Below are positions 1-61,251 of a DNA stretch of 61,251 nt, piece by piece. The stretch lies in contig CACIPT010000003.1 in the NCBI GenBank assembly GCA_902588595.1, positions 1 through 61,251 of the forward strand. The letters are read 5' to 3'. The number at the start of each line of letters is the position of its first letter. The stretch's first letter is position 1. The DNA is from an uncultured Pelagibacteraceae bacterium (GTDB lineage Bacteria; Pseudomonadota; Alphaproteobacteria; Pelagibacterales; Pelagibacteraceae). The position numbers and the translations under genes are program-made. The notes beneath the pieces were generated by a model. It was given only the letters and a program-made list of their open reading frames with translations. It did no database searches and was not told the DNA's origin.

Positions 1-1
1 G

Positions 2-2131
2 GAACAAATTATAAAAATTGGAGGACAAAGTAAAATTAAAGAAGTTAAAGTTGGAATGTCTCATAGAGGCAGATTAAATGTTTTAGCTAATCTATTGCAA
101 AAATCATTTAAAAGAATTTTTAATGAATTTGCAGGAGAAGTTCATGGTACTGCAGAAGAAAGTGCTGGAGATGTTAAATATCATTTAGGAGCATCTTCAG
201 ACAGAGAATTTGATGGAAACTCCGTCCATGTTAGTTTAACGGATAATCCTTCACATTTAGAAGCAGTTAGTCCTGTTGTTTTGGGACAAACAAGAGCAAA
301 ACAATTTTTTCATCGTGATACTGAAAGAAATAAAGTAATACCCATTTTAATCCATGGAGATGCTGCTTTTGCTGCACAAGGTATTGTAGCCGAATGTTTT
401 GCAATGTCAGGACTTCCAGGACATAACACAGGTGGAACAATTCATATAATAATTAATAATCAAATTGGATTTACCACAAGCCCAAGGTTTGCTAGATCAT
501 CTCCATATCCTTCAGATATAGCAAAAATGGTTGAAGCACCAATATTACATGTAAATGGCGACGATCCCGAAGCAACAGTTTATGCAGCAAGGATAGCAAC
601 AGAGTTTAGATTAAAATTTAACAGAGATGTAGTAATTGACATGTTCTGTTACAGAAGGTTTGGTCATAACGAAGGAGATGAGCCAACTTTTACTCAACCA
701 TTGATGTATAAAAAAATTAAATCTCACCCCTCTACTTTAAAAATATATGGAGAAAAACTTGTTAACGAAAATGTAATAACTAAAGAAGATTTTAATAATC
801 TAAATAATAAATTTAAAGCATTGCTTGATGAACAATATAAAACATCTAAAGATTATAAACCTAAATTAGAATGGTTTGAGGGAACGTGGACAAGATATAA
901 GCCAGAAAAAGGAAAAGACAAAAGAGGAAGAAGTGGAGTAAAGGAAGAAAAATTATTAGAAATTTCTGAAAAAATAAATTTAATTCCTGAAAGTCAAAAT
1001 ATACATAAAACTATAAAAAGGATTTTTGATTCCAGATACAAAGCACTAAAACAGAAAAAAAATATAGATTGGTCTACAGCAGAGGCTTTAGCATTTGCTT
1101 CACTTTTAGAAGAAGGTTTTCCCGTTAGATTGGTAGGACAAGATTCTGGAAGAGGAACATTTAGTCAAAGACATTCAGTGTTAAGGAATCAGTTAGATAA
1201 TTCACGTTATATTCCGCTTAACAATATTTCAAAAAATCAAAAAAGATTTGAAATTGTAGATAGTTTACTTTCTGAATTAGCAGTTTTAGGTTTTGAATAT
1301 GGTTATAGTTTAGTGGAACCAAATACATTGACAATATGGGAGGCTCAATTTGGAGATTTTGCTAATGGAGCGCAGATTATAATAGATCAATTCATAGCCT
1401 CAGGAGAAAGAAAATGGTCTAGAGCATCTGGCTTGGTAATGTTGCTTCCCCATGGCTATGAAGGTCAGGGGCCAGAACATTCATCTGGTAGATTAGAAAG
1501 ATTTTTACAACTTTGTGCAAAAGAAAATTTACAAGTAATGAATTGCACAACTCCAGCAAATTATTTTCACGCTTTAAGGCGTCAAATACATCGTGATTTT
1601 AGAAAACCATTAATTATTATGACGCCTAAATCATTATTAAGAAACAAGCTTTGTGTATCGAATTTAGAAGATTTTGGTAAACAAAATTCTTTTCATAGGA
1701 TTCTTTGGGATCATGCTTCAGAAAAAAAATATGGATTTATAAAACTTAAAAAAGACAAAGAAATTAAAAAAGTAATTTTATGCTCAGGAAAAGTATATTT
1801 TGACTTACTAGATGCTCGTGAAAAAATAAAAAGAAATGATGTTCTTTTACTTAGAATTGAACAACTTTATCCTTTCCCAATAAAAAGCCTTGTAAAAGAA
1901 ATTAAAGCTTTTGCAAAAAATGCAAAATTCTATTGGTGTCAAGAAGAACCAAAAAATATGGGAGCATGGCTTTCTGTGCGAGATTATATACAATGGACAT
2001 TAGATTATATAAAAGCTAATAATAGACAAATCATGTATATTGGTAGAGATACTGCAGCATCACCAGCCACTGGATATTCAAAAAGACATTTGGCGCAACA
2101 AAAAGAAATAATTAATAAAGTTTTTAATTAA
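2..2131 (+). CDS. sucA: 2-oxoglutarate dehydrogenase E1 component (5'-truncated by window edge)
   Basis: This is the thiamine-diphosphate-dependent E1 subunit that decarboxylates 2-oxoglutarate in the TCA cycle and passes the succinyl group to the lipoyl arm of SucB. The frame is open from base 2, upstream of the first visible ATG at 56, and that ATG falls inside the conserved [12 protein letters not shown] core. The true start is therefore outside the window, and roughly 250-280 N-terminal residues of a family of about 930-990 are missing. Visible family signatures are the HVNGDDPEA stretch, [13 protein letters not shown] (cofactor region), and a transketolase-like pyrimidine domain with GQDSGRGTF and [14 protein letters not shown]. 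It is followed after 2 bases by sucB and then lpd, the classic complex operon. Identification is firm; only the start is unknown. Confidence 0.97.
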
Positions 2132-2133
2132 AA

Positions 2134-3456
2134 ATGACAGAAAAAATTTTAGTACCTGTGCTTGGAGAGAGTATTACTGAAGCAACTATTTCTAAATGGT
2201 TAAAAAGTAAAGGCGACAATATTAATGCTGACGAGCCTATAGTAGAATTAGAGACAGATAAAGTTAATCTAGAAGTTCCATCTCCAATTAATGGTACACT
2301 TATTGAGGTTAATTTCAAAGATGGTGATACAGTAGAAGTTGGCACTATTTTAGGAGAAATTTCAAGCAGTCCAGGAGATCAAAAACAAGAACATGTTAAA
2401 AATAACAAAAAACCACAAAAAAAAGCATCTGATAATATAGTTAATTTTGGCAAAGAAAAAAAACAAAAGCCAAAAATTTTTGAAGATGAAGAAAAAGAAG
2501 AACCATTAGTTTTAACAAAAGAAGAACCATTAGTTTTAACAAAAGAAAAGCCATTAGTTTTAACAAAAGAGTTATCAAGCAGTCAAAAAACAATTAGCGA
2601 AAAAGTATTGTCTCCAGCAGTAAGAAAAATCGTAGAAGAAAACAAGATTGATATTCAATCAGTTAAAGGAACAGGTAAGTCTGGTCAAATTTTAAAGGGT
2701 GATTTAATTAGTTTAATGGGATCAGCTCCTCAGCCATCCGAAAGAAAATTAAAATATGGCCAAGAGGAAAGAATTAAAATGAGCAGGCTAAGACAAACTA
2801 TAGCAAAAAGATTAAAAGAAGCTCAAGAAAATGCAGCCATGTTAACTACATTTAATGAAGTTGATATGACAAATATTATTCAAATGAGGAAAAACAACCA
2901 GGAGGATTTTCAAAAAAGATTTGGAATAAAACTTGGGTTTATGTCTTTTTTTGTTAAAGCATGTGTGCTTGGGTTAAAAGCATTTCCAGCAATCAATGCT
3001 GAGATAGAAAGTCAAGAAATTATATATAAAAATTATTATAATATAAGTTTTGCCGTTGGAACTGAAAAAGGTTTAGTGGTTCCAGTATTAAGAAGTGCTG
3101 ACGAAATATCATTTGCAGAAATAGAAAAAAATATAAAAACCATTTCTGAAAAAGCAAGAGATGGAAAATTAACTATTGATGACCTGCAAGGTGGAACATT
3201 TACAATAAGCAATGGAGGTGTATATGGTTCAATGCTTTCAACACCAATTCTTAATCCACCACAATCAGGAGTTCTTGGAATGCACAATATAGTTGAAAGA
3301 CCAATTGTTATAAATGGGGAAATTAAAATTAGACCTGTAATGTATTTAGCTTTATCATATGATCACAGAATAATAGATGGAAAAGAATCAGTTTCATTTT
3401 TGAAATTATTAAAAGAAAATCTTGAGGATCCAAGAAAATTATTTTTAGATCTTTAA
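2134..3456 (+). CDS. sucB: Dihydrolipoyllysine-residue succinyltransferase (E2 of the 2-oxoglutarate dehydrogenase complex)
   Basis: E2 core of the 2-oxoglutarate dehydrogenase complex, moving the succinyl group from E1 to coenzyme A. The domain order is visible: an N-terminal lipoyl domain (about residues 1-75) with the lipoylated Lys43 in [11 protein letters not shown], a charged flexible linker (about 80-155), a peripheral-subunit-binding domain (about 158-193, [11 protein letters not shown]), and the catalytic domain from about 210, ending in DHRIIDGKE with catalytic His411 and Asp415. The length of 440 residues is normal. The linker contains three tandem copies of an eight-residue unit (see the repeat entry). 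The gene starts 2 bases after sucA and ends 1 base before lpd, so the three are surely cotranscribed. Confidence 0.97.
2497..2568 (+). repeat. Three tandem 24-bp units in the sucB interdomain linker
   Basis: Three direct 24-base units at 2497-2520, 2521-2544 and 2545-2568 encode [16 protein letters not shown] and EKPLVLTK. The first two are identical at the DNA level and the third differs at two positions (GAAGAACC versus GAAAAGCC). The array lies in the flexible linker between the lipoyl and subunit-binding domains, where length changes are tolerated. It looks like a recent in-frame slippage or duplication. Confidence 0.95.
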
Positions 3457-3457
3457 A

Positions 3458-4858
3458 ATGGCAGAAAAATTTCAAGCAACTATAATTGGAGGTGGCCCAG
3501 GAGGTTATGTTTGTGCAATAAGATTGGCACAGCTAGGCATTAAAACTGCATGCATTGAATCTAGAGGAACATTAGGTGGAACTTGTTTAAATATTGGATG
3601 TATACCTTCAAAAAGTTTGCTTAATCTTTCAGAAAATTTTCATAAAGCAAAAAATTTCTCAAAAATTGGAATTGAAGTAGGCGAAGTTAAACTAAATCTT
3701 CAAAAAATGATGCAAAATAAGGATAAAGCGGTAACGACTTTGACAAAGGGAGTAGAATTTTTATTCAAAAAAAACAAAGTAACTTATTTTAAAGGAACTG
3801 GTAAATTAAAATCAAAATCTGAAATAACAATTATAGACAAAGAAAATAAAGAAAAAAATATTCAATCAGACAATATAATTATAAGCACTGGCTCAGAGCC
3901 TGTATCTCTTCCAGGAATTAAATTTGATGAAGAAAAAATAATATCTTCTACTGGAGCGTTATCATTAAAATCTGTCCCAAAAAAAATGGTAGTTGTTGGT
4001 GGTGGTTATATTGGTCTAGAAATGGGATCTGTTTGGTCGAGATTAGGGTCTGAAGTACATATTGTTGAATTTTTAGATCATATTACACCGGGTATGGATA
4101 AAGAAATTTCAAATGAATTTATGAAAATTTTAAAAAAACAAGGGTTAAATTTTCATTTACAAACTAAAGTTGAAAAAATATCAAAATCAAAAAATGGAGT
4201 TATAATTGAAACTTCGGGCAAAGAAGGAAAAAAAATAAAATTTGAAAGTGATGTAGTTTTGATTTCTGTGGGCAGAAAACCCTATACAAAAAATCTAAAT
4301 TTAGAAAAGATAGGAATAAAATTAGATGAAAAAAAAAGAATTAAAGTTAATAAGAATTATCAAACAAATATAAAAAACATTTATGCTATCGGTGATGTCA
4401 TTGAAGGTCCAATGTTAGCTCATAAAGCTGAAGAAGAAGGTATAGCTCTGGCTGAATTAATATCTGGGCAATCTGGTCATGTTAATTATGAAGTTATACC
4501 AGGTGTTGTTTACACAACACCTGAAGTTGCGTCAGTTGGCAAAACTGAAGAACAACTTAAAGAAAAAGATCAAAAATATAAAATTGGAAAATTTCCTTTT
4601 ATAGCCAATTCAAGAGCAAAAGCGATTGATGAACCAGATGGGTTTGTAAAAATTTTAGCAGATGCAACTACAGATAAAGTATTAGGTGTTCATTTGATAG
4701 GTCCTCATGCAGGAGAATTAATTGCAGAAATGGCAATAGCAATGGAATTTGGAGCCAGCTCCGAAGATATAGCAAGAACTTGTCATGCTCATCCCACTTT
4801 TTCTGAAGCTGTGAAAGAAGCAGCTTTATCAGTAGAAAAAAGGCAAATTCACTCGTAG
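3458..4858 (+). CDS. lpd: Dihydrolipoyl dehydrogenase (E3)
   Basis: FAD-dependent dihydrolipoamide dehydrogenase, the E3 subunit that reoxidises the lipoyl arm and makes NADH. The N-terminal FAD motif GGGPGGY begins near residue 11. The redox-active disulfide is Cys43/Cys48 in GGTCLNIGCIPSK. A second dinucleotide motif, VVGGGYIGLEMG, lies near residue 180. The C-terminal dimer interface carries the His445-Glu450 pair in HAHPTFSE. The length of 466 residues is standard. It follows sucB after 1 base, so E1, E2 and E3 form one operon; E3 may also serve other lipoyl complexes in the cell (family knowledge). A perfect 20-bp palindrome follows directly after the stop codon. Confidence 0.97.
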   Translation: MAEKFQATIIGGGPGGYVCAIRLAQLGIKTACIESRGTLGGTCLNIGCIPSKSLLNLSENFHKAKNFSKIGIEVGEVKLNLQKMMQNKDKAVTTLTKGVEFLFKKNKVTYFKGTGKLKSKSEITIIDKENKEKNIQSDNIIISTGSEPVSLPGIKFDEEKIISSTGALSLKSVPKKMVVVGGGYIGLEMGSVWSRLGSEVHIVEFLDHITPGMDKEISNEFMKILKKQGLNFHLQTKVEKISKSKNGVIIETSGKEGKKIKFESDVVLISVGRKPYTKNLNLEKIGIKLDEKKRIKVNKNYQTNIKNIYAIGDVIEGPMLAHKAEEEGIALAELISGQSGHVNYEVIPGVVYTTPEVASVGKTEEQLKEKDQKYKIGKFPFIANSRAKAIDEPDGFVKILADATTDKVLGVHLIGPHAGELIAEMAIAMEFGASSEDIARTCHAHPTFSEAVKEAALSVEKRQIHS

Positions 4859-4859
4859 T

Positions 4860-4879
4860 ATATTTTCATATGAAAATAT
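4860..4879. repeat. Perfect 20-bp palindrome between lpd and priA
   Basis: ATATTTTCAT at 4860-4869 is followed at once by its exact reverse complement ATGAAAATAT at 4870-4879. It begins one base after the lpd stop codon and its last two bases are the first two of the priA ATG (4878-4880). As DNA it resembles a dimeric-protein operator. As RNA it could fold into an 8-bp hairpin with a 4-base loop just before the priA start. Function is unknown. Confidence 0.7.
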
Positions 4880-6836
4880 GAAAATTCCAATTTTATTACC
4901 AAATATACTTAATCATCCATTTACTTATAAATTTTCAAATTTAAATATAAAATTAGGAGATTATGTTGAAGTACCATTTGGAAAAAATAAAAAAATTGGA
5001 ATTGTTTGGGATGAATTTGAAAAAAATAAAAACAAACAATATTTAATAAAAAATGTAATTAGAAAATTAGAAATTCCGTCCCTTAATTTAGAAACAATTA
5101 ATTTTTTAAAATGGTTTTCAGAATACAATATGGTTCCAATAGGAATGTCATTAAAATTACATTTATTAAGTAATGAAGCTATTGAAATACAAAATAATGA
5201 AGAATTACAAAAATATAATACTTACAAAAAAGCCAATGAAATAAAGCTTTCTAAAGAACAATTAACTTCTGTAAAAGCTATAACAAAAAATGATAATAAA
5301 TTTAGAGTACATGTGATTCAAGGAACAACAGGATCAGGAAAAACAATTGTATATTTTAATAGTTTAAAAAAAAAAATAAAAGAAGGCTTTCAAGGGTTGA
5401 TTTTATTACCTGAAATAGGACTAACTGGAGAATTTCAAAAAAAGTTTAAAGAATTCTTTGGTTTTGATGCTGCTATCTGGCATTCATCAGTAACAATAAA
5501 AAACAAAAAAATTATATGGAATGGCATTGCAACAGGAAAAATTAAAGTATTAATTGGTGCAAGATCCTCTTTATTTTTACCTTTTTCAAATCTTGGTATT
5601 ATTATTGTAGATGAAGAACACGATCAATCTTATAAACAAGATGAAGGGATAATTTATAATGCTAGAGATATGGCTATCTCGAGAGCATCCTTTGCAAATA
5701 TACCGATAAATTTAGTAACAGCCGTACCTTCTATAGAAACTTTCTATAATATTAAAAAAGAAAAATATTTACATTCAAGATTATATAAAAGATATTTAGA
5801 TGCAAATCTTCCAAAACATGAAATTATTAATTTAAATAAAAGTAATTTAAAAAATAATTCATGGATATCTGATACAACAATTGAAAAAGTAAAAGATCAT
5901 TTAAATAAAAATGACCAAGTACTTTTTTTTGTTAATAGAAGAGGATTTGCTCCATATGTTCTTTGTAAAAAATGTTTAAAAGTTCATACATGTTCAAACT
6001 GTTCAATAAATTTGGTTTACCATAAAAAAAAAGAAAATCTAATTTGTCATTACTGTGGCTACACGACAAAATTAAACAGAAAATGCAATGATAATAAAAA
6101 TTGTGAATATGCATTTAGCGGTCCTGGTGTTGAAAGAATTTATGACGAGGTAAAAAAAATATTTCCTGATAAAAAAGTTATTATTTTTTCAAGCGATACA
6201 ATGAATAAAAAATCATCCTCGGAGATTTTAGAAAAAATAAAAAACAATAAAATTTCAATTTTAATTGGTACTCAACTTATTTCTAAAGGATTTCATTTTC
6301 CAAATTTGAACTGCATAGTTGTTGTAGATATAGACTTAACTTTACATGGACATGACTTAAGAGCTGCCGAAAAAAATTTACAATTATATCATCAGTTATC
6401 AGGAAGAGCAGGAAGAACTGGAAAACCAGCAACAGTATATTTTCAAACTTATAATGTTGAATCAAGAATAATATCTCAAATCACAAATTCTAATCCAGAT
6501 ATATTTTTAGAAAAAGAATTAGCTCTTAGAAAAAAAAATAATTTACCTCCATTTGAAAGATTTATATCTATTATATTAAGTGGAAAAAATGAAAAAAAAG
6601 TTGAGTCATTTGCATACAAACTGAAAGAAAAATTAAATAAAAATTTAAATGCAAAAATATTAGGTCCAGTGATTGCTCCAATATTTAAAATAAATAATAA
6701 TTTTAGATATAGAATCTTGATCAGGTCAATAAAAACTCAAAAAATACAAAAAACTCTCTCTAATATTTTAAACAATTTTAAAAATCAGAAAGAAATAAAA
6801 CTAGCGGTTGATGTTGACCCAATAAACTTTAATTAA
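4878..6836 (+). CDS. priA: Primosomal protein N' (replication restart helicase PriA)
   Basis: Superfamily 2 DNA helicase that recognises stalled forks and reloads the replisome. The Walker A motif GTTGSGKT is at about residues 149-156, the Walker B/DEAH-like motif reads VDEEHDQSYKQ, and there is a cysteine-rich zinc-binding insertion (CKKCLKVHTCSNC, CHYCG, then further Cys). C-terminal helicase motifs include GTQLISKGFHF and QLSGRAGRTGKP. At 652 residues it is shorter than the roughly 730 of E. coli PriA, with a reduced N-terminal region. Motif III reads TAVPSIET where the family usually has SATP, with Val283 replacing the Thr. The start at 4878 is 19 bases after lpd and overlaps the palindrome there. 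Confidence 0.93.
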   Translation: MKIPILLPNILNHPFTYKFSNLNIKLGDYVEVPFGKNKKIGIVWDEFEKNKNKQYLIKNVIRKLEIPSLNLETINFLKWFSEYNMVPIGMSLKLHLLSNEAIEIQNNEELQKYNTYKKANEIKLSKEQLTSVKAITKNDNKFRVHVIQGTTGSGKTIVYFNSLKKKIKEGFQGLILLPEIGLTGEFQKKFKEFFGFDAAIWHSSVTIKNKKIIWNGIATGKIKVLIGARSSLFLPFSNLGIIIVDEEHDQSYKQDEGIIYNARDMAISRASFANIPINLVTAVPSIETFYNIKKEKYLHSRLYKRYLDANLPKHEIINLNKSNLKNNSWISDTTIEKVKDHLNKNDQVLFFVNRRGFAPYVLCKKCLKVHTCSNCSINLVYHKKKENLICHYCGYTTKLNRKCNDNKNCEYAFSGPGVERIYDEVKKIFPDKKVIIFSSDTMNKKSSSEILEKIKNNKISILIGTQLISKGFHFPNLNCIVVVDIDLTLHGHDLRAAEKNLQLYHQLSGRAGRTGKPATVYFQTYNVESRIISQITNSNPDIFLEKELALRKKNNLPPFERFISIILSGKNEKKVESFAYKLKEKLNKNLNAKILGPVIAPIFKINNNFRYRILIRSIKTQKIQKTLSNILNNFKNQKEIKLAVDVDPINFN

Positions 6837-6871
6837 GGCCCTTAAATTAAGCTTTTTGGCCAATGTGTCGC

Positions 6872-6900
6872 TTGAAGAGATTAATTTCATATGCTAATTA
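6872..6900 (+). promoter_or_regulatory. Possible sigma70-like promoter for the atp operon
   Basis: In the 106-base gap between priA and atpH, TTGAAG (6872-6877) and TAATTA (6895-6900) are separated by 17 bases, about 43 bases before the atpH TTG. The -10 box is weak and the surrounding sequence is AT-rich, so a chance match is possible. I see no convincing terminator or small gene in this gap. Confidence 0.35.
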
Positions 6901-6942
6901 AATTCAACTTTTATAAAACCTCATAACTAATAAGGATGTACA

Positions 6943-7500
6943 TTGAGCGACAAAAATAGATTTTCCGACTCTTCAGCAAAGAGCTATTCCCAAGCGCTTT
7001 ATGAACTTGCATTTGAAGAAAAAAATTTAAGTGATGTTGAAAAAAATGTAATCTCACTTCTTAAACTTATTTATCAAAGCGGAGATTTTAATTCACTAAT
7101 TAAAGATCCAACAAACAAGCAAGAAGATCAGTTAAATGTTATAAATATAATTTTTGAAAAATTTAATTTAAATAATTTATTAAAAAAATTTTTAAATTTT
7201 CTGGTAATGAAGAGAAGATTTTTTTATGTTGAAAAAATTTTAAAAGATTTCGTAATGATTTGTTCAAAAAACCGTGGTGAAATTTCTGCAAAATTAACTG
7301 TAGCTAAAAAACTTGACGAAAATGAAATAAATAAAATAAAAAATGACTTATCACAAAACTTTGGATCAGATGTTAAATTAAACTATAATTATAACCCTGA
7401 CTTAATAGGTGGATTAATTATGCAAGTAGAAAGTGTTATGATTGATACATCTATCAAAAATAAATTACAGCAAATTGAAAAAAAAATGATAGAGGCATAA
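6943..7500 (+). CDS. atpH: F1F0 ATP synthase subunit delta
   Basis: Delta subunit (OSCP equivalent) linking the F1 head to the peripheral stalk. The 185-residue length, helical N-terminal domain (SSAKSYSQALYELAFEE) and C-terminal strand-rich part (NPDLIGGLIMQV, the OSCP signature) fit the family. The start is TTG at 6943, reading MSDKNRFSDSS; no ATG lies near in frame, and AAGGATG just upstream gives a purine-rich ribosome-binding stretch. It is the first gene of atpHAGDC. The F0 genes are not in this window, which is normal for Alphaproteobacteria, where F1 and F0 are separate operons. Confidence 0.93.
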   Translation: MSDKNRFSDSSAKSYSQALYELAFEEKNLSDVEKNVISLLKLIYQSGDFNSLIKDPTNKQEDQLNVINIIFEKFNLNNLLKKFLNFLVMKRRFFYVEKILKDFVMICSKNRGEISAKLTVAKKLDENEINKIKNDLSQNFGSDVKLNYNYNPDLIGGLIMQVESVMIDTSIKNKLQQIEKKMIEA

Positions 7501-9036
7501 ATGGAAATAAATCCATCAGAGGTAACGAAGATATTAAAAGAACAGATTAAAAAATTTGGAGACAAAGCAGAAGTAACTGAAGTTGGTCAAGTCTTGTCGG
7601 TTGGTGATGGCATAGCTAGAATATATGGTCTAGATAATGTTCAAGCAGGTGAAATGGTTGAATTTTCTGATGGTTCAAAGGGCATGGCTTTAAACTTAGA
7701 AAGCGACAACGTCGGCGTTGTAATTTTTGGTGATGATAGAGCTGTAAAAGAAGGCGATACTGTAAAAAGAACAGGAGCAATTGTAGACACTCCCGTCGGT
7801 AAAGAATTGTTAGGAAGAGTTGTTGATGGATTGGGAAACCCGATAGATGGCAAAGGAGCATTAGATAAAAGTATAAAAAGAAGCAGAGTTGAAGTTAAAG
7901 CACCAGGTATAATTCCAAGAAAATCTGTGAGCGAACCAATGCAATCAGGACTTAAATCAGTTGATAGTTTAGTTCCCATAGGAAGAGGACAAAGAGAATT
8001 AATTATTGGTGACAGGCAAACAGGAAAAACTGCAGTCGCAATTGATACAATAATTAATCAGAAAAAAATTAATGAATCGAATGATGAAAAACAAAAATTA
8101 TATTGTATTTATGTGGCAATTGGACAAAAAAGATCTACGGTAAGACAAATAGAAAAATCATTAGAAGAAGCTGGAGCTATGGAGTATACAACAATAGTTG
8201 CGGCAACAGCATCAGATGCAGCACCACTTCAATTTTTAGCTCCTTACACTGGATGTGCAATGGGAGAGTATTTTAGAGATAATGGAATGCATGCTTTAAT
8301 TATTTATGATGATTTATCAAAACAAGCGGTTGCATATAGACAAATGTCATTATTGTTAAGAAGACCTCCTGGAAGAGAAGCATATCCAGGAGATGTTTTT
8401 TATTTACACAGTAGATTACTAGAAAGAGCTGCCAAACTTAGCGATGAACACGGAGGAGGATCTTTAACAGCACTTCCAATTATCGAAACGCAGGGTGGTG
8501 ACGTGTCTGCATTTATTCCAACCAATGTTATTTCAATCACAGACGGACAAATATTCCTTGAAACAAATTTATTTAACCAGGGAATTAGACCAGCAATTAA
8601 TGTTGGTTTATCTGTATCTAGAGTTGGATCTTCGGCTCAAACAAAAGCTATGAAAAAAGTTTCTGGTTCAATGAAACTAGAACTAGCACAATACAGGGAA
8701 ATGGCCGCATTTGCTCAATTTGGATCAGATTTAGATGCTTCAACACAAAAATTATTAAATAGAGGTTCAAAATTAACTGAGCTTTTAAAACAAAAACAAT
8801 ATTCACCAATGACAGTTGCAGAACAAGTAATTTCAGTTTTTTGTGGTGTTAAAGGTTACTTGGATGATTTAGATCTTAAAGATATTTCTACATTTGAAAC
8901 AAAAATTATTGAAAAATGCAAATCTGAAAAACCAGAAATTTTGGAAGCTATTTCTAAATCCGGAAAAATAGAAGAAGATACTGAAAATTTATTAGTAGAA
9001 ACTATTAAAGAACTAAAACAAAATTTTAACTCTTAA
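7501..9036 (+). CDS. atpA: F1F0 ATP synthase subunit alpha
   Basis: Non-catalytic nucleotide-binding alpha subunit of F1. The P-loop GDRQTGKT lies near residue 170. The region [20 protein letters not shown] and the alpha/beta family signature ([14 protein letters not shown]) are intact. The length of 511 residues matches the family. It begins on the base after the atpH stop codon, so the two are translationally close, and atpG follows after 5 bases. Nothing unusual was seen in the sequence. Confidence 0.98.
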
Positions 9037-9041
9037 AGAAT

Positions 9042-11334
<2,293 letters not shown>

Positions 11335-11335
<1 letters not shown>

Positions 11336-11733
11336 TGAGTGAAGAATTTAAAGTTGAAATAGTAAATCCTGAAAAATCTTTTCTATACAAAGAAAATGTA
11401 ACAGAGGTCGTTATACCTGCTTTTGAAGGAGAAATGGGAATTTTAAAGGATCATATTTCAATTATTTCTTTTTTAAAGCCAGGAATAATAAAAGTTTATT
11501 CAAAATCTGAAGAAAATAAATATTTTGTTGAAGATGGAATAGTAGAATTTAAAGATAACAGTTTATCAATTTTAACGAGCTCAATTTATAATATGTCTGA
11601 TTTGGATAGAAATAAAATAGATCAAATAGTTAAAGAAGCTGAAAAAGAATCTAATGCAGACAATATTGATGACCAAAAAAGATATTTAATTGATCAAAAG
11701 GTTGAAGTTTTAAAGAATCTGAGTTTAAATTAA
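11335..11733 (+). CDS. atpC: F1F0 ATP synthase subunit epsilon
   Basis: Epsilon subunit of the central stalk, which can brake ATP hydrolysis. The N-terminal beta-sandwich (KVEIVNPEKSFLYKENVTEVVIPAFEGEMGIL) is characteristic, followed by a two-helix C-terminal domain. The length of 132 residues is typical. The ATG overlaps the atpD stop by one base. The gene ends against the convergent rppH with a 4-base overlap in which the palindrome TTAA supplies a stop on each strand; there is no room for a terminator hairpin between them. Confidence 0.95.
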
Positions 11734-12206
11734 TTTAATATTTTGGATACTTCTTGCTTAAGGTTTTTGTAAACATCTAGTTTAAAATTTACTGCTATTT
11801 TTGTTAAATCTTCTAAATTGATCCACTTCCAATCTAAGAATTCAGGTTTTTTTGTGTTTATATTTATTTCAGACTCATTTCCAGTAAATCTCATAATAAA
11901 CCATTTTTGTGTTTGACCTTTAAATCTACCTTTCCAAATAATTCCTATTAAATGATCAGGCAATATGTATGTTAATTTTTTATCAATTTTTTGGATAAGC
12001 TTTACACTTACTACACTAGTTTCCTCTTTTAATTCTCTGAGGGCGGCTTCATAGTAATCTTCTCCTTCATCAATACCTCCCTGAGGCATCTGCCAAAAAT
12101 TTTTTGGATTATCAATCCTTTTTGCCACAAAAACTTTATTTTTGTTATTCAGCAAAACTATTCCCACACCTTTTCTTAAGGGCAATTTAGAATAATTTTT
12201 TTTCAT
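11730..12206 (-). CDS. rppH: RNA pyrophosphohydrolase (Nudix)
   Basis: Nudix hydrolase that converts 5'-triphosphorylated mRNA ends to monophosphates and so opens them to RNase E decay. The Nudix box is visible as GGIDEGEDYYEAALRELKEE, preceded by the FWQMPQGG motif typical of RppH. I chose the ATG at 12204-12206 (MKKNYSKLPLRKGVGIV), giving 158 residues; the longer frame from 12239 would run into ctpA. It is the last gene of the minus-strand run from rplU and lies 7 bases after ctpA. Its stop overlaps that of convergent atpC. Confidence 0.92.
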   Translation of the reverse strand: MKKNYSKLPLRKGVGIVLLNNKNKVFVAKRIDNPKNFWQMPQGGIDEGEDYYEAALRELKEETSVVSVKLIQKIDKKLTYILPDHLIGIIWKGRFKGQTQKWFIMRFTGNESEININTKKPEFLDWKWINLEDLTKIAVNFKLDVYKNLKQEVSKILN

Positions 12207-12213
12207 TTGTTTA

Positions 12214-13353
12214 TTAGCCGTTAAGTAATTTAATAGCAAAATCTAGTTGATTATCAGTTTCTGTGCCAATTCTAAATTCATCTGATTTTTCTTCAATTTC
12301 TATATCTGGTGTTATACCAGTTCCAGAAATTGATTTTCCTGAAGGTAGATAATATTTAGAAATCGTCAATCTTATGGCACCATTATTTTTTAATGGAATT
12401 ATTGATTGAACCGATCCTTTACCATAAGAATTTTCCCCAATTACAATTGCTCTTTTATGATCCTTAAGAGCACCAGCTACAATTTCTGATGCAGATGCGG
12501 ATCCATAATTAATTAAAACTAATAAAGTTTCTCCATTAATTAAATCTCCTTTTTTTGCAAAATATTTTCTATTCTCGGAAGATTTTCTGCTTTTTGTGGA
12601 TAAAATTTCACCATTATCTAGAAAAAAATCTGTTATTTTAACAGCTTGGGATAACAATCCTCCAGGGTTGTTTCTTAAATCTAGTACGTATTTATTAATT
12701 TTATTTTTTTTAAATTTATTAATTTTATTTTTTATTTGTTTAGCGCTATTATCATTAAATGCAGTAAGCCTTATATAACCAACACTATCATCAATTATTT
12801 TTGATTTTACTGATTTTACTTCAATAATTTCTCTTGTTATTTCAAAAACTAATGCTTTTTTTGTTCCTTTTCTTCTAATAGTTATTTCCAACTTTGATCC
12901 AACTGGTCCTCTCATAAGTTCTACAGCTTCTGATAAAGTTTTTCCTTGAACCTGAATTCCATTTATTTTTACAATATAGTCGCCAGCTTTTACCCCTTCT
13001 CTTTCAGCAGGTGAACCGTCCATTGGTGTTATTACTTTTACAACACCAAATTCCATTCCAACCTCTATTCCTAAACCACCGAACTTACCGCTAGTTTCAG
13101 TTTCCATTTCTTCAAAATTTTCTGGAGACATATAAGCAGAGTAAGGATCTAATGATTGTAAGACACCATTAATAGCAGCGTCCATTGCATCACTTTGATT
13201 TATTTCTTCAACATACTCTTTATTTATTTTATCTAAAACTTCACCAAACAAATCAATTTTATCATAAATATTTTCATCATTTGCAGCAAAACTTATTTTT
13301 GAAAAAAAAAATGAAACTATAGTTAAAAAAATTAATATAAATTTTTTTTTCAT
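12214..13353 (-). CDS. ctpA: Carboxy-terminal processing protease, S41 family
   Basis: Periplasmic serine protease that trims C-terminal tails of envelope proteins. An N-terminal signal peptide (residues 1-24, hydrophobic FILIFLTIVSFFF, ending SFAA) is followed by a PDZ domain (about 88-165, GLGIEVG and the GDYIVKINGI groove) and the S41 catalytic domain with the nucleophile in GSASASE (284-290) and Lys312 in SYGKGSVQ. The length of 379 residues is a little shorter than many alphaproteobacterial homologues. It overlaps rsfS by 4 bases, so coupling is likely. Confidence 0.95.
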   Translation of the reverse strand: MKKKFILIFLTIVSFFFSKISFAANDENIYDKIDLFGEVLDKINKEYVEEINQSDAMDAAINGVLQSLDPYSAYMSPENFEEMETETSGKFGGLGIEVGMEFGVVKVITPMDGSPAEREGVKAGDYIVKINGIQVQGKTLSEAVELMRGPVGSKLEITIRRKGTKKALVFEITREIIEVKSVKSKIIDDSVGYIRLTAFNDNSAKQIKNKINKFKKNKINKYVLDLRNNPGGLLSQAVKITDFFLDNGEILSTKSRKSSENRKYFAKKGDLINGETLLVLINYGSASASEIVAGALKDHKRAIVIGENSYGKGSVQSIIPLKNNGAIRLTISKYYLPSGKSISGTGITPDIEIEEKSDEFRIGTETDNQLDFAIKLLNG

Positions 13354-13700
13354 ATAATTATTTTTTCCTTAGGAATTAATTCAGACCATATTTTTTCAAG
13401 TTCATAAAATTTTCTTTTTTCTGGATTAAATATGTGAACTATTAAATCTATTCCGTCAATTAACTTCCAATCATTACTATCCTTACCTTCAATTTTACAG
13501 TTAGTAACACCATTATTTTTGAACTTTTCTAAAACTTGTTCAGATAGCGCTTGAATATGTCTAGATGAAGTTCCGCTAGCAATAATCATATAATCTGCCA
13601 TTGAAGATTTATTTTTGAGATCTATTGATATTATGTCTAGAGCTTTATTCGAATCCAATGTGCTAACTATTATGTTTTTTAGATTCGAGATTTTATCCAT
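13350..13700 (-). CDS. rsfS: Ribosome silencing factor RsfS
   Basis: Small protein of the Iojap/RsfS family that binds ribosomal protein L14 and blocks subunit joining when nutrients are scarce. The diagnostic core is present: LDIISIDLKNKSSMADYMIIASGTSSRHIQAL, then EGKDSNDWKLIDGIDLIVHIF. The length of 116 residues is standard. It lies directly after nadD, a pairing common in bacteria, and overlaps the start of ctpA by 4 bases. Confidence 0.95.
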   Translation of the reverse strand: MDKISNLKNIIVSTLDSNKALDIISIDLKNKSSMADYMIIASGTSSRHIQALSEQVLEKFKNNGVTNCKIEGKDSNDWKLIDGIDLIVHIFNPEKRKFYELEKIWSELIPKEKIII

Positions 13701-13717
13701 TAATTAAATAAATTTTA

Positions 13718-14245
13718 TCAAATTTTTCTTAATTTAGAAGATGAAATATTTACTTTTTTAAATTTTATAAATTTTAAACCTTTATTATTTAGCTTCCTAA
13801 AAGCCATAGATTTTAATGATTTTGATTTATAATTTGTTCTATCAAAAACTAAAATATTACATTTTGATGAAATTGCTTTCCATCTATGCCATTTATGAAA
13901 GGAAATTAAATTATCAGCTCCCATTAAAAAAAATATTTCAGATCTATTATTTTTTTTCTTTAAATAATTTACTAGCTCTATAGTTTTATTTGATTTAATT
14001 TTATCCTCATAAAATTTAACTGAAATAAAATTATGTTTTTTTGTAATTTTTTTTGCATGGTCAATTCTTTTTTTTAGATTGAAGAAACTTTTTGATTTAA
14101 AAGGATTTTTTTTTGTTATTGCCCAAATTACTTTATTAATTTTAAATTTTTTTTTTGCTTCTATAGAAATTCCAAGATGTCCATTGTGTGCAGGATCAAA
14201 TGTTCCGCCTAAAATTCCAATTTTTTTTTTTATATTTTTTTTCAA
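13718..14245 (-). CDS. nadD: Nicotinate-nucleotide adenylyltransferase
   Basis: Transfers AMP from ATP to nicotinic acid mononucleotide, the penultimate step of NAD synthesis. The nucleotidyltransferase motif GGTFDPAHNGHL (residues 13-24, with the HxGH-type His20 and His23) and the C-terminal ISSSKLR motif (the family's ISSTxIR) are clear. At 175 residues it is somewhat shorter than the usual 190-215. The N-terminal codons contain an 11-base A tract (T run 14221-14231 on the plus strand), a possible slippage site. It lies 1 base after proA. Confidence 0.93.
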   Translation of the reverse strand: MKKNIKKKIGILGGTFDPAHNGHLGISIEAKKKFKINKVIWAITKKNPFKSKSFFNLKKRIDHAKKITKKHNFISVKFYEDKIKSNKTIELVNYLKKKNNRSEIFFLMGADNLISFHKWHRWKAISSKCNILVFDRTNYKSKSLKSMAFRKLNNKGLKFIKFKKVNISSSKLRKI

Positions 14246-14246
14246 T

Positions 14247-15497
14247 TTAACTTCTTATTTGTCCTTTTCCTAGAACTTCATATTTATATGAAATTAATTG
14301 ATTTAAACCCACAGGTCCTCTTGGAGGCAGAGTGTTAGTAGAAATTCCAACTTCACCTCCAAATCCAAACTCACCCCCATCGGCAAATTGAGTTGAAGTA
14401 TTGTGCATAGCTATTGAACTTTTTACATTTTTTAAAAATAAATCTGCATTATTTTTATTTTTAGTAATTATACTATCTGTATGCATTGTTCCGTATTTAT
14501 TAATATGATTTATTGCTTCTAAAATATTGTTTACAGATTTAACAGAAATTTTTGCAGATAAATATTCTTTTGACCAATTAGTTTTATTTGCTTTTTTAGA
14601 TTTGCCATAAAAATTTTTTCTAATAATGCTATCAGCAAATATTTCACAATCATTTTTACTTAATTTTTCTAATATAGGATTGCAAAATTTTTTTAAAATT
14701 TTTTTATGCATTAAAATTGTTTCTGTAGCCCCACATATACTTGTATTTCTTAATTTTGCATTATGAACAACTTTTATTGCCATATTTAGATCTGCATCTT
14801 TATCAATATAAGTGTGACAAATTCCCTCTAAATGTCCAATTATTGGTACTGAAGATAGTTCTTGTACTTTTTTTACTAAATTTTTTCCTCCTCTAGGAAT
14901 TATTATATCAATAAATTTTTCCATTTTTGATAACATATAATCTACCGATCTTCTGTTTTTATTTTTTACTATTTGAACATAATTTTGATCAATATTATTT
15001 TTTTTTAGAGCATCTCTAAATAATTTCACGAGTACTCTATTTGAATTATATGCTTCAGATCCACCTTTTAAAATTATTACATTGCCTGACTTAAAACATA
15101 AGCTTGCAACATCTGATGTAACGTTAGGTCTACTTTCGTAAATTATACCAATTACACCAATTGGAGTTGAAATTTTTTTTATTATTAATCCATTAGGTCT
15201 TTTCCACTTATCAATTACTTTATTTATTGGGTCACTTAATTTAATAATTTTATTTATAGAGCTTTCTATTTCCTCTAATTTTTTTTGATTTAATGTTAAT
15301 CTATCAATTAAGTTTTCTGAAAGATTATTTTTTATAGCAAATTTAATGTCTTTATTATTTTCTTTAAGAATAATTTTTTTATTTTTATTAATTAATTGTA
15401 AAAATTTTCTTAAAACTTTATTTTTACTTTCACTATCAATTTTTATTTTAGAAGCTTTTTTTGCTTTTATACCAATATTTATCAAATTTTCTTTCAT
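14247..15497 (-). CDS. proA: Gamma-glutamyl phosphate reductase
   Basis: NADPH-dependent reduction of gamma-glutamyl phosphate to the semialdehyde, second step of proline synthesis. The aldehyde-dehydrogenase fold is recognised by GVIGIIYESRPNVTSDVASLCFKSGN, the catalytic cysteine region (RNTSICGATETIL) and the C-terminal GEFGFGGEVGISTNTLPPRGPVG. The length of 416 residues is normal. It immediately follows proB, its upstream pathway partner (proB ends at 15498, proA begins at 15497). Confidence 0.96.
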   Translation of the reverse strand: MKENLINIGIKAKKASKIKIDSESKNKVLRKFLQLINKNKKIILKENNKDIKFAIKNNLSENLIDRLTLNQKKLEEIESSINKIIKLSDPINKVIDKWKRPNGLIIKKISTPIGVIGIIYESRPNVTSDVASLCFKSGNVIILKGGSEAYNSNRVLVKLFRDALKKNNIDQNYVQIVKNKNRRSVDYMLSKMEKFIDIIIPRGGKNLVKKVQELSSVPIIGHLEGICHTYIDKDADLNMAIKVVHNAKLRNTSICGATETILMHKKILKKFCNPILEKLSKNDCEIFADSIIRKNFYGKSKKANKTNWSKEYLSAKISVKSVNNILEAINHINKYGTMHTDSIITKNKNNADLFLKNVKSSIAMHNTSTQFADGGEFGFGGEVGISTNTLPPRGPVGLNQLISYKYEVLGKGQIRS

Positions 15498-16604
15498 TTA
15501 TACTTCAACCATATCATCTTTATGAACTACTTCCGATTTAGAAATATATCCCAAAAGTTCATTAATTTTATTCGAATGCTGGCCTTGAATTTTAATTGTT
15601 TCTTCCGATGAAAAAGAACTTAGGCCTCGAGCATATTCTTTCAAGTTCTTATCTAGTATTTTTATGTGATCACCTTTATTAAATTTTCCATTAACTTTTT
15701 TAATGCCTGCTGCTAATAGACTTTTACCTTTTTTAAGTGCATTGATAGCTCCGTCATCTATTACTAGCTCCCCTTTTGGCGATACTGAACTGATAATCCA
15801 TTTTTTTCTAGCATCTAATTTTGAAACTTTTGGTAAGAACCATGTACATTTATTTTTTTCTATAATTTTTTTAATAGGTCTTTCCACAAGACCATTTGCT
15901 ATAACCATCATACAACCAGATAGTTGACAAATTTTTGCAGCTTCAATTTTAGTTTTCATTCCGCCAGTTCCATGCTCACTTACACTTTTAGTAGCTATCT
16001 TTTCTATATCTATGTCTATATTTTTAATTTCTTTAATTAGTTGAGAGTTTTTAAATAATTTTGGATTTTGTGTATATAATCCATCAACATCTGAAAGAAG
16101 AACTAGACAATCAGCACCCGATATTTGAGAAACTCGTGAAGCCAGTCTATCATTATCTCCATATTTTATTTCAGTTGTAGCAATACTGTCATTTTCATTA
16201 ACAACTGGAACAAATCCTAATTCAAATAAATTTTCAAAAGTTCTTTTTGCATTTATTGCTCTTCTTCTTTGTTCGGTATCTTCTAGTGTAAGTAAAATTT
16301 GTGAAAGATTGATTTTTTTTGAACTAAAAATTTTATTAAAAAGATTCATTAACTCAATCTGTCCTATAGAGGCAACAGCTTGGCTTTTATCAAGTTTTAT
16401 ATATTGTTTACTTAAATTTAATTTTTTGCAACCCAAAGCTATTGCACCAGAACTAACTAAGATTACATTTTTTTTTTGTTTTAATAAATCTTTAATATCT
16501 TTTGCAAACTCCATTAACCATTTTTTTCTAATTTTTTTTTTATTATCAATTATTATTGATGAACCTATTTTTATTACAATTGTTTTAGATTTTTTAAGAT
16601 ACAT
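15498..16604 (-). CDS. proB: Glutamate 5-kinase
   Basis: First enzyme of proline synthesis, phosphorylating glutamate; usually feedback-inhibited by proline. The amino-acid kinase domain is seen in VIKIGSSIII, VLVSSGAIALG, FVPVVNENDSI and GTGGMKTKIEAA. A C-terminal PUA domain (about residues 270-360, GELVIDDGAINALKKGKSLL) completes the two-domain form; the length is 368. The start overlaps the end of obgE by 11 bases. Confidence 0.96.
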   Translation of the reverse strand: MYLKKSKTIVIKIGSSIIIDNKKKIRKKWLMEFAKDIKDLLKQKKNVILVSSGAIALGCKKLNLSKQYIKLDKSQAVASIGQIELMNLFNKIFSSKKINLSQILLTLEDTEQRRRAINAKRTFENLFELGFVPVVNENDSIATTEIKYGDNDRLASRVSQISGADCLVLLSDVDGLYTQNPKLFKNSQLIKEIKNIDIDIEKIATKSVSEHGTGGMKTKIEAAKICQLSGCMMVIANGLVERPIKKIIEKNKCTWFLPKVSKLDARKKWIISSVSPKGELVIDDGAINALKKGKSLLAAGIKKVNGKFNKGDHIKILDKNLKEYARGLSSFSSEETIKIQGQHSNKINELLGYISKSEVVHKDDMVEV

Positions 16605-17577
16605 ATTTAATTATTTTAGATTTTATTTTTGATATTGATTTTTTATCCAAAGTTGAAAGAGCTATTAAGTTTACTTTATATTTTTTTAAAAAATCATTTT
16701 TAATTTTTTTTACTTCTTTGTCTTCTAAAAGATCTATTTTATTTAAAACTACTATTTCATCTTTTTTTAACAAATCTTTACTATATTTTTTTAATTCTTT
16801 TCTAACTTGACTGTATGATTTTTTTAAGTCTTCTTCTGTAATATCAATCATATGTAGTAAAGATTTGCATCTTTCAATATGTTTAAGAAATTTTATACCC
16901 AAACCCACACCTTTGTGAGCACCTTCAATTAGACCAGGAATGTCTGCTAAAGTTATTTCTTTATCATCATATACTGCGACACCAAGATTAGGGTTTAAAG
17001 TTGTAAATTTATAATTAGCAATTTTTGGTGTTGCACTTGTTAAAGCCGCTAATAAACTGGATTTACCTGCATTAGGCAAACCAATAATACCAATATCTGC
17101 AATTGTTTTTAATTGAAGCCAAACCCAAAATTCTTCACCTTTAGTTCCTTTGGTAAATTTTTTTGGAGATCTATTAGTTGACGATTTAAATCTGGTATTG
17201 CCAAATCCTCCCTTTCCTCCAGCAGATACAATAAATTCTTCTTTTTCTTCTTTAAAATCAAAAATTAAAGTTTTGTTATCTTCCTCAAATACTTGTGTGC
17301 CAATTGGGACTTTGAGGTATAAATTTTCTCCTCCTCTACCAGTTTGATTTTTTCCCTTTCCATCACCACCTCTTTTGGCTTTAAAATGTTGTTGGTATCT
17401 AAAATCAATTAGTGTATTTAGATTTCTTTCAGATTTTAAAATTACAGAACCACCTTTGCCTCCATCTCCTCCGTCTGGTCCTCCAAATTCAATAAATTTT
17501 TCCCTTCTAAAACTAGGCGATCCAGATCCACCATCACCTGCTTTGATAAATATTTTAACTTGATCTAAAAATTTCAT
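16594..17577 (-). CDS. obgE: GTPase ObgE/CgtA
   Basis: Essential ribosome-associated GTPase involved in 50S assembly and stress signalling. The glycine-rich Obg domain (GDGGSGSPSFRREKFIEFGGPDGGDGGKGG region, about residues 15-46) is followed by the G domain: G1 GLPNAGKSS, G3 DIPGLIEGAH, G4 NKID. At 327 residues it is the short Obg form with no C-terminal OCT extension. It follows rpmA, the usual rplU-rpmA-obgE order. A 9-bp inverted repeat in the 34-base gap encloses part of its ribosome-binding site. Confidence 0.96.
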   Translation of the reverse strand: MKFLDQVKIFIKAGDGGSGSPSFRREKFIEFGGPDGGDGGKGGSVILKSERNLNTLIDFRYQQHFKAKRGGDGKGKNQTGRGGENLYLKVPIGTQVFEEDNKTLIFDFKEEKEEFIVSAGGKGGFGNTRFKSSTNRSPKKFTKGTKGEEFWVWLQLKTIADIGIIGLPNAGKSSLLAALTSATPKIANYKFTTLNPNLGVAVYDDKEITLADIPGLIEGAHKGVGLGIKFLKHIERCKSLLHMIDITEEDLKKSYSQVRKELKKYSKDLLKKDEIVVLNKIDLLEDKEVKKIKNDFLKKYKVNLIALSTLDKKSISKIKSKIIKYVS

Positions 17578-17609
17578 AATACAACTCCTTTGATTTTATA
17601 AGTTGTATT
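17578..17609 (-). promoter_or_regulatory. Intercistronic hairpin over the obgE ribosome-binding site
   Basis: On the minus strand, AATACAACT and AGTTGTATT form a perfect 9-bp inverted repeat around a 14-base loop. It begins 2 bases after the rpmA stop and ends at the base before the obgE ATG. The likely ribosome-binding site AAAGGAG straddles the 3' edge of the loop and the first stem bases, so folding would partly hide it. This could tie obgE translation to ribosomes finishing rpmA or serve as a processing site. The repeat is seen directly; its role is inferred. Confidence 0.6.
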
Positions 17610-17611
17610 GA

Positions 17612-17866
17612 TTAATTGGGTTTTACAGAAACAAATGTTCTATCAGATTTAGTTTTTTTAAATTCTACTTTGCCCTCAACTTTTGCAAATATAGAATGGT
17701 CTTTACCTATGCCAACGTGTTCTCCAGGAAAAATTTTTGTTCCTCTTTGTCTTACGATTATATTACCTGGTATGACATATTGACCGCCGTATTTTTTTAT
17801 ACCAAGTCTACGACCAGCACTATCACGTCCATTTCGAGATGATCCACCTGCTTTTTTTGTTGCCAT
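17612..17866 (-). CDS. rpmA: 50S ribosomal protein L27
   Basis: Large-subunit protein near the peptidyl-transferase centre. The sequence [18 protein letters not shown] and [19 protein letters not shown] are nearly invariant L27 features; the length of 84 residues is standard, with no N-terminal propeptide of the Firmicutes type. It lies 9 bases after rplU. Confidence 0.98.
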
Positions 17867-17875
17867 AATTAAATC

Positions 17876-18268
17876 TTACTTTTTTTCTTCTTTTATTTTT
17901 TTTGTCTTTGTTTTTTCTACTTTTTTTGCCTCAGAAAGTATAGCACCATCTTTAGCAAAAATTTTTTTAATCTTTATTAAAGAATATTGTTGTCTATGTC
18001 CATTTTTTCTTCTTGAATTTTGTCTCCTTCTTTTTTTGAATATTAAAATAGTTCTATTTTTATTATTTTCCATTAATTCTGCTTCAACTTTTGCACCTTT
18101 GACCAATGGAGAACCAACTTCTAATGTTTTATCATCTCCATATGCAAGCACTTCATTAAATTCTATTTTGCTATCAGCTTTACTATTTTTAAGCTTTTCT
18201 ATTTTTAATATATCGCTAGCTTTAACTTTGTATTGTTTTCCACCTGTTTGTATTACTGCAAAAGACAT
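17876..18268 (-). CDS. rplU: 50S ribosomal protein L21
   Basis: Large-subunit protein that contacts 23S rRNA. The motifs FAVIQTGGKQYKV and the KKRRRQNSRRKNGHRQ stretch with its typical basic character identify it. At 130 residues it is longer than the roughly 103-residue E. coli protein because of a Lys/Glu-rich C-terminal tail (about residues 105-130), common in Alphaproteobacteria. It is the first gene of a long minus-strand run and is preceded by a good promoter. Confidence 0.97.
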   Translation of the reverse strand: MSFAVIQTGGKQYKVKASDILKIEKLKNSKADSKIEFNEVLAYGDDKTLEVGSPLVKGAKVEAELMENNKNRTILIFKKRRRQNSRRKNGHRQQYSLIKIKKIFAKDGAILSEAKKVEKTKTKKIKEEKK

Positions 18269-18294
18269 TATAAATCCTTAGTTTTATAAATGGC

Positions 18295-18322
18295 AATATA
18301 GTTCTAGACTTCTTTTAGTCAA
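18295..18322 (-). promoter_or_regulatory. Sigma70-type promoter of the rplU-rpmA-obgE-proBA operon
   Basis: On the minus strand TTGACT (18317-18322) and TATATT (18295-18300) are separated by 16 bases. Transcription would start near 18288, about 20 bases before the rplU ATG. The spacing and box quality are well above the local background. Nine genes down to rppH follow on the same strand with gaps of at most about 35 bases. Confidence 0.7.
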
Positions 18323-18332
18323 GTTTAATAAA

Positions 18333-19052
18333 TTAGAAATTATCCTTTAAATCTCTTAATTTTGAAAAGTCTTCTAGATTTTTTGCTCTTAAAAAAATAT
18401 TACATGCTAATTCCTCTCCAATTGTTGAAGGAATTGTAGGTAATTTATTTTTTAATTTTTCTTGAATTTCAAAAATTTTTTTTTCTAAATTTTTATTATT
18501 TTTTTCATACTGCGCGCAGAACAATGAGTTTTTAAGAGTATATTCATGTCCACAATAAATTTTAGTATTGATGGGAAGTTTTTTTAGTTTATTCAAAGAA
18601 GCAAACATTTGTTTATATGTGCCTTCAAATATTCTGCCACAACCAAGTGAAAATAGTGTATCTCCAGTAAAAGCTATTTTGTCTTTTGAAAAATAAAAAC
18701 AAATATGACCCGATGTATGTCCCGGAATATGAATAATTTTTGCTTCAAAATCTTCAGCAATCCAGATTTGATTGTTTTTAACAAGTATATCTATTTCTGG
18801 TATTCTATCTTTATCATTTTTATACCCAACAACTTTTACTCCATATTTTTTTTTTAATTCATTATTGCCACCAACATGATCATGATGATGGTGTGTATTT
18901 AGAATAAATTTTAAATTAATATTTTTTTTTTCTATAAAATCAATAATTGGTTTGGCTTCACTTGGATCAATGACACACGCATTTTGGTTTTTTTCATTTA
19001 TTAACAAATAAGAATAATTGTCTTGTAAGCATTTAATTATTTCAACTTTCAT
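18333..19052 (-). CDS. gloB: Hydroxyacylglutathione hydrolase (glyoxalase II)
   Basis: Metallo-beta-lactamase-fold hydrolase that releases D-lactate and glutathione from S-lactoylglutathione in methylglyoxal detoxification. The metal motif THHHHDHVGG (His54, His56, Asp58, His59), GHTSGHICFY and GDTLFSLGCGRIFEG are all present; the C-terminal region (LPTIPSTIGEELACNIFLR) is specific for glyoxalase II. The length is 239, slightly under the usual 250. It is the third gene behind the SAM-II riboswitch, 1 base after metW. Confidence 0.93.
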   Translation of the reverse strand: MKVEIIKCLQDNYSYLLINEKNQNACVIDPSEAKPIIDFIEKKNINLKFILNTHHHHDHVGGNNELKKKYGVKVVGYKNDKDRIPEIDILVKNNQIWIAEDFEAKIIHIPGHTSGHICFYFSKDKIAFTGDTLFSLGCGRIFEGTYKQMFASLNKLKKLPINTKIYCGHEYTLKNSLFCAQYEKNNKNLEKKIFEIQEKLKNKLPTIPSTIGEELACNIFLRAKNLEDFSKLRDLKDNF

Positions 19053-19053
19053 A

Positions 19054-19608
19054 CTACTTTTCTATTACAAAAATTCCTAATTGAGAAAATAAATTTTTAT
19101 AACTTAAATTTGAACTATTAATTTTTATATTTTTTCTATTACAATAATTTACAAAATCCTTAATAGTGCACATATGAAGGTTGGGTGTATTATACCATTC
19201 ATTAGGTAAATTTTTTGTTATTGGCATTGTGCCTTTTAGAAGCAAATGTAACCTGACTTTCCAATATCCAAAATTTGGTATTGTAACAATTGCCTTTTTA
19301 CCAATCCTTAATAATTCGCTAATTACATTTTCTGGGTCCAGGAATGCTTGAAGAGTTTGGCTTAAGACTACGTAATCGAAAGACAAATTTGGAAATTGAT
19401 GTAAATCTTTTTCAGCATTTCCTTCAATTACAGAAAGACCTTTACTAGTACAATCTTGAACATTTTTTTTTGATATTTCCAATCCTCTTGTGTCAACACT
19501 TTTTTTATCTTTTAGATATTTCATCAAAGTACCATCACCACAACCAACGTCTAATACTCTAGTATTGTTTTCAATAAGATCAGAAATTATTTTAAATTCT
19601 TTTTTCAT
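19054..19608 (-). CDS. metW: Methionine biosynthesis protein MetW
   Basis: Class I methyltransferase-fold protein associated with MetX in homoserine acetyltransferase-type methionine synthesis; its exact role is poorly defined. The SAM-binding-like motif VLDVGCGDGTLMKYL lies near residues 19-33, with DYVVLSQTLQ and NFGYWKVRLHLLLKG typical of MetW. The length is 184. It is placed between metX (7 bases upstream) and gloB. Confidence 0.93.
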   Translation of the reverse strand: MKKEFKIISDLIENNTRVLDVGCGDGTLMKYLKDKKSVDTRGLEISKKNVQDCTSKGLSVIEGNAEKDLHQFPNLSFDYVVLSQTLQAFLDPENVISELLRIGKKAIVTIPNFGYWKVRLHLLLKGTMPITKNLPNEWYNTPNLHMCTIKDFVNYCNRKNIKINSSNLSYKNLFSQLGIFVIEK

Positions 19609-19615
19609 ATTTATT

Positions 19616-20725
19616 TCAATAATTTGCTTCTAAAAAATTTCTAACCGAACTTAAAAAATCAGGCACATCTAGAAGAAAAGAATCGTGACCTTTGTCGCTA
19701 TTTATTTCTATAAACCCTACATTTGCACCAGCAGCATTTAAAGCAATTACAACTTCTTTATTTTCCAAAGTTGGATAAAGCCAATCGGATGTAAAAGAAA
19801 TTATAAAAAATTTTGTTTTACTGTTTTTAAAAGCATTTGAAAGATTCCCTTTATACTGTTTTATTAAATCAAAATAATCCATAGCTCTTGTTATATAAAG
19901 ATAGCTATTTGCATCAAAGCGATCTACAAATGCATTGCCTTGATGTCTCAGATAGCTTTCAATTTGAAAATCAGCATCAAAACTAAATTTTAGCGAATCT
20001 CTTTCTTGAAGTTTTCTGCCAAATTTATCTTCCAAACTTTTTTTAGAGAGATAAGTAATATGCGCTGCCATTCTTGCAACCGCTAAGCCATTATTTGGTG
20101 ACGATTCTGTATTAAAATAATTTCCATTATTCCAATTTTTATCAGCCATTATTGCCTGCCTTCCTAACTCATTAAGAGCAATATTTTGAGCTGAATGACT
20201 AGCAGTACATGCTATTGGAATCGCAGTTTTGGTTTTATCTGGAAAATTAGCAACAAATTGTAAAGCTTGCATTCCACCCATAGAACCTCCAGTTACACTA
20301 AACAACTTGTCTATTTTAAAAAAATTTAACAAATTATATTGTGCATTTACCATGTCATTAATTGTAATAACTGGAAAGTTTGTTCCAATTGTTTTATTAG
20401 TTTTTTGATCGATACTACTGGGACCGTATGAACCCATACATCCACCAATTACATTTGCACATATTATAAAAAATTTATTCGTATCAATTGCCTTACCAGG
20501 CCCCACAAGATAAGACCACCAGCCACTTTTATTTGTAATTGGGTTAGTTCCAGTTACAAACTGATCTCCACTTAAAGCATGAAAGACTAAAATTGCATTA
20601 TCTTTTTTCTCATTTAATGTACCATATGTTTCATAAGCTAATGGAAAATTAGATATAGTTTGCCCACAATCAAGCTTTAATGGTTCATCAATAATTAATG
20701 TTTTTACCTTTTCTATGTTGTTCAT
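19616..20725 (-). CDS. metX: Homoserine O-acetyltransferase
   Basis: Alpha/beta-hydrolase-fold enzyme that activates homoserine for methionine synthesis. The nucleophile elbow is GGSMGGMQAL; upstream motifs HALSGDQFVTG and the C-terminal SDKGHDSFLLD with the catalytic His are in place. The length of 369 residues is normal. Specificity for acetyl- versus succinyl-CoA cannot be settled by eye. It is preceded by a SAM-II riboswitch and a strong promoter, so SAM is expected to repress it together with metW and gloB. Confidence 0.95.
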   Translation of the reverse strand: MNNIEKVKTLIIDEPLKLDCGQTISNFPLAYETYGTLNEKKDNAILVFHALSGDQFVTGTNPITNKSGWWSYLVGPGKAIDTNKFFIICANVIGGCMGSYGPSSIDQKTNKTIGTNFPVITINDMVNAQYNLLNFFKIDKLFSVTGGSMGGMQALQFVANFPDKTKTAIPIACTASHSAQNIALNELGRQAIMADKNWNNGNYFNTESSPNNGLAVARMAAHITYLSKKSLEDKFGRKLQERDSLKFSFDADFQIESYLRHQGNAFVDRFDANSYLYITRAMDYFDLIKQYKGNLSNAFKNSKTKFFIISFTSDWLYPTLENKEVVIALNAAGANVGFIEINSDKGHDSFLLDVPDFLSSVRNFLEANY

Positions 20726-20755
20726 CTTTTCTTTCTTTTGAATTGTGAGGTAAAA

Positions 20756-20809
20756 AAACTTATTTAGCGGTTTTTTTATAGCGCTCGCAATTCAGTTAAA
20801 TCAGCGCAT
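20756..20809 (-). promoter_or_regulatory. SAM-II riboswitch upstream of metX
   Basis: The minus-strand leader closely matches the SAM-II consensus. The P1 stem GCGCT (20807-20803) pairs with AGCGC (20785-20781) around the conserved loop GATTTAACTGAATTGC, followed by an A-rich linker and the conserved GCTAAA near the 3' end. Loop bases AACU can pair with AGUU at 20760-20757 to close the pseudoknot, where better-known members use a C/G-rich version, so the pairing is kept by covariation. SAM-II is known upstream of metX/metA-type genes in Alphaproteobacteria. The 3' pseudoknot strand runs straight into seven U residues (20752-20758), some 25 bases before the ATG. Confidence 0.88.
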
Positions 20810-20813
20810 AAAT

Positions 20814-20842
20814 TATTTACAGGATACTCTTATATATGTCAA
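20814..20842 (-). promoter_or_regulatory. Promoter of the metX riboswitch transcript
   Basis: On the minus strand a consensus TTGACA (20837-20842) is followed after 17 bases by TAAATA (20814-20819). The expected transcription start (about 20807-20809) coincides with the 5' edge of the SAM-II P1 stem, so the aptamer would begin at or near the first nucleotide. Confidence 0.75.
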
Positions 20843-20915
20843 TTTTATTAAAATACTAAATATTTTATGTAAATATGTATTTTTTTATCTATAAAGATAC
20901 GAAATATTGAAAATT

Positions 20916-22001
20916 ATGACTTCGCTTAAATTTAAAAAAATAAATATAGAAGCTTACAAACCAGGAAGATCTATATTAAAAAAAAAGAAAAATGTAATAA
21001 AACTTTCGGCCAATGAATCGGCACTAGGAATGAGCCCAAAAGTGTTGAAAATATTACGAAGCAAAAATTATAAAATTTCTAAATATCCAGATAGCAAAGC
21101 AATAGATTTAAGAAAAATAATTTCTTCAAAATTTAAATGTGAATTTAACAAAATTATTTGCGGCTCTGGCTCGGATGAAGTAATTCAAATGATATGTCAA
21201 CTTTTTCTTAAGCCTGGAGATGAAGTGATTGTGCCACAATACAGTTTTTTGATGTACAGAATATATGCATCAATTGTTGGAGCAAAAGTAGTTTTTTCTA
21301 AAGAAAACGGATTTAAGGTCTCGGTTGAAAATATAATTAAAAAAGTTAGTAAAAGAACAAAGATTGTTTTTGTAGCAAACCCAAATAATCCGACTGGCAC
21401 ATATTTAGAGAAAAAAGAGTTAATTAACCTCAGAAAAAAATTGAATAAAAAAATATTATTGGTTGTAGATGATGCATATGATGAATATATGAAAGATAAA
21501 AAATATTCTTCAGGTTTAAAGATTTTTAAAAATAAAAAAAATGTATTTATTTTAAGAACTTTTTCTAAAATATATGGACTTGCCTCTCTAAGAGTGGGAT
21601 GGGGATATGGTGACAAAAAAATAATTGATGCACTAAATATGATTAAACCTCCTTTTAATGTTAATAAAATTGCTCAGCTATGTGCAATTGAATCCCTAAA
21701 AGATAGTAAATTTATAAGAAAATCTGTTAAACATAATTTATTTTGGAGCAATAAAATTATAAAAAACTTGGAACGATTTAATATTTTTTGTAATAAAGTA
21801 AGCGCAAATTTTCTTTTACTCAATTTTAACAAATGTAGGTTAACCGCAAATAATGTTGAAAAAAAATTATTAGAAAAAGGTTTGATATTAAGAGAAACCA
21901 AAACTTATGGAATAAGAAACTGTTTAAGATTAACAATAGGAAACAATTTAGAAAACAAGTTATTTTTAAAAAGTATAAACAGGATATTTAAAAATGTTTA
22001 A
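20916..22001 (+). CDS. hisC: Histidinol-phosphate / aromatic amino acid aminotransferase
   Basis: Fold type I PLP aminotransferase of the HisC family. Motifs are KLSANESALG, the PLP-binding NPNNPTGTYL, YDEYM, and the Schiff-base lysine in RTFSKIYGLASLRVGWG. I start at the ATG at 20916 (MTSLKFKKIN, 361 residues); a TTG at 20907 would add three residues. The gene overlaps tyrA by 8 bases. That pairing suggests it may transaminate aromatic keto acids (prephenate or hydroxyphenylpyruvate) as well as, or instead of, imidazoleacetol phosphate; the sequence alone does not decide. Confidence 0.88.
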   Translation: MTSLKFKKINIEAYKPGRSILKKKKNVIKLSANESALGMSPKVLKILRSKNYKISKYPDSKAIDLRKIISSKFKCEFNKIICGSGSDEVIQMICQLFLKPGDEVIVPQYSFLMYRIYASIVGAKVVFSKENGFKVSVENIIKKVSKRTKIVFVANPNNPTGTYLEKKELINLRKKLNKKILLVVDDAYDEYMKDKKYSSGLKIFKNKKNVFILRTFSKIYGLASLRVGWGYGDKKIIDALNMIKPPFNVNKIAQLCAIESLKDSKFIRKSVKHNLFWSNKIIKNLERFNIFCNKVSANFLLLNFNKCRLTANNVEKKLLEKGLILRETKTYGIRNCLRLTIGNNLENKLFLKSINRIFKNV

Positions 22002-22893
22002 GAATATTTTGATAATTGGATGTGGTATGATTGGATCCTCAATTCTTAGAGGAGCCATTAGCCAAAAGTTGTGTAAAAAAGCTTATGTATATGAAAAAAA
22101 TATTAAATACCAAAACCAAATAAAAAAAATAAATAAGAAAATCATTTTAATCAAAAAAATTGATAAAAAAATAAAGGATATGGATTTAGTTGTTATTTCA
22201 ACTCCAATGAGCGAATACCAAAAAATAATTATTAAACTAAATAATAATTTGAGCAATAAAACTTTAATTACTGATGTTGGGTCAACTAGAGGAAATGTTG
22301 CAAAATTAATAAAAACAAAATTATCAAAAAAATTAAATTGGATAATGAGCCATCCCATATCTGGTTCTGAAGCTAGTGGACCAAAATACGGCAGTAAAAA
22401 TTTATTTAAAAATAAATGGTGCATTTTGATAAAAAGTAAAAAAAACAAATTTCTAGAAAACAAATTGTCTAGGTTTTGGAAAAAATTAGGTTCTAGAATT
22501 TTTTTTATGCAAGAACGGGAGCATGACAAAGTTTTTGCAGTTACAAGTCATCTACCACACTTAGTTGCATACAATTTAATTAAAACTGCTCAAGATTTTC
22601 AAAAAACTCATAAAAAAAATATAATTAAATACAGCGCAGGCGGTTTAAGAGACTTTTCTAGGATAGCGGCATCCAATGAAATTATGTGGAGAGATGTATT
22701 TTTTAATAATAGTAAAAATATTTCTAAAATAATCGATTTATTCATTAGAAACTTGAAGAACTTTAAGATGGATATTAATAAAAAAAGAAATTCTTTATTA
22801 CTTGATAAGCTTAAAAAATCAAAAAAAGCTAGACAACAAATCTTGTTATTAAAACAAGATATTAGTAAACCAGATTTTGGTAGAGAAAATTAA
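21994..22893 (+). CDS. tyrA: Prephenate/arogenate (cyclohexadienyl) dehydrogenase
   Basis: NAD(P)-dependent oxidative decarboxylation in tyrosine synthesis. The N-terminal nucleotide motif IIGCGMIGSSILRGA (about residues 6-20) and the catalytic-site stretches DVGSTRG, SHPISGSEASGP and VTSHLPHLVAY identify the family; SAGGLRDFSRIAASNEIMWRD follows. It has 299 residues and no chorismate mutase domain is fused. It starts inside the end of hisC. Its stop is shared through TTAA with the convergent NlpC/P60 gene (22890-22893). Confidence 0.92.
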   Translation: MFKNILIIGCGMIGSSILRGAISQKLCKKAYVYEKNIKYQNQIKKINKKIILIKKIDKKIKDMDLVVISTPMSEYQKIIIKLNNNLSNKTLITDVGSTRGNVAKLIKTKLSKKLNWIMSHPISGSEASGPKYGSKNLFKNKWCILIKSKKNKFLENKLSRFWKKLGSRIFFMQEREHDKVFAVTSHLPHLVAYNLIKTAQDFQKTHKKNIIKYSAGGLRDFSRIAASNEIMWRDVFFNNSKNISKIIDLFIRNLKNFKMDINKKRNSLLLDKLKKSKKARQQILLLKQDISKPDFGREN

Positions 22894-23618
22894 ATTCTAA
22901 ATACTTTTTTTACCTTTAATTTGACAGTTCTTTCTATTCTTTTTATTGTTTTGTGAATTGGCATTATAATAACTTTTTTCTCTGGACCGTAAGCATGTAT
23001 TAGTTTTTTTGAATCAATACATACCGCAACATGCCCTTTCCAAAAAATTATGTCACCTTTTTTAAATTTTTTTTTTATTATGCTTCCTTTTTTATATTTT
23101 ATTTGATCAACGGTATCTCTTGGAAAAAATTTGTTATTAAATTTATAAAATATTTGAATTAATGCAGAGCAGTCAATACCATCATGTGTTTTACCTCCCC
23201 ATTTATATTTGCAATTTAAATATAATTTAAAAATTTTAATGTAATTTTTTTCCTTTTTATTTATAAGAGCTATATCTTTTTGTTTTATCCATTTATTTTT
23301 TTCAAACATAACATAATTCTTTTTTCTTTTTAAAATTTCAATTTCACTTGAAAATGGCAAAAAATTATTTGATTTATAAATTCTTGTTTTTAAAACTTTT
23401 ATTTTGTGTGTAGGTTTAATTTTATTAATAAATTTTTTGTTTTTTATATAACCACGATATCTATCGTAAGATGCTCTTATTTTTAGAAAATTTTTTACTT
23501 TTCTTAAAACTTTAAATTTTTCACCATAAATAATTTGAGAGCTAATTTTAGAATTAATTGAAGGACGTTCGTATATGTTTATCCAGGGATATACTGAGTA
23601 ATAATTATTCTGCACCAA
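22890..23618 (-). CDS. NlpC/P60-family peptidase, probably cytoplasmic
   Basis: Cysteine peptidase of the C40 family, which cuts gamma-D-glutamyl-diamino-acid bonds in peptidoglycan peptides. An N-terminal SH3-like region (about 1-120) precedes the catalytic domain with Cys150 in DGIDCSALIQ, His196 in GHVAVCID and His208 in LIHAYGP. There is no signal peptide: the N-terminus is polar (MVQNNYYSVYPWINIYERPS). It overlaps the end of ampG by 14 bases, so it is cotranscribed with a muropeptide importer. A role in trimming imported cell-wall peptides is therefore likely; this is inference from location and family. Confidence 0.85.
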   Translation of the reverse strand: MVQNNYYSVYPWINIYERPSINSKISSQIIYGEKFKVLRKVKNFLKIRASYDRYRGYIKNKKFINKIKPTHKIKVLKTRIYKSNNFLPFSSEIEILKRKKNYVMFEKNKWIKQKDIALINKKEKNYIKIFKLYLNCKYKWGGKTHDGIDCSALIQIFYKFNNKFFPRDTVDQIKYKKGSIIKKKFKKGDIIFWKGHVAVCIDSKKLIHAYGPEKKVIIMPIHKTIKRIERTVKLKVKKVFRI

Positions 23619-24978
23619 TTTTTACTTTATGTCTTATAAACCACAAACAAATTAGTGAAGGAATGACCATTATTGTAGTTAAAACAAAAAATGTTCCCCA
23701 GTCTCCATTTAACCAATCAACAAGAGCTCCCGAAGATGAAGCAAGAGTTGTTCTGCCAGCAGTTCCTATTGATGCAAGTAGAGCATATTGGGTAGCGGTG
23801 TAAGTTCTATCAACTAATAATGAAATAAATGCTACAAAAGCTACTGTAGCAAACGCAGCAGTGATATCGTCAGCTATTACAGCAATTGCAAACAATAATT
23901 CAGATTTGCCTGTCCAAGCTAAAATGGCAAAAAGTAAGTTTGTTAAAGCCATTAAACCTCCCGCAAAGAACATTGTTTTGATTGTTCCTGCTCTCATTGC
24001 CATTACTCCTCCCAGTAATGTAAAAACTACAGTTGTGATCCATCCAAGCCCTTTAGAGTAAATTGCAATCTGTCCTTTAGAAAATCCAATTTCTTTATAA
24101 AAAACAATAGACATACGACCTAGAAATGCTTCACCAATTTTAAATAAGAATACAAAACCTAATATTCCTACAGCAATGGCAAATCCATTTTTTTTAAAGA
24201 AACTAATTATAGGTCCACCAATGGTTCCTGTAATGTAAGCAATAAAATTAGTTATAATATTGCTAGAACCAAGTTTTCCTTCAATTATTTTATCAGTTTC
24301 TCTCTGCTTAGCTTGTCTATCAGTTTCAATTGGTTCGTGAACAAACATCAAACCAACATTCATTAAAATTATTACGACTCCTAAAACTAAAAAAGTAGCT
24401 TGCCAATATTCAGCAATACCAATGTTTTCAAAATATTCTGCTGTAAATAAAGCTATAACTCCTCCTAGTTTATAACCAGTCCACCAACCAACAACTGCCA
24501 TTGCGGCACCAGCTGCCATAGCTTTTCCTTCATTTTCATTAATTTGTTCAATTCTTAAAGCGTCAACTGTTATGTCTTGAGTAGCTGACGCTATTGCAAT
24601 AATTAATCCAACAGTAATCAATAGAGCTAAATTTTGTGTTGGATTTATAAAGCTCCACACCAACAAGCTTAGTAAAATTGCAATTTGCATTAAAACTATC
24701 CAACCTCTTCTGTGGCCTAGTTTTTTTGTTAATAGAGGTATTTGAATTCTATCTATTATTGGTGCCCATAAATAATTAAATGCATACACACCAAAAATTA
24801 AACCTGCCCATCCTATTGTTGATCTACTTAGTCCTTCTTCCTTTAGCCAAAGACTTAAACTACTTGCAATCAAGACCCACGGGAAACCACTTATAGCTCC
24901 AAGAAGTAAAATTCTTAGCATTCTTACGTCTTTGTAAACCAAAAGTGATTCAGTCCAGCTTTGTTTTTTTTCTATCAT
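23605..24978 (-). CDS. ampG: AmpG-family muropeptide MFS transporter
   Basis: Major facilitator permease that imports anhydro-muropeptides for cell-wall recycling. It has 457 residues with about 12-14 hydrophobic segments. Signature stretches are GAISGFPWVLIASSLSLWL near the N-terminus, NYLWAPIIDRI after TM2, and LGHRRGWI. It lies 8 bases downstream of trkH and overlaps the NlpC/P60 peptidase gene, whose product could process its substrate. The amgK-murU genes at 42-44 kb encode later recycling steps. Confidence 0.9.
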   Translation of the reverse strand: MIEKKQSWTESLLVYKDVRMLRILLLGAISGFPWVLIASSLSLWLKEEGLSRSTIGWAGLIFGVYAFNYLWAPIIDRIQIPLLTKKLGHRRGWIVLMQIAILLSLLVWSFINPTQNLALLITVGLIIAIASATQDITVDALRIEQINENEGKAMAAGAAMAVVGWWTGYKLGGVIALFTAEYFENIGIAEYWQATFLVLGVVIILMNVGLMFVHEPIETDRQAKQRETDKIIEGKLGSSNIITNFIAYITGTIGGPIISFFKKNGFAIAVGILGFVFLFKIGEAFLGRMSIVFYKEIGFSKGQIAIYSKGLGWITTVVFTLLGGVMAMRAGTIKTMFFAGGLMALTNLLFAILAWTGKSELLFAIAVIADDITAAFATVAFVAFISLLVDRTYTATQYALLASIGTAGRTTLASSSGALVDWLNGDWGTFFVLTTIMVIPSLICLWFIRHKVKIGAE

Positions 24979-24986
24979 TTATACTT

Positions 24987-26435
24987 TTAATACTTTCTCC
25001 AAAAAGATGGAACAAATAACACTAATATAGCAAACAGCTCAAGTCTACCTAAAATCATACCCATACTTAAAGCCCACTTAGATGGACTAGACAATGAAGA
25101 GAAATTTCCATTAGGTCCAATAATTTCACCTAGCCCGGGACCTACATTGGAAATAGAGGTTGCAGCTCCAGAAATTGAAGTAATAAAATCTAAACCAGTT
25201 AGGGATAATATTGCAGTTAAAAGGAAAAAAATAATAATATAAAGAAAAATGAATGATATAACTGATGACATAAATTTATCATCAATATTATTTTTGTCAT
25301 ATTTGATAACAAAAATACCCCGTGGATAAATTATTTTTTTTAACTGATTCAATAAAAAATGATAAAGCAATTGAATTCTGAAAATTTTTATACCACAAGC
25401 AGTTGAACCTGCACAACCACCAATAAACATTAAGATTAGAAAAAATATTAGAGGAAAATTTCCCCATTGGTCAAAATCTTTTGTAACATAACCAGTTCCA
25501 GTTAAAATAGAAATTACATTGAATGCAACCGATCTTACACTTATTTCAAATAAATTTTGTTTTAAAATAGCTAAATAAATAAATAATATTATTATAGAAA
25601 ATAATACTATTTTAAAAAAAGTTTTGATTTGAGTATCGGAAAAAAATATTTTTTTATCTCCATTAAGAAACTTTATATAGGCAATAAAAGGCAGACTTCC
25701 TAGTAATATAAATATCATTGAAGTAGTTTCTATTAAAGCATTATCAAAATATCCTATAGATTCATTATAATTAGAAAAACCACCAGTAGCGATAGTGGTC
25801 ATTGAATGAGTAAGACTATCAAAAAAGTTCATTCCAAAAATTTTATAAAATGAAGCACATAAAAATGTTAAAGCAGAGTAGATAAAGATTAATCGTAGAC
25901 TTATTTCTTTAGATTTTGGTAAAATTTTTTCGGCATTATCGTTACTTGATATTTTAAACAACTGCATACCTCCAACATTCATTATTGGCATAAGTGTAAT
26001 TGCCATTACAATTATTCCTATTCCTCCTAACCATTGAAGGATAGCACGCCACAGCAATATACTTTTTGGAGCAATTTCTAAACTCACTATTACAGTAGAG
26101 CCAGTAGTTGTAATTCCTGACATGCTTTCAAAGAAAGCATCAGTTATATTTAAATCTAAATTAGAAAATATAAATGGAAGAGAGCCAAATAGAGCTATAC
26201 TTAACCATGAAAGAGCAGTTAATAGAAAAGCTTGAGGTAAATTTAAATTTTTATCATGATCTAAATTTGACAAAAAAAATAATATTCCAAATACAATTGT
26301 AATAATTCCAGAACTAATAAATGAAGAATCTAATTCATTATATATAAATTGAATAATTACTGGAATAATCATGGCTAATCCCAGGATTACTTGCAATATA
26401 CCAAGTGTGAAAAACACAGTTTTATAATTCGACAT
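24987..26435 (-). CDS. trkH: Trk-type potassium uptake protein TrkH
   Basis: Membrane subunit of a Trk/Ktr potassium uptake system with four pore-loop repeats. It has 482 residues and about 10-12 membrane segments. Selectivity-filter-like glycine stretches are visible: SGITTTGST, TIATGGFSN, SILTGTGYVT and ATSISNVGPGLG. The regulatory partner TrkA is not in the window. It is first of the minus-strand group trkH-ampG-nlpC and is divergent from lysK across a 91-base gap where I could not assign a confident promoter. Confidence 0.93.
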   Translation of the reverse strand: MSNYKTVFFTLGILQVILGLAMIIPVIIQFIYNELDSSFISSGIITIVFGILFFLSNLDHDKNLNLPQAFLLTALSWLSIALFGSLPFIFSNLDLNITDAFFESMSGITTTGSTVIVSLEIAPKSILLWRAILQWLGGIGIIVMAITLMPIMNVGGMQLFKISSNDNAEKILPKSKEISLRLIFIYSALTFLCASFYKIFGMNFFDSLTHSMTTIATGGFSNYNESIGYFDNALIETTSMIFILLGSLPFIAYIKFLNGDKKIFFSDTQIKTFFKIVLFSIIILFIYLAILKQNLFEISVRSVAFNVISILTGTGYVTKDFDQWGNFPLIFFLILMFIGGCAGSTACGIKIFRIQLLYHFLLNQLKKIIYPRGIFVIKYDKNNIDDKFMSSVISFIFLYIIIFFLLTAILSLTGLDFITSISGAATSISNVGPGLGEIIGPNGNFSSLSSPSKWALSMGMILGRLELFAILVLFVPSFWRKY

Positions 26436-26526
26436 TTTGAATGGACATTATTTTATGGTAAATAAATTTCAACTCTATAAGAATTATTAAAACCATGAAT
26501 TTTATGAGTTATTTTGTATTTAAACA

Positions 26527-28089
26527 GTGATTGATAAAGCTAACATAGAAAAAACAAATGCATGGCCTTTTGTTGAGGCTAAAAAAATTCTTCGAGAAAG
26601 AAAAAAGTATATAGATCAAAAAGGCAAAATAATTTTACAAACTGGCTACGGGCCAAGCGGACTTCCTCATATTGGAACCTTTGGAGAAGTTGCCAGAACT
26701 TCAATGCTTGTTAATGCACTAAATAAATTAACAGATCTACCTAAAGAAATAATTACATTCTCAGATGATATGGATGGACTAAGAAAAGTTCCAGAAAATG
26801 TTCCTAATAAGGATATTTTAAAAAATAATTTACACAAACCTTTAACGATTGTTCCAGACCCTTTTAAACAATTTAATAGTTTTGGTGAGCACAACAATGA
26901 AATGTTAAAAAATTTTTTAAATAATTTTAATTTTAAGTATACTTTTAAAAGCTCAACTGATCTTTACAAGTCAGGCTTTTTTAATGAAACACTAAAACTT
27001 ATATTAAATAAATATGAGGATATTATGAGTATAATTATCCCAACACTTGGTAAAGAAAGACAAAAAACTTATTCTCCATTTTTACCTATTTGCCCAGAAA
27101 CTGGTGTTGTTTTAGAAATTCCTGTTTTAAAAATAGATGAAAAAAATTCAAAAATTATTTTTGATAATTCTGGAAAAAAATTAGAAAAAAGCATTTTAGA
27201 TGGCAATTGTAAACTTCAATGGAAAGTAGATTGGGCCATGAGGTGGTATGCTCTAGATGTAGATTTTGAAATGTATGGTAAGGATTTGATTGAAAGCGCT
27301 ATCTTATCAACAAAAATTATAAAAATATTAGGAAAAACTAACCCTTCAGGTTTTGCTTATGAGTTATTCTTAGATGAAAAAGGAGAAAAAATATCAAAAT
27401 CAAAAGGAAATGGAATAACAATTGATCAATGGTTAGAATATGCTTCTCCTGAAAGTTTATCTTTATTTATGTATCAAAATCCAAAAAGAGCAAAAAAATT
27501 ATATAGAGAAATTGTTCCTAAAGCTGTGGATGAGTATTTAGATTTTATTGAGAAAGGAAAAAAACAAAATGAGTTACAAATGCTATTAAATCCTGTTTGG
27601 CATGTCCATAATGGCATAATTCCAAAAGAAAACACAATTATGACATTCTCTATGCTTCTTAACTTAGTTGAAACTAGCAATGCTAATTCAAAAGAACTTT
27701 TATGGAAGTTTGTTAAAAAATATAAACCAAACATTTTAGAAAAAGAACATCCAATATTTGACAAGCTGATTGAGTATGCAATCAAATATTTTAATGATGT
27801 AATTAAAAAAAATAAAAAATATAAAAAACCTAATGTTGAAGAAAAAAAAGCACTAGAGGCATTAGTTATAGTATTAGAAAAATGTACTGATGAAATGCAA
27901 CCAGAAGAAATTCAAACTCAAATTTATACTGTTGGAAAAGAAAATGGCTATAAAGAGAATTTAAGAGATTGGTTTAGATTGATTTATGAGGTAGTTTTTG
28001 GTGATGAAAATGGTCCAAGAATGGGTTTTTTTATTAGTTTTTTTGGCGTTAAGGAGACACAACAATTAATAAAAGATAAAATTAACTGA
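26527..28089 (+). CDS. lysK: Lysyl-tRNA synthetase, class I
   Basis: Class I (Rossmann-fold) lysyl-tRNA synthetase. The HIGH-type motif is GYGPSGLPHIGTFGE and the KMSKS-type motif is KISKSKGNG. The length of 520 residues fits the archaeal/alphaproteobacterial class I enzyme and not the class II LysS of most bacteria. Start is GTG at 26527; an in-frame TAA lies at 26521-26523 and there is no ATG near, so the GTG is effectively forced. Its stop overlaps the pyrD ATG by one base (TGATG). Confidence 0.93.
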   Translation: MIDKANIEKTNAWPFVEAKKILRERKKYIDQKGKIILQTGYGPSGLPHIGTFGEVARTSMLVNALNKLTDLPKEIITFSDDMDGLRKVPENVPNKDILKNNLHKPLTIVPDPFKQFNSFGEHNNEMLKNFLNNFNFKYTFKSSTDLYKSGFFNETLKLILNKYEDIMSIIIPTLGKERQKTYSPFLPICPETGVVLEIPVLKIDEKNSKIIFDNSGKKLEKSILDGNCKLQWKVDWAMRWYALDVDFEMYGKDLIESAILSTKIIKILGKTNPSGFAYELFLDEKGEKISKSKGNGITIDQWLEYASPESLSLFMYQNPKRAKKLYREIVPKAVDEYLDFIEKGKKQNELQMLLNPVWHVHNGIIPKENTIMTFSMLLNLVETSNANSKELLWKFVKKYKPNILEKEHPIFDKLIEYAIKYFNDVIKKNKKYKKPNVEEKKALEALVIVLEKCTDEMQPEEIQTQIYTVGKENGYKENLRDWFRLIYEVVFGDENGPRMGFFISFFGVKETQQLIKDKIN

Positions 28090-29129
28090 TGTTTTCAAAA
28101 ATAAGATCATTAATATTTAAATTAGATCCTGAAACAGCACATGATTTAGCCATCAAGGCTCTTAAATTTAATCTTGTTTTTCAAAATAAAATTAAAAACA
28201 ACAAGTCAATTCAAACAGAAATTTTTGGAAAAACAATTCCAAATCCAATAGGCATAGCAGCTGGTTTTGATAAAGATGCAGAAGTATACAATCCTTTGTT
28301 TAAATTAGGTTTTGGATTTGTTGAAGTTGGAACTGTAACTCCAATTAATCAATACGGAAATCCTAAACCGAGAATATTTCGTCTTGAAGAAGATGAGGCA
28401 TTAATAAATAGGCTTGGGTTTAATAATTCAGGTTCAGAAAAAGTTAAATCAAGAATTATTTCAAATTCTCCAAAAGGCTTATTTGGAATAAACATAGGAC
28501 CAAATAAAGATACAAATAATAGACTAGAAGATTATTTAATAGGCCTTCGTAAATTTTATAATCTTGCTGATTATTTGACAATCAACATATCTTCTCCTAA
28601 TACTGAAAATTTGCGAAGTTTTCATAATGCAGATGAGCTGAATGAACTCTTGAGTTTAATTGAAAAGGAAAAAAAAATATTAAAAACTACAGTACCCATC
28701 ACAGTAAAAATATCACCAGATATTCAAGATGAAAATATTAATATAATTTCAGACTTACTTTTAAAACACAATGTTAAGGCAGTAATAATTTCAAATACAA
28801 CTGATAGAAATAGAGAAAATTTATCTAATATTAATAAATTAGAAAAAGGAGGCTTATCAGGAAAACCTTTAGAAAAAAAATCTAATGAATTAATTAATAA
28901 ATTTTACAGAATTTTAAAAAACCAAATAAAAATTATAGGCGTAGGTGGAGTTGATTCTGGTCAAAGCGCTTATCAGAAAATAATTAATGGAGCTAGTTTA
29001 GTTCAACTTTATACCGGCATGATTTATCAAGGTCCCAGTATTGCTTCAAAAATAAGTAAAGAATTAATAAATATTTTAGATAAAGAAGGAGTAAAAAATA
29101 TATCTGATTTAGTAGGAAGTAAAAATTGA
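28089..29129 (+). CDS. pyrD: Dihydroorotate dehydrogenase (quinone), class 2
   Basis: FMN enzyme of pyrimidine synthesis that passes electrons to the quinone pool at the inner membrane. It has 346 residues with the class 2 N-terminal helical extension (KIRSLIFKLDPETAHDLAIKAL). Catalytic and FMN motifs are PNPIGIAAGFDKDAE, NISSPNTENLR (catalytic Ser region) and IGVGGVDSGQSAYQKI. It is translationally coupled to lysK by a 1-base overlap. Confidence 0.96.
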   Translation: MFSKIRSLIFKLDPETAHDLAIKALKFNLVFQNKIKNNKSIQTEIFGKTIPNPIGIAAGFDKDAEVYNPLFKLGFGFVEVGTVTPINQYGNPKPRIFRLEEDEALINRLGFNNSGSEKVKSRIISNSPKGLFGINIGPNKDTNNRLEDYLIGLRKFYNLADYLTINISSPNTENLRSFHNADELNELLSLIEKEKKILKTTVPITVKISPDIQDENINIISDLLLKHNVKAVIISNTTDRNRENLSNINKLEKGGLSGKPLEKKSNELINKFYRILKNQIKIIGVGGVDSGQSAYQKIINGASLVQLYTGMIYQGPSIASKISKELINILDKEGVKNISDLVGSKN

Positions 29130-29131
29130 CC

Positions 29132-29160
29132 TTGACTGGTAACTTTAGAACACCTATATA
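29132..29160 (+). promoter_or_regulatory. Promoter of rpmB with a very short leader
   Basis: TTGACT (29132-29137) and TATATA (29155-29160) are separated by exactly 17 bases. The expected start site (about 29166-29168) is only 5-7 bases before the rpmB ATG at 29173, so the message would be nearly leaderless. Confidence 0.72.
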
Positions 29161-29172
29161 GTCATAAATTTT

Positions 29173-29454
29173 ATGTCTAAAAAATGCGAGCTTACTGGAA
29201 AAATTCCTCTTAAAGGTCACAAGGTTAGTCATGCTAACAATAAGACAAAAAGAAGATTTTTGCCCAATCTTAAAAAAGTAAGGTTTAAAAGTATAATTTT
29301 AAATAAAAGTTTAAAATTAAATGTATCTAATGCAGGAGTCAGAACAGTGGATAAAAAAGGTAGTTTTGACCAATTTATTAAAAGTGCAAAAGCTAGAAAC
29401 TTATCTTCTAGATTAAAAAAATTAAAAAAATCATTACTTAGCAAATCTGCTTAA
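29173..29454 (+). CDS. rpmB: 50S ribosomal protein L28
   Basis: Large-subunit ribosomal protein. MSKKCELTGKIPLKGHKVSHANNKTKR is the typical start and NLKKVRFKSIIL the typical core; at 93 residues it has the usual alphaproteobacterial length, a little over the 78 of E. coli. Its stop overlaps the ATG of the downstream transporter gene (TAATG). Confidence 0.96.
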   Translation: MSKKCELTGKIPLKGHKVSHANNKTKRRFLPNLKKVRFKSIILNKSLKLNVSNAGVRTVDKKGSFDQFIKSAKARNLSSRLKKLKKSLLSKSA

Positions 29455-30002
29455 TGAATAGAGTTTTTATAACACTTTCATTTTTTATGGGAGTGGTTGT
29501 TTTAACATCTAATTATTTAGTTCAGTTTCCAATTAATTATTTTGGTTTAAATGAAATATTAACTTATGGAGCATTTAGTTATCCAGTAGCTTTTTTGATA
29601 AACGATATTTCAAATAGATTTTATGGAAAAATATATGCAAGAAAAATTGTATATTTAGGTTTTGCCATTGGTATTTCTTTCACACTTTTGTTTTCTACAA
29701 ATTTTGCAGATTTAATTTCAATAAGAATTGCAATTGGCTCAGGCTCAGCTTTTTTAGTTGCTCAATTGTTAGATGTTCAAATTTTTGATCAGTTAAGAAA
29801 AAAAAAATGGTTTGTGGCACCTCTAACATCTTCTTTAATTGGCTCTACTGTTGATACCTTTTTATTCTTTTCAATATCTTTTTATGCAACAGGTATACCG
29901 TGGTTTACTTTATCTTTGGGTGATTTGGGAGTTAAAATTTTTGTTGCACTATTGATGTTAATTCCATTTAGATTATTAATAGGAACAGTTAAAGCAGTTT
30001 AA
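29454..30002 (+). CDS. Queuosine precursor transporter (VUT/YhhQ family)
   Basis: Small inner-membrane transporter of the VUT family; characterised members import queuine-pathway precursors (preQ0/preQ1) for tRNA queuosine modification. It has 182 residues, about six hydrophobic segments, and the motifs NEILTYGAFSYPVAFLINDISNRFYG and ISIRIAIGSGSAFLVAQLLDVQIFDQLR. It is coupled to rpmB by a 1-base overlap. The exact substrate is inferred from the family. Confidence 0.85.
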   Translation: MNRVFITLSFFMGVVVLTSNYLVQFPINYFGLNEILTYGAFSYPVAFLINDISNRFYGKIYARKIVYLGFAIGISFTLLFSTNFADLISIRIAIGSGSAFLVAQLLDVQIFDQLRKKKWFVAPLTSSLIGSTVDTFLFFSISFYATGIPWFTLSLGDLGVKIFVALLMLIPFRLLIGTVKAV

Positions 30003-30005
30003 TGA

Positions 30006-30884
30006 TTATCTATATAAAAATTTATAGGACAAAATTTTGTAAGCTAACTTAGCTACTAGAAAGTTATAGGAATTAAAACCTTTTATTGGTGCAAATTCAT
30101 TTATATCAGCACCAACAATATTTGAATTTTTAATAGCTATTTTTATTATCTTTAAAGCTTCATCCCAAAAAATACCACCTGGTTCAGGTGTACCAGTGGC
30201 AGGCATAATACTTGAGTCAAAACCATCTACATCAAAAGTTATATAAACAATTTTATTTTTAATCATTTTTTTAAATTTTTTTAAATTCCATTCATTTTTA
30301 TCTTTTGCCCAAAAAATATTAATTCTTGAGGAATTTTTTTTTAAATAAGGTATTTCACTTTTAGATATGTTTCTTATACCAAAAGAAATTACAGAAACAT
30401 TTTTATAATCCAAGCATCTTTTTATTGCGGAGGCATGAGAAAATTTTTCTCCATTATAACTTTCTCTTAAATCTGCATGTGCATCAAAGTGTAATAAACA
30501 TAGTTTTTTATATTTTTTTGCAAAAGGAGCTATACAGCCAGGAGTTATTGAATGTTCACCACCAAGGGTTAAAGGAAAAATTTTGTTATTTAAAATTTCT
30601 TCATTAATTTTTGATATTTTATTTAGCGCTTTATTTATATTTTTATCTATTTTAAAAGGTTTTAAAGTTTTAATTCCAATTTTTTTGTAAGGTTCACAGT
30701 TTAATTCTTCATCGTATAATTCAACTTGATGTGAAGCTTTAATTATCTCTTTGGGACCATTTTTTGTTCCCCCACCATAACTAACTGTTTTTTCCAAACC
30801 AAATGGAATGACTATAGCTTTTTCTTTAATTTTGAATTTATTGTCAATTCCAAGAAAGCCCTGTTTGTTTGGTAAGAAGTTCAA
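30006..30884 (-). CDS. speB: Agmatinase / ureohydrolase family protein
   Basis: Mn-dependent ureohydrolase; agmatinases release urea from agmatine to give putrescine. Metal-binding motifs are complete: GGEHSITPG, HFDAHADLRE and FDVDGFDSS, with ATGTPEPGG typical of agmatinase. The length of 292 residues is normal. It is the last gene of a polyamine operon, 3 bases after the deoxyhypusine synthase-like gene. No arginine decarboxylase is seen nearby, so another guanidino substrate (for example guanidinobutyrate) is possible. Confidence 0.85.
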   Translation of the reverse strand: MNFLPNKQGFLGIDNKFKIKEKAIVIPFGLEKTVSYGGGTKNGPKEIIKASHQVELYDEELNCEPYKKIGIKTLKPFKIDKNINKALNKISKINEEILNNKIFPLTLGGEHSITPGCIAPFAKKYKKLCLLHFDAHADLRESYNGEKFSHASAIKRCLDYKNVSVISFGIRNISKSEIPYLKKNSSRINIFWAKDKNEWNLKKFKKMIKNKIVYITFDVDGFDSSIMPATGTPEPGGIFWDEALKIIKIAIKNSNIVGADINEFAPIKGFNSYNFLVAKLAYKILSYKFLYR

Positions 30885-30887
30885 TTT

Positions 30888-31931
30888 TTATCCAAATATT
30901 TTTGAAAAATTTTTTCTTGTTCTTTTCTTCCAGTTACCATTATGATAAGCATCGCTTGCAATTAAAGGAAGAACACTAGTTGCTTCAGCAAAAACCATTT
31001 GTTCTTTTGTTACATTAACCTTGCCCCAAGAACTTGCTTCTTTTAAGGTAGAACTACTACATGCTCCGTCTCTTGAGTCTGCAACAGTTATTTGTACAGC
31101 ATATTTATGCATATCCACTTCTTTTTCTAAAAGTTCAGCACAAATAACTGTGTCTTGAATAAAATTTTTTGGGACACCTCCTCCAATCATAAACAATCCC
31201 GATCCCTTTGATCTAATTTTTATTTCAGTTAGTTCACGAAATTCTCTAATTGAATCTATTGTTATATGTTTTTTTGGATTTTTTTCCTGGTGTATTACTA
31301 ATCCAAATCCAGCACTTGAATCCGTAAAAGCTGGGCAAAAAATTGGAACATTATTTTCATATGCAGTTTCTATTAATGAACCTTTCTTTTTTGCATTATT
31401 TTTTAAATATTTTCCAATTTCATTAATAAACTCTCTAGATGTATAGCTTCTTGGTTCTAGTTTATCTGCTATTTCGCATATTGTTTTGTCACACATTTGA
31501 AGCTCATCTTCATCAATGTAAGTGTCATATATTCTATCAATATAATTTTTACGCAATACAGTATCGTCTTGAAATTGAGAGCCTTGATAATGTTTAAATC
31601 CAAGAGATTCAAAGAAATCCATATCAATAATTGATGCTCCAGTAGCTATAATCGCATCAATCATATTGTATTTAACCATATCTCTATAAATGTGCATACA
31701 TCCAGCGGCAGAAGTGGATCCAGCTAAAGTTAAAAAAATTGTACAATCTTTATCCTTAATCATTTCATTAAATATATTAGCTGCATTTGCAGTTTCTCTA
31801 GAAACAAAAGACATTTTTTTCATTGATGAAATTATTTTTCTTGAGTCAAATGAAGTTATGTCAATGTGTTCAACTGGAGACTTAAGAAAATCTTTTTTGC
31901 TATTATGTCCTAGGTTTTTTTTATCCGACAT
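30888..31931 (-). CDS. Deoxyhypusine synthase-like protein
   Basis: Homologue of deoxyhypusine synthase, an NAD-dependent enzyme that moves an aminobutyl group from spermidine. Family stretches are FLTLAGSTSAAGCMHIYRDM, ATGASIIDMDFFE and PIFCPAFTDSSAGFGL. The catalytic lysine is kept (Lys304 in SSWGKVNV). Eukaryotic and archaeal enzymes modify eIF5A/aIF5A, which bacteria lack; bacterial homologues are thought to transfer the group to a small amine, for example giving homospermidine. Between ornithine decarboxylase-like and agmatinase-like genes it is best read as a polyamine aminobutyltransferase. The product is inferred. Confidence 0.85.
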   Translation of the reverse strand: MSDKKNLGHNSKKDFLKSPVEHIDITSFDSRKIISSMKKMSFVSRETANAANIFNEMIKDKDCTIFLTLAGSTSAAGCMHIYRDMVKYNMIDAIIATGASIIDMDFFESLGFKHYQGSQFQDDTVLRKNYIDRIYDTYIDEDELQMCDKTICEIADKLEPRSYTSREFINEIGKYLKNNAKKKGSLIETAYENNVPIFCPAFTDSSAGFGLVIHQEKNPKKHITIDSIREFRELTEIKIRSKGSGLFMIGGGVPKNFIQDTVICAELLEKEVDMHKYAVQITVADSRDGACSSSTLKEASSWGKVNVTKEQMVFAEATSVLPLIASDAYHNGNWKKRTRKNFSKIFG

Positions 31932-33110
31932 TTAAGCAACAAGAAATTGTTTTTCAATTTCTTTGTTATACATGGTCATTATTGGATCATCTTCTACTTC
32001 AAATATATTATCTGAATATAGGCTATTAAAATCTGTTCTAAATGTTAAACCATAAGCACCAAGTTGTCCAAGTTCAATATAATCATTTTCCTTAACATTG
32101 TTTGGTATAATAAAAGGCCCTTTCATATAATCCATACTATCGCAGGTTGGACCATAAAAATCAAAAGCGGTTAATTTTTTTGAAATTATTCTTCCATTTG
32201 TAATTAATTTTGATGGATAAACTATATTAGGGAAGCCTGCATCAAATAATGTTCCATACGTTCCATCATTAATATAAAGTTTTTGTTTTTTTCTCAAATT
32301 AACTCTAACTATTGTTGATCCACTTTCTGCAACAATTGCTCTACCTGGTTCACAAATTATTTTGGGTAACTTTTCTAGTTTTAATTTTTCTAATGCATTT
32401 TTGATTTCTTCAAAATAGCTTTGAATAGATTGAGGAATTAAATCTGGATAAATTGTGGGAAAGCCGCCACCTACATTAATGAAGTCTGGAACTATTTTTG
32501 TACGTTTAATTATATTTCCAATTTCAGCGATTGCTTTTGAATAAGAGATAGGATGCATGCATTGTGAGCCCACATGAAAACTTAAGCCTATTTTTTTAGC
32601 ATATTGTTTTGTTAATCTAAATAAACCCATCGCTTCTGATGGTATTGCTCCAAATTTCTTAGACAAATCAATCTCAGCATGCTCATTTGAAACTGAAACT
32701 CTAACAAATAATTCTAGATCTTTTGCATGATCTGTGCTTTCAATAATTTTAATTAATTCATCTTTTGAGTCTAATGAATAAGCTTTAACATCATATTTAA
32801 AATACGCGTCTCTGATACTTTCTCTGCTTTTTACAGTGTGCATGAAAGAGCATTTAACTAATTCACTAATATTCCTAATAGTTCTTATTTCATTAATTGA
32901 AGCTACATCAAAATTTTTAATACCACTTTCAATTATCGTTTTTAAAACTAGTGGATTAGAATTTGTTTTTACTGCGTACAAAACATCTCCTGGAAATTTA
33001 TTTTGAAAAAATCTCGATGCTAATTGTATAGATTTTTTTCTTATACAATATACTGGGTCATTTGGTTTCAGTTGATTTACTAATTTCTCAACTGTTTTAA
33101 ATTTTTGCAT
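31932..33110 (-). CDS. Ornithine decarboxylase-like PLP enzyme (fold type III)
   Basis: Alanine-racemase-fold decarboxylase of the ornithine/diaminopimelate/arginine group. The PLP lysine is Lys48 in LYAVKTNSNP; other motifs are SFHVGSQCMHP, INVGGGFP, CEPGRAIVAESG, and YGPTCDSMD with catalytic Cys323. The WGPTCD-like form favours ornithine decarboxylase (putrescine synthesis). I start at the ATG at 33108-33110 (MQKFKTVEKL, 392 residues), which has a GGAG 6-9 bases upstream; an upstream ATG would add nine odd residues and swallow the GGAG. It is the first gene of the polyamine operon, with a hairpin and U tract in the leader. Confidence 0.87.
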   Translation of the reverse strand: MQKFKTVEKLVNQLKPNDPVYCIRKKSIQLASRFFQNKFPGDVLYAVKTNSNPLVLKTIIESGIKNFDVASINEIRTIRNISELVKCSFMHTVKSRESIRDAYFKYDVKAYSLDSKDELIKIIESTDHAKDLELFVRVSVSNEHAEIDLSKKFGAIPSEAMGLFRLTKQYAKKIGLSFHVGSQCMHPISYSKAIAEIGNIIKRTKIVPDFINVGGGFPTIYPDLIPQSIQSYFEEIKNALEKLKLEKLPKIICEPGRAIVAESGSTIVRVNLRKKQKLYINDGTYGTLFDAGFPNIVYPSKLITNGRIISKKLTAFDFYGPTCDSMDYMKGPFIIPNNVKENDYIELGQLGAYGLTFRTDFNSLYSDNIFEVEDDPIMTMYNKEIEKQFLVA

Positions 33111-33135
33111 ATAATCTCCACAAAAAAAATTTAAC

Positions 33136-33162
33136 AAAAAAAATCTGCATAACTGTTATGCA
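33136..33162 (-). terminator. Terminator-like hairpin in the leader of the polyamine operon
   Basis: On the minus strand, TGCATAAC (33162-33155), one spacer base and GTTATGCA (33153-33146) form a perfect inverted repeat, followed by GA and eight T residues (33143-33136). As RNA it makes a 7-bp stem with a 3-base loop before a U8 tract, the layout of an intrinsic terminator. It sits 26-52 bases before the ornithine decarboxylase ATG, downstream of any possible promoter, so it would act as an attenuator. The stem has only two G-C pairs, so a DNA operator is an alternative reading. Confidence 0.5.
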
Positions 33163-33245
33163 TATTTTATAAATTCAGCATTTATGGGATATGATCACTA
33201 AAGTAAAGTAAATAATGCTATTGAAATTAGTTTATTAATCTCCAT

Positions 33246-33818
33246 ATGAAATTTATGAGTGAGATAGAAAATATTAAAAACATTGGTGAATTTGAGGATA
33301 AATCACTACTCATAGTTGATGATGACAATCCGTTTAGAGAAAGGTTGGCCAGAGCTATGGAAAAAAAAGGATTTAAAGTTTCACAAGCTGAAGGTGTAAA
33401 AAAAGGCATCCTTTCTGTTAAAATACAAAAACCAGCATTTGCAGTTGTTGATTTAAGATTGGGAGATGGAAATGGATTAGAGATTATAAAAGAAATTCAA
33501 AACTCTAATTCAAAAAGTAGAGTTGTAATGTTAACCGGTTATGGAAACATTCCAACAGCAGTTGCTGCTATAAAACAGGGTGCAATAGATTATTTATCAA
33601 AACCTGCTGATGCCGATGATGTTGAAAGAGCGTTACTAGCAGATCCTAATAAAAAAGCTGCTCCACCAGAAAATCCAATGTCAGCTGATAGAGTGAAATG
33701 GGAACATATTCATCGTGTTTTTGAGCTTTGCAATAGAAATGTTTCAGAAACAGCAAGAAGACTTAAAATGCATAGAAGAACTCTCCAAAGAATTCTTTCC
33801 AAAAGATCTCCTAAATAA
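33246..33818 (+). CDS. actR: ActR/PrrA/RegA-type redox response regulator
   Basis: Two-component response regulator of the alphaproteobacterial ActR/PrrA/RegA family that controls energy and redox genes. The receiver domain carries the acidic pocket LIVDDD (about residue 23) and phospho-acceptor Asp69 in VVDLRLGDGNG; the C-terminal Fis-type helix-turn-helix reads NVSETARRLKMHRRTLQRIL. The length is 190. Start may be 33246 (MKFMSE) or 33255 (MSEIEN). The cognate sensor kinase is not adjacent. It overlaps convergent bioY by 8 bases. Confidence 0.92.
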   Translation: MKFMSEIENIKNIGEFEDKSLLIVDDDNPFRERLARAMEKKGFKVSQAEGVKKGILSVKIQKPAFAVVDLRLGDGNGLEIIKEIQNSNSKSRVVMLTGYGNIPTAVAAIKQGAIDYLSKPADADDVERALLADPNKKAAPPENPMSADRVKWEHIHRVFELCNRNVSETARRLKMHRRTLQRILSKRSPK

Positions 33819-34359
33819 ATTTTCTTAATTTTAAAATATTTTTTGCAAGCAAAGTTAGAATAGCAATTTTAAATAATTCTGCTAATAAGAAAGGAGTTAC
33901 TCCTAGCTGCATTATTGGTTTATCCCAACCTATTAAAGTTCCTAACCAAAAAAATCCTAATATATAAATTGTTGAAACGGAAATTAATAATTTAATAAAA
34001 TTATTTAATATATTTCCTTTAAAATTAAAATATCCTGCTAGAAAAGTTGCAAATAAAAAACCAATTAAATATCCCATGGTTGGACCAGTAAAATAAACAA
34101 AACCAACACCTTTCTCGGGCGAATTGGAAAAAACTGGTAATCCAATAATTCCTTCAACTAAATATAAGCTAACAGTTGCCAAACCAATTTTATATCCAAA
34201 GGACATTCCTAAAAAAAGTACTACAAAAGTTTGCATCGTCATTGGAACTGGATAAAAAGGAATTTTAATTTTTGAAGATATAGTTAAAAGAATTGAACCC
34301 AAAAATATTAACAAAATATATTTTAGTATCCTAAGGTTTTGAGATTTAACTATTTCCAT
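33811..34359 (-). CDS. bioY: Biotin transporter BioY
   Basis: S-component of an ECF vitamin transporter that binds biotin. It has 182 residues and about six membrane helices. Family motifs are KIPFYPVPMTMQTFVVLFLGMSFG, GIIGLPVFS and GPTMGYLIGFL. No bioM/bioN partner genes are seen; solitary BioY proteins are known to transport biotin. An ABC ATPase gene lies 32 bases upstream on the same strand but belongs to another subfamily. Confidence 0.93.
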   Translation of the reverse strand: MEIVKSQNLRILKYILLIFLGSILLTISSKIKIPFYPVPMTMQTFVVLFLGMSFGYKIGLATVSLYLVEGIIGLPVFSNSPEKGVGFVYFTGPTMGYLIGFLFATFLAGYFNFKGNILNNFIKLLISVSTIYILGFFWLGTLIGWDKPIMQLGVTPFLLAELFKIAILTLLAKNILKLRKFI

Positions 34360-34391
34360 AAATAGATTGTACTATTATTGAGTTTAATTAT

Positions 34392-35321
34392 CTAGTTTTT
34401 TGTTAATCTTATAAAAACATCTTCTAAATCACCATCATCTGTAGAAATATCAAATAATTTAATATTTTGGTCATTTATAAACTTTATAATTTCATTAATA
34501 TTTAGTGCATTCTTTTCATACGAAACAACAAGTTCATTTAATTCATTTGACAAAATATTTAGAGATTTTAAGGAGTTATTTTTAATATTAACTTTTTTGT
34601 CTACTGAAAATTTTACAATTTTTGTCTGAATTCTCTTTAATAAGTTTTTTGTAGTATCTAAAGCAACCAAATTACCTTTATTTAATATTCCGATTCGATC
34701 ACACATTTCTTCAGCTTCTTTTAAATAATGAGTAGTTAAAATTATTGTTACACCTTGTTTATTAAGTTGCTTCATATTGCCCCAAAGATTGCTTCTTAAT
34801 TCCACATCTACTCCTGCTGTTGGTTCATCTAAAATAATTATTGGTGGTTTATGAACTAATGCTTTTGCAACTAGTAAACGTCTTTTCATTCCTCCAGACA
34901 ATGCCCTAGTATAGCTTTTTGATTGCTGTTCTAAAGAAACTAGTTTTAAAATAGTTTCTGTAATTCTATCTTTTTTTTTAATACCATACATTCCTGCTTG
35001 AAGTTCTAAAATATTCCATGGAGTAAAAAATGGATCTACATTTACTTCTTGAGGAACAATTCCAATAGAAGCTCTAACTTGTCTAGGATTTATATCTAAA
35101 TTAAATCCCCATACATTTACTTCTCCAGAGGTCTTTATTGTTGTACCAGCTAAAATATTTATAAAGGTACTTTTGCCAGCTCCATTAGGACCTAGCAGGC
35201 CAAATATTTCGCCTTCATTCACTTCCAAGTTTAAATTTTTGATAGCATGTACTGATTTTGAACTATTCTTTGAGTAGGTTTTATTTAAATCTTTTACATA
35301 TAAAACATTTTTTTTGTTCAT
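34392..35321 (-). CDS. ABC-2 type transporter ATP-binding protein
   Basis: ATPase subunit of an ABC exporter in the DrrA/CcmA/YadG group. Walker A GPNGAGKST, signature LSGGMKRR, Walker B IIILDEPTAGVD and the H-loop TTHYL are intact; a C-terminal domain (about 235-309) ends in the GDLEDVFIRLT motif common in this group. The length is 309. No permease gene is next to it, unlike most such systems. The substrate cannot be told. Confidence 0.9.
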   Translation of the reverse strand: MNKKNVLYVKDLNKTYSKNSSKSVHAIKNLNLEVNEGEIFGLLGPNGAGKSTFINILAGTTIKTSGEVNVWGFNLDINPRQVRASIGIVPQEVNVDPFFTPWNILELQAGMYGIKKKDRITETILKLVSLEQQSKSYTRALSGGMKRRLLVAKALVHKPPIIILDEPTAGVDVELRSNLWGNMKQLNKQGVTIILTTHYLKEAEEMCDRIGILNKGNLVALDTTKNLLKRIQTKIVKFSVDKKVNIKNNSLKSLNILSNELNELVVSYEKNALNINEIIKFINDQNIKLFDISTDDGDLEDVFIRLTKN

Positions 35322-35371
35322 GGATCGTTATACATTTATAACATTAGTATAAATTAAGATAACATTATTTT

Positions 35372-38146
35372 ATGAATAAAATAAAAAACACAGATCACTT
35401 TTATCTTATTGATGGCTCCGGATATATATTTAGAGCCTACTATGCTCTTCCTCCTTTATCTAGAAAAAGTGATGGAATGCCTACTGGTGCAGTAAGTGGA
35501 TTTTGCAGTATGTTATTTAAATTATTAGAAGATTCAAAATCAAATGAGAACAAACATAAGCCAACTCATTTTGCAGTAATTTTTGATTCTGCCAGAAAGA
35601 ATTTTAGAAATGAAATATATTCTGACTACAAAGCAAACAGATCTGATGCACCAGATGATTTAATACCTCAGTTTGAATTTATTAGAAAATCAGTAAAAGC
35701 ATTTAACCTACCGTCAATTGAATTAATAAATTATGAGGCAGATGATCTTATTGCAACTTATGTAGAGCATATTTTAAAAGAAGGAGCAAAAGCAACAATT
35801 GTTTCATCGGATAAAGATTTAATGCAGTTATATAAGAAAAATATTCGGATTTATGATCCTATGAAAAATAAATTTATTTCAAATGAAGATGTAAACAATA
35901 AATTTGGTGTTGATCCAGATAAAGTGGTTGATGTACAGGCTTTGGCAGGGGACAGCAGTGATAATGTTCCTGGAGTTCCTGGAATAGGAGTAAAAACTGC
36001 AGCAGAATTAATTAATCAATATGGAAATTTAGAAAATTTATTAAAAAATGCAAACAAGATAAAACAAAATAAAAGAAGAGAAACTTTAATTCAAAATAAA
36101 GATCAAGCAATTGTTAGCAAAAAATTAGTTACTCTTAAAAAAGATGTTCCAGTTAAAAATAAAATTTCAGAATTTGAGCTAAAAGAAATTGATAAAAATA
36201 AATTGTATAATTTTTTGAGAGAAATGGAGTTTAACAGATTATTGAGCTCTGTAATTTCAACTTATGGAGAAATAGAATTTTCAAGTAAGACAAAAGTTTT
36301 AGATCAACAAGAAAAAAATCATAAAATTTCTAAAAAAAACTATGAGTTAATAGAAAAAGAAGAAGATATAGATAAATGGCTAAATGAGGCTGAGGAAAGT
36401 GGCGAGATTGCTGTTGATACTGAAACTAGCTCTTTAGACCCTCATCAGGCGAAGTTAGTGGGTATTTCTTTTTCTACCAAAATTGGCAAAGCATGCTACA
36501 TCCCTATAGGACACGCCGAAGGCAAAAATCTTGAAGAAAAAAAAGTTATTAATAAAATTAAACCAGTTTTAGAAGATAAAAGTATAAAAAAAATTGGTCA
36601 AAATATTAAATTCGATTACATAATTTTTTATCATAAAGGAATAAATATGAATGCAATGGAAGATACAATGCTCATGTCTTACGTTTTAGATGCAGGAAAA
36701 AATAGACATAACATGGATGTACTATCTAAGATTCATCTAGACCATAAAACAATAACTTTCAAAGATATTGTGGGAACTGGAAAAAAACAGATTAATTTTA
36801 GTGAAGTAAAAATTAATATAGCTAAAGATTATGCCGCTGAAGATGCAGATATAACTTTTAGATTATATAAAATTTTTTCTAAAAACATAAAATTAGAAAA
36901 ATTGCTTAATATTTATGAGGTTTTTGAAAAACCACTAATTAAAATTTTAGCATTAATGGAAATTTATGGTGTTAAAGTAGATCAAAAATTTCTTCAAATT
37001 CTTTCAAATAAATTTGAAAAAAAAATTAATAATTTAGAAAAAGAAATTTACAAAGTTACAAAAAAAGAATTTAACATTGGTTCCACAAAGCAGCTTGGCG
37101 AAGTCATGTATAATGAAATGAAAATTTCATCATTGAAAAAAACAAAAAAAGGTAGTTATGCTACTAGTGCACAGGTATTAGAAGATCTTGCTTTTAAAGG
37201 ACACAAACTACCAAAACTAGTTTTAGATTGGAGGCAGGTAACAAAACTCAAAAATACTTACTCAGATTCTTTACAAGAGCATATAAATCCTAAAACAAAA
37301 AGAGTTCATACTTCATTTTTACTTGCAGCAACTTCAACAGGAAGATTAGCTTCAAGTGATCCAAATTTACAAAATATTCCAATAAAATCTGAAGATGGAA
37401 AGGAAATTAGAAGAACTTTTATAGCAGAAAAAAATAGTAAATTTATTTCAGCAGATTATAATCAAATTGAAATGCGAATTTTGGCAGATTTAGCAGATGT
37501 AAAAGAATTAAAAAAAGCTTTTAAAAATCAAGAGGATATTCATTCACTAACTGCAAGCCAAGTTTTTAATACCAATATTACCAAAGTTGATTCAGATATG
37601 AGAAGAAAAGCAAAAGCTATAAATTTTGGAATAATTTATGGTATTTCACAGTACGGTTTAGCAAAACAAATTGGCGTTTCAATCGTTGAAGCTGAAGAAT
37701 TTTTAAATTCATATTTTTTGAAATTTCCAGAAATCAAAGAATATATGGAATCTACAATTAAATTTTGTAGAAAGAGCGGTTATGTAAGTAATATTTTTGG
37801 AAGAAGAACTCATATAACTGGAATTAATGATAAAAATTTTAACATTAGAAATTTTCAGGAGAGAGCAGCAATTAATGCCCCTATACAAGGATCAGCTTCT
37901 GAAATAATGAGAATGGCAATGATTAGAGTTAGTAAAAAATTAGAAGAAATTAAAGAATTAAGCTGTAAAATATTATTACAAATTCACGACGAATTAATAT
38001 TTGAAGTTCACAAAGATGATGTAAAAAAATACTCTAATATTATTCAGGAAGAAATGTCTAGTGTGAAAAATAGCGATCTACACTCTTTTTCAATACCGTT
38101 GCTAGTAGATGTTAATGTTGGTAATAATTGGGGTGATCTTCATTAA
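35372..38146 (+). CDS. polA: DNA polymerase I
   Basis: Three-domain repair and Okazaki-fragment polymerase, 924 residues. The N-terminal 5'-3' exonuclease domain (YLIDGSGYIFRAYYAL, then VPGVPGIGVKTA) is followed by a 3'-5' proofreading domain with its DxE motif (VDTETSSLD, about residue 349) and the polymerase domain: motif A SADYNQIEMRILADL, motif B RRKAKAINFGIIYG, motif C QIHDELIFEV. All catalytic acidic residues I can check are present. It is divergent from the ABC ATPase gene across 50 bases. Confidence 0.98.
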   Translation: MNKIKNTDHFYLIDGSGYIFRAYYALPPLSRKSDGMPTGAVSGFCSMLFKLLEDSKSNENKHKPTHFAVIFDSARKNFRNEIYSDYKANRSDAPDDLIPQFEFIRKSVKAFNLPSIELINYEADDLIATYVEHILKEGAKATIVSSDKDLMQLYKKNIRIYDPMKNKFISNEDVNNKFGVDPDKVVDVQALAGDSSDNVPGVPGIGVKTAAELINQYGNLENLLKNANKIKQNKRRETLIQNKDQAIVSKKLVTLKKDVPVKNKISEFELKEIDKNKLYNFLREMEFNRLLSSVISTYGEIEFSSKTKVLDQQEKNHKISKKNYELIEKEEDIDKWLNEAEESGEIAVDTETSSLDPHQAKLVGISFSTKIGKACYIPIGHAEGKNLEEKKVINKIKPVLEDKSIKKIGQNIKFDYIIFYHKGINMNAMEDTMLMSYVLDAGKNRHNMDVLSKIHLDHKTITFKDIVGTGKKQINFSEVKINIAKDYAAEDADITFRLYKIFSKNIKLEKLLNIYEVFEKPLIKILALMEIYGVKVDQKFLQILSNKFEKKINNLEKEIYKVTKKEFNIGSTKQLGEVMYNEMKISSLKKTKKGSYATSAQVLEDLAFKGHKLPKLVLDWRQVTKLKNTYSDSLQEHINPKTKRVHTSFLLAATSTGRLASSDPNLQNIPIKSEDGKEIRRTFIAEKNSKFISADYNQIEMRILADLADVKELKKAFKNQEDIHSLTASQVFNTNITKVDSDMRRKAKAINFGIIYGISQYGLAKQIGVSIVEAEEFLNSYFLKFPEIKEYMESTIKFCRKSGYVSNIFGRRTHITGINDKNFNIRNFQERAAINAPIQGSASEIMRMAMIRVSKKLEEIKELSCKILLQIHDELIFEVHKDDVKKYSNIIQEEMSSVKNSDLHSFSIPLLVDVNVGNNWGDLH

Positions 38147-38195
38147 TCTTGAAGTATTGCCCAAATTAGAACAATTTAGTATTTTTAATTAATTT

Positions 38196-38897
38196 ATGAA
38201 AGAAACAATTGCATTAATTGATGATGATAGAAATATTCTTACAAGCCTTAGTATTGCTTTAGAAAAAGAAGGTTTCAAAGTTCAAACTTATTTAGATGGA
38301 GAAAGTGCTCTAATAGGACTTTCAAGAACACCCCCAGATTTAGCTGTAATAGATATTAAAATGCCAAAAATGGATGGTGAGGAATTGTTAAAAAAATTAA
38401 GAAAAAAAACTGGTTTACCTGTAATATTTTTAACTTCCAAAGATGATGAAATAGACGAACTATTAGGATTAAAATTAGGTGCAGACGACTTTATAAAAAA
38501 GTCTGGAGGTTTCTCCATAAAAGTTCTTATTGAAAGAATAAGAGTTCAACTAAGAAAAAAAAATATAAGCAGTATTGAAGATACAAAAAATATTATACAT
38601 CATGGAAAATTAAGGTTAGATCCTTCCCAACTTGAATGTGAGTGGAATGGGAAACAATTACCCGACAAACTTACAACAACCGAATTTTTAATTGTACAAG
38701 AACTTGCAAAAAGACCAGGCATAATTAAAGAAAGATCTCAATTAATGGACATTGCATATAGAGAAGACACTGATATTGAAGACAGAACAATAGATAGTCA
38801 CGTAAAAAGAATAAGAAAAAAATTTAAAAAAGTTGACAACGATTTTTCTGCAATAGAGACCAGATATGGAAGTGGTTATCGTTGGAATGTAAGTTAA
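38196..38897 (+). CDS. chvI: Response regulator ChvI
   Basis: OmpR-family regulator of the ChvG-ChvI envelope/acid stress system. Receiver domain: acidic residues IDDD near position 9, phospho-acceptor Asp53 in VIDIKMPKMDG, conserved Lys in DDFIKK. The winged-helix DNA-binding domain begins near residue 130 (LTTTEFLIVQELAKRPG ... DSHVKRIRKKF). The length of 233 residues is normal. The stop overlaps the chvG ATG by one base. Confidence 0.93.
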   Translation: MKETIALIDDDRNILTSLSIALEKEGFKVQTYLDGESALIGLSRTPPDLAVIDIKMPKMDGEELLKKLRKKTGLPVIFLTSKDDEIDELLGLKLGADDFIKKSGGFSIKVLIERIRVQLRKKNISSIEDTKNIIHHGKLRLDPSQLECEWNGKQLPDKLTTTEFLIVQELAKRPGIIKERSQLMDIAYREDTDIEDRTIDSHVKRIRKKFKKVDNDFSAIETRYGSGYRWNVS

Positions 38898-40435
38898 TGT
38901 TGAGCAATTTTCTAAAAAACATATCAATACTTAAAAAATTTTTATTTATAAATCTTATAGTTTTTGTAATCTTTGGAAGTTTAACAGCAGTTTATTTAAA
39001 AGGTATTCAACCTAACTTAATTAATAAAAAGACATCAAATCACATTGAAATTATAGATAATACAATAGAACATATCACAAGGTTAAAAATTCAATTCAAT
39101 GAAGATGATATAAGAAAGTTTCTATTTTCAACAAGGTTTCTTTTTCAAAATTTAGATCGCGTTATGATTTTTGATAATAATTTTAAATTAATTGGTGATA
39201 CAGATACTCTTGATTTAGATCCAAGATCATTTAGTCAAAGGTTAGATATTGTTCAAATGAATATTCAAGATGAAAATAAAGTTTTGAAAAAAAAAAAAAT
39301 TACTAAACAAAATAAAAATAAATTAAAACCAGTATCTGAAATAGTAATAGAATATTCAGAATCTTCTGACTATGGAAAATCATATACTTTTACACAAGAA
39401 AATTATGATCAATTTTTATTAGTAACAATTAAAAATGTTAATGATGGTGAAAATAATATTGGTTATTTAGCGATTAGTGAAAAAGCAAACGATATTAGAA
39501 ATGCTATTAATGAGAGAAAAATATTTGTTTTTAGAACAGCATTGGTGGTTGCAATCGTAATTTTAATTTTTTCATTAGTTTTAAATAGATATTTTTTAAA
39601 ACCAATTAAAACTCTAGTAAATTTTACAAAATCAATAAAAGAAAAGGATAAACAAAAGATAAACATTCAAGTTGCAAAAAATAGACATGATGAAATAGGA
39701 ATTCTTTCTAATTCTTTAGATGAAATGACAAATGAGCTAAACAGTAGGATTAATGCTGCAGAGAACTTTTCAACAGACTTAGTTCATGAAATTAGAAATC
39801 CACTTGCTTCTTTAAAAAGCGCATCAGAAATAATTTCAGAAACTACAGATAAAACTCAAAGAGAGAAATTGGTCAATATATTATTACATGATGTGGAAAG
39901 AATTGAAAGATTAATTACTGATTACTCCCAAATGCTTAAAGATGAGGTTGCAATAACAAATGAGCAAATGAAGAAAATTGATTTAAAATTAATAGCAACT
40001 TCTGTAGTAGATGACTTTAATAGCATTCATAATTCAAAAAATGGAATTAAAATTCAATTAAATTCAAATGGATCAAATAATTATAATATTCTTGGTATAG
40101 AAAATAGAATTGAACAAATAATTGCAAATTTACTAGATAATTCAATTTCGTTTAGTAGAGAAAATCAGATAATTAAAGTTGATCTTTCAAACGATAAAAA
40201 AGAAAATAATGTAATATTAAGTGTTATTGATGAAGGAGAAGGTTTCAAAGAAAATGATACAAGTAAAATTTTTAAAAGATTTTATAGCAATAGACCTAAT
40301 AAATTTGGAGAACATTCTGGATTAGGATTAAATATTGTTAAAAATCTAGTTGAGTTGCACAATGGTAAAATTTCTGCTTCAAATAATATTGATCAAAAAG
40401 GTGCTATGATCGAAATAATTTTTCCTAAAGTTTAA
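38897..40435 (+). CDS. chvG: Sensor histidine kinase ChvG
   Basis: Membrane sensor kinase partnered with ChvI. TM1 spans about residues 14-34, followed by a periplasmic domain (about 35-207), TM2 (about 208-231), HAMP, the dimerisation helix with phospho-accepting His297 in DLVHEIRNPLASL, and the ATPase domain (N box EQIIANLLDNS, G1 VIDEGEGF, G2 HSGLGLNIVKN). I start at ATG 38897, which overlaps the chvI stop (TAATG), giving 512 residues. The periplasmic part contains a 13-A tract at 39287-39299. Confidence 0.93.
   Translation: MLSNFLKNISILKKFLFINLIVFVIFGSLTAVYLKGIQPNLINKKTSNHIEIIDNTIEHITRLKIQFNEDDIRKFLFSTRFLFQNLDRVMIFDNNFKLIGDTDTLDLDPRSFSQRLDIVQMNIQDENKVLKKKKITKQNKNKLKPVSEIVIEYSESSDYGKSYTFTQENYDQFLLVTIKNVNDGENNIGYLAISEKANDIRNAINERKIFVFRTALVVAIVILIFSLVLNRYFLKPIKTLVNFTKSIKEKDKQKINIQVAKNRHDEIGILSNSLDEMTNELNSRINAAENFSTDLVHEIRNPLASLKSASEIISETTDKTQREKLVNILLHDVERIERLITDYSQMLKDEVAITNEQMKKIDLKLIATSVVDDFNSIHNSKNGIKIQLNSNGSNNYNILGIENRIEQIIANLLDNSISFSRENQIIKVDLSNDKKENNVILSVIDEGEGFKENDTSKIFKRFYSNRPNKFGEHSGLGLNIVKNLVELHNGKISASNNIDQKGAMIEIIFPKV
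39287..39299 (+). repeat. A13 homopolymer tract inside chvG
   Basis: Thirteen consecutive A residues encode the Lys-rich stretch around residues 131-134 of the ChvG sensor domain. It is one of the longest mononucleotide runs within a coding region here (another, A12, is at 60432-60443). Such tracts favour replication or transcription slippage and sequencing error. Confidence 0.95.
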
Positions 40436-40445
40436 AGATTATTAG

Positions 40446-40474
40446 TTGAAAAAATTTTATAAAGTTGTTAAATG
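40446..40474 (+). promoter_or_regulatory. Possible promoter immediately before ahcY
   Basis: TTGAAA (40446-40451) and TAAATG (40469-40474) are 17 bases apart. A start near 40481 would fall about 3 bases before the preferred ATG at 40484 and would give a leaderless message. The -10 box is imperfect, so this is tentative. Confidence 0.3.
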
Positions 40475-40483
40475 GTCTTCTTC

Positions 40484-41770
40484 ATGACAGATTTTAAAGT
40501 AAAAGATATAAACCTCGCAGATTTTGGTAGGAAAGAAATTTCTTTAGCCGAAACTGAAATGCCAGGCTTAATGGCATTAAGGAAGGAATACAAAGGTAAA
40601 AATCCACTTAAAGGAGCAAGAATACTTGGATGTTTGCACATGACAATTCAAACAGCAGTTTTGATAGAAACTTTAGTTGAACTTGGAGCAGAAGTAAGGT
40701 GGTCTTCGTGCAATATATTTTCTACTCAAGACCATGCAGCCGCAGCTATAGCAAAAGCTGGAATTCCAGTATTTGCTTGGAAAGGTGAGACTGAAGAAGA
40801 ATATTGGTGGTGTGTTAAACAAACCATTGAAGGAAAAAAAGATTGGAAACCTAATATGATTCTTGATGATGGTGGAGATTTAACAGCGTTAATGCACAAG
40901 GAGTATAAAGGTCTACTAAAATCAGTTAAAGGCTTGTCTGAAGAAACAACAACTGGAGTATTGGCTCTTAAAAAAATGGAATCTGAAGGTAAATTATTAG
41001 TACCATCAATTAATGTTAATGACTCAGTAACAAAATCAAAATTTGATAATTTATATGGTTGTCGTGAAAGTTTAGTTGATGGGATTAAAAGAGCAACAGA
41101 CGTAATGATGTCTGGCAAGGTTGCAATAGTTGCAGGTTTTGGAGATGTTGGAAAAGGAAGTGCAGCTTCATTAAGGCAAAGTGGAGCAAGGGTAATGGTT
41201 ACAGAAACAGATCCTATTTGTGCTCTTCAAGCCGCTATGGAAGGCTATGAAGTTGTTTTAATGGATGACATGATTAAAGAAGCAGACATAGTTGTAACTG
41301 CAACAGGAAATAAAGATATAGTTACTGCTGATCATATGAGAGATATGAAAGATAGAGCTATATTATGTAATATTGGACATTTTGATAATGAAATTCAAGT
41401 TGAAGCATTAAAAAATTATAAGTGGGATGAAATAAAACCTCAAGTACACGAAATAACTTTTCCAGATAAAAAAAGAATTATTTTGTTAGCTGAAGGAAGA
41501 TTAGTAAATTTAGGTTGTGCCACCGGGCATCCTAGTTTTGTTATGAGTGCTTCATTTACAAATCAAGTAACAGCTCAGATAGAACTGTGGAATAATTCAG
41601 ATAAGTATGAGAAAAAAGTATATGTTTTACCTAAGCACCTTGATGAAAAAGTAGCAATGTTACATTTAGATAAAGTGGGAGCAAAACTTACCAAATTATC
41701 TAAAGAGCAAGCAGACTATATTAGTGTAAAACAACAGGGACCATTCAAACCAGATGCATACCGCTACTAA
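40484..41770 (+). CDS. ahcY: S-adenosylhomocysteine hydrolase
   Basis: Splits S-adenosylhomocysteine into homocysteine and adenosine, closing the methyl cycle. The NAD-binding motif is [19 protein letters not shown]; the substrate region includes [15 protein letters not shown] and [15 protein letters not shown], and the C-terminus ends in the conserved [10 protein letters not shown] choose ATG 40484 ([15 protein letters not shown], 428 residues) as in alphaproteobacterial relatives, over the ATG at 40472. The tsaE start lies inside the last 17 bases. It follows chvG directly. Confidence 0.96.
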
Positions 41771-42233
41771 AAGTAGCAAGATTGATATTAGTTTAGAAAA
41801 AAATACTGAATTTATTTCTAAAAAATTTTCAAATTATATTAAAAAAGGAGATATTATTTTCTTCTATGGAGAAATAGGTGTTGGAAAAACGACATTCATT
41901 AAGTATTTGATTAATAACTTACAAAATAAAAACAAATTAAATCTAACAGAAATTCCTAGTCCAACATTTAATATTGTTAATGAGTATAAAATAAATGAAA
42001 TTATTATAAATCATTATGATTTATTTAAATTAAAAGATCCAAAAGAATTATATAATATTGGATTATTTGAAAATAACTCAGATGTTGTGACTCTTGTTGA
42101 ATGGCCAGAAATAATTTTGAATAAGCCAAAAAATATAATTGAATTATATTTTAGTTACGAAGATGATTTTAAAGAAAGAAAATTAGAGATATTTTCAGAA
42201 TATAGAAAAGAAATAATTAATGAATTTAAATAA
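41754..42233 (+). CDS. tsaE: tRNA threonylcarbamoyladenosine biosynthesis ATPase TsaE
   Basis: P-loop ATPase that drives the TsaB-TsaD complex in forming t6A37 of tRNAs reading ANN codons. Walker [11 protein letters not shown] lies near residues 37-46, with [11 protein letters not shown] and [17 protein letters not shown] as family motifs; VEWPE follows. It has 159 residues. It overlaps ahcY by 17 bases and amgK by 14. The amgK-murU context is the usual alphaproteobacterial one. Confidence 0.92.
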
Positions 42234-43170
42234 GTTTAAACCTCTATCCGGAGATGCTTCTTTTAGAAAATTTTACAGAAACAAAAAAAATATTATTATA
42301 TTTAGTAAAAAAGATACTAGAAAAAATTTATTAATTTATGATGCTATTAATAAAATCTTAATTAAGAATAAAATTAAGGCACCAAAATTAATTAGTCAAA
42401 ATTACAAATCAAAATATATTCAAATTGAAGATTTTGGAAATAATACTGTTTATTTAAAATTAAAAAAAAATAATAAAAATAAATTAACTTATTATAAAAA
42501 AATTATTAAATTATTAAATTTAGTTCAAAAAATTAAAACCAAAAAAATAAAAACATTTTTGGGTTCAAACTATAAAGTACCAAAATATTCAAAAAAAATT
42601 CTTCTAGATGAAGCCAAGTTATTTTTAGAGTGGTATGTTCCAAAAAAAATAAAAAAGAAAAATCAGACTTTATTAAGAAAAAAATTACTTTTAGCTTTAA
42701 AGAATTTAATTAATAAAATTAAATTTAGCAGCAAAACATTTGTTCATAGAGATTTTCATGTTTCTAATTTAATGATTAAAAATAAAAAGTTATGTATTAT
42801 AGACAGCCAGGATGCTGTTTTTGGAAATGTATCTTATGATCTTGCTTCATTAATAGATGACGTAAGGTTAAAAACTAGCATAGGCTTTAAGCAAAACATT
42901 TTTGAAGAGTATATTAAAACAAATAAAAAAATAAATGCTGCGAATTTTAAAAATGATTTTGAAATTTTATCAGTTTTAAGAAATTTAAAAATAATTGGAA
43001 TTTTTACAAGATTGTCAATTAGAGATAACAAGGACAATTATTTAAAATTAATACCTTATGCCTGGAAACTAATTGAACAAAGAATAGAAAAAAATAAAAA
43101 ATTTATAGAACTAAAAATTATTTTAGATAAGTATTTTTCAAAAAAATTAAGAAATAATGATGAAAATTAA
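42220..43170 (+). CDS. amgK: Aminosugar anomeric kinase AmgK (phosphotransferase family)
   Basis: Kinase of the aminoglycoside-phosphotransferase fold; AmgK phosphorylates C1 of N-acetylmuramate/N-acetylglucosamine during peptidoglycan recycling. The catalytic loop VHRDFHVSNLMI and metal motif IIDSQDAVFGNVSYDLASLIDD are typical; the N-terminus PLSGDASFRKFYR matches the nucleotide-binding part. It has 316 residues and is very lysine-rich. Assignment to AmgK rests on the downstream murU gene, with which it overlaps by 14 bases. Confidence 0.85.
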   Translation: MNLNKFKPLSGDASFRKFYRNKKNIIIFSKKDTRKNLLIYDAINKILIKNKIKAPKLISQNYKSKYIQIEDFGNNTVYLKLKKNNKNKLTYYKKIIKLLNLVQKIKTKKIKTFLGSNYKVPKYSKKILLDEAKLFLEWYVPKKIKKKNQTLLRKKLLLALKNLINKIKFSSKTFVHRDFHVSNLMIKNKKLCIIDSQDAVFGNVSYDLASLIDDVRLKTSIGFKQNIFEEYIKTNKKINAANFKNDFEILSVLRNLKIIGIFTRLSIRDNKDNYLKLIPYAWKLIEQRIEKNKKFIELKIILDKYFSKKLRNNDEN

Positions 43171-43849
43171 TACTGGATTAATATTATGTGCTGGATATGG
43201 AAAACGTTTAAAGCCGATTACTCTAAAAATTCCAAAACCTCTAATTGAAATTAATGAAATAACATTGTTAGAAAATTCAATAAATTTTTTAGAAAAATTA
43301 GAAATAAAAAATATAAAAATTAATACTTTTTACCTTCAAGATAAGATCAAAAATTTTATTTTAACTTATAAATCGAATTCAAAAATTGAAATTCTAAATG
43401 ATGGTGATAAAATTTTAGACACAGGAGGGGGTATTTTAAATCTAATTAATAGATCAGATGAAAATGATTTTATTGTTTTGAATCCAGATACTTTGTGGGG
43501 AGATAATTATTTGAAAACAACAATAAAAATGATGAATTATTATTTTAAAAAAGAAATAAAAAATTTGTTAATGATCGTTAATAAAGAAAATAGTTTTGAT
43601 AAAAGAATGAAAGGTGATTTTTCATTAAAAAATGAAATGTTACAAAAAAATAAAGAAAATAATTTTATATATACTGGTCTACAAATTATAAACAAAAGCT
43701 TATTTGAAAATGAAAAAGTGATGCCATTTTCAGTTACTAAAATTTGGGACTGGGCAATAAAAAATAAAATGTTGTATGGTTTTGAAATTAAGGAACAATT
43801 TATTCATTTAACTGATTTGGAGATATATAACAAATTAGTTAAAAAATAA
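43157..43849 (+). CDS. murU: N-acetylmuramate-1-phosphate uridylyltransferase MurU
   Basis: Nucleotidyltransferase that makes UDP-MurNAc from MurNAc-1-phosphate, bypassing de novo (fosfomycin-sensitive) synthesis. The signature LILCAGYGKRLKPITLKIPKPLIEI, here shown in part as GYGKRLKPIT and PKPLIEI, the DTGGGIL motif and VLNPDTLW are present. It has 230 residues; two consecutive ATGs (43157, 43160) are possible starts. It is coupled to amgK by overlap and ends in an 11-base overlap with convergent gpmA. Confidence 0.88.
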   Translation: MMKINTGLILCAGYGKRLKPITLKIPKPLIEINEITLLENSINFLEKLEIKNIKINTFYLQDKIKNFILTYKSNSKIEILNDGDKILDTGGGILNLINRSDENDFIVLNPDTLWGDNYLKTTIKMMNYYFKKEIKNLLMIVNKENSFDKRMKGDFSLKNEMLQKNKENNFIYTGLQIINKSLFENEKVMPFSVTKIWDWAIKNKMLYGFEIKEQFIHLTDLEIYNKLVKK

Positions 43850-44552
43850 TTAAATCATTAGCTCTTTTTTGATCTAAATACGAAGCTTCTTTAACCTTTT
43901 TATTATTATCAAATTTAATTAGCAAAGGATTTCCTGTTGGAATTTCTAGCTTTGAAATTTTTTCATTATCTATATTAAATAAATATTTGCATAGAGCTCT
44001 TACAGAATTTCCATGAGCGGCAATAATTATATTTTTATTTAACTTATCTGAAATATTTTTTTCATAATAAGGAATTACTCTTTCATAAGTATCTTTTAAA
44101 GATTCAGTATCAGGAATTTTATTCTTTGGTATATTTTTATAAATTTCAATATTAATAGGATGATAAGGATTATTTTTATTTAATGGCTCTGGCCTAACAT
44201 CCCAAGATCTTCTAAATTCCAGAACTTTATCTTCCCCTAAAGTTTTTTTCATTTCATCTTTATTGAGACCAGTTAGAGCACCATAGTGTCTTTCATTAAG
44301 TTCCCAGGCCTTAATAACTTTGTCATTTTTAATTCTTAAAGTGTTTAAGATTAAATTTAGAGTTTCTATTGCTCTTTTTTGATAAGAACAAAAAAAATAA
44401 TCAAAATTTAAATTAAGTTCCTTAATAAGTTCTCCAGATTTGCAGGCTTCTAATTTTCCATTTGGTGCCAACTCAACATCTACCCATCCAGTGAATTTTT
44501 TTTGTAAATTCCACTCACTTTGACCATGTCTTACTAATATTAAATGACTCAT
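43839..44552 (-). CDS. gpmA: 2,3-bisphosphoglycerate-dependent phosphoglycerate mutase
   Basis: Interconverts 3- and 2-phosphoglycerate in glycolysis and gluconeogenesis. The phosphohistidine motif LVRHGQSEWNLQKKFTGW (His near residue 8), ELNERHYGALTGLNK and AAHGNSVRAL with the second catalytic His are all present. It has 237 residues, close to the E. coli enzyme. It is convergent with murU and divergent from the frameshifted VanZ-like gene. Confidence 0.95.
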   Translation of the reverse strand: MSHLILVRHGQSEWNLQKKFTGWVDVELAPNGKLEACKSGELIKELNLNFDYFFCSYQKRAIETLNLILNTLRIKNDKVIKAWELNERHYGALTGLNKDEMKKTLGEDKVLEFRRSWDVRPEPLNKNNPYHPINIEIYKNIPKNKIPDTESLKDTYERVIPYYEKNISDKLNKNIIIAAHGNSVRALCKYLFNIDNEKISKLEIPTGNPLLIKFDNNKKVKEASYLDQKRANDLIIF

Positions 44553-44584
44553 AGATTAAATTTAATTATAAGATAAATTCATAA

Positions 44585-44952
44585 ATGACAAAAATAATAT
44601 TTCATCTTTTAAACATTATAATTGTATTTTTATACATTTATCCGGGAAGTTTGTTGGTTTTATAATATATAAAGATATTTCAAAGCAACCTCAAATATCT
44701 CCAGATTTATTTACATTATCTTCCAACCATGTTTATGCTTTTTTTGTATTATCTATCTTAGGTTTATTAGCCTATTTTAAGAGCTTAAAAATAATTATTT
44801 TATACTTAATTTTAATTTCTATAATTCTTGAATTATCACATTTACTTATACCAAACAGATCATTTCAATTTTCAGACTTGTTTGGTAATATAGTTGGAGT
44901 TTTAATATCTATTTTTATATTAATATTATTTAATTTTTGGAGAAAAAGATGA
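44585..44952 (+). pseudogene. VanZ-like membrane protein, frameshifted
   Basis: The stretch between gpmA and the zeta-subunit gene holds a broken membrane-protein gene. From ATG 44585 the frame reads MTKIIFHLLNIIIVFLYIYP, then GSLLVL and a stop at 44663-44665. In the +1 frame from 44659 the protein continues as FIIYKDISKQPQ through several hydrophobic helices to a stop at 44950-44952, including ILELSHLLIPNRSFQFSDLF and GNIVGVLIS, the E..H...P.R...D...N..G pattern of VanZ-like proteins. One extra G in TTGTTGGTTTT (near 44657) would restore PGSLLGFIIYKD and one frame of about 122 residues. It is either a recent inactivation or a single-base sequence error; its stop overlaps the next ATG as in an intact operon. 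Confidence 0.82.
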
Positions 44953-45257
44953 GTTCATTTGATGAAAGAGAAAAAAGCTTTGAGAAAAAATTTGCGCATG
45001 ACCAAGAACTTCAATTTAAAGTAAGCGCTAGAAGAAATAAATATATAGGAGAATGGGCTTCTAAAATTCTTGGTTACGACAAAGAAAAAGAACAAGAATA
45101 TATCCAATCAGTAATAAAAGCAGATTTTGCCGAAGCTGGCGACGAAGATGTTTTTAGAAAAATAAAAGATGATTTAAAAAATCATGATATATCGGATGAA
45201 GATATCAGAAAAAAAATGGATGAGCTTAATGAAAAAGCAAAGTCAGATTTTAAATAG
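44949..45257 (+). CDS. F1-ATPase inhibitor zeta subunit (DUF1476 family)
   Basis: Alphaproteobacterial DUF1476 protein; the Paracoccus denitrificans member is the zeta subunit that binds F1 and blocks ATP hydrolysis. The 102-residue sequence matches along its length: MSSFDEREKSFEKKFAHDQE at the inhibitory N-terminus, LQFKVSARRNKYIGEWA, ADFAEAGDEDVFRK and a C-terminal MDEL helix. I start at ATG 44949, which overlaps the VanZ-like stop; a TTG at 44937 is an unlikely alternative. It lies 33 kb from the atp operon in this window. Inhibition in this organism is inferred from the family. Confidence 0.9.
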   Translation: MSSFDEREKSFEKKFAHDQELQFKVSARRNKYIGEWASKILGYDKEKEQEYIQSVIKADFAEAGDEDVFRKIKDDLKNHDISDEDIRKKMDELNEKAKSDFK

Positions 45258-45837
45258 TTTCTTAATCATTTTATTTTTATTAATTTCTGCTTGTTCTTCT
45301 ATTCCAAAAAATACAGCTGATAGCTGTTCAATATTTTCTGAAAGATATTTTTGGTACAAACATGTTAAAAAAACAGAAAAAAAATGGGGAACACCAGTTC
45401 ATTTACAATTAGCATTTATAAAAATGGAATCTGATTTTGACTGGCTCGCTCGACCAGAAAGACTAAAATTATTTAAAGTTATTCCTTATAAAAGACCTTC
45501 CAGTTCATTTGGCTATTCTCAAGCAGTTAAAGGTACTTGGGAACAATACAAAAAAGAAAATAATAAGCCTTTGGCTACCAGAGCAAGATTTAAAGACAGC
45601 GTTGATTTTATTGGTTGGTATACAAATAAAACTTCACAAATATTAAAAATATCAAAGAAAGATGTTTTTAGACAATATATTGCTTATCACGAAGGTTGGG
45701 GAAATTATAAAAATTATAAAAGTAATAATAAAGTTATATTAATTGCAAAAAAAGTAGAAAAACAATCTTCAAAATATAAAAATCAGCTTGCTAAATGCGA
45801 AAAAGTATTAAGTACAAATAAATATATTATTTTTTAA
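45229..45837 (+). CDS. Lytic-transglycosylase-like (SLT) lipoprotein
   Basis: Predicted envelope lipoprotein of 202 residues. The N-terminal signal MKKQSQILNSFLIILFLLIS leads to a lipobox ending LISAC (Cys near residue 21). The body has an SLT-like pattern with the likely catalytic Glu in LAFIKMESDFDW, then SSSFGYSQAVKGTWEQYK and AYHEGWGNYKNY. It would act on peptidoglycan in the periplasm. I start at ATG 45229; longer frames would read further into the zeta gene, which already overlaps by 29 bases. It ends in a TTAA stop shared with the convergent RND gene. Confidence 0.83.
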   Translation: MKKQSQILNSFLIILFLLISACSSIPKNTADSCSIFSERYFWYKHVKKTEKKWGTPVHLQLAFIKMESDFDWLARPERLKLFKVIPYKRPSSSFGYSQAVKGTWEQYKKENNKPLATRARFKDSVDFIGWYTNKTSQILKISKKDVFRQYIAYHEGWGNYKNYKSNNKVILIAKKVEKQSSKYKNQLAKCEKVLSTNKYIIF

Positions 45838-48800
45838 CGAAGCTCTTTTTTTAATTCTATATCTACAGCATCTATCCTTTTTGTATTTTTTGCCAAAGAT
45901 AAATACATTGTTGGAGTTACATATAGTGTAAAGAATGTAGAAATTATCATTCCTCCCAAAATTGTAGCACCAACTGCCAATCTAGATCCTTCGCCAGCTC
46001 CTGGACCAATATTTCCAATTACCAAAGGAAGCATTGCAATCATAGTACTCAAAGATGTCATAATAATTGGCCTAAATCTTATACTGCAAGCTTCTTTAAC
46101 TGATGATTCTATATTTTTTCCAGTAGTTCTAATTTGATTAGCATAATCAACAATTAAAATACTATTTTTAGTAGATATTCCAATAAGTATGACTAGTGCT
46201 ATTTGAGAGAAGATATTAATAGAACTATTTAAAAATAAAATAAAAACTAATCCACCAAAAATTGCCAAAGGAACAGTAAGAATAATTATAAATGGATGGA
46301 TAAACGAATTAAATGTTGCTGCCATAACCAGATATGCTGTTAATAATGCTAAGGCAAATATAATAAATAGCTCATTGCTTGTTTCTTTAATTTCTTCAGA
46401 TTTACCTTTCCAAGTAATTTGACTTTGGGGAGAAACTTCAGTCATTATATTTTCTAAATATTTAATTGCTTCTGAAAGGGTATAATTTTCTGAAATATTA
46501 GCAGAAATAGTAACTGCTCTTTGTCTGTTATATCTTGCCAATTCTTTTGCAGTTCCTTCTTCTTTAAAATTTACTAGATTGGTCAATGATATTAATTTTC
46601 CTGTAGTATCAGATCTTACGAAAATTTTAGATATTCCTTCTTTATTTCTTCTATCTGATAAATATTGTTGTAATATTATTGGATATTCTTTCCCTAATTT
46701 ATTAAATGTTGTAACTCTTTTGCCTCCATAAAGTGTTTCTAAACTTTTACCAATTGTTTCAGTAGAAACACCCAGATCTTTTGCCTTACTTTTATTAATT
46801 ATAAGTTTTACCTCAGGTTTATTTCTAGTGTAGTCAGATTCTAATCTTGATAAATTTCTATTTCTTCTTAATTTTCCAATCACTTCACTTTGAATTCTTT
46901 CCAATTCCTCATACGTACTTCCATAAATGACCATTTGAACAGGCTTGTTATAGCTTGAAACTCTTATTGATTGAGGAGATATAGGAAAAGCTACTGCTTG
47001 AGGTACAGTCACAATTTTACCAATAGCTTGCCTCATGACTGTTTGAGAATCTTGTTTTCTATTTTTCCAATGATCTAGCAAAGCAATAATTATAAAACTG
47101 TTGTATGAAGTGGCGGAGCTTCCAAAACCAGGCACTCTCATAATAAAGCGTGAATAAGGACTGTTTTCAGCTTGCAATAATGGAATGAGTCTTTTTTCAA
47201 TTACCTGAGCTTTTTCTTGTGTATACTCAAAAGAGCTTCCTTCATCTGTAAAACCAATGACTAGATAAGCTCCTCTATCTTCAATTGGTAGTAATTCTTT
47301 TTTTGAAAAATTAAATAACAAAATAGAAGCTACAATTATAAATACAATAAAAATAGATATGGTTTTTGTTTTTTTAACTAACACTTCCAATGTTTCTTGG
47401 TAAAATTTTGAAAAACCTAAGAAAAATTTTTCAAATTTTCGAATTATAAAATTTTTATTATTTTTTTTATTTAGAAATTTACTTGCAAGCATTGGGGATA
47501 AAGTTAAAGCAACAAATGATGATATAACAATAGAAAACGATAAAGCTATTGCAGTTTCTCTAAACAGTGTTCCAGAAATACCTTCAATAAATATTAGCGG
47601 CAAAAAGACCGCAATTAGAATTAATGTGGTAGCAATAATTGCAAACGTAATTTGTTTAGATCCTTTATATGCAGCAACTAGAGGGTTTTCTCCATTTTCT
47701 ATTCTCCTATAAATAGCATCTGTCATAATTACCGAGTCATCGGTAATTATACCAATCGCTAGTATAAAACTTAAAAGAACAAAAATATTTATTGATAGTC
47801 CAAATATATAAATTCCAAGAAATGAAGCTATTAAACTAACAGGCAAAGCTATTGCTGGAACGATTACAGCTTTTAAATTTCCTAAGAATAAGTAAATAAT
47901 TATTACAACCAAAACAAAAGCAATTATAAGAGTTTTATATACTTCATTAATTGCTGCCCCTATGTAAGTAGCTCTATTAAATGCCACTTCTAACTCTAGT
48001 CCTTCTGGCAAAGATTTATTTACTTTAGCTATTTTTTTTTTTATTTCTTTAGAAAGTTCTACAGTAGATGCTCCACTTCTAGCATAAATTCCAATACCAA
48101 CTGTTTTTAAATTTAATTGGTCTTTTCTTTGTGCCTTAAATAAGGTTTTTTCAGAAACTGGACCAAACTCTATTTTTGCAACATCAGATAATACCACGAC
48201 TTTTTTATTAGTTTTTTTAATTGGAAGTTGTTTAATCGTTTCTATGCTGTTGTAGGATTTATCTAAGTTTAAGGTTAAATCGATATTATTTGCTTCAAGA
48301 GTACCCGCGGGCAATCTAATATTTTCTCCTCTTAAAGCTCTTTCAACTTCTTGAACAGTTAAATCATTTGCTGCTAATTTGATAGGATCTACCCATACCC
48401 TAATACTTAGTTCCCTAAGTCCTCCAACTAAAATTCTACCTACGTTTTTTACACTCGAAAAAGTATCTACTAAATATCTTTCAGCATAATCGCCAAGCTC
48501 TAAATCACTCCAAGTAGAAGATGAAAGTGCTAACCACATCGTTGTAGTAAATCCTGCTGCTTGTTTAAGAATTTGTGGTGGGTCTGACTCTGATGGCAAA
48601 TTATCTACTACTCTTGCAACTCTTTCTCTTATATCATTAGCTGCATTATCCAAGTCAATACTTGTATCGAATTCAACTTTTATTGTGCTTCTTCCGTTTG
48701 AAGATTTAGAATCAATATTTTTAATTCCTTCAGCACCACCAATCACATCTTCTAAAACTTGTGTTACTTCTTGATCAATTATAGGAGCGGACGCAGATGC

Positions 48801-48956
48801 ATAATCAACTTGCACCTGTACCACAGGTGGTTGCAATCCTGATGGGAGTTCTCTTACTGGTAACTTCCAAAAAACAAAAAGTCCAAATACAATTAAAATT
48901 AGAGACATTACCCATGAAACAACAGGCCTTCTAATGCTTAATTCGGTTATGAACAT
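45834..48956 (-). CDS. RND-family efflux permease (HAE1/AcrB type)
   Basis: Proton-driven inner-membrane efflux pump subunit of 1040 residues. It starts with the typical FITELSIRRPVVSWVMSLIL helix. The TM4 proton-relay aspartates occur in ILAIGIITDDSVIMTDAIYR and the second half-repeat ends VILIGISTKNSILIVDYANQ. Two large periplasmic loops lie at about residues 35-330 and 550-860. It is 17 bases downstream of its adaptor gene. No TolC-type outer-membrane channel is in the window. The substrate is unknown. Confidence 0.94.
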   Translation of the reverse strand: MFITELSIRRPVVSWVMSLILIVFGLFVFWKLPVRELPSGLQPPVVQVQVDYASASAPIIDQEVTQVLEDVIGGAEGIKNIDSKSSNGRSTIKVEFDTSIDLDNAANDIRERVARVVDNLPSESDPPQILKQAAGFTTTMWLALSSSTWSDLELGDYAERYLVDTFSSVKNVGRILVGGLRELSIRVWVDPIKLAANDLTVQEVERALRGENIRLPAGTLEANNIDLTLNLDKSYNSIETIKQLPIKKTNKKVVVLSDVAKIEFGPVSEKTLFKAQRKDQLNLKTVGIGIYARSGASTVELSKEIKKKIAKVNKSLPEGLELEVAFNRATYIGAAINEVYKTLIIAFVLVVIIIYLFLGNLKAVIVPAIALPVSLIASFLGIYIFGLSINIFVLLSFILAIGIITDDSVIMTDAIYRRIENGENPLVAAYKGSKQITFAIIATTLILIAVFLPLIFIEGISGTLFRETAIALSFSIVISSFVALTLSPMLASKFLNKKNNKNFIIRKFEKFFLGFSKFYQETLEVLVKKTKTISIFIVFIIVASILLFNFSKKELLPIEDRGAYLVIGFTDEGSSFEYTQEKAQVIEKRLIPLLQAENSPYSRFIMRVPGFGSSATSYNSFIIIALLDHWKNRKQDSQTVMRQAIGKIVTVPQAVAFPISPQSIRVSSYNKPVQMVIYGSTYEELERIQSEVIGKLRRNRNLSRLESDYTRNKPEVKLIINKSKAKDLGVSTETIGKSLETLYGGKRVTTFNKLGKEYPIILQQYLSDRRNKEGISKIFVRSDTTGKLISLTNLVNFKEEGTAKELARYNRQRAVTISANISENYTLSEAIKYLENIMTEVSPQSQITWKGKSEEIKETSNELFIIFALALLTAYLVMAATFNSFIHPFIIILTVPLAIFGGLVFILFLNSSINIFSQIALVILIGISTKNSILIVDYANQIRTTGKNIESSVKEACSIRFRPIIMTSLSTMIAMLPLVIGNIGPGAGEGSRLAVGATILGGMIISTFFTLYVTPTMYLSLAKNTKRIDAVDIELKKELR

Positions 48957-48973
48957 TTAATAATTTATTTTTA

Positions 48974-49882
48974 TCAACTTTTTTTTTCCCACTCAGAACC
49001 ACTCTTTTTTGAGTCATCTGCAATAGGTTTGATTTTACTTCTTGGGTAGACTTTTTTTAATCCCTCAGCAACAATTATGTCTCCAATATTTAATCCAGAT
49101 AAAACTTCAATATTACTTTCTTGTCTTGTACCAATTTTTATTTCTATTTTATTTGCTATATTATCTTTTGATACTTTATATACGTAAGCTTTTTCACCTT
49201 CCATCATTACACTAGTATCTGGTATGCTAAGAGAATTTCTTAAATTAAACTTTACACTTACTTCAAGCAAAGAGCCCGATATTAATTCTAAATTTGTATT
49301 AGGTATTTTAACTCTTGTTAATAAGCTCCTAGTTTCAGCATTTATTCTACTTGAAATAAAATCAACTTCTCCACTAAAAATTTTATTTTTATAACTTGAA
49401 ACTTTTGCTTCTATTGACAGACCTTTTTTGACAACAGAAGAATAATTTTCAGGAATTTTAATATCTGAATAGATAATTGAGTTATCATCTAAAGTTATAA
49501 CAAAAGTACTATCGGAAACAAATATATCTTCGGTTAAACCAGTATATCCTACTACTCCACTAAAAGGAGCTATAATATTCCCACTTTTTAACTTAATAAT
49601 TGCGTCCCCTTTTTTGACATATTTATTTAATTTTAATTCTTTAATTAAATCTTCTTTTTTTATTCTGAAAGATTTTGTCTTGTTAGATACTGCCGTTCCA
49701 AATGTTTCAATTTTTTCTGAAAACTCTTTTTCAACTACTTCAATTACCATAATTCCTGGAGGGGGTCTTTTGCCAAACTTTTTTTGGAAATGTTGTCCGA
49801 TCATAGTTCTGGCAACAATCACAGATGCTATAATTAAAAAGAAGACAATTATTATAGAAATTACTTTTGTTGATCTTTTCAT
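48974..49882 (-). CDS. RND efflux periplasmic adaptor (membrane fusion protein)
   Basis: HlyD/AcrA-type adaptor joining the RND permease to an outer-membrane channel. It has 302 residues: an N-terminal hydrophobic segment (about 7-28), a lipoyl-like half-motif (LKLNKYVKKGDAIIKLKSG and IIAPFSGVVGYTGL), a beta-barrel region and a membrane-proximal domain (VLSGLNIGDIIVAEGLKKVYP). It lacks a long coiled-coil hairpin: the two lipoyl halves are only a few residues apart, so this is a hairpin-less short adaptor. It forms an operon with the permease. Confidence 0.88.
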   Translation of the reverse strand: MKRSTKVISIIIVFFLIIASVIVARTMIGQHFQKKFGKRPPPGIMVIEVVEKEFSEKIETFGTAVSNKTKSFRIKKEDLIKELKLNKYVKKGDAIIKLKSGNIIAPFSGVVGYTGLTEDIFVSDSTFVITLDDNSIIYSDIKIPENYSSVVKKGLSIEAKVSSYKNKIFSGEVDFISSRINAETRSLLTRVKIPNTNLELISGSLLEVSVKFNLRNSLSIPDTSVMMEGEKAYVYKVSKDNIANKIEIKIGTRQESNIEVLSGLNIGDIIVAEGLKKVYPRSKIKPIADDSKKSGSEWEKKS

Positions 49883-49885
49883 ATT

Positions 49886-50701
49886 TTAATTTTTTCCGTA
49901 CTCTGCCCAAGAACCATCATAAATGGTTGGCATATATTTATTATTTATTAAAGAATATGCAAGTGCCAAAACTGCGGCTGTTACTCCAGAACCACAAGAA
50001 AATACAATATTTGTTGTTATTTCTTTACCCAAAGTATTTTTAAATATGTTTAAAATTTCATTTTCATTTTTGAATGTATTGTCATAATTAATTAGTTCTC
50101 CATAAGGTATACACATAGATTTTGGAATAGATCCACTTCTCACACCTTTTCTTGGTTCTTTAATTTTTCCTTCGAATCTTTCTCTACTTCTTGCATCAAT
50201 AATTTTAAATTCTTCACTTTTAATATTTTCATTAATTTGATTTATATTTTTAACTAAATTTTTTCTTTCCAAAGCAGTGTATTTAGTTGGATTAACTTTT
50301 AAAATTATATCTGTTGTTGGTTTATTTTCAGATTTCCATTTTTTTAGTCCACCATTTAAAACGTGGACCAATTTATCATTATGCCCAAAGTATATAAAGT
50401 TATACCAACATCTGCATGAACTTAAGACATCTGAATTATCATAAATTACTATTTTATCATCATTGGCAATTCCCATATTAGATATAATTTTTTCCCATTC
50501 ATTTTTGTTTGCAAGCATATGAGGTAAATCAGTATTATGGTCCGAATTTTTGTCTAAATCAAAAAATATTGCATTTTCAATATGTGATTCTAAATATTCT
50601 TTGTACCCATCTCTTTTCACATTTGGCATATGCCAAGAGCAATCGATTATTTTTAACTTTTTAATATTTTTTTCAACCCAGTTCGTGCTTACTAGCGACA
50701 T
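49886..50701 (-). CDS. sseA: 3-mercaptopyruvate / thiosulfate sulfurtransferase
   Basis: Two-domain rhodanese protein of 271 residues. The inactive N-terminal domain (SLVSTNWVEKN, IIDCSWHMPN) precedes the catalytic one with the active-site loop VFSCGSGVTAAV; CG[ST]GVTA favours mercaptopyruvate over thiosulfate. FDLDKNSDHNTDLPHMLA is a family motif. It lies 2 bases after msrA. Confidence 0.92.
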   Translation of the reverse strand: MSLVSTNWVEKNIKKLKIIDCSWHMPNVKRDGYKEYLESHIENAIFFDLDKNSDHNTDLPHMLANKNEWEKIISNMGIANDDKIVIYDNSDVLSSCRCWYNFIYFGHNDKLVHVLNGGLKKWKSENKPTTDIILKVNPTKYTALERKNLVKNINQINENIKSEEFKIIDARSRERFEGKIKEPRKGVRSGSIPKSMCIPYGELINYDNTFKNENEILNIFKNTLGKEITTNIVFSCGSGVTAAVLALAYSLINNKYMPTIYDGSWAEYGKN

Positions 50702-50703
50702 AA

Positions 50704-51150
50704 TTAAATTTTTTTTTCTAAATATTTTTGATGATAGTCTTCAGCTGGGCAATAGTTTTTTAGTAACGACAATTTTGTGACAACTTTACTAGATAATTTT
50801 TTATTATTTTCTTCAATAATTTTTTTAGCAATTTTTTTTTGATTTTCATCTATATAGAATATTTCACTTCTATATTGAGTTCCTATATCCGGACCCTGAG
50901 CATTTAATGTGGTAGGGTCATGCATATCAAAAAAATGTTGTAAAATTTCTTCATATGAAATTTTTTTAGAATCAAATTCTAATCTAACAACTTCAGCATG
51001 ATTAGTATTTCCTGAACAAACTTCTTCATAAGTTGCTCTATTTTTATTACCACCACAGTAACCAACTTCAGTTTTTTTAATTCCTTCAAGTTTTCCAAAC
51101 TTGATTTCTGGTCCCCAAAAACATCCTAGCGCTAATACAGCTATTTCCAT
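50704..51150 (-). CDS. msrA: Peptide-methionine (S)-S-oxide reductase
   Basis: Repairs oxidised methionine. The catalytic motif GCFWGPEIKFGKLEGI contains the nucleophilic Cys near residue 10. GYCGGNKNRATYEEVCSGNTNHAEVV, shown here in parts as GYCGG and SGNTNHAEVV, is typical, and YCPAEDYHQKYLEK closes the protein. It is compact at 148 residues, without an N-terminal extension. It is cotranscribed with sseA, both being sulfur/oxidative-stress functions. Confidence 0.95.
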   Translation of the reverse strand: MEIAVLALGCFWGPEIKFGKLEGIKKTEVGYCGGNKNRATYEEVCSGNTNHAEVVRLEFDSKKISYEEILQHFFDMHDPTTLNAQGPDIGTQYRSEIFYIDENQKKIAKKIIEENNKKLSSKVVTKLSLLKNYCPAEDYHQKYLEKKI

Positions 51151-51184
51151 TGATTATTGTTTTATTTAAACTAAAGTTATTCTT

Positions 51185-52066
51185 ATGCTTTCCAAAAATC
51201 AATTAGGCTTTTTGTACATGTTTATGTCCGTTTGTGCATTTTCAGTAATGGATTTAATTGTAAAATGGTCAGATTCGTATCCTTTAGGACAGATATTATT
51301 TTTTAGAGGTTTTTTTGGTTTAGTATTTTATTTTTTTATTATTCCTAGAGAGAGACTTAAAAATTTTTATTATACAAAAAGAGCTGGATTGCATTTTTTA
51401 AGATGCTTATTTGGTTTAATAGCTCTAATTTCAATATTTATTGCATTAAGAAATCTACCCTTAGCCACCGTTGTTAGTATTTCATTTGCTGCCCCAATTT
51501 TTACAACTATTTTTTCAATTTTTTTTCTTAGTGAGAAAGTTGGAATGTATAGATGGCTTGCAGTAATTGTAGGATTTATTGGTATTATAGTTATTACAGA
51601 ACCTGGTTTTAGTTCTTTAAACATATACTTTGTTTATCCAATAATTTTTTGTTTAGGTCTATCTTATGTTGCTATTGCTATCAGACAATTATCAACTACC
51701 GAACCCATTTGGTTGATTGCTTTAAATTTTTCAGCCGCAATAACTCTAGTAAGTTTTTTTACAATTCCTTTTGGGTGGGTTATGCCAGATATAAAAGATT
51801 TAATTTTATTGTCTTTTATAGGAATTTTTGGTGGTGTTGCAAATTTATGGCTGAGCCAATCTTATAAGTTTTCAGAAGTTTCTTTGGTAACTCCACTAAA
51901 GTATTTAGCTTTAGTTTTTGCAATAATTTTTGGATACTTCATTTGGGATGAAATACCTTCAACCAAAACTCTAGTAGGTGCTTTATTAGTTATAATTTCA
52001 TCTATAATTATTTTTAGAAGAGAAGTTACTTTAAAAAAACAAGTTTCTATTCCAAGACATGAATAA
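51185..52066 (+). CDS. EamA-family DMT transporter
   Basis: Drug/metabolite transporter with two EamA repeats and about ten membrane helices, 293 residues. Stretches such as FMSVCAFSVMDLIVKWSD, FRGFFGLVFYFF and the second-repeat end PLKYLALVFAIIFGYFIWDE are typical. The substrate cannot be inferred; family members export amino acids, purines or other metabolites. It overlaps the alkA-like gene by 8 bases. Confidence 0.88.
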   Translation: MLSKNQLGFLYMFMSVCAFSVMDLIVKWSDSYPLGQILFFRGFFGLVFYFFIIPRERLKNFYYTKRAGLHFLRCLFGLIALISIFIALRNLPLATVVSISFAAPIFTTIFSIFFLSEKVGMYRWLAVIVGFIGIIVITEPGFSSLNIYFVYPIIFCLGLSYVAIAIRQLSTTEPIWLIALNFSAAITLVSFFTIPFGWVMPDIKDLILLSFIGIFGGVANLWLSQSYKFSEVSLVTPLKYLALVFAIIFGYFIWDEIPSTKTLVGALLVIISSIIIFRREVTLKKQVSIPRHE

Positions 52067-52685
52067 GCCTCCAAAATATTGGAATAAAGCAAAAAAATAT
52101 TTATCTAAAAAAGATAGAGTAATGAAAAATTTAATAGAAAAATATAATCACAAAACATTAACTACAAGAAAAGATATTTTTTTCTCTCTTTGCAAAAGTA
52201 TAATAGGTCAACAAATTAGTGTTGCAGCGGCAAGCTCAGTATTCAAAAAATTTAAAAGTGCATGTAATGGAAAAATTAATCCAAAAATAGTAAAAAAAAT
52301 TACTATTCAAAAACTTAAAAAATGTGGCCTGAGTAAGCAAAAGGCCAAAGGAATAAAAGAACTGTCAATTAAATTTTCAAATAAATCATTTAATCCTAAG
52401 CTTATTAAAAAAATGAATGATGAAGAAGCAATTTTTTATCTTTCAACTTTGAGACAAATTGGAAGATGGTCTGCAGAAATGATATTACTTTTTACTTTTA
52501 ACAGAGAAAATATATGGCCTATTCAAGATATAGGATTACTCAGAGCTATATCAAATAACTATAAAAAAAAATATTTGCCTCCAAAAAATTTTGTAAATTT
52601 TTTAAGAAAAAGATTTTCACCCTATTGCTCTGTTGCGACATGGTATTTATGGCGTTCAATTGATAATGATCCTATTCAATATTAA
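52059..52685 (+). CDS. DNA-3-methyladenine glycosylase, AlkA-like (HhH-GPD)
   Basis: Base-excision glycosylase that removes alkylated purines. It has 208 residues with the HhH-GPD core: CKSIIGQQISVAAASSVFKKF, the hairpin LRQIGRWSAEMILLF and the catalytic Asp in PIQDIGLLRAI. It lacks the N-terminal beta domain of E. coli AlkA and the C-terminal iron-sulfur cluster of Nth/MutY, consistent with the short AlkA-like group. It is coupled to the upstream transporter by overlap. Confidence 0.88.
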   Translation: MNKPPKYWNKAKKYLSKKDRVMKNLIEKYNHKTLTTRKDIFFSLCKSIIGQQISVAAASSVFKKFKSACNGKINPKIVKKITIQKLKKCGLSKQKAKGIKELSIKFSNKSFNPKLIKKMNDEEAIFYLSTLRQIGRWSAEMILLFTFNRENIWPIQDIGLLRAISNNYKKKYLPPKNFVNFLRKRFSPYCSVATWYLWRSIDNDPIQY

Positions 52686-52694
52686 ATACTCTAT

Positions 52695-53585
52695 TTAATC
52701 TAGCCATTTTTTATAATTTTCTTTATTTTTTCTTAAATAAACTGGCAATTTATCAAAGTCGTAGTTAACTAGCTTACTTCCAGTTCCAATTTTATTTACT
52801 CTTTTATCAAGTTTTAAGTCGTAAATAGCTTGTTTATTTTTAATAATCTTATCTATTTGATTAGTTGTTAAAGGTTGTTCATCAAATTCTCTATGATGTA
52901 AATAAGATTTTAATTTATGCTCTATTTCCTCAGGAGATTTAATGTTTGAAAAATGCCAACCTCCATCTTGAATAAATTTAATACTATTATATTTAATTTT
53001 CGAAAAAATTATATCCAATCTAAACAAAGAATATTTTTTATCTTTAATATTTCTTAACCATTGAGGGTTTAAAAGATCTTTCTTTCTACATGCTTTGGTT
53101 CCAGACCAAATCATATTGGGTAATTTTAAATCAAATTTGTAATAAAACATATCTTGCTGAAACATTAAAATTTTTTCTTTTATATTTTTTATCTCAATAT
53201 TTTCAAGATTTGGAATTTCATCAACATCAGAGATCATTATTAGATCTTCTGGATCAGCTTTTTGTAAACCATTTATAACATAATTTCTTTGACCATTTTC
53301 TCTTTTAGCAGCATTAAGAATATATTTTGCTGATTTTTTAATCTCACTATCATTTTCATAAATAACTTCTATTCCATTAGGTTCTTTATCAAAAGTTAAG
53401 TAAATTATTTTATCTCTAAATTTTTCAAATTTTTTATGGTTGAATTTTAAGTTTCTTTTATCACCTCTATGTGTAAAAGTGCTTTCCACAATAACAAAAT
53501 AATCAACATACCTGTCTAAAGTATTTAACCTTAAATCTAGAACAATCTCTTCATCAAAATACATAAAACAATCAAAAATTTTCAT
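52695..53585 (-). CDS. Glycosyltransferase family 17-like protein
   Basis: A 296-residue protein resembling GT17, the family of eukaryotic beta-1,4-mannosyl-glycoprotein N-acetylglucosaminyltransferase III with scattered bacterial members. Visible features: MKIFDCFMYFDEEIVLDLRL at the start, YFVIVESTFTHRG, a DxD-like metal motif in ISDVDEIPNL, and GGWHFSNIKSPEEI. No signal peptide or membrane helix, so it is cytoplasmic, perhaps acting on a surface glycan precursor. It is a lone minus-strand gene. Acceptor and donor sugars are unknown. Codon use looks like its neighbours. Confidence 0.82.
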   Translation of the reverse strand: MKIFDCFMYFDEEIVLDLRLNTLDRYVDYFVIVESTFTHRGDKRNLKFNHKKFEKFRDKIIYLTFDKEPNGIEVIYENDSEIKKSAKYILNAAKRENGQRNYVINGLQKADPEDLIMISDVDEIPNLENIEIKNIKEKILMFQQDMFYYKFDLKLPNMIWSGTKACRKKDLLNPQWLRNIKDKKYSLFRLDIIFSKIKYNSIKFIQDGGWHFSNIKSPEEIEHKLKSYLHHREFDEQPLTTNQIDKIIKNKQAIYDLKLDKRVNKIGTGSKLVNYDFDKLPVYLRKNKENYKKWLD

Positions 53586-53608
53586 AGGTCTATTTAATTT
53601 ACACTATT

Positions 53609-53631
53609 GATACTTGCTACAAAAAAGTATC
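53609..53631. repeat. Inverted repeat in the GT17-cytochrome c divergent gap
   Basis: GATACTT (53609-53615) and AAGTATC (53625-53631) form a perfect 7-bp inverted repeat with a 9-base loop, in the 94-base region between the minus-strand GT17 gene and the plus-strand cytochrome c gene. Confidence 0.5.
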
Positions 53632-53641
53632 TTTAGTAGAT

Positions 53642-53662
53642 TAATAATTGAGTTAATTATTA
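53642..53662. repeat. Operator-like inverted repeat upstream of cytochrome c
   Basis: TAATAATT (53642-53649) and AATTATTA (53655-53662) form a perfect 8-bp inverted repeat with a 5-base spacer, ending 17 bases before the cytochrome c ATG. It may be an operator, but pure A/T repeats arise easily by chance in this sequence. Confidence 0.4.
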
Positions 53663-53679
53663 CTAAATTTAACTAAATT

Positions 53680-53988
53680 ATGAAATATTATAATTATTTT
53701 TTTATAACAATATTTATATTATTTACTCAAACTTTATGTGCAGATGAAATATTGGACTTAGGAAAAAATATTTTTTTAGAAAAAGGAAACTGTGCTACTT
53801 GCCATACTTTATCTGATGCTGGATCAAATGGAGATATTGGACCGAATTTAAATGTAATTAAGCCAGATGTTGGAAGAGTTGTTATGGCAGTAACAAATGG
53901 TATTGGAGTAATGCCGGCATATGAAGGCATGCTCACATCTAAAGAGATTGAAGCGGTTGCAATATATGTTTCAGAAAAATCAAATTAA
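53680..53988 (+). CDS. Secreted monohaem c-type cytochrome
   Basis: Small periplasmic class I cytochrome c, 102 residues. A signal peptide (about residues 1-21, YYNYFFITIFILFTQTLC, ending CADE) precedes the haem motif CATCH (38-42) and a likely axial Met78 in GIGVMPAYEGML; the C-terminal helix is TSKEIEAVAIYVSEK. Alone it could be any electron carrier. Its location, convergent with uraD and at the edge of a purine cluster whose urate oxidase lacks a cytochrome domain, suggests it takes electrons from that enzyme. That link is inferred. Confidence 0.92.
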   Translation: MKYYNYFFITIFILFTQTLCADEILDLGKNIFLEKGNCATCHTLSDAGSNGDIGPNLNVIKPDVGRVVMAVTNGIGVMPAYEGMLTSKEIEAVAIYVSEKSN

Positions 53989-53993
53989 TAAGT

Positions 53994-54488
53994 TTATTTT
54001 ATAATTTCTTCTAACCTAAAAGTTGCAATTTTTTTTACTTGTTTTTTTGCCTCAAGAAATTCTTCATCTAATGAATTTTTAATTCTTTCTCTAAAATAAT
54101 TCAAAATTTGATTTTTATTTTTTCCTTTCACAGCAATAATAAATGGAAAATTAAATTTTTTTTTATACTCAATATTTAATTTTTTAAATTCACTAAACTC
54201 TTCAGGTGTACATTCTTTTAAGTTAGCTTTACTTTGCTCAGCCTCTGAATTTGAAGTTAATTTTTTTTCTACTGCAAGTTCTGGATGTAAATTTAGAATT
54301 TCTAGTATAGTTTTGTTATCACTATTTTCATATATTCTTATTATTTCTGAAATAAAAGATTCTAAATTTTTGAATGGTTTTTGCTCAAACACCTTCTCGC
54401 TTATCCATTTTGATTTTTCAAATACATTTCCAAAAATTGATAAAAATTCAGATTTATCAAGATTATTAATTTTTTTAATATCAATCAT
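53994..54488 (-). CDS. uraD: OHCU decarboxylase (2-oxo-4-hydroxy-4-carboxy-5-ureidoimidazoline decarboxylase)
   Basis: Last step of uricolysis, giving S-allantoin. It has 164 residues, all-helical, with the active-site motif NLHPELAVEK (His68), the SEAEQSKANL stretch and FPFIIAVKGKNKNQIL, all UraD signatures. It is transcribed divergently from uraH across 64 AT-rich bases and convergently toward the cytochrome c gene with a 5-base gap. Confidence 0.93.
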   Translation of the reverse strand: MIDIKKINNLDKSEFLSIFGNVFEKSKWISEKVFEQKPFKNLESFISEIIRIYENSDNKTILEILNLHPELAVEKKLTSNSEAEQSKANLKECTPEEFSEFKKLNIEYKKKFNFPFIIAVKGKNKNQILNYFRERIKNSLDEEFLEAKKQVKKIATFRLEEIIK

Positions 54489-54552
54489 TTTGAAAATTTA
54501 TTTTAGTTGTTATTTATTAATTACTCAATATTGTATATAAATATTTTATCAT

Positions 54553-54903
54553 ATGACAAAATTAACAACTCATGTTTTAGACATTTACTCAGGTAAACCA
54601 GGTGCTGGAATAAAGGTAGAATTATATTATTTCAATAACAATCAAAGAGAGAAAAAAAATACACTAACATTAAATCAAGACGGAAGATCCGATGAACCAT
54701 TGCTTGAAGGTGAAAGTTTTTTGAATGGTAAATATGAGTTAGTTTTTTTTATTGGAGACTATTTTAAAAATATATCAAAATCAGATCAATTGCCTTTTTT
54801 GGATGATGTGGTTATTAGATTTGGTATTTCAAATTCAAAAGAACATTATCATGTTCCTTTACTCGTTTCTCCATGGAGCTATTCTACATATAGAGGTTCT
54901 TAG
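54553..54903 (+). CDS. uraH: 5-hydroxyisourate hydrolase (transthyretin-related protein)
   Basis: Hydrolyses 5-hydroxyisourate, the unstable product of urate oxidation, to OHCU. The family marks are the N-terminal LTTHVLDIYSGKPGAGI, the internal Arg-containing strand DGRSDEPLL, and the invariant C-terminal YRGS. It has 116 residues and no signal peptide. It is the first gene of uraH-xdhA-xdhB-guaD-puuD and abuts the xdhA GTG start. Confidence 0.95.
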   Translation: MTKLTTHVLDIYSGKPGAGIKVELYYFNNNQREKKNTLTLNQDGRSDEPLLEGESFLNGKYELVFFIGDYFKNISKSDQLPFLDDVVIRFGISNSKEHYHVPLLVSPWSYSTYRGS

Positions 54904-56340
54904 GTGAGTACAAACAAAGTTCAATTTATTTTTGAAAATAAATTAATTGAATTGGATAATCCTGACCCAAACCAAACCCTACTTAACTTTATAAGAGAGG
55001 AATTAAAAAAAACAGGTACCAAAGAAGGTTGTGCTGAAGGAGGATGTGGAGCCTGCACAGTGGTTTTAGGAGAAATGGAAAATAAAAAAATTAAATATAA
55101 AGCAGTTAATGCTTGTATATCTTTCACACCTATCTTGCACGGAAAACAACTGATAGTTGTTGAAAATTTAGTTTCAAAAAATGGCTCTTATCATCCTGTT
55201 CAGGAAGCAATGGCAAAATATCATGCATCTCAATGTGGTTTTTGCACGCCAGGTTTTGTTATGTCCATTTTTGCTATGTACAAAAATAAAAATAATAAAG
55301 ATGAAGACAACATTAAAGATGCTATATCAGGAAATTTATGTAGATGTACAGGTTATAGACCTATTATTGATGCTGCCAAGAGTTTAAAAAAAAAAACTAG
55401 ATATGATGAATTTGATCAAAATAATTCAAAAGTTATTAAATTATTAAAAAAAATTAATAATAAAAATATAATTATTAAAAACAAAAATAAAAAATACTTT
55501 GCTCCAAAAACAATTAATGAACTAAAAAAAATAATTCAACAAAATCCTAATTCAAATTTTTTAAGTGGTGGAACAGATTTATGTTTAATAGTTACAAAAA
55601 GTAGACAAGAAATAAAAGATATAATTAGTTTAAATGATATTAAAGAGCTTAATTTTATAAAAATTATTAACAATGAAATTAATATTGGCGCAACCACTCC
55701 ACTTATACAAGTTGAAAAATTTATTCAAAAATATTATCCCGACTTTCATAATATATTAAGAAGATATGGATCTGTACAAATAAGAAATGTTGGCACTATT
55801 GGTGGAAATATTGCAACAGCTTCACCTATTGGTGATACACTGCCTTTACTCATTTCTTTAAATAGTCGAATATTAATACAAACAAAGAAAAATAATAAAG
55901 AAATTTTCCTCAAAGACTTTTTTATTGGATATCGAAAAACTAGATTAAAAGCAGGTGAATTTATTAAATCTATAAAAATTCCTATTTACAAAAATCATAA
56001 ATTTAAAGCATACAAAATATCAAAAAGATTTGATGATGATATTTCGTCTGTATGTGCTTCCTTTAATTTTAGGATAAAAAACCAAAGGATTGAAGATGCT
56101 ATTATTGCATTTGGTGGCATGTCCGAGATTCCAAAAAGAGCAGACAAGTGTGAAAAATTTCTAATAAATTCTAAATTTTCAGTGGATATTTTTGAAAAAG
56201 CAAAAAATATATTAAAACAAGATTTTCGTCCTATTGATGATATGAGAGCATCAAAAAAATATAGATTAGAAGTTGCAGAGAATTTATTATTAAAATTTTT
56301 TTTAGAAACTAAATCAAATAAATTAATTAGAATAAATTAA
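54904..56340 (+). CDS. xdhA: Xanthine dehydrogenase small subunit (Fe-S/FAD)
   Basis: Electron-transfer subunit of xanthine dehydrogenase, 478 residues. The N-terminal plant-type [2Fe-2S] domain binds through Cys43, Cys48, Cys51 and Cys71 (EGCAEGGCGACTVV); the second cluster uses CGFC (111-114) and a later CRC in GNLCRCTGYRP. The FAD domain follows from about 195 (FLSGGTDLCL, IGGNIATASPIGD). Start is GTG at 54904, directly after the uraH stop. xdhB follows after 2 bases. Confidence 0.94.
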   Translation: MSTNKVQFIFENKLIELDNPDPNQTLLNFIREELKKTGTKEGCAEGGCGACTVVLGEMENKKIKYKAVNACISFTPILHGKQLIVVENLVSKNGSYHPVQEAMAKYHASQCGFCTPGFVMSIFAMYKNKNNKDEDNIKDAISGNLCRCTGYRPIIDAAKSLKKKTRYDEFDQNNSKVIKLLKKINNKNIIIKNKNKKYFAPKTINELKKIIQQNPNSNFLSGGTDLCLIVTKSRQEIKDIISLNDIKELNFIKIINNEINIGATTPLIQVEKFIQKYYPDFHNILRRYGSVQIRNVGTIGGNIATASPIGDTLPLLISLNSRILIQTKKNNKEIFLKDFFIGYRKTRLKAGEFIKSIKIPIYKNHKFKAYKISKRFDDDISSVCASFNFRIKNQRIEDAIIAFGGMSEIPKRADKCEKFLINSKFSVDIFEKAKNILKQDFRPIDDMRASKKYRLEVAENLLLKFFLETKSNKLIRIN

Positions 56341-56342
56341 TT

Positions 56343-58640
56343 ATGAAAAAACAGGATTATTTTAGTGAAAAGAGAATTCATGATAGCGCTTACAAGCATG
56401 TAAGTGGATTTGCAGAGTATACTGATGATATGAAAGAGCCAGATAGTACAATTTATGGTGCAATAGGCTGGAGCAAAAAAGCTCATGCGATAATAAAAAA
56501 AATAGATTTAAAAGATGTAAAATCAAGTGAGGGAGTAGTTTCTGTTGTTACTTTTAAAGATGTTCCTGGACGCAATGATGTAGGCCCAGTTTTTGATGGA
56601 GATCCTATTTTTGCAAATAATAAAGTTGAATTTTATGGACAACCTATTTTTGCAGTAGCTGCCAAATCTACAGAGTTTGCTAGAAAGGCAGTATTAAAGG
56701 CAAAGGTTTACTATAAAGAATTAAAACCCATAGTAACAATAAAAGAATCCTTAGCAAAAAAAAAGTTACTTTTTAAAATAAGAAAGATTAAAAGAGGAAA
56801 TCCGAACAATGCATTATTAAAATCAAAAAATCGATTTAAAGGAAATTTTACTACTGGTAGCCAAGAACATTTTTATTTAGAGGGGCAAGTTGCTTTTGTT
56901 GTTCCTAAAGAAGACAATAATATGCTTGTTTATAGTTCAACTCAACATCCTTCTGAAACTCAACAAATAATTGCCAAGATGTTAAATCAAAAAAGCAATT
57001 CAATAACAGTTTTAGTAAGAAGAATAGGTGGTGGTTTTGGCGGAAAAGAAACTAACTTTATGACCGCAAGTATTTGTTCATTGCTCGCTCACAAAACTAA
57101 ATGTCCAGTTAAACTTAGATTGGACAGAGATGATGATATTATTATAACTGGTAAAAGACATGAGTTTTTTTCAGATTATGAAGTTGGCTTTAGCGACAAA
57201 GGGGAAATAAAATCAGTAAAATTAAAACTTTCATCAAAATGTGGTATGTCACCAGATTTATCTTTAGCAATAAATGAAAGAGCTCTTCTTCATATAGATA
57301 ATGCTTATTTTATTCCAAATTTAGAAGTTAAAAATTATCTTTGTAAAACAAACACTTCTACTTCAACAGCGTTTAGAGGATTTGGAGGAAATCAAGGTAT
57401 GATGGCTATTGAAAATATTATTGATAACATTTCAAGATACTTAGGCAAAGATTCTTCTGAAATAAGAAAAATAAATTTTTACAAAAAAAATAGTAGAAAC
57501 ATAACACATTATGGAATGAAAATTGAAGATAATGTGATTAATGAGATATTCAACAAATTATTAAAAAAATCAAATTACAAAAAAAGATATTCTGAAATTA
57601 AAAAATTTAATTTAAAAAATAAATATAAGAAAAAAGGAATATCAATCACACCAGTAAAATTTGGTATATCTTTTACTACAATTCATTTAAACCAAGCTGG
57701 AGCTTTGGTTCATATTTATACTGATGGTAGTGTACATTTAAACCATGGAGGAATTGAAATGGGACAAGGTACTCATACAAAAATAGCTCAATTAGTTTCA
57801 AAATCATTTGGTATTCCTTACGAAAAAGTTCAAATATCATCAACAAATACATCCAAGGTTCCGAATACTTCTGCGAGCGCAGCCTCATCCACTACGGATC
57901 TTAATGGTGCAGCTGCTTTAGATGCTGTAAAAAAAATAAAACTAAATTTAGAAAAATTTATAAAAAATAAATACAAAATATCAGTCAAAAATAATGTGGT
58001 TTATAAAAATGAAAAAATTTTTATTGGAAAGTATATTTTTAAATTTAATGACATTGTTCAAGAAGCTTACTTAAATCGTATATCTCTTTCTTCAAATGGA
58101 TTTTACTCCACACCAAAGATTAATTTTAACAAAAAAAAATTTTATGGAAGACCATTTTTATATTTTTGTTATGGTGCAGCTGTAACTGAAGTTACAATAG
58201 ATACTTTAACTGGTGAAAATATAATAGATACAGTTGACATATTACACGACGCAGGAAATGCAATTAATCCAGCTTTAGAGCTTGGTCAGATTGAAGGAGG
58301 TTTTGTCCAAGGCCAGGGTTGGCTTACAATGGAGGAAGTTAATTGGAAATCTAATGGACAAATAACTACCTTTTCTCCTTCTACATATAAAATTCCGGCC
58401 GTTAGTGATATCCCTAGAAAATTTAGAGTAGAAATTTATAAAGAGGGAAAAAATAAAGAGGAAGTCATAAATAAAGCCAAAACTACTGGAGAACCGCCTT
58501 TAATGTTGGCGATGAGTGTATTTTTTGCAATAAAGGACGCTATAGCTTCAACATCAAATTATAAAAAAATACCTGAATTAAATGCTCCTGCAACACCTGA
58601 AAAAATTTTATTAAGCATAAGTAGGTTAAAAAATAATTAA
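56343..58640 (+). CDS. xdhB: Xanthine dehydrogenase large (molybdopterin) subunit
   Basis: Molybdenum-cofactor subunit that oxidises hypoxanthine to xanthine and xanthine to urate. It has 765 residues. Visible motifs are GSQEHFYLEGQ, RRIGGGFGGKE, STAFRGFGGNQGM (with the conserved Arg of xanthine dehydrogenases), GGIEMGQGTHTK, and the general-base Glu in TTGEPPLMLA. The cofactor-insertion protein XdhC is not encoded within the window. It is flanked by xdhA and guaD with 2-base gaps. Confidence 0.94.
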   Translation: MKKQDYFSEKRIHDSAYKHVSGFAEYTDDMKEPDSTIYGAIGWSKKAHAIIKKIDLKDVKSSEGVVSVVTFKDVPGRNDVGPVFDGDPIFANNKVEFYGQPIFAVAAKSTEFARKAVLKAKVYYKELKPIVTIKESLAKKKLLFKIRKIKRGNPNNALLKSKNRFKGNFTTGSQEHFYLEGQVAFVVPKEDNNMLVYSSTQHPSETQQIIAKMLNQKSNSITVLVRRIGGGFGGKETNFMTASICSLLAHKTKCPVKLRLDRDDDIIITGKRHEFFSDYEVGFSDKGEIKSVKLKLSSKCGMSPDLSLAINERALLHIDNAYFIPNLEVKNYLCKTNTSTSTAFRGFGGNQGMMAIENIIDNISRYLGKDSSEIRKINFYKKNSRNITHYGMKIEDNVINEIFNKLLKKSNYKKRYSEIKKFNLKNKYKKKGISITPVKFGISFTTIHLNQAGALVHIYTDGSVHLNHGGIEMGQGTHTKIAQLVSKSFGIPYEKVQISSTNTSKVPNTSASAASSTTDLNGAAALDAVKKIKLNLEKFIKNKYKISVKNNVVYKNEKIFIGKYIFKFNDIVQEAYLNRISLSSNGFYSTPKINFNKKKFYGRPFLYFCYGAAVTEVTIDTLTGENIIDTVDILHDAGNAINPALELGQIEGGFVQGQGWLTMEEVNWKSNGQITTFSPSTYKIPAVSDIPRKFRVEIYKEGKNKEEVINKAKTTGEPPLMLAMSVFFAIKDAIASTSNYKKIPELNAPATPEKILLSISRLKNN

Positions 58641-58642
58641 TT

Positions 58643-59113
58643 ATGACTGAAAAAAATCTTTACATGATGAGAGCAATAGAGCTTTCAATTGAAAGTGCCA
58701 AATCTAAAGGTGGGCCATTTGGATGTGTTATTGTAAAAAATAATAAAATTATTGCAGAAGGCTCTAATAAAGTAACCATGAACAATGATCCAACTGCACA
58801 TGGAGAAATTGTTGCAATTAGAGAAGCATGTAAAAAATTGAATACTTTTAATCTTTCTGGATGTGATTTGTATTCAAGTTGTGAACCATGTCCAATGTGT
58901 TTATCTGCAATATATTGGTCACGAATTGAAAATATTTTTTATGCAAACACAAGAACTGACGCAAAGAGCATAGATTTTGACGATTCATTTATTTATTCCG
59001 AAATTAATAAAGATTTAGAAAATAGAAAAATTAAAATGCATCAAATGCATAGAGATGAAGCACTAGAAGCATTTAAAATTTGGGAAAAAAAAGAAGACAA
59101 AATTAAATACTAA
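58643..59113 (+). CDS. guaD: Guanine deaminase, cytidine-deaminase fold
   Basis: Zinc deaminase of the CDA superfamily, closest in pattern to Bacillus-type guanine deaminase. The zinc site is His53-Ala-Glu... in TAHGEIVAIREA (His53, catalytic Glu55) with Cys83 and Cys86 in CEPCPMC. The C-terminal tail (KMHQMHRDEALEAFKIWE) fits GuaD. It has 156 residues. It would turn guanine into xanthine for the adjacent xanthine dehydrogenase. The stop overlaps the next ATG (TAATG). tRNA adenosine deaminase is the main alternative but lacks this context. Confidence 0.9.
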   Translation: MTEKNLYMMRAIELSIESAKSKGGPFGCVIVKNNKIIAEGSNKVTMNNDPTAHGEIVAIREACKKLNTFNLSGCDLYSSCEPCPMCLSAIYWSRIENIFYANTRTDAKSIDFDDSFIYSEINKDLENRKIKMHQMHRDEALEAFKIWEKKEDKIKY

Positions 59114-60024
59114 TGGAATTTTTATCTTACTCAATGAAATGGCTAGAACTCATTTTAAGATGGGGTCATGTACTATTTGCAATATTATGGGTTGGAAATA
59201 GTTTTTTATTTAATTACTTAGATAATAAATTAAACAAAAAAATATCGAGCAAAGATGTTGATGGCGAAGGATATCTTATGCATTCAGGTTATTATTACAA
59301 ACTTTCTAGACTAAAAGTATCACCACCAAAAAATTATTTAAGGAGTTTAACGATTTTTAAATGGCAAAGTTATCTAACTTTTATAACTGGAATTTTGTTA
59401 CTTGGTGTAATTTACTACTATAAGTCTGGTATATTAATGGTAGATAAAAGAATTCTAGAAATTTTACCTTCTACTGCAATAATATTTTCTTTATTTTCAC
59501 TAATTATATCTTGGCTTGTTTATGATTTTTTATGCAAATCAAGCTTTATAAAAAATAATGTTTTATTTGTTTTTACAATTTTCATTTTGCTTATTTTAAT
59601 ATCATATGGATTTACTCAAATTTATGGGGCAAAATTTGCATTTTTAAGTGTTGGTCTAATAATAGGTACAAATATGTTTGGAAATGTATTTACAGTTATT
59701 ATTCCAAATCAAGAGAATATAATTAATAGTAGTAAGAGAAACAAAAAATTTGACCAAAGTTTATCCTTAGCTGCAAAACAAAGATCTATACACAATAATT
59801 ATTCGACTTTTTTAGTTTTATTTATAATGTTATCAGGTCACTACAGCTTTATAGTTTATCATAAATACAGTTGGTTAATTTTAAGTGCTATTGCAGTAAT
59901 TTCAGTTCTAGCAAGGCACTATTTTAATTTAAGAGGAAGAAACATTCACAGGTTGTATATCTTAATAACATCTATTGTATCTTTAATTTTACTTGCAGTT
60001 TTAATTTTAATTTTTAAGAATTAA
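59113..60024 (+). CDS. puuD: PuuD-type membrane urate oxidase, membrane domain only
   Basis: Integral-membrane urate oxidase (formerly DUF989). The start LELILRWGHVLFAILWVGNS and the FNYLDNKL and GGxY-like segments (GEGYLMHSGYYYKLSRLK) are family features; about eight hydrophobic helices follow and the protein ends at residue 303 in the last one (SIVSLILLAVLILIFKN). Characterised PuuD proteins carry an extra C-terminal cytochrome c domain of roughly 100 residues; here there is none and no CxxCH. Being last-but-one in the xdh-guaD cluster, it supplies the missing urate-to-hydroxyisourate step. Confidence 0.87.
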   Translation: MEFLSYSMKWLELILRWGHVLFAILWVGNSFLFNYLDNKLNKKISSKDVDGEGYLMHSGYYYKLSRLKVSPPKNYLRSLTIFKWQSYLTFITGILLLGVIYYYKSGILMVDKRILEILPSTAIIFSLFSLIISWLVYDFLCKSSFIKNNVLFVFTIFILLILISYGFTQIYGAKFAFLSVGLIIGTNMFGNVFTVIIPNQENIINSSKRNKKFDQSLSLAAKQRSIHNNYSTFLVLFIMLSGHYSFIVYHKYSWLILSAIAVISVLARHYFNLRGRNIHRLYILITSIVSLILLAVLILIFKN

Positions 60025-60038
60025 AATTATAGAAAATT

Positions 60039-60563
60039 ATGTCAGAAAAATTAATCGTAAGTTGGGATCAATATAACGAAACTGTAGAGAAGCTTGCAAT
60101 TCAAATTGAAGAAAGTGGTTACAAGCCATCAATTTTAATTGGTATTATGCGCGGAGGTGCTCCAATGATAGATGTTTTAAGCAGAGTATTTAAATTGAAA
60201 TGTGCTTACTTGGCAGTTGAGTCTTATAGCGGTAAAGGAGTAGAGGATGAACAGGGCGATATAGTATTTTCTAGAGAAATGAGTTCAATAGCTCCAAATA
60301 TGGGTGGCAAAATTTTACTTTGTGATGATTTATCTGATACAGGAATTACATTTAACAAAAGTGTAGATTGGTTAAGGGCTTATGAACCAATTAAAGGTAA
60401 AATTGAAGATATTAAAACCGCTACACTTTGGAAAAAAAAAAAATCGACTTTTGAACCTGATTTTTGTGCAGTAAAATTAGAAGCTAATCCTTGGATAGTG
60501 CAACCATTTGAAATTTACGAAGAAATAAGAATTGAAGATATAAAGAAAAAACACCAAAAATAA
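60039..60563 (+). CDS. Purine phosphoribosyltransferase
   Basis: Type I phosphoribosyltransferase of 174 residues, likely acting on xanthine, guanine or hypoxanthine. The PRPP-binding motif is ILLCDDLSDTGITFNKS, with an upstream GIMRGGAPM loop. Placement 14 bases after the urate oxidase gene and before a purine permease suggests salvage of the same bases the cluster can degrade. Exact substrate is not readable. An A12 tract lies at 60432-60443. A bidirectional terminator follows. Confidence 0.87.
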   Translation: MSEKLIVSWDQYNETVEKLAIQIEESGYKPSILIGIMRGGAPMIDVLSRVFKLKCAYLAVESYSGKGVEDEQGDIVFSREMSSIAPNMGGKILLCDDLSDTGITFNKSVDWLRAYEPIKGKIEDIKTATLWKKKKSTFEPDFCAVKLEANPWIVQPFEIYEEIRIEDIKKKHQK

Positions 60564-60565
60564 AA

Positions 60566-60593
60566 AGGGCGACTATAAAGCCGCCCTATTTTT
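60566..60593. terminator. Bidirectional intrinsic terminator
   Basis: AGGGCG (60566-60571) pairs with CGCCCT (60582-60587), extended by two more pairs after one mismatch, and is followed by five T on the plus strand and, read on the minus strand, by a T-rich run. It lies 2 bases after the phosphoribosyltransferase stop and 20 bases beyond the permease stop, so it can end both convergent transcripts. It is the only GC-rich terminator hairpin I see in the window. Confidence 0.88.
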
Positions 60594-60608
60594 CAAACTT
60601 TTTAATTT

Positions 60609-61251
60609 TTAAGCTACAGCAAAACTGATTACACTTAGTATAGCAATAACCCAAATTGCTGGACTTGTTGAATCAATTTTACCTGTACAAATCTTAATTG
60701 CAGCATATGAAACAAATGCCAAAGCTATTCCATGAGAAATAGAATAAGTAAATGGCATTGCAATCATAGCAAGCACCGCTGGTCCTGCCTCTGCTATATC
60801 ATCCCATTCTATATCTGTAATGTTTCTTACGAAAAGAGTAGCAATATATATTAAGGCTGCACCATCAATCTCTTTTGGAAGAGATGTAGCTAGTGGACTG
60901 AAGAATAAACATGCTAGGAAAAGAACTCCTATAACAAGAGAAGTCATTCCTGTTTTGCCTCCAGCTTTTACTCCAGCAGCTGACTCTACATAAGTTGTTA
61001 CAGTTGATGTACCTAACATAGCACCCGCAACAGTAGAAGCACTGTCTGATAGCATTGCTTTATCGATGTCTTTAATTTTTCCATCACTTCCAACTTTTCC
61101 AGCTACGTTTGCAACACTAGTTAATGTTCCAGCAGTATCAAAAAAGTCGATAAAGAATAAAGTAAAAATTACAGTTACCATCGATGCACTAAGCGCTGCA
61201 CCCAAGTCAAACGTCATCAGGTGTGTCATTGGCGGCGGCGAAGAAACAACT
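60609..61251 (-). CDS. NCS2-family purine permease (AzgA-like), truncated by window edge
   Basis: C-terminal half of a nucleobase:cation symporter of the AzgA-like purine permease group. Visible are FTLFFIDFFDTAGTLTSVAN, SASTVAGAMLGTSTVTTYVESAAGV and several membrane helices. The frame stays open past the ATG at 61227-61229 to the window edge (VVSSPPPMTHLM), so the real start lies outside and about 200 or more residues are missing. Likely substrates are adenine, guanine, hypoxanthine or xanthine, fitting the adjacent catabolic genes. Confidence 0.9.
   Translation of the reverse strand, partial: VVSSPPPMTHLMTFDLGAALSASMVTVIFTLFFIDFFDTAGTLTSVANVAGKVGSDGKIKDIDKAMLSDSASTVAGAMLGTSTVTTYVESAAGVKAGGKTGMTSLVIGVLFLACLFFSPLATSLPKEIDGAALIYIATLFVRNITDIEWDDIAEAGPAVLAMIAMPFTYSISHGIALAFVSYAAIKICTGKIDSTSPAIWVIAILSVISFAVA

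Follow-up and report, generated by a model that had tools for sequence, protein, structure and literature searches.

The window, that is, the whole stretch of 61,251 nucleotides analysed here, belongs to the genome of an SAR11 bacterium (Pelagibacteraceae) assembled in 47 contigs and 64% complete. It carries a purine block in which a cytochrome gene on the plus strand is followed by uraD on the minus strand, by uraH, xdhA, xdhB, a deaminase gene, puuD and a phosphoribosyltransferase gene, all on the plus strand, and by a permease gene on the minus strand, truncated by the end of the window (Table 1). The cytochrome gene is convergent with uraD, with 5 bases between their stop codons, and divergent from a glycosyltransferase gene; therefore, it does not form one operon with puuD, and it has its own promoter region, separate from the puuD operon.

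Table 1. Features of the purine block, in coordinates of the window.
Feature	Position	Strand	Basis
P0001, SorU-family monohaem cytochrome c, 102 aa	53680..53988	+	Cytochrome_CBB3 E 3e-10; NCBIfam SorU 93.3 bits; 4pw9 E 1.5e-22; secretion judged by eye
Haem-binding motif CATCH, residues 38-42 of P0001	53791..53805	+	translation
uraD, OHCU decarboxylase	53994..54488	-	TIGR03164 above cut-off
uraH, hydroxyisourate hydrolase	54553..54903	+	TIGR02962 above cut-off
xdhA, xanthine dehydrogenase small subunit	54904..56340	+	TIGR02963 above cut-off
xdhB, xanthine dehydrogenase molybdopterin subunit	56343..58640	+	TIGR02965 above cut-off
Cytidine/purine deaminase family protein, probably a purine deaminase	58643..59113	+	Pfam dCMP_cyt_deam_1; putative purine role from context and the consulted parts of PMC11698098
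P0002, PuuD homologue with full-length Urate_ox_N, without cytochrome domain, 303 aa	59113..60024	+	PF06181 E 5e-88; no CxxCH
Last hydrophobic segment of P0002, residues 283-301	59959..60015	+	hydropathy scan
Phosphoribosyltransferase, downstream of puuD	60039..60563	+	Pfam Pribosyltran

PuuD is the cytochrome c urate oxidase known from Agrobacterium fabrum (Atu2314) and belongs to PF06181, formerly DUF989; a C-terminal cytochrome c domain was found in all its full-length members and taken for an essential part of the enzyme (Doniselli et al. 2015, PMC4562309). The original prediction held that the PuuD homologue of the window lacks this domain, and this has been borne out. In the profile search proposed with it for the 303-residue protein, residues 6-297 of P0002 align with positions 2-293 of the 295 of the Pfam Urate_ox_N profile (E 5e-88), and CxxCH is absent from the scanned translation. 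The protein had also been described as ending inside its last membrane helix, which needs correction, since the hydropathy scan places its C-terminus just after the presumed helix 8, two residues past the last hydrophobic segment. Only 14 bases separate the puuD stop codon from the next gene, so that a hidden domain has no room. The N-terminal transmembrane helices of P0002 escape a simple hydropathy scan, and eight long helices appear only in an AlphaFold2 model built from 28 SAR11 rows, which is poor (pLDDT 49, pTM 0.36); a sequence search returned no solved structure related to the membrane domain. A frameshift or a misassembly was considered as the origin of the short protein and discarded, as 80 further contigs end puuD in the same way, and the spacing to the next gene is 9-18 bases in further SAR11 contigs where it is measurable. 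Thus, like the A. fabrum enzyme, the SAR11 protein has a full-length membrane domain, most of the conserved residues, and uraH, uraD and xdhAB as neighbours; unlike it, it carries no cytochrome c, with its CxxCH and Met ligand, fused to the C-terminus. Judged by homology, the SAR11 membrane domain is that of a PuuD, although the fused cytochrome, a defining feature of these enzymes, is missing.

CxxCH occurs in none of the 81 SAR11 PuuD proteins read (the one of the window plus the best 80 of 290 loci), of which 79 have 302-303 residues, one has 304 and one (L003) is a 449-residue frame reaching into the next gene. Beyond SAR11, two panels with some genomes in common were surveyed for matches with E <1e-80, whose open frames were counted by hand according to length, frame length being taken as a proxy for fusion. 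The class panel of 385 alphaproteobacterial genomes holds 90 PuuD places, 88 with frames of at least 395 aa and two short ones, those of the window (305) and of genome G228 (308); weaker matches do not enter this count, namely G392 and G470 at the ends of contigs, G333, whose frame of 842 aa matches with E 4e-35, and partial matches. In the phylum panel (398 genomes), 117 of 119 PuuD places reach at least 399 aa, the remaining two being the window and G1002, the latter cut by a contig end. By this proxy, fusion is indicated for 88 of the 89 uncut PuuD that the class panel holds outside SAR11, and for all 117 that the phylum panel holds there; 39 of the 88 class-panel places were checked directly, and CxxCH was present in 39 of 39. 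Altogether the motif was found in 41 of the 42 PuuD loci read, two of which represent one gene and one of which is G333.

The exception is G228, a genome outside SAR11, with a second and separate PuuD devoid of the cytochrome domain (L191 9271-10182), which adjoins uraH. No CxxCH was detected in any frame of the 19.5 kb around this gene, which places the nearest haem protein, if any, more than 9 kb away, and seven CBB3-type matches lie elsewhere in the genome, away from puuD. Domain loss can therefore occur without a linked cytochrome. Within SAR11, six PuuD of the sister genera g281 and g284 (L270-L275) have 273-280 aa and have lost the last helix too, which suggests that the C-terminus has been lost by steps, involving both the cytochrome domain and the last helix.

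Other architectures related to this domain were encountered during the survey. At L003 (10001-11350) and L213 (genome G745), PuuD and the downstream phosphoribosyltransferase share one open frame of 449-451 aa. The protein of G333 (L192 5379-7850), with 823 aa, a distant Urate_ox_N match and CxxCH at residue 751, represents an unusual large PuuD-like architecture. Moreover, most of the SAR11 relatives searched (e.g., L095-L110) contain a protein, about 200 aa long, which matches Urate_ox_N only in part and is probably of the four-helix DUF989 type. The four-helix DUF989 proteins (PMC4562309) share part of the domain and are also devoid of a cytochrome, but they match only about positions 157-250 of the profile, against 2-293 for the protein of the window.

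The short PuuD has kept most of what is invariant in the fused enzymes. Among 39 fused PuuD rows, 63 columns carry one residue in at least 95% of cases, 9 of them within the cytochrome domain and 54 outside it; 40 of these 54 positions are unchanged across all 12 short SAR11 rows and 14 are altered in at least one. The positions kept include R16, H19, D37, H57, K83, H227, H243, R268 and N272, and the conserved histidines could be putative holders of an internal cofactor. The median pairwise dN/dS is 0.114 for PuuD and 0.118 for XdhB, with values of 0.189 for UraH, 0.242 for UraD, 0.216 for the cytochrome and 0.221 for the neighbouring glycosyltransferase. Conservation and dN/dS together form the pattern expected from a working enzyme, which may oxidise urate. 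It could be argued that a protein deprived of a domain found invariant in PMC4562309, and with relatives in g281 and g284 that have also lost the last helix, is no longer an oxidase, but is either undergoing gene decay or acting as a transporter of urate. This is very improbable taking into account the constraint on the gene, which is similar to that on XdhB, the conserved positions retained, the separate permease gene within the block, and the fact that Pfam and NCBIfam profiles detect no second urate oxidase within the block, which also contains uraH and uraD.

As to the second protein, the original prediction of a secreted monohaem cytochrome beside uraD agrees with what is found: P0001 is a class I cytochrome c with a single CATCH motif, a start that resembles a signal peptide when judged by eye, and a calculated pI of 4.5 for its mature part. 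The same prediction regarded the two proteins as a split enzyme, and this part does not stand. Against a profile built from the fused cytochrome domains of PuuD, no SAR11 cytochrome scores above 8.5 bits, which rules out fission with the free cytochrome as the detached domain, whereas P0001 scores 93.3 bits with SorU, its best curated family, a value below the NCBIfam cut-off of 100. Its best solved relative is the SorU of Sinorhizobium meliloti (4pw9). In sequence terms, the free cytochrome is a replacement recruited from the SorU family and not a fission product. In the consulted parts of PMC4760952, SorU is described as the diffusing acceptor of the sulfite dehydrogenase SorT, with a Kd of 13.5 micromolar. 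The cytochrome of the window resembles this protein in sequence family, single haem, low pI and secretion (by eye in the case of P0001), and differs from it in its score below the cut-off, in its location in a purine block and in having no adjacent SorT.

Four settings were found for SAR11 relatives of P0001. Besides the purine block, they occur in an apr cluster that also carries TauE, xsc and suyAB, next to SorT, and in the interval separating rpoB from rpoC. TauE and the SorT molybdopterin fold were identified by Pfam; the labels AprA, AprB, AprM, SuyA, SuyB, Xsc, SoxW and, with a query, DsrC are what we take these proteins to be from the look of their sequences. In a tree of the cytochromes (109 rows, 82 columns, support mostly low), four of the seven apr-linked copies from the genus of the window fall inside the purine-type group (support 81-86), and the other three branch at the base without resolution; SorT-linked cytochromes cluster with apr-linked copies of other genera (support 87). 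Three apr-cluster cytochromes (L204 6245-6571, L206 6396-6716 and L208 6356-6667) overlap or abut the gene for the TauE sulfite exporter, an arrangement suggesting that such a cytochrome may be coupled to the handling of sulfite with no SorT adjacent to it.

These kinships allow a reading in which the small cytochrome is a SorU-type carrier of sulfite oxidation, a chance neighbour of purine genes in some lineages and unrelated to urate. The affiliation to SorU and the relatives that adjoin SorT, or overlap or abut TauE, are in its favour, but we consider it improbable. No SorT was found among the neighbours of P0001 in the window, nor beside the purine-site copies at the loci examined, and genome G751 carries both types, with a SorT-linked copy in addition to, and separate from, the purine-site one. 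In addition, AprA, as we label it, was found in 28 of 30 genomes, including 18 of 20 PuuD-less ones, and none of these 20 has a cytochrome match; the apr cluster alone does not, therefore, bring the cytochrome.

The distribution of the cytochrome was analysed in a family panel of 298 SAR11 genomes, all at least 75% complete except that of the window. PuuD matches occur in 47 of them, two being short fragments (G501, G514). P0001 matches of at least 97 bits are present in 33 genomes, all 33 of which have PuuD; this cut was chosen after inspection of the table, and in the next genome down, G535, the match reaches 94 bits and is apr-linked, and PuuD was not detected. When matches of any strength are considered, the cytochrome is found in 43 of 47 PuuD-containing genomes vs 30 of 251 PuuD-less ones; the Fisher tests on these counts ignore relatedness. 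In the genus of the window, 39 genomes have PuuD, of which 32 show a strong cytochrome match, five a weaker one only (65-70 bits; G603, G645, G665, G757 and G776, with SorT adjoining in the two examined, G603 and G776) and two none (G022 and G715, whose contigs break within the block). Among the eight PuuD-containing genomes outside this genus, G510 and G547 gave no cytochrome match. In G564, a PuuD-containing genome 98% complete, the only PF13442 match is this cytochrome.

A genus panel of 61 genomes gave 14 full-length or contig-cut PuuD and 13 strong cytochrome matches, with both in 11 genomes, and five further weaker cytochrome matches, none in a genome with PuuD. In the three genomes with PuuD only (G015, G022, G052), contigs end short of the place where the cytochrome is expected. 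Of two candidates for a purine-type cytochrome in a PuuD-less genome, G053 proved to carry the purine block, which a contig end interrupts ahead of puuD; G020 is a doubtful case, its site layout being that of G487, whose PuuD is elsewhere (L023). The site between the DNA glycosylase gene and the phosphoribosyltransferase gene was also read in six genomes chosen from the PuuD-less rows, at least 96% complete (G397, G522, G012, G307, G515 and G589), and neither purine genes nor the cytochrome were found there. At this site in six PuuD-less genomes (L406-L411), the phosphoribosyltransferase is only 56-60% identical to that of the window (60039-61250 compared), and in five of the six the permease differs too (75% identity); both genes seem to change along with the purine block.

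At the level of individual loci, the cytochrome lies in the purine block at 55 of the 81 SAR11 PuuD loci, 17 times beside uraD and 38 times beside a puuE-allA-alc extension. Among the 26 loci where it is not visible, 18 have a contig that ends before the expected place: in 13 the contig begins within the block and uraD and the cytochrome are both absent, and in five (L007, L009, L017, L028, L066) it stops in or near uraD or its operon. The other eight (L008, L020, L023, L030, L035, L041, L044, L063) have room and no local copy, so that the expectation that a short PuuD would always carry the cytochrome in its cluster fails. The whole genomes of these eight loci and of L007, L009, L017 and L066 were searched for it, with a match in eight of the 12. 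In five (L020, L030, L035, L041, L063) a relative sits in an apr/xsc sulfur cluster (105-130 bits); in that of L044 the only match adjoins SorT (69 bits); and in those of L017 and L066 the cytochrome is on another contig, beside the remainder of the purine block. No match was found in the genomes of L008 and L023, which have room at the locus, nor was there one in the genomes of L007 and L009, where the end of the contig interrupts the block. The copies that adjoin SorT suggest that SorU may substitute as acceptor in PuuD-containing genomes holding only a SorT-type copy.

The original prediction of a two-protein enzyme is thus upheld insofar as most genomes with an assembled purine block have the cytochrome together with it. 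A partnership between PuuD and the cytochrome is supported, in which both proteins would interact physically. Few independent lineages stand behind this linkage, and their independence is weak. Four changes in PuuD have to be assumed on a tree of AprA from 28 genomes, and the cytochrome follows in three of the four independent contrasts and is equal in one (p 0.25). This scarcity leaves a place for another proposal, according to which the short PuuD oxidises urate and passes the electrons to a core cytochrome c, membrane-anchored and about 180 residues long, to quinone or to any soluble cytochrome, the small cytochrome being optional and present in the block mainly by common descent. Frames of 175-197 aa for a class I cytochrome exist in both PuuD-containing and PuuD-less genomes (G000, G564, G645, G603, G307, G397, G515 and others), some PuuD-containing genomes have a SorT-type copy only or no match, and the short PuuD of G228 has no linked cytochrome. 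Nevertheless, we regard a general carrier as rather unlikely, as the genomes with a strong match all contain PuuD, relocated copies of the cytochrome have been retained in PuuD-containing genomes, and block and cytochrome are jointly absent at the six PuuD-less sites.

On balance, we favour as probable that SAR11 possesses a two-protein urate:cytochrome c reductase, formed by the short PuuD and a free SorU-family cytochrome that is not a detached PuuD domain. NAD is the acceptor for xanthine dehydrogenase of this type, and none is needed by the hydrolase, the decarboxylase or the deaminase; the natural acceptor for PuuD would therefore be a free cytochrome of the periplasm that accompanies the block. 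It has been argued that PuuD has both termini outside, oxidising urate at the cytosolic face with its cytochrome outside (PMC4562309), and, if this topology is right, the short PuuD would deliver electrons outside without a tethered haem. Thus, urate would be oxidised by the membrane domain of PuuD, and the product would be handled by cytosolic UraH and UraD. The tethered cytochrome being gone, electrons would exit on the periplasmic side to the free acidic cytochrome c, which would dock there and carry them on towards cytochrome oxidase. This carrier would have been recruited from the family that serves the sulfite dehydrogenase SorT. More tentatively, it is possible that the urate oxidase has been dismantled by steps, with the acceptor role passing to a SorU-family cytochrome shared or traded between sulfite and urate oxidation.

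Under this more tentative reading, urate oxidation would proceed through a respiratory urate:cytochrome c reductase whose acceptor diffuses freely and in which the membrane domain of PuuD alone provides the catalytic site and the electron path across the membrane. To our knowledge, the way in which PuuD oxidises urate has not been worked out in the literature. Such a natural lineage deprived of the domain, in very abundant bacteria of the ocean, would be evidence that the membrane domain can work uncoupled from the cytochrome, would let catalysis and electron transfer be assayed apart, and would connect purine turnover in the sea with respiration by way of a cytochrome whose family is known from the oxidation of sulfite.

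An SAR11 purine catabolism cluster with the same genes is already known from the consulted parts of PMC11698098, where PuuD is named as urate oxidase; the word cytochrome does not occur in its main text, and its consulted passages mention neither the missing domain nor a free cytochrome. In the parts consulted of the open-access literature, including PMC12021255, PMC12423496, PMC12636525, PMC5840417 and PMC12507026, neither a full-length PuuD devoid of the cytochrome domain nor the free cytochrome that goes with it was found to be described. The puuD listed in PMC12636525, in the passages seen, among the polyamine genes puuBCD of coastal SAR11 is apparently a different gene with the same name.

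Finally, five SAR11 genomes that lack a full-length PuuD have, between rpoB and rpoC, the gene for a haem c protein of 102-104 aa from the same wide family as P0001 (L176 10244-10552, L177 9500-9808, L301 5157-5471, L302 5031-5339 and L303 5090-5398), an odd location for a cytochrome.
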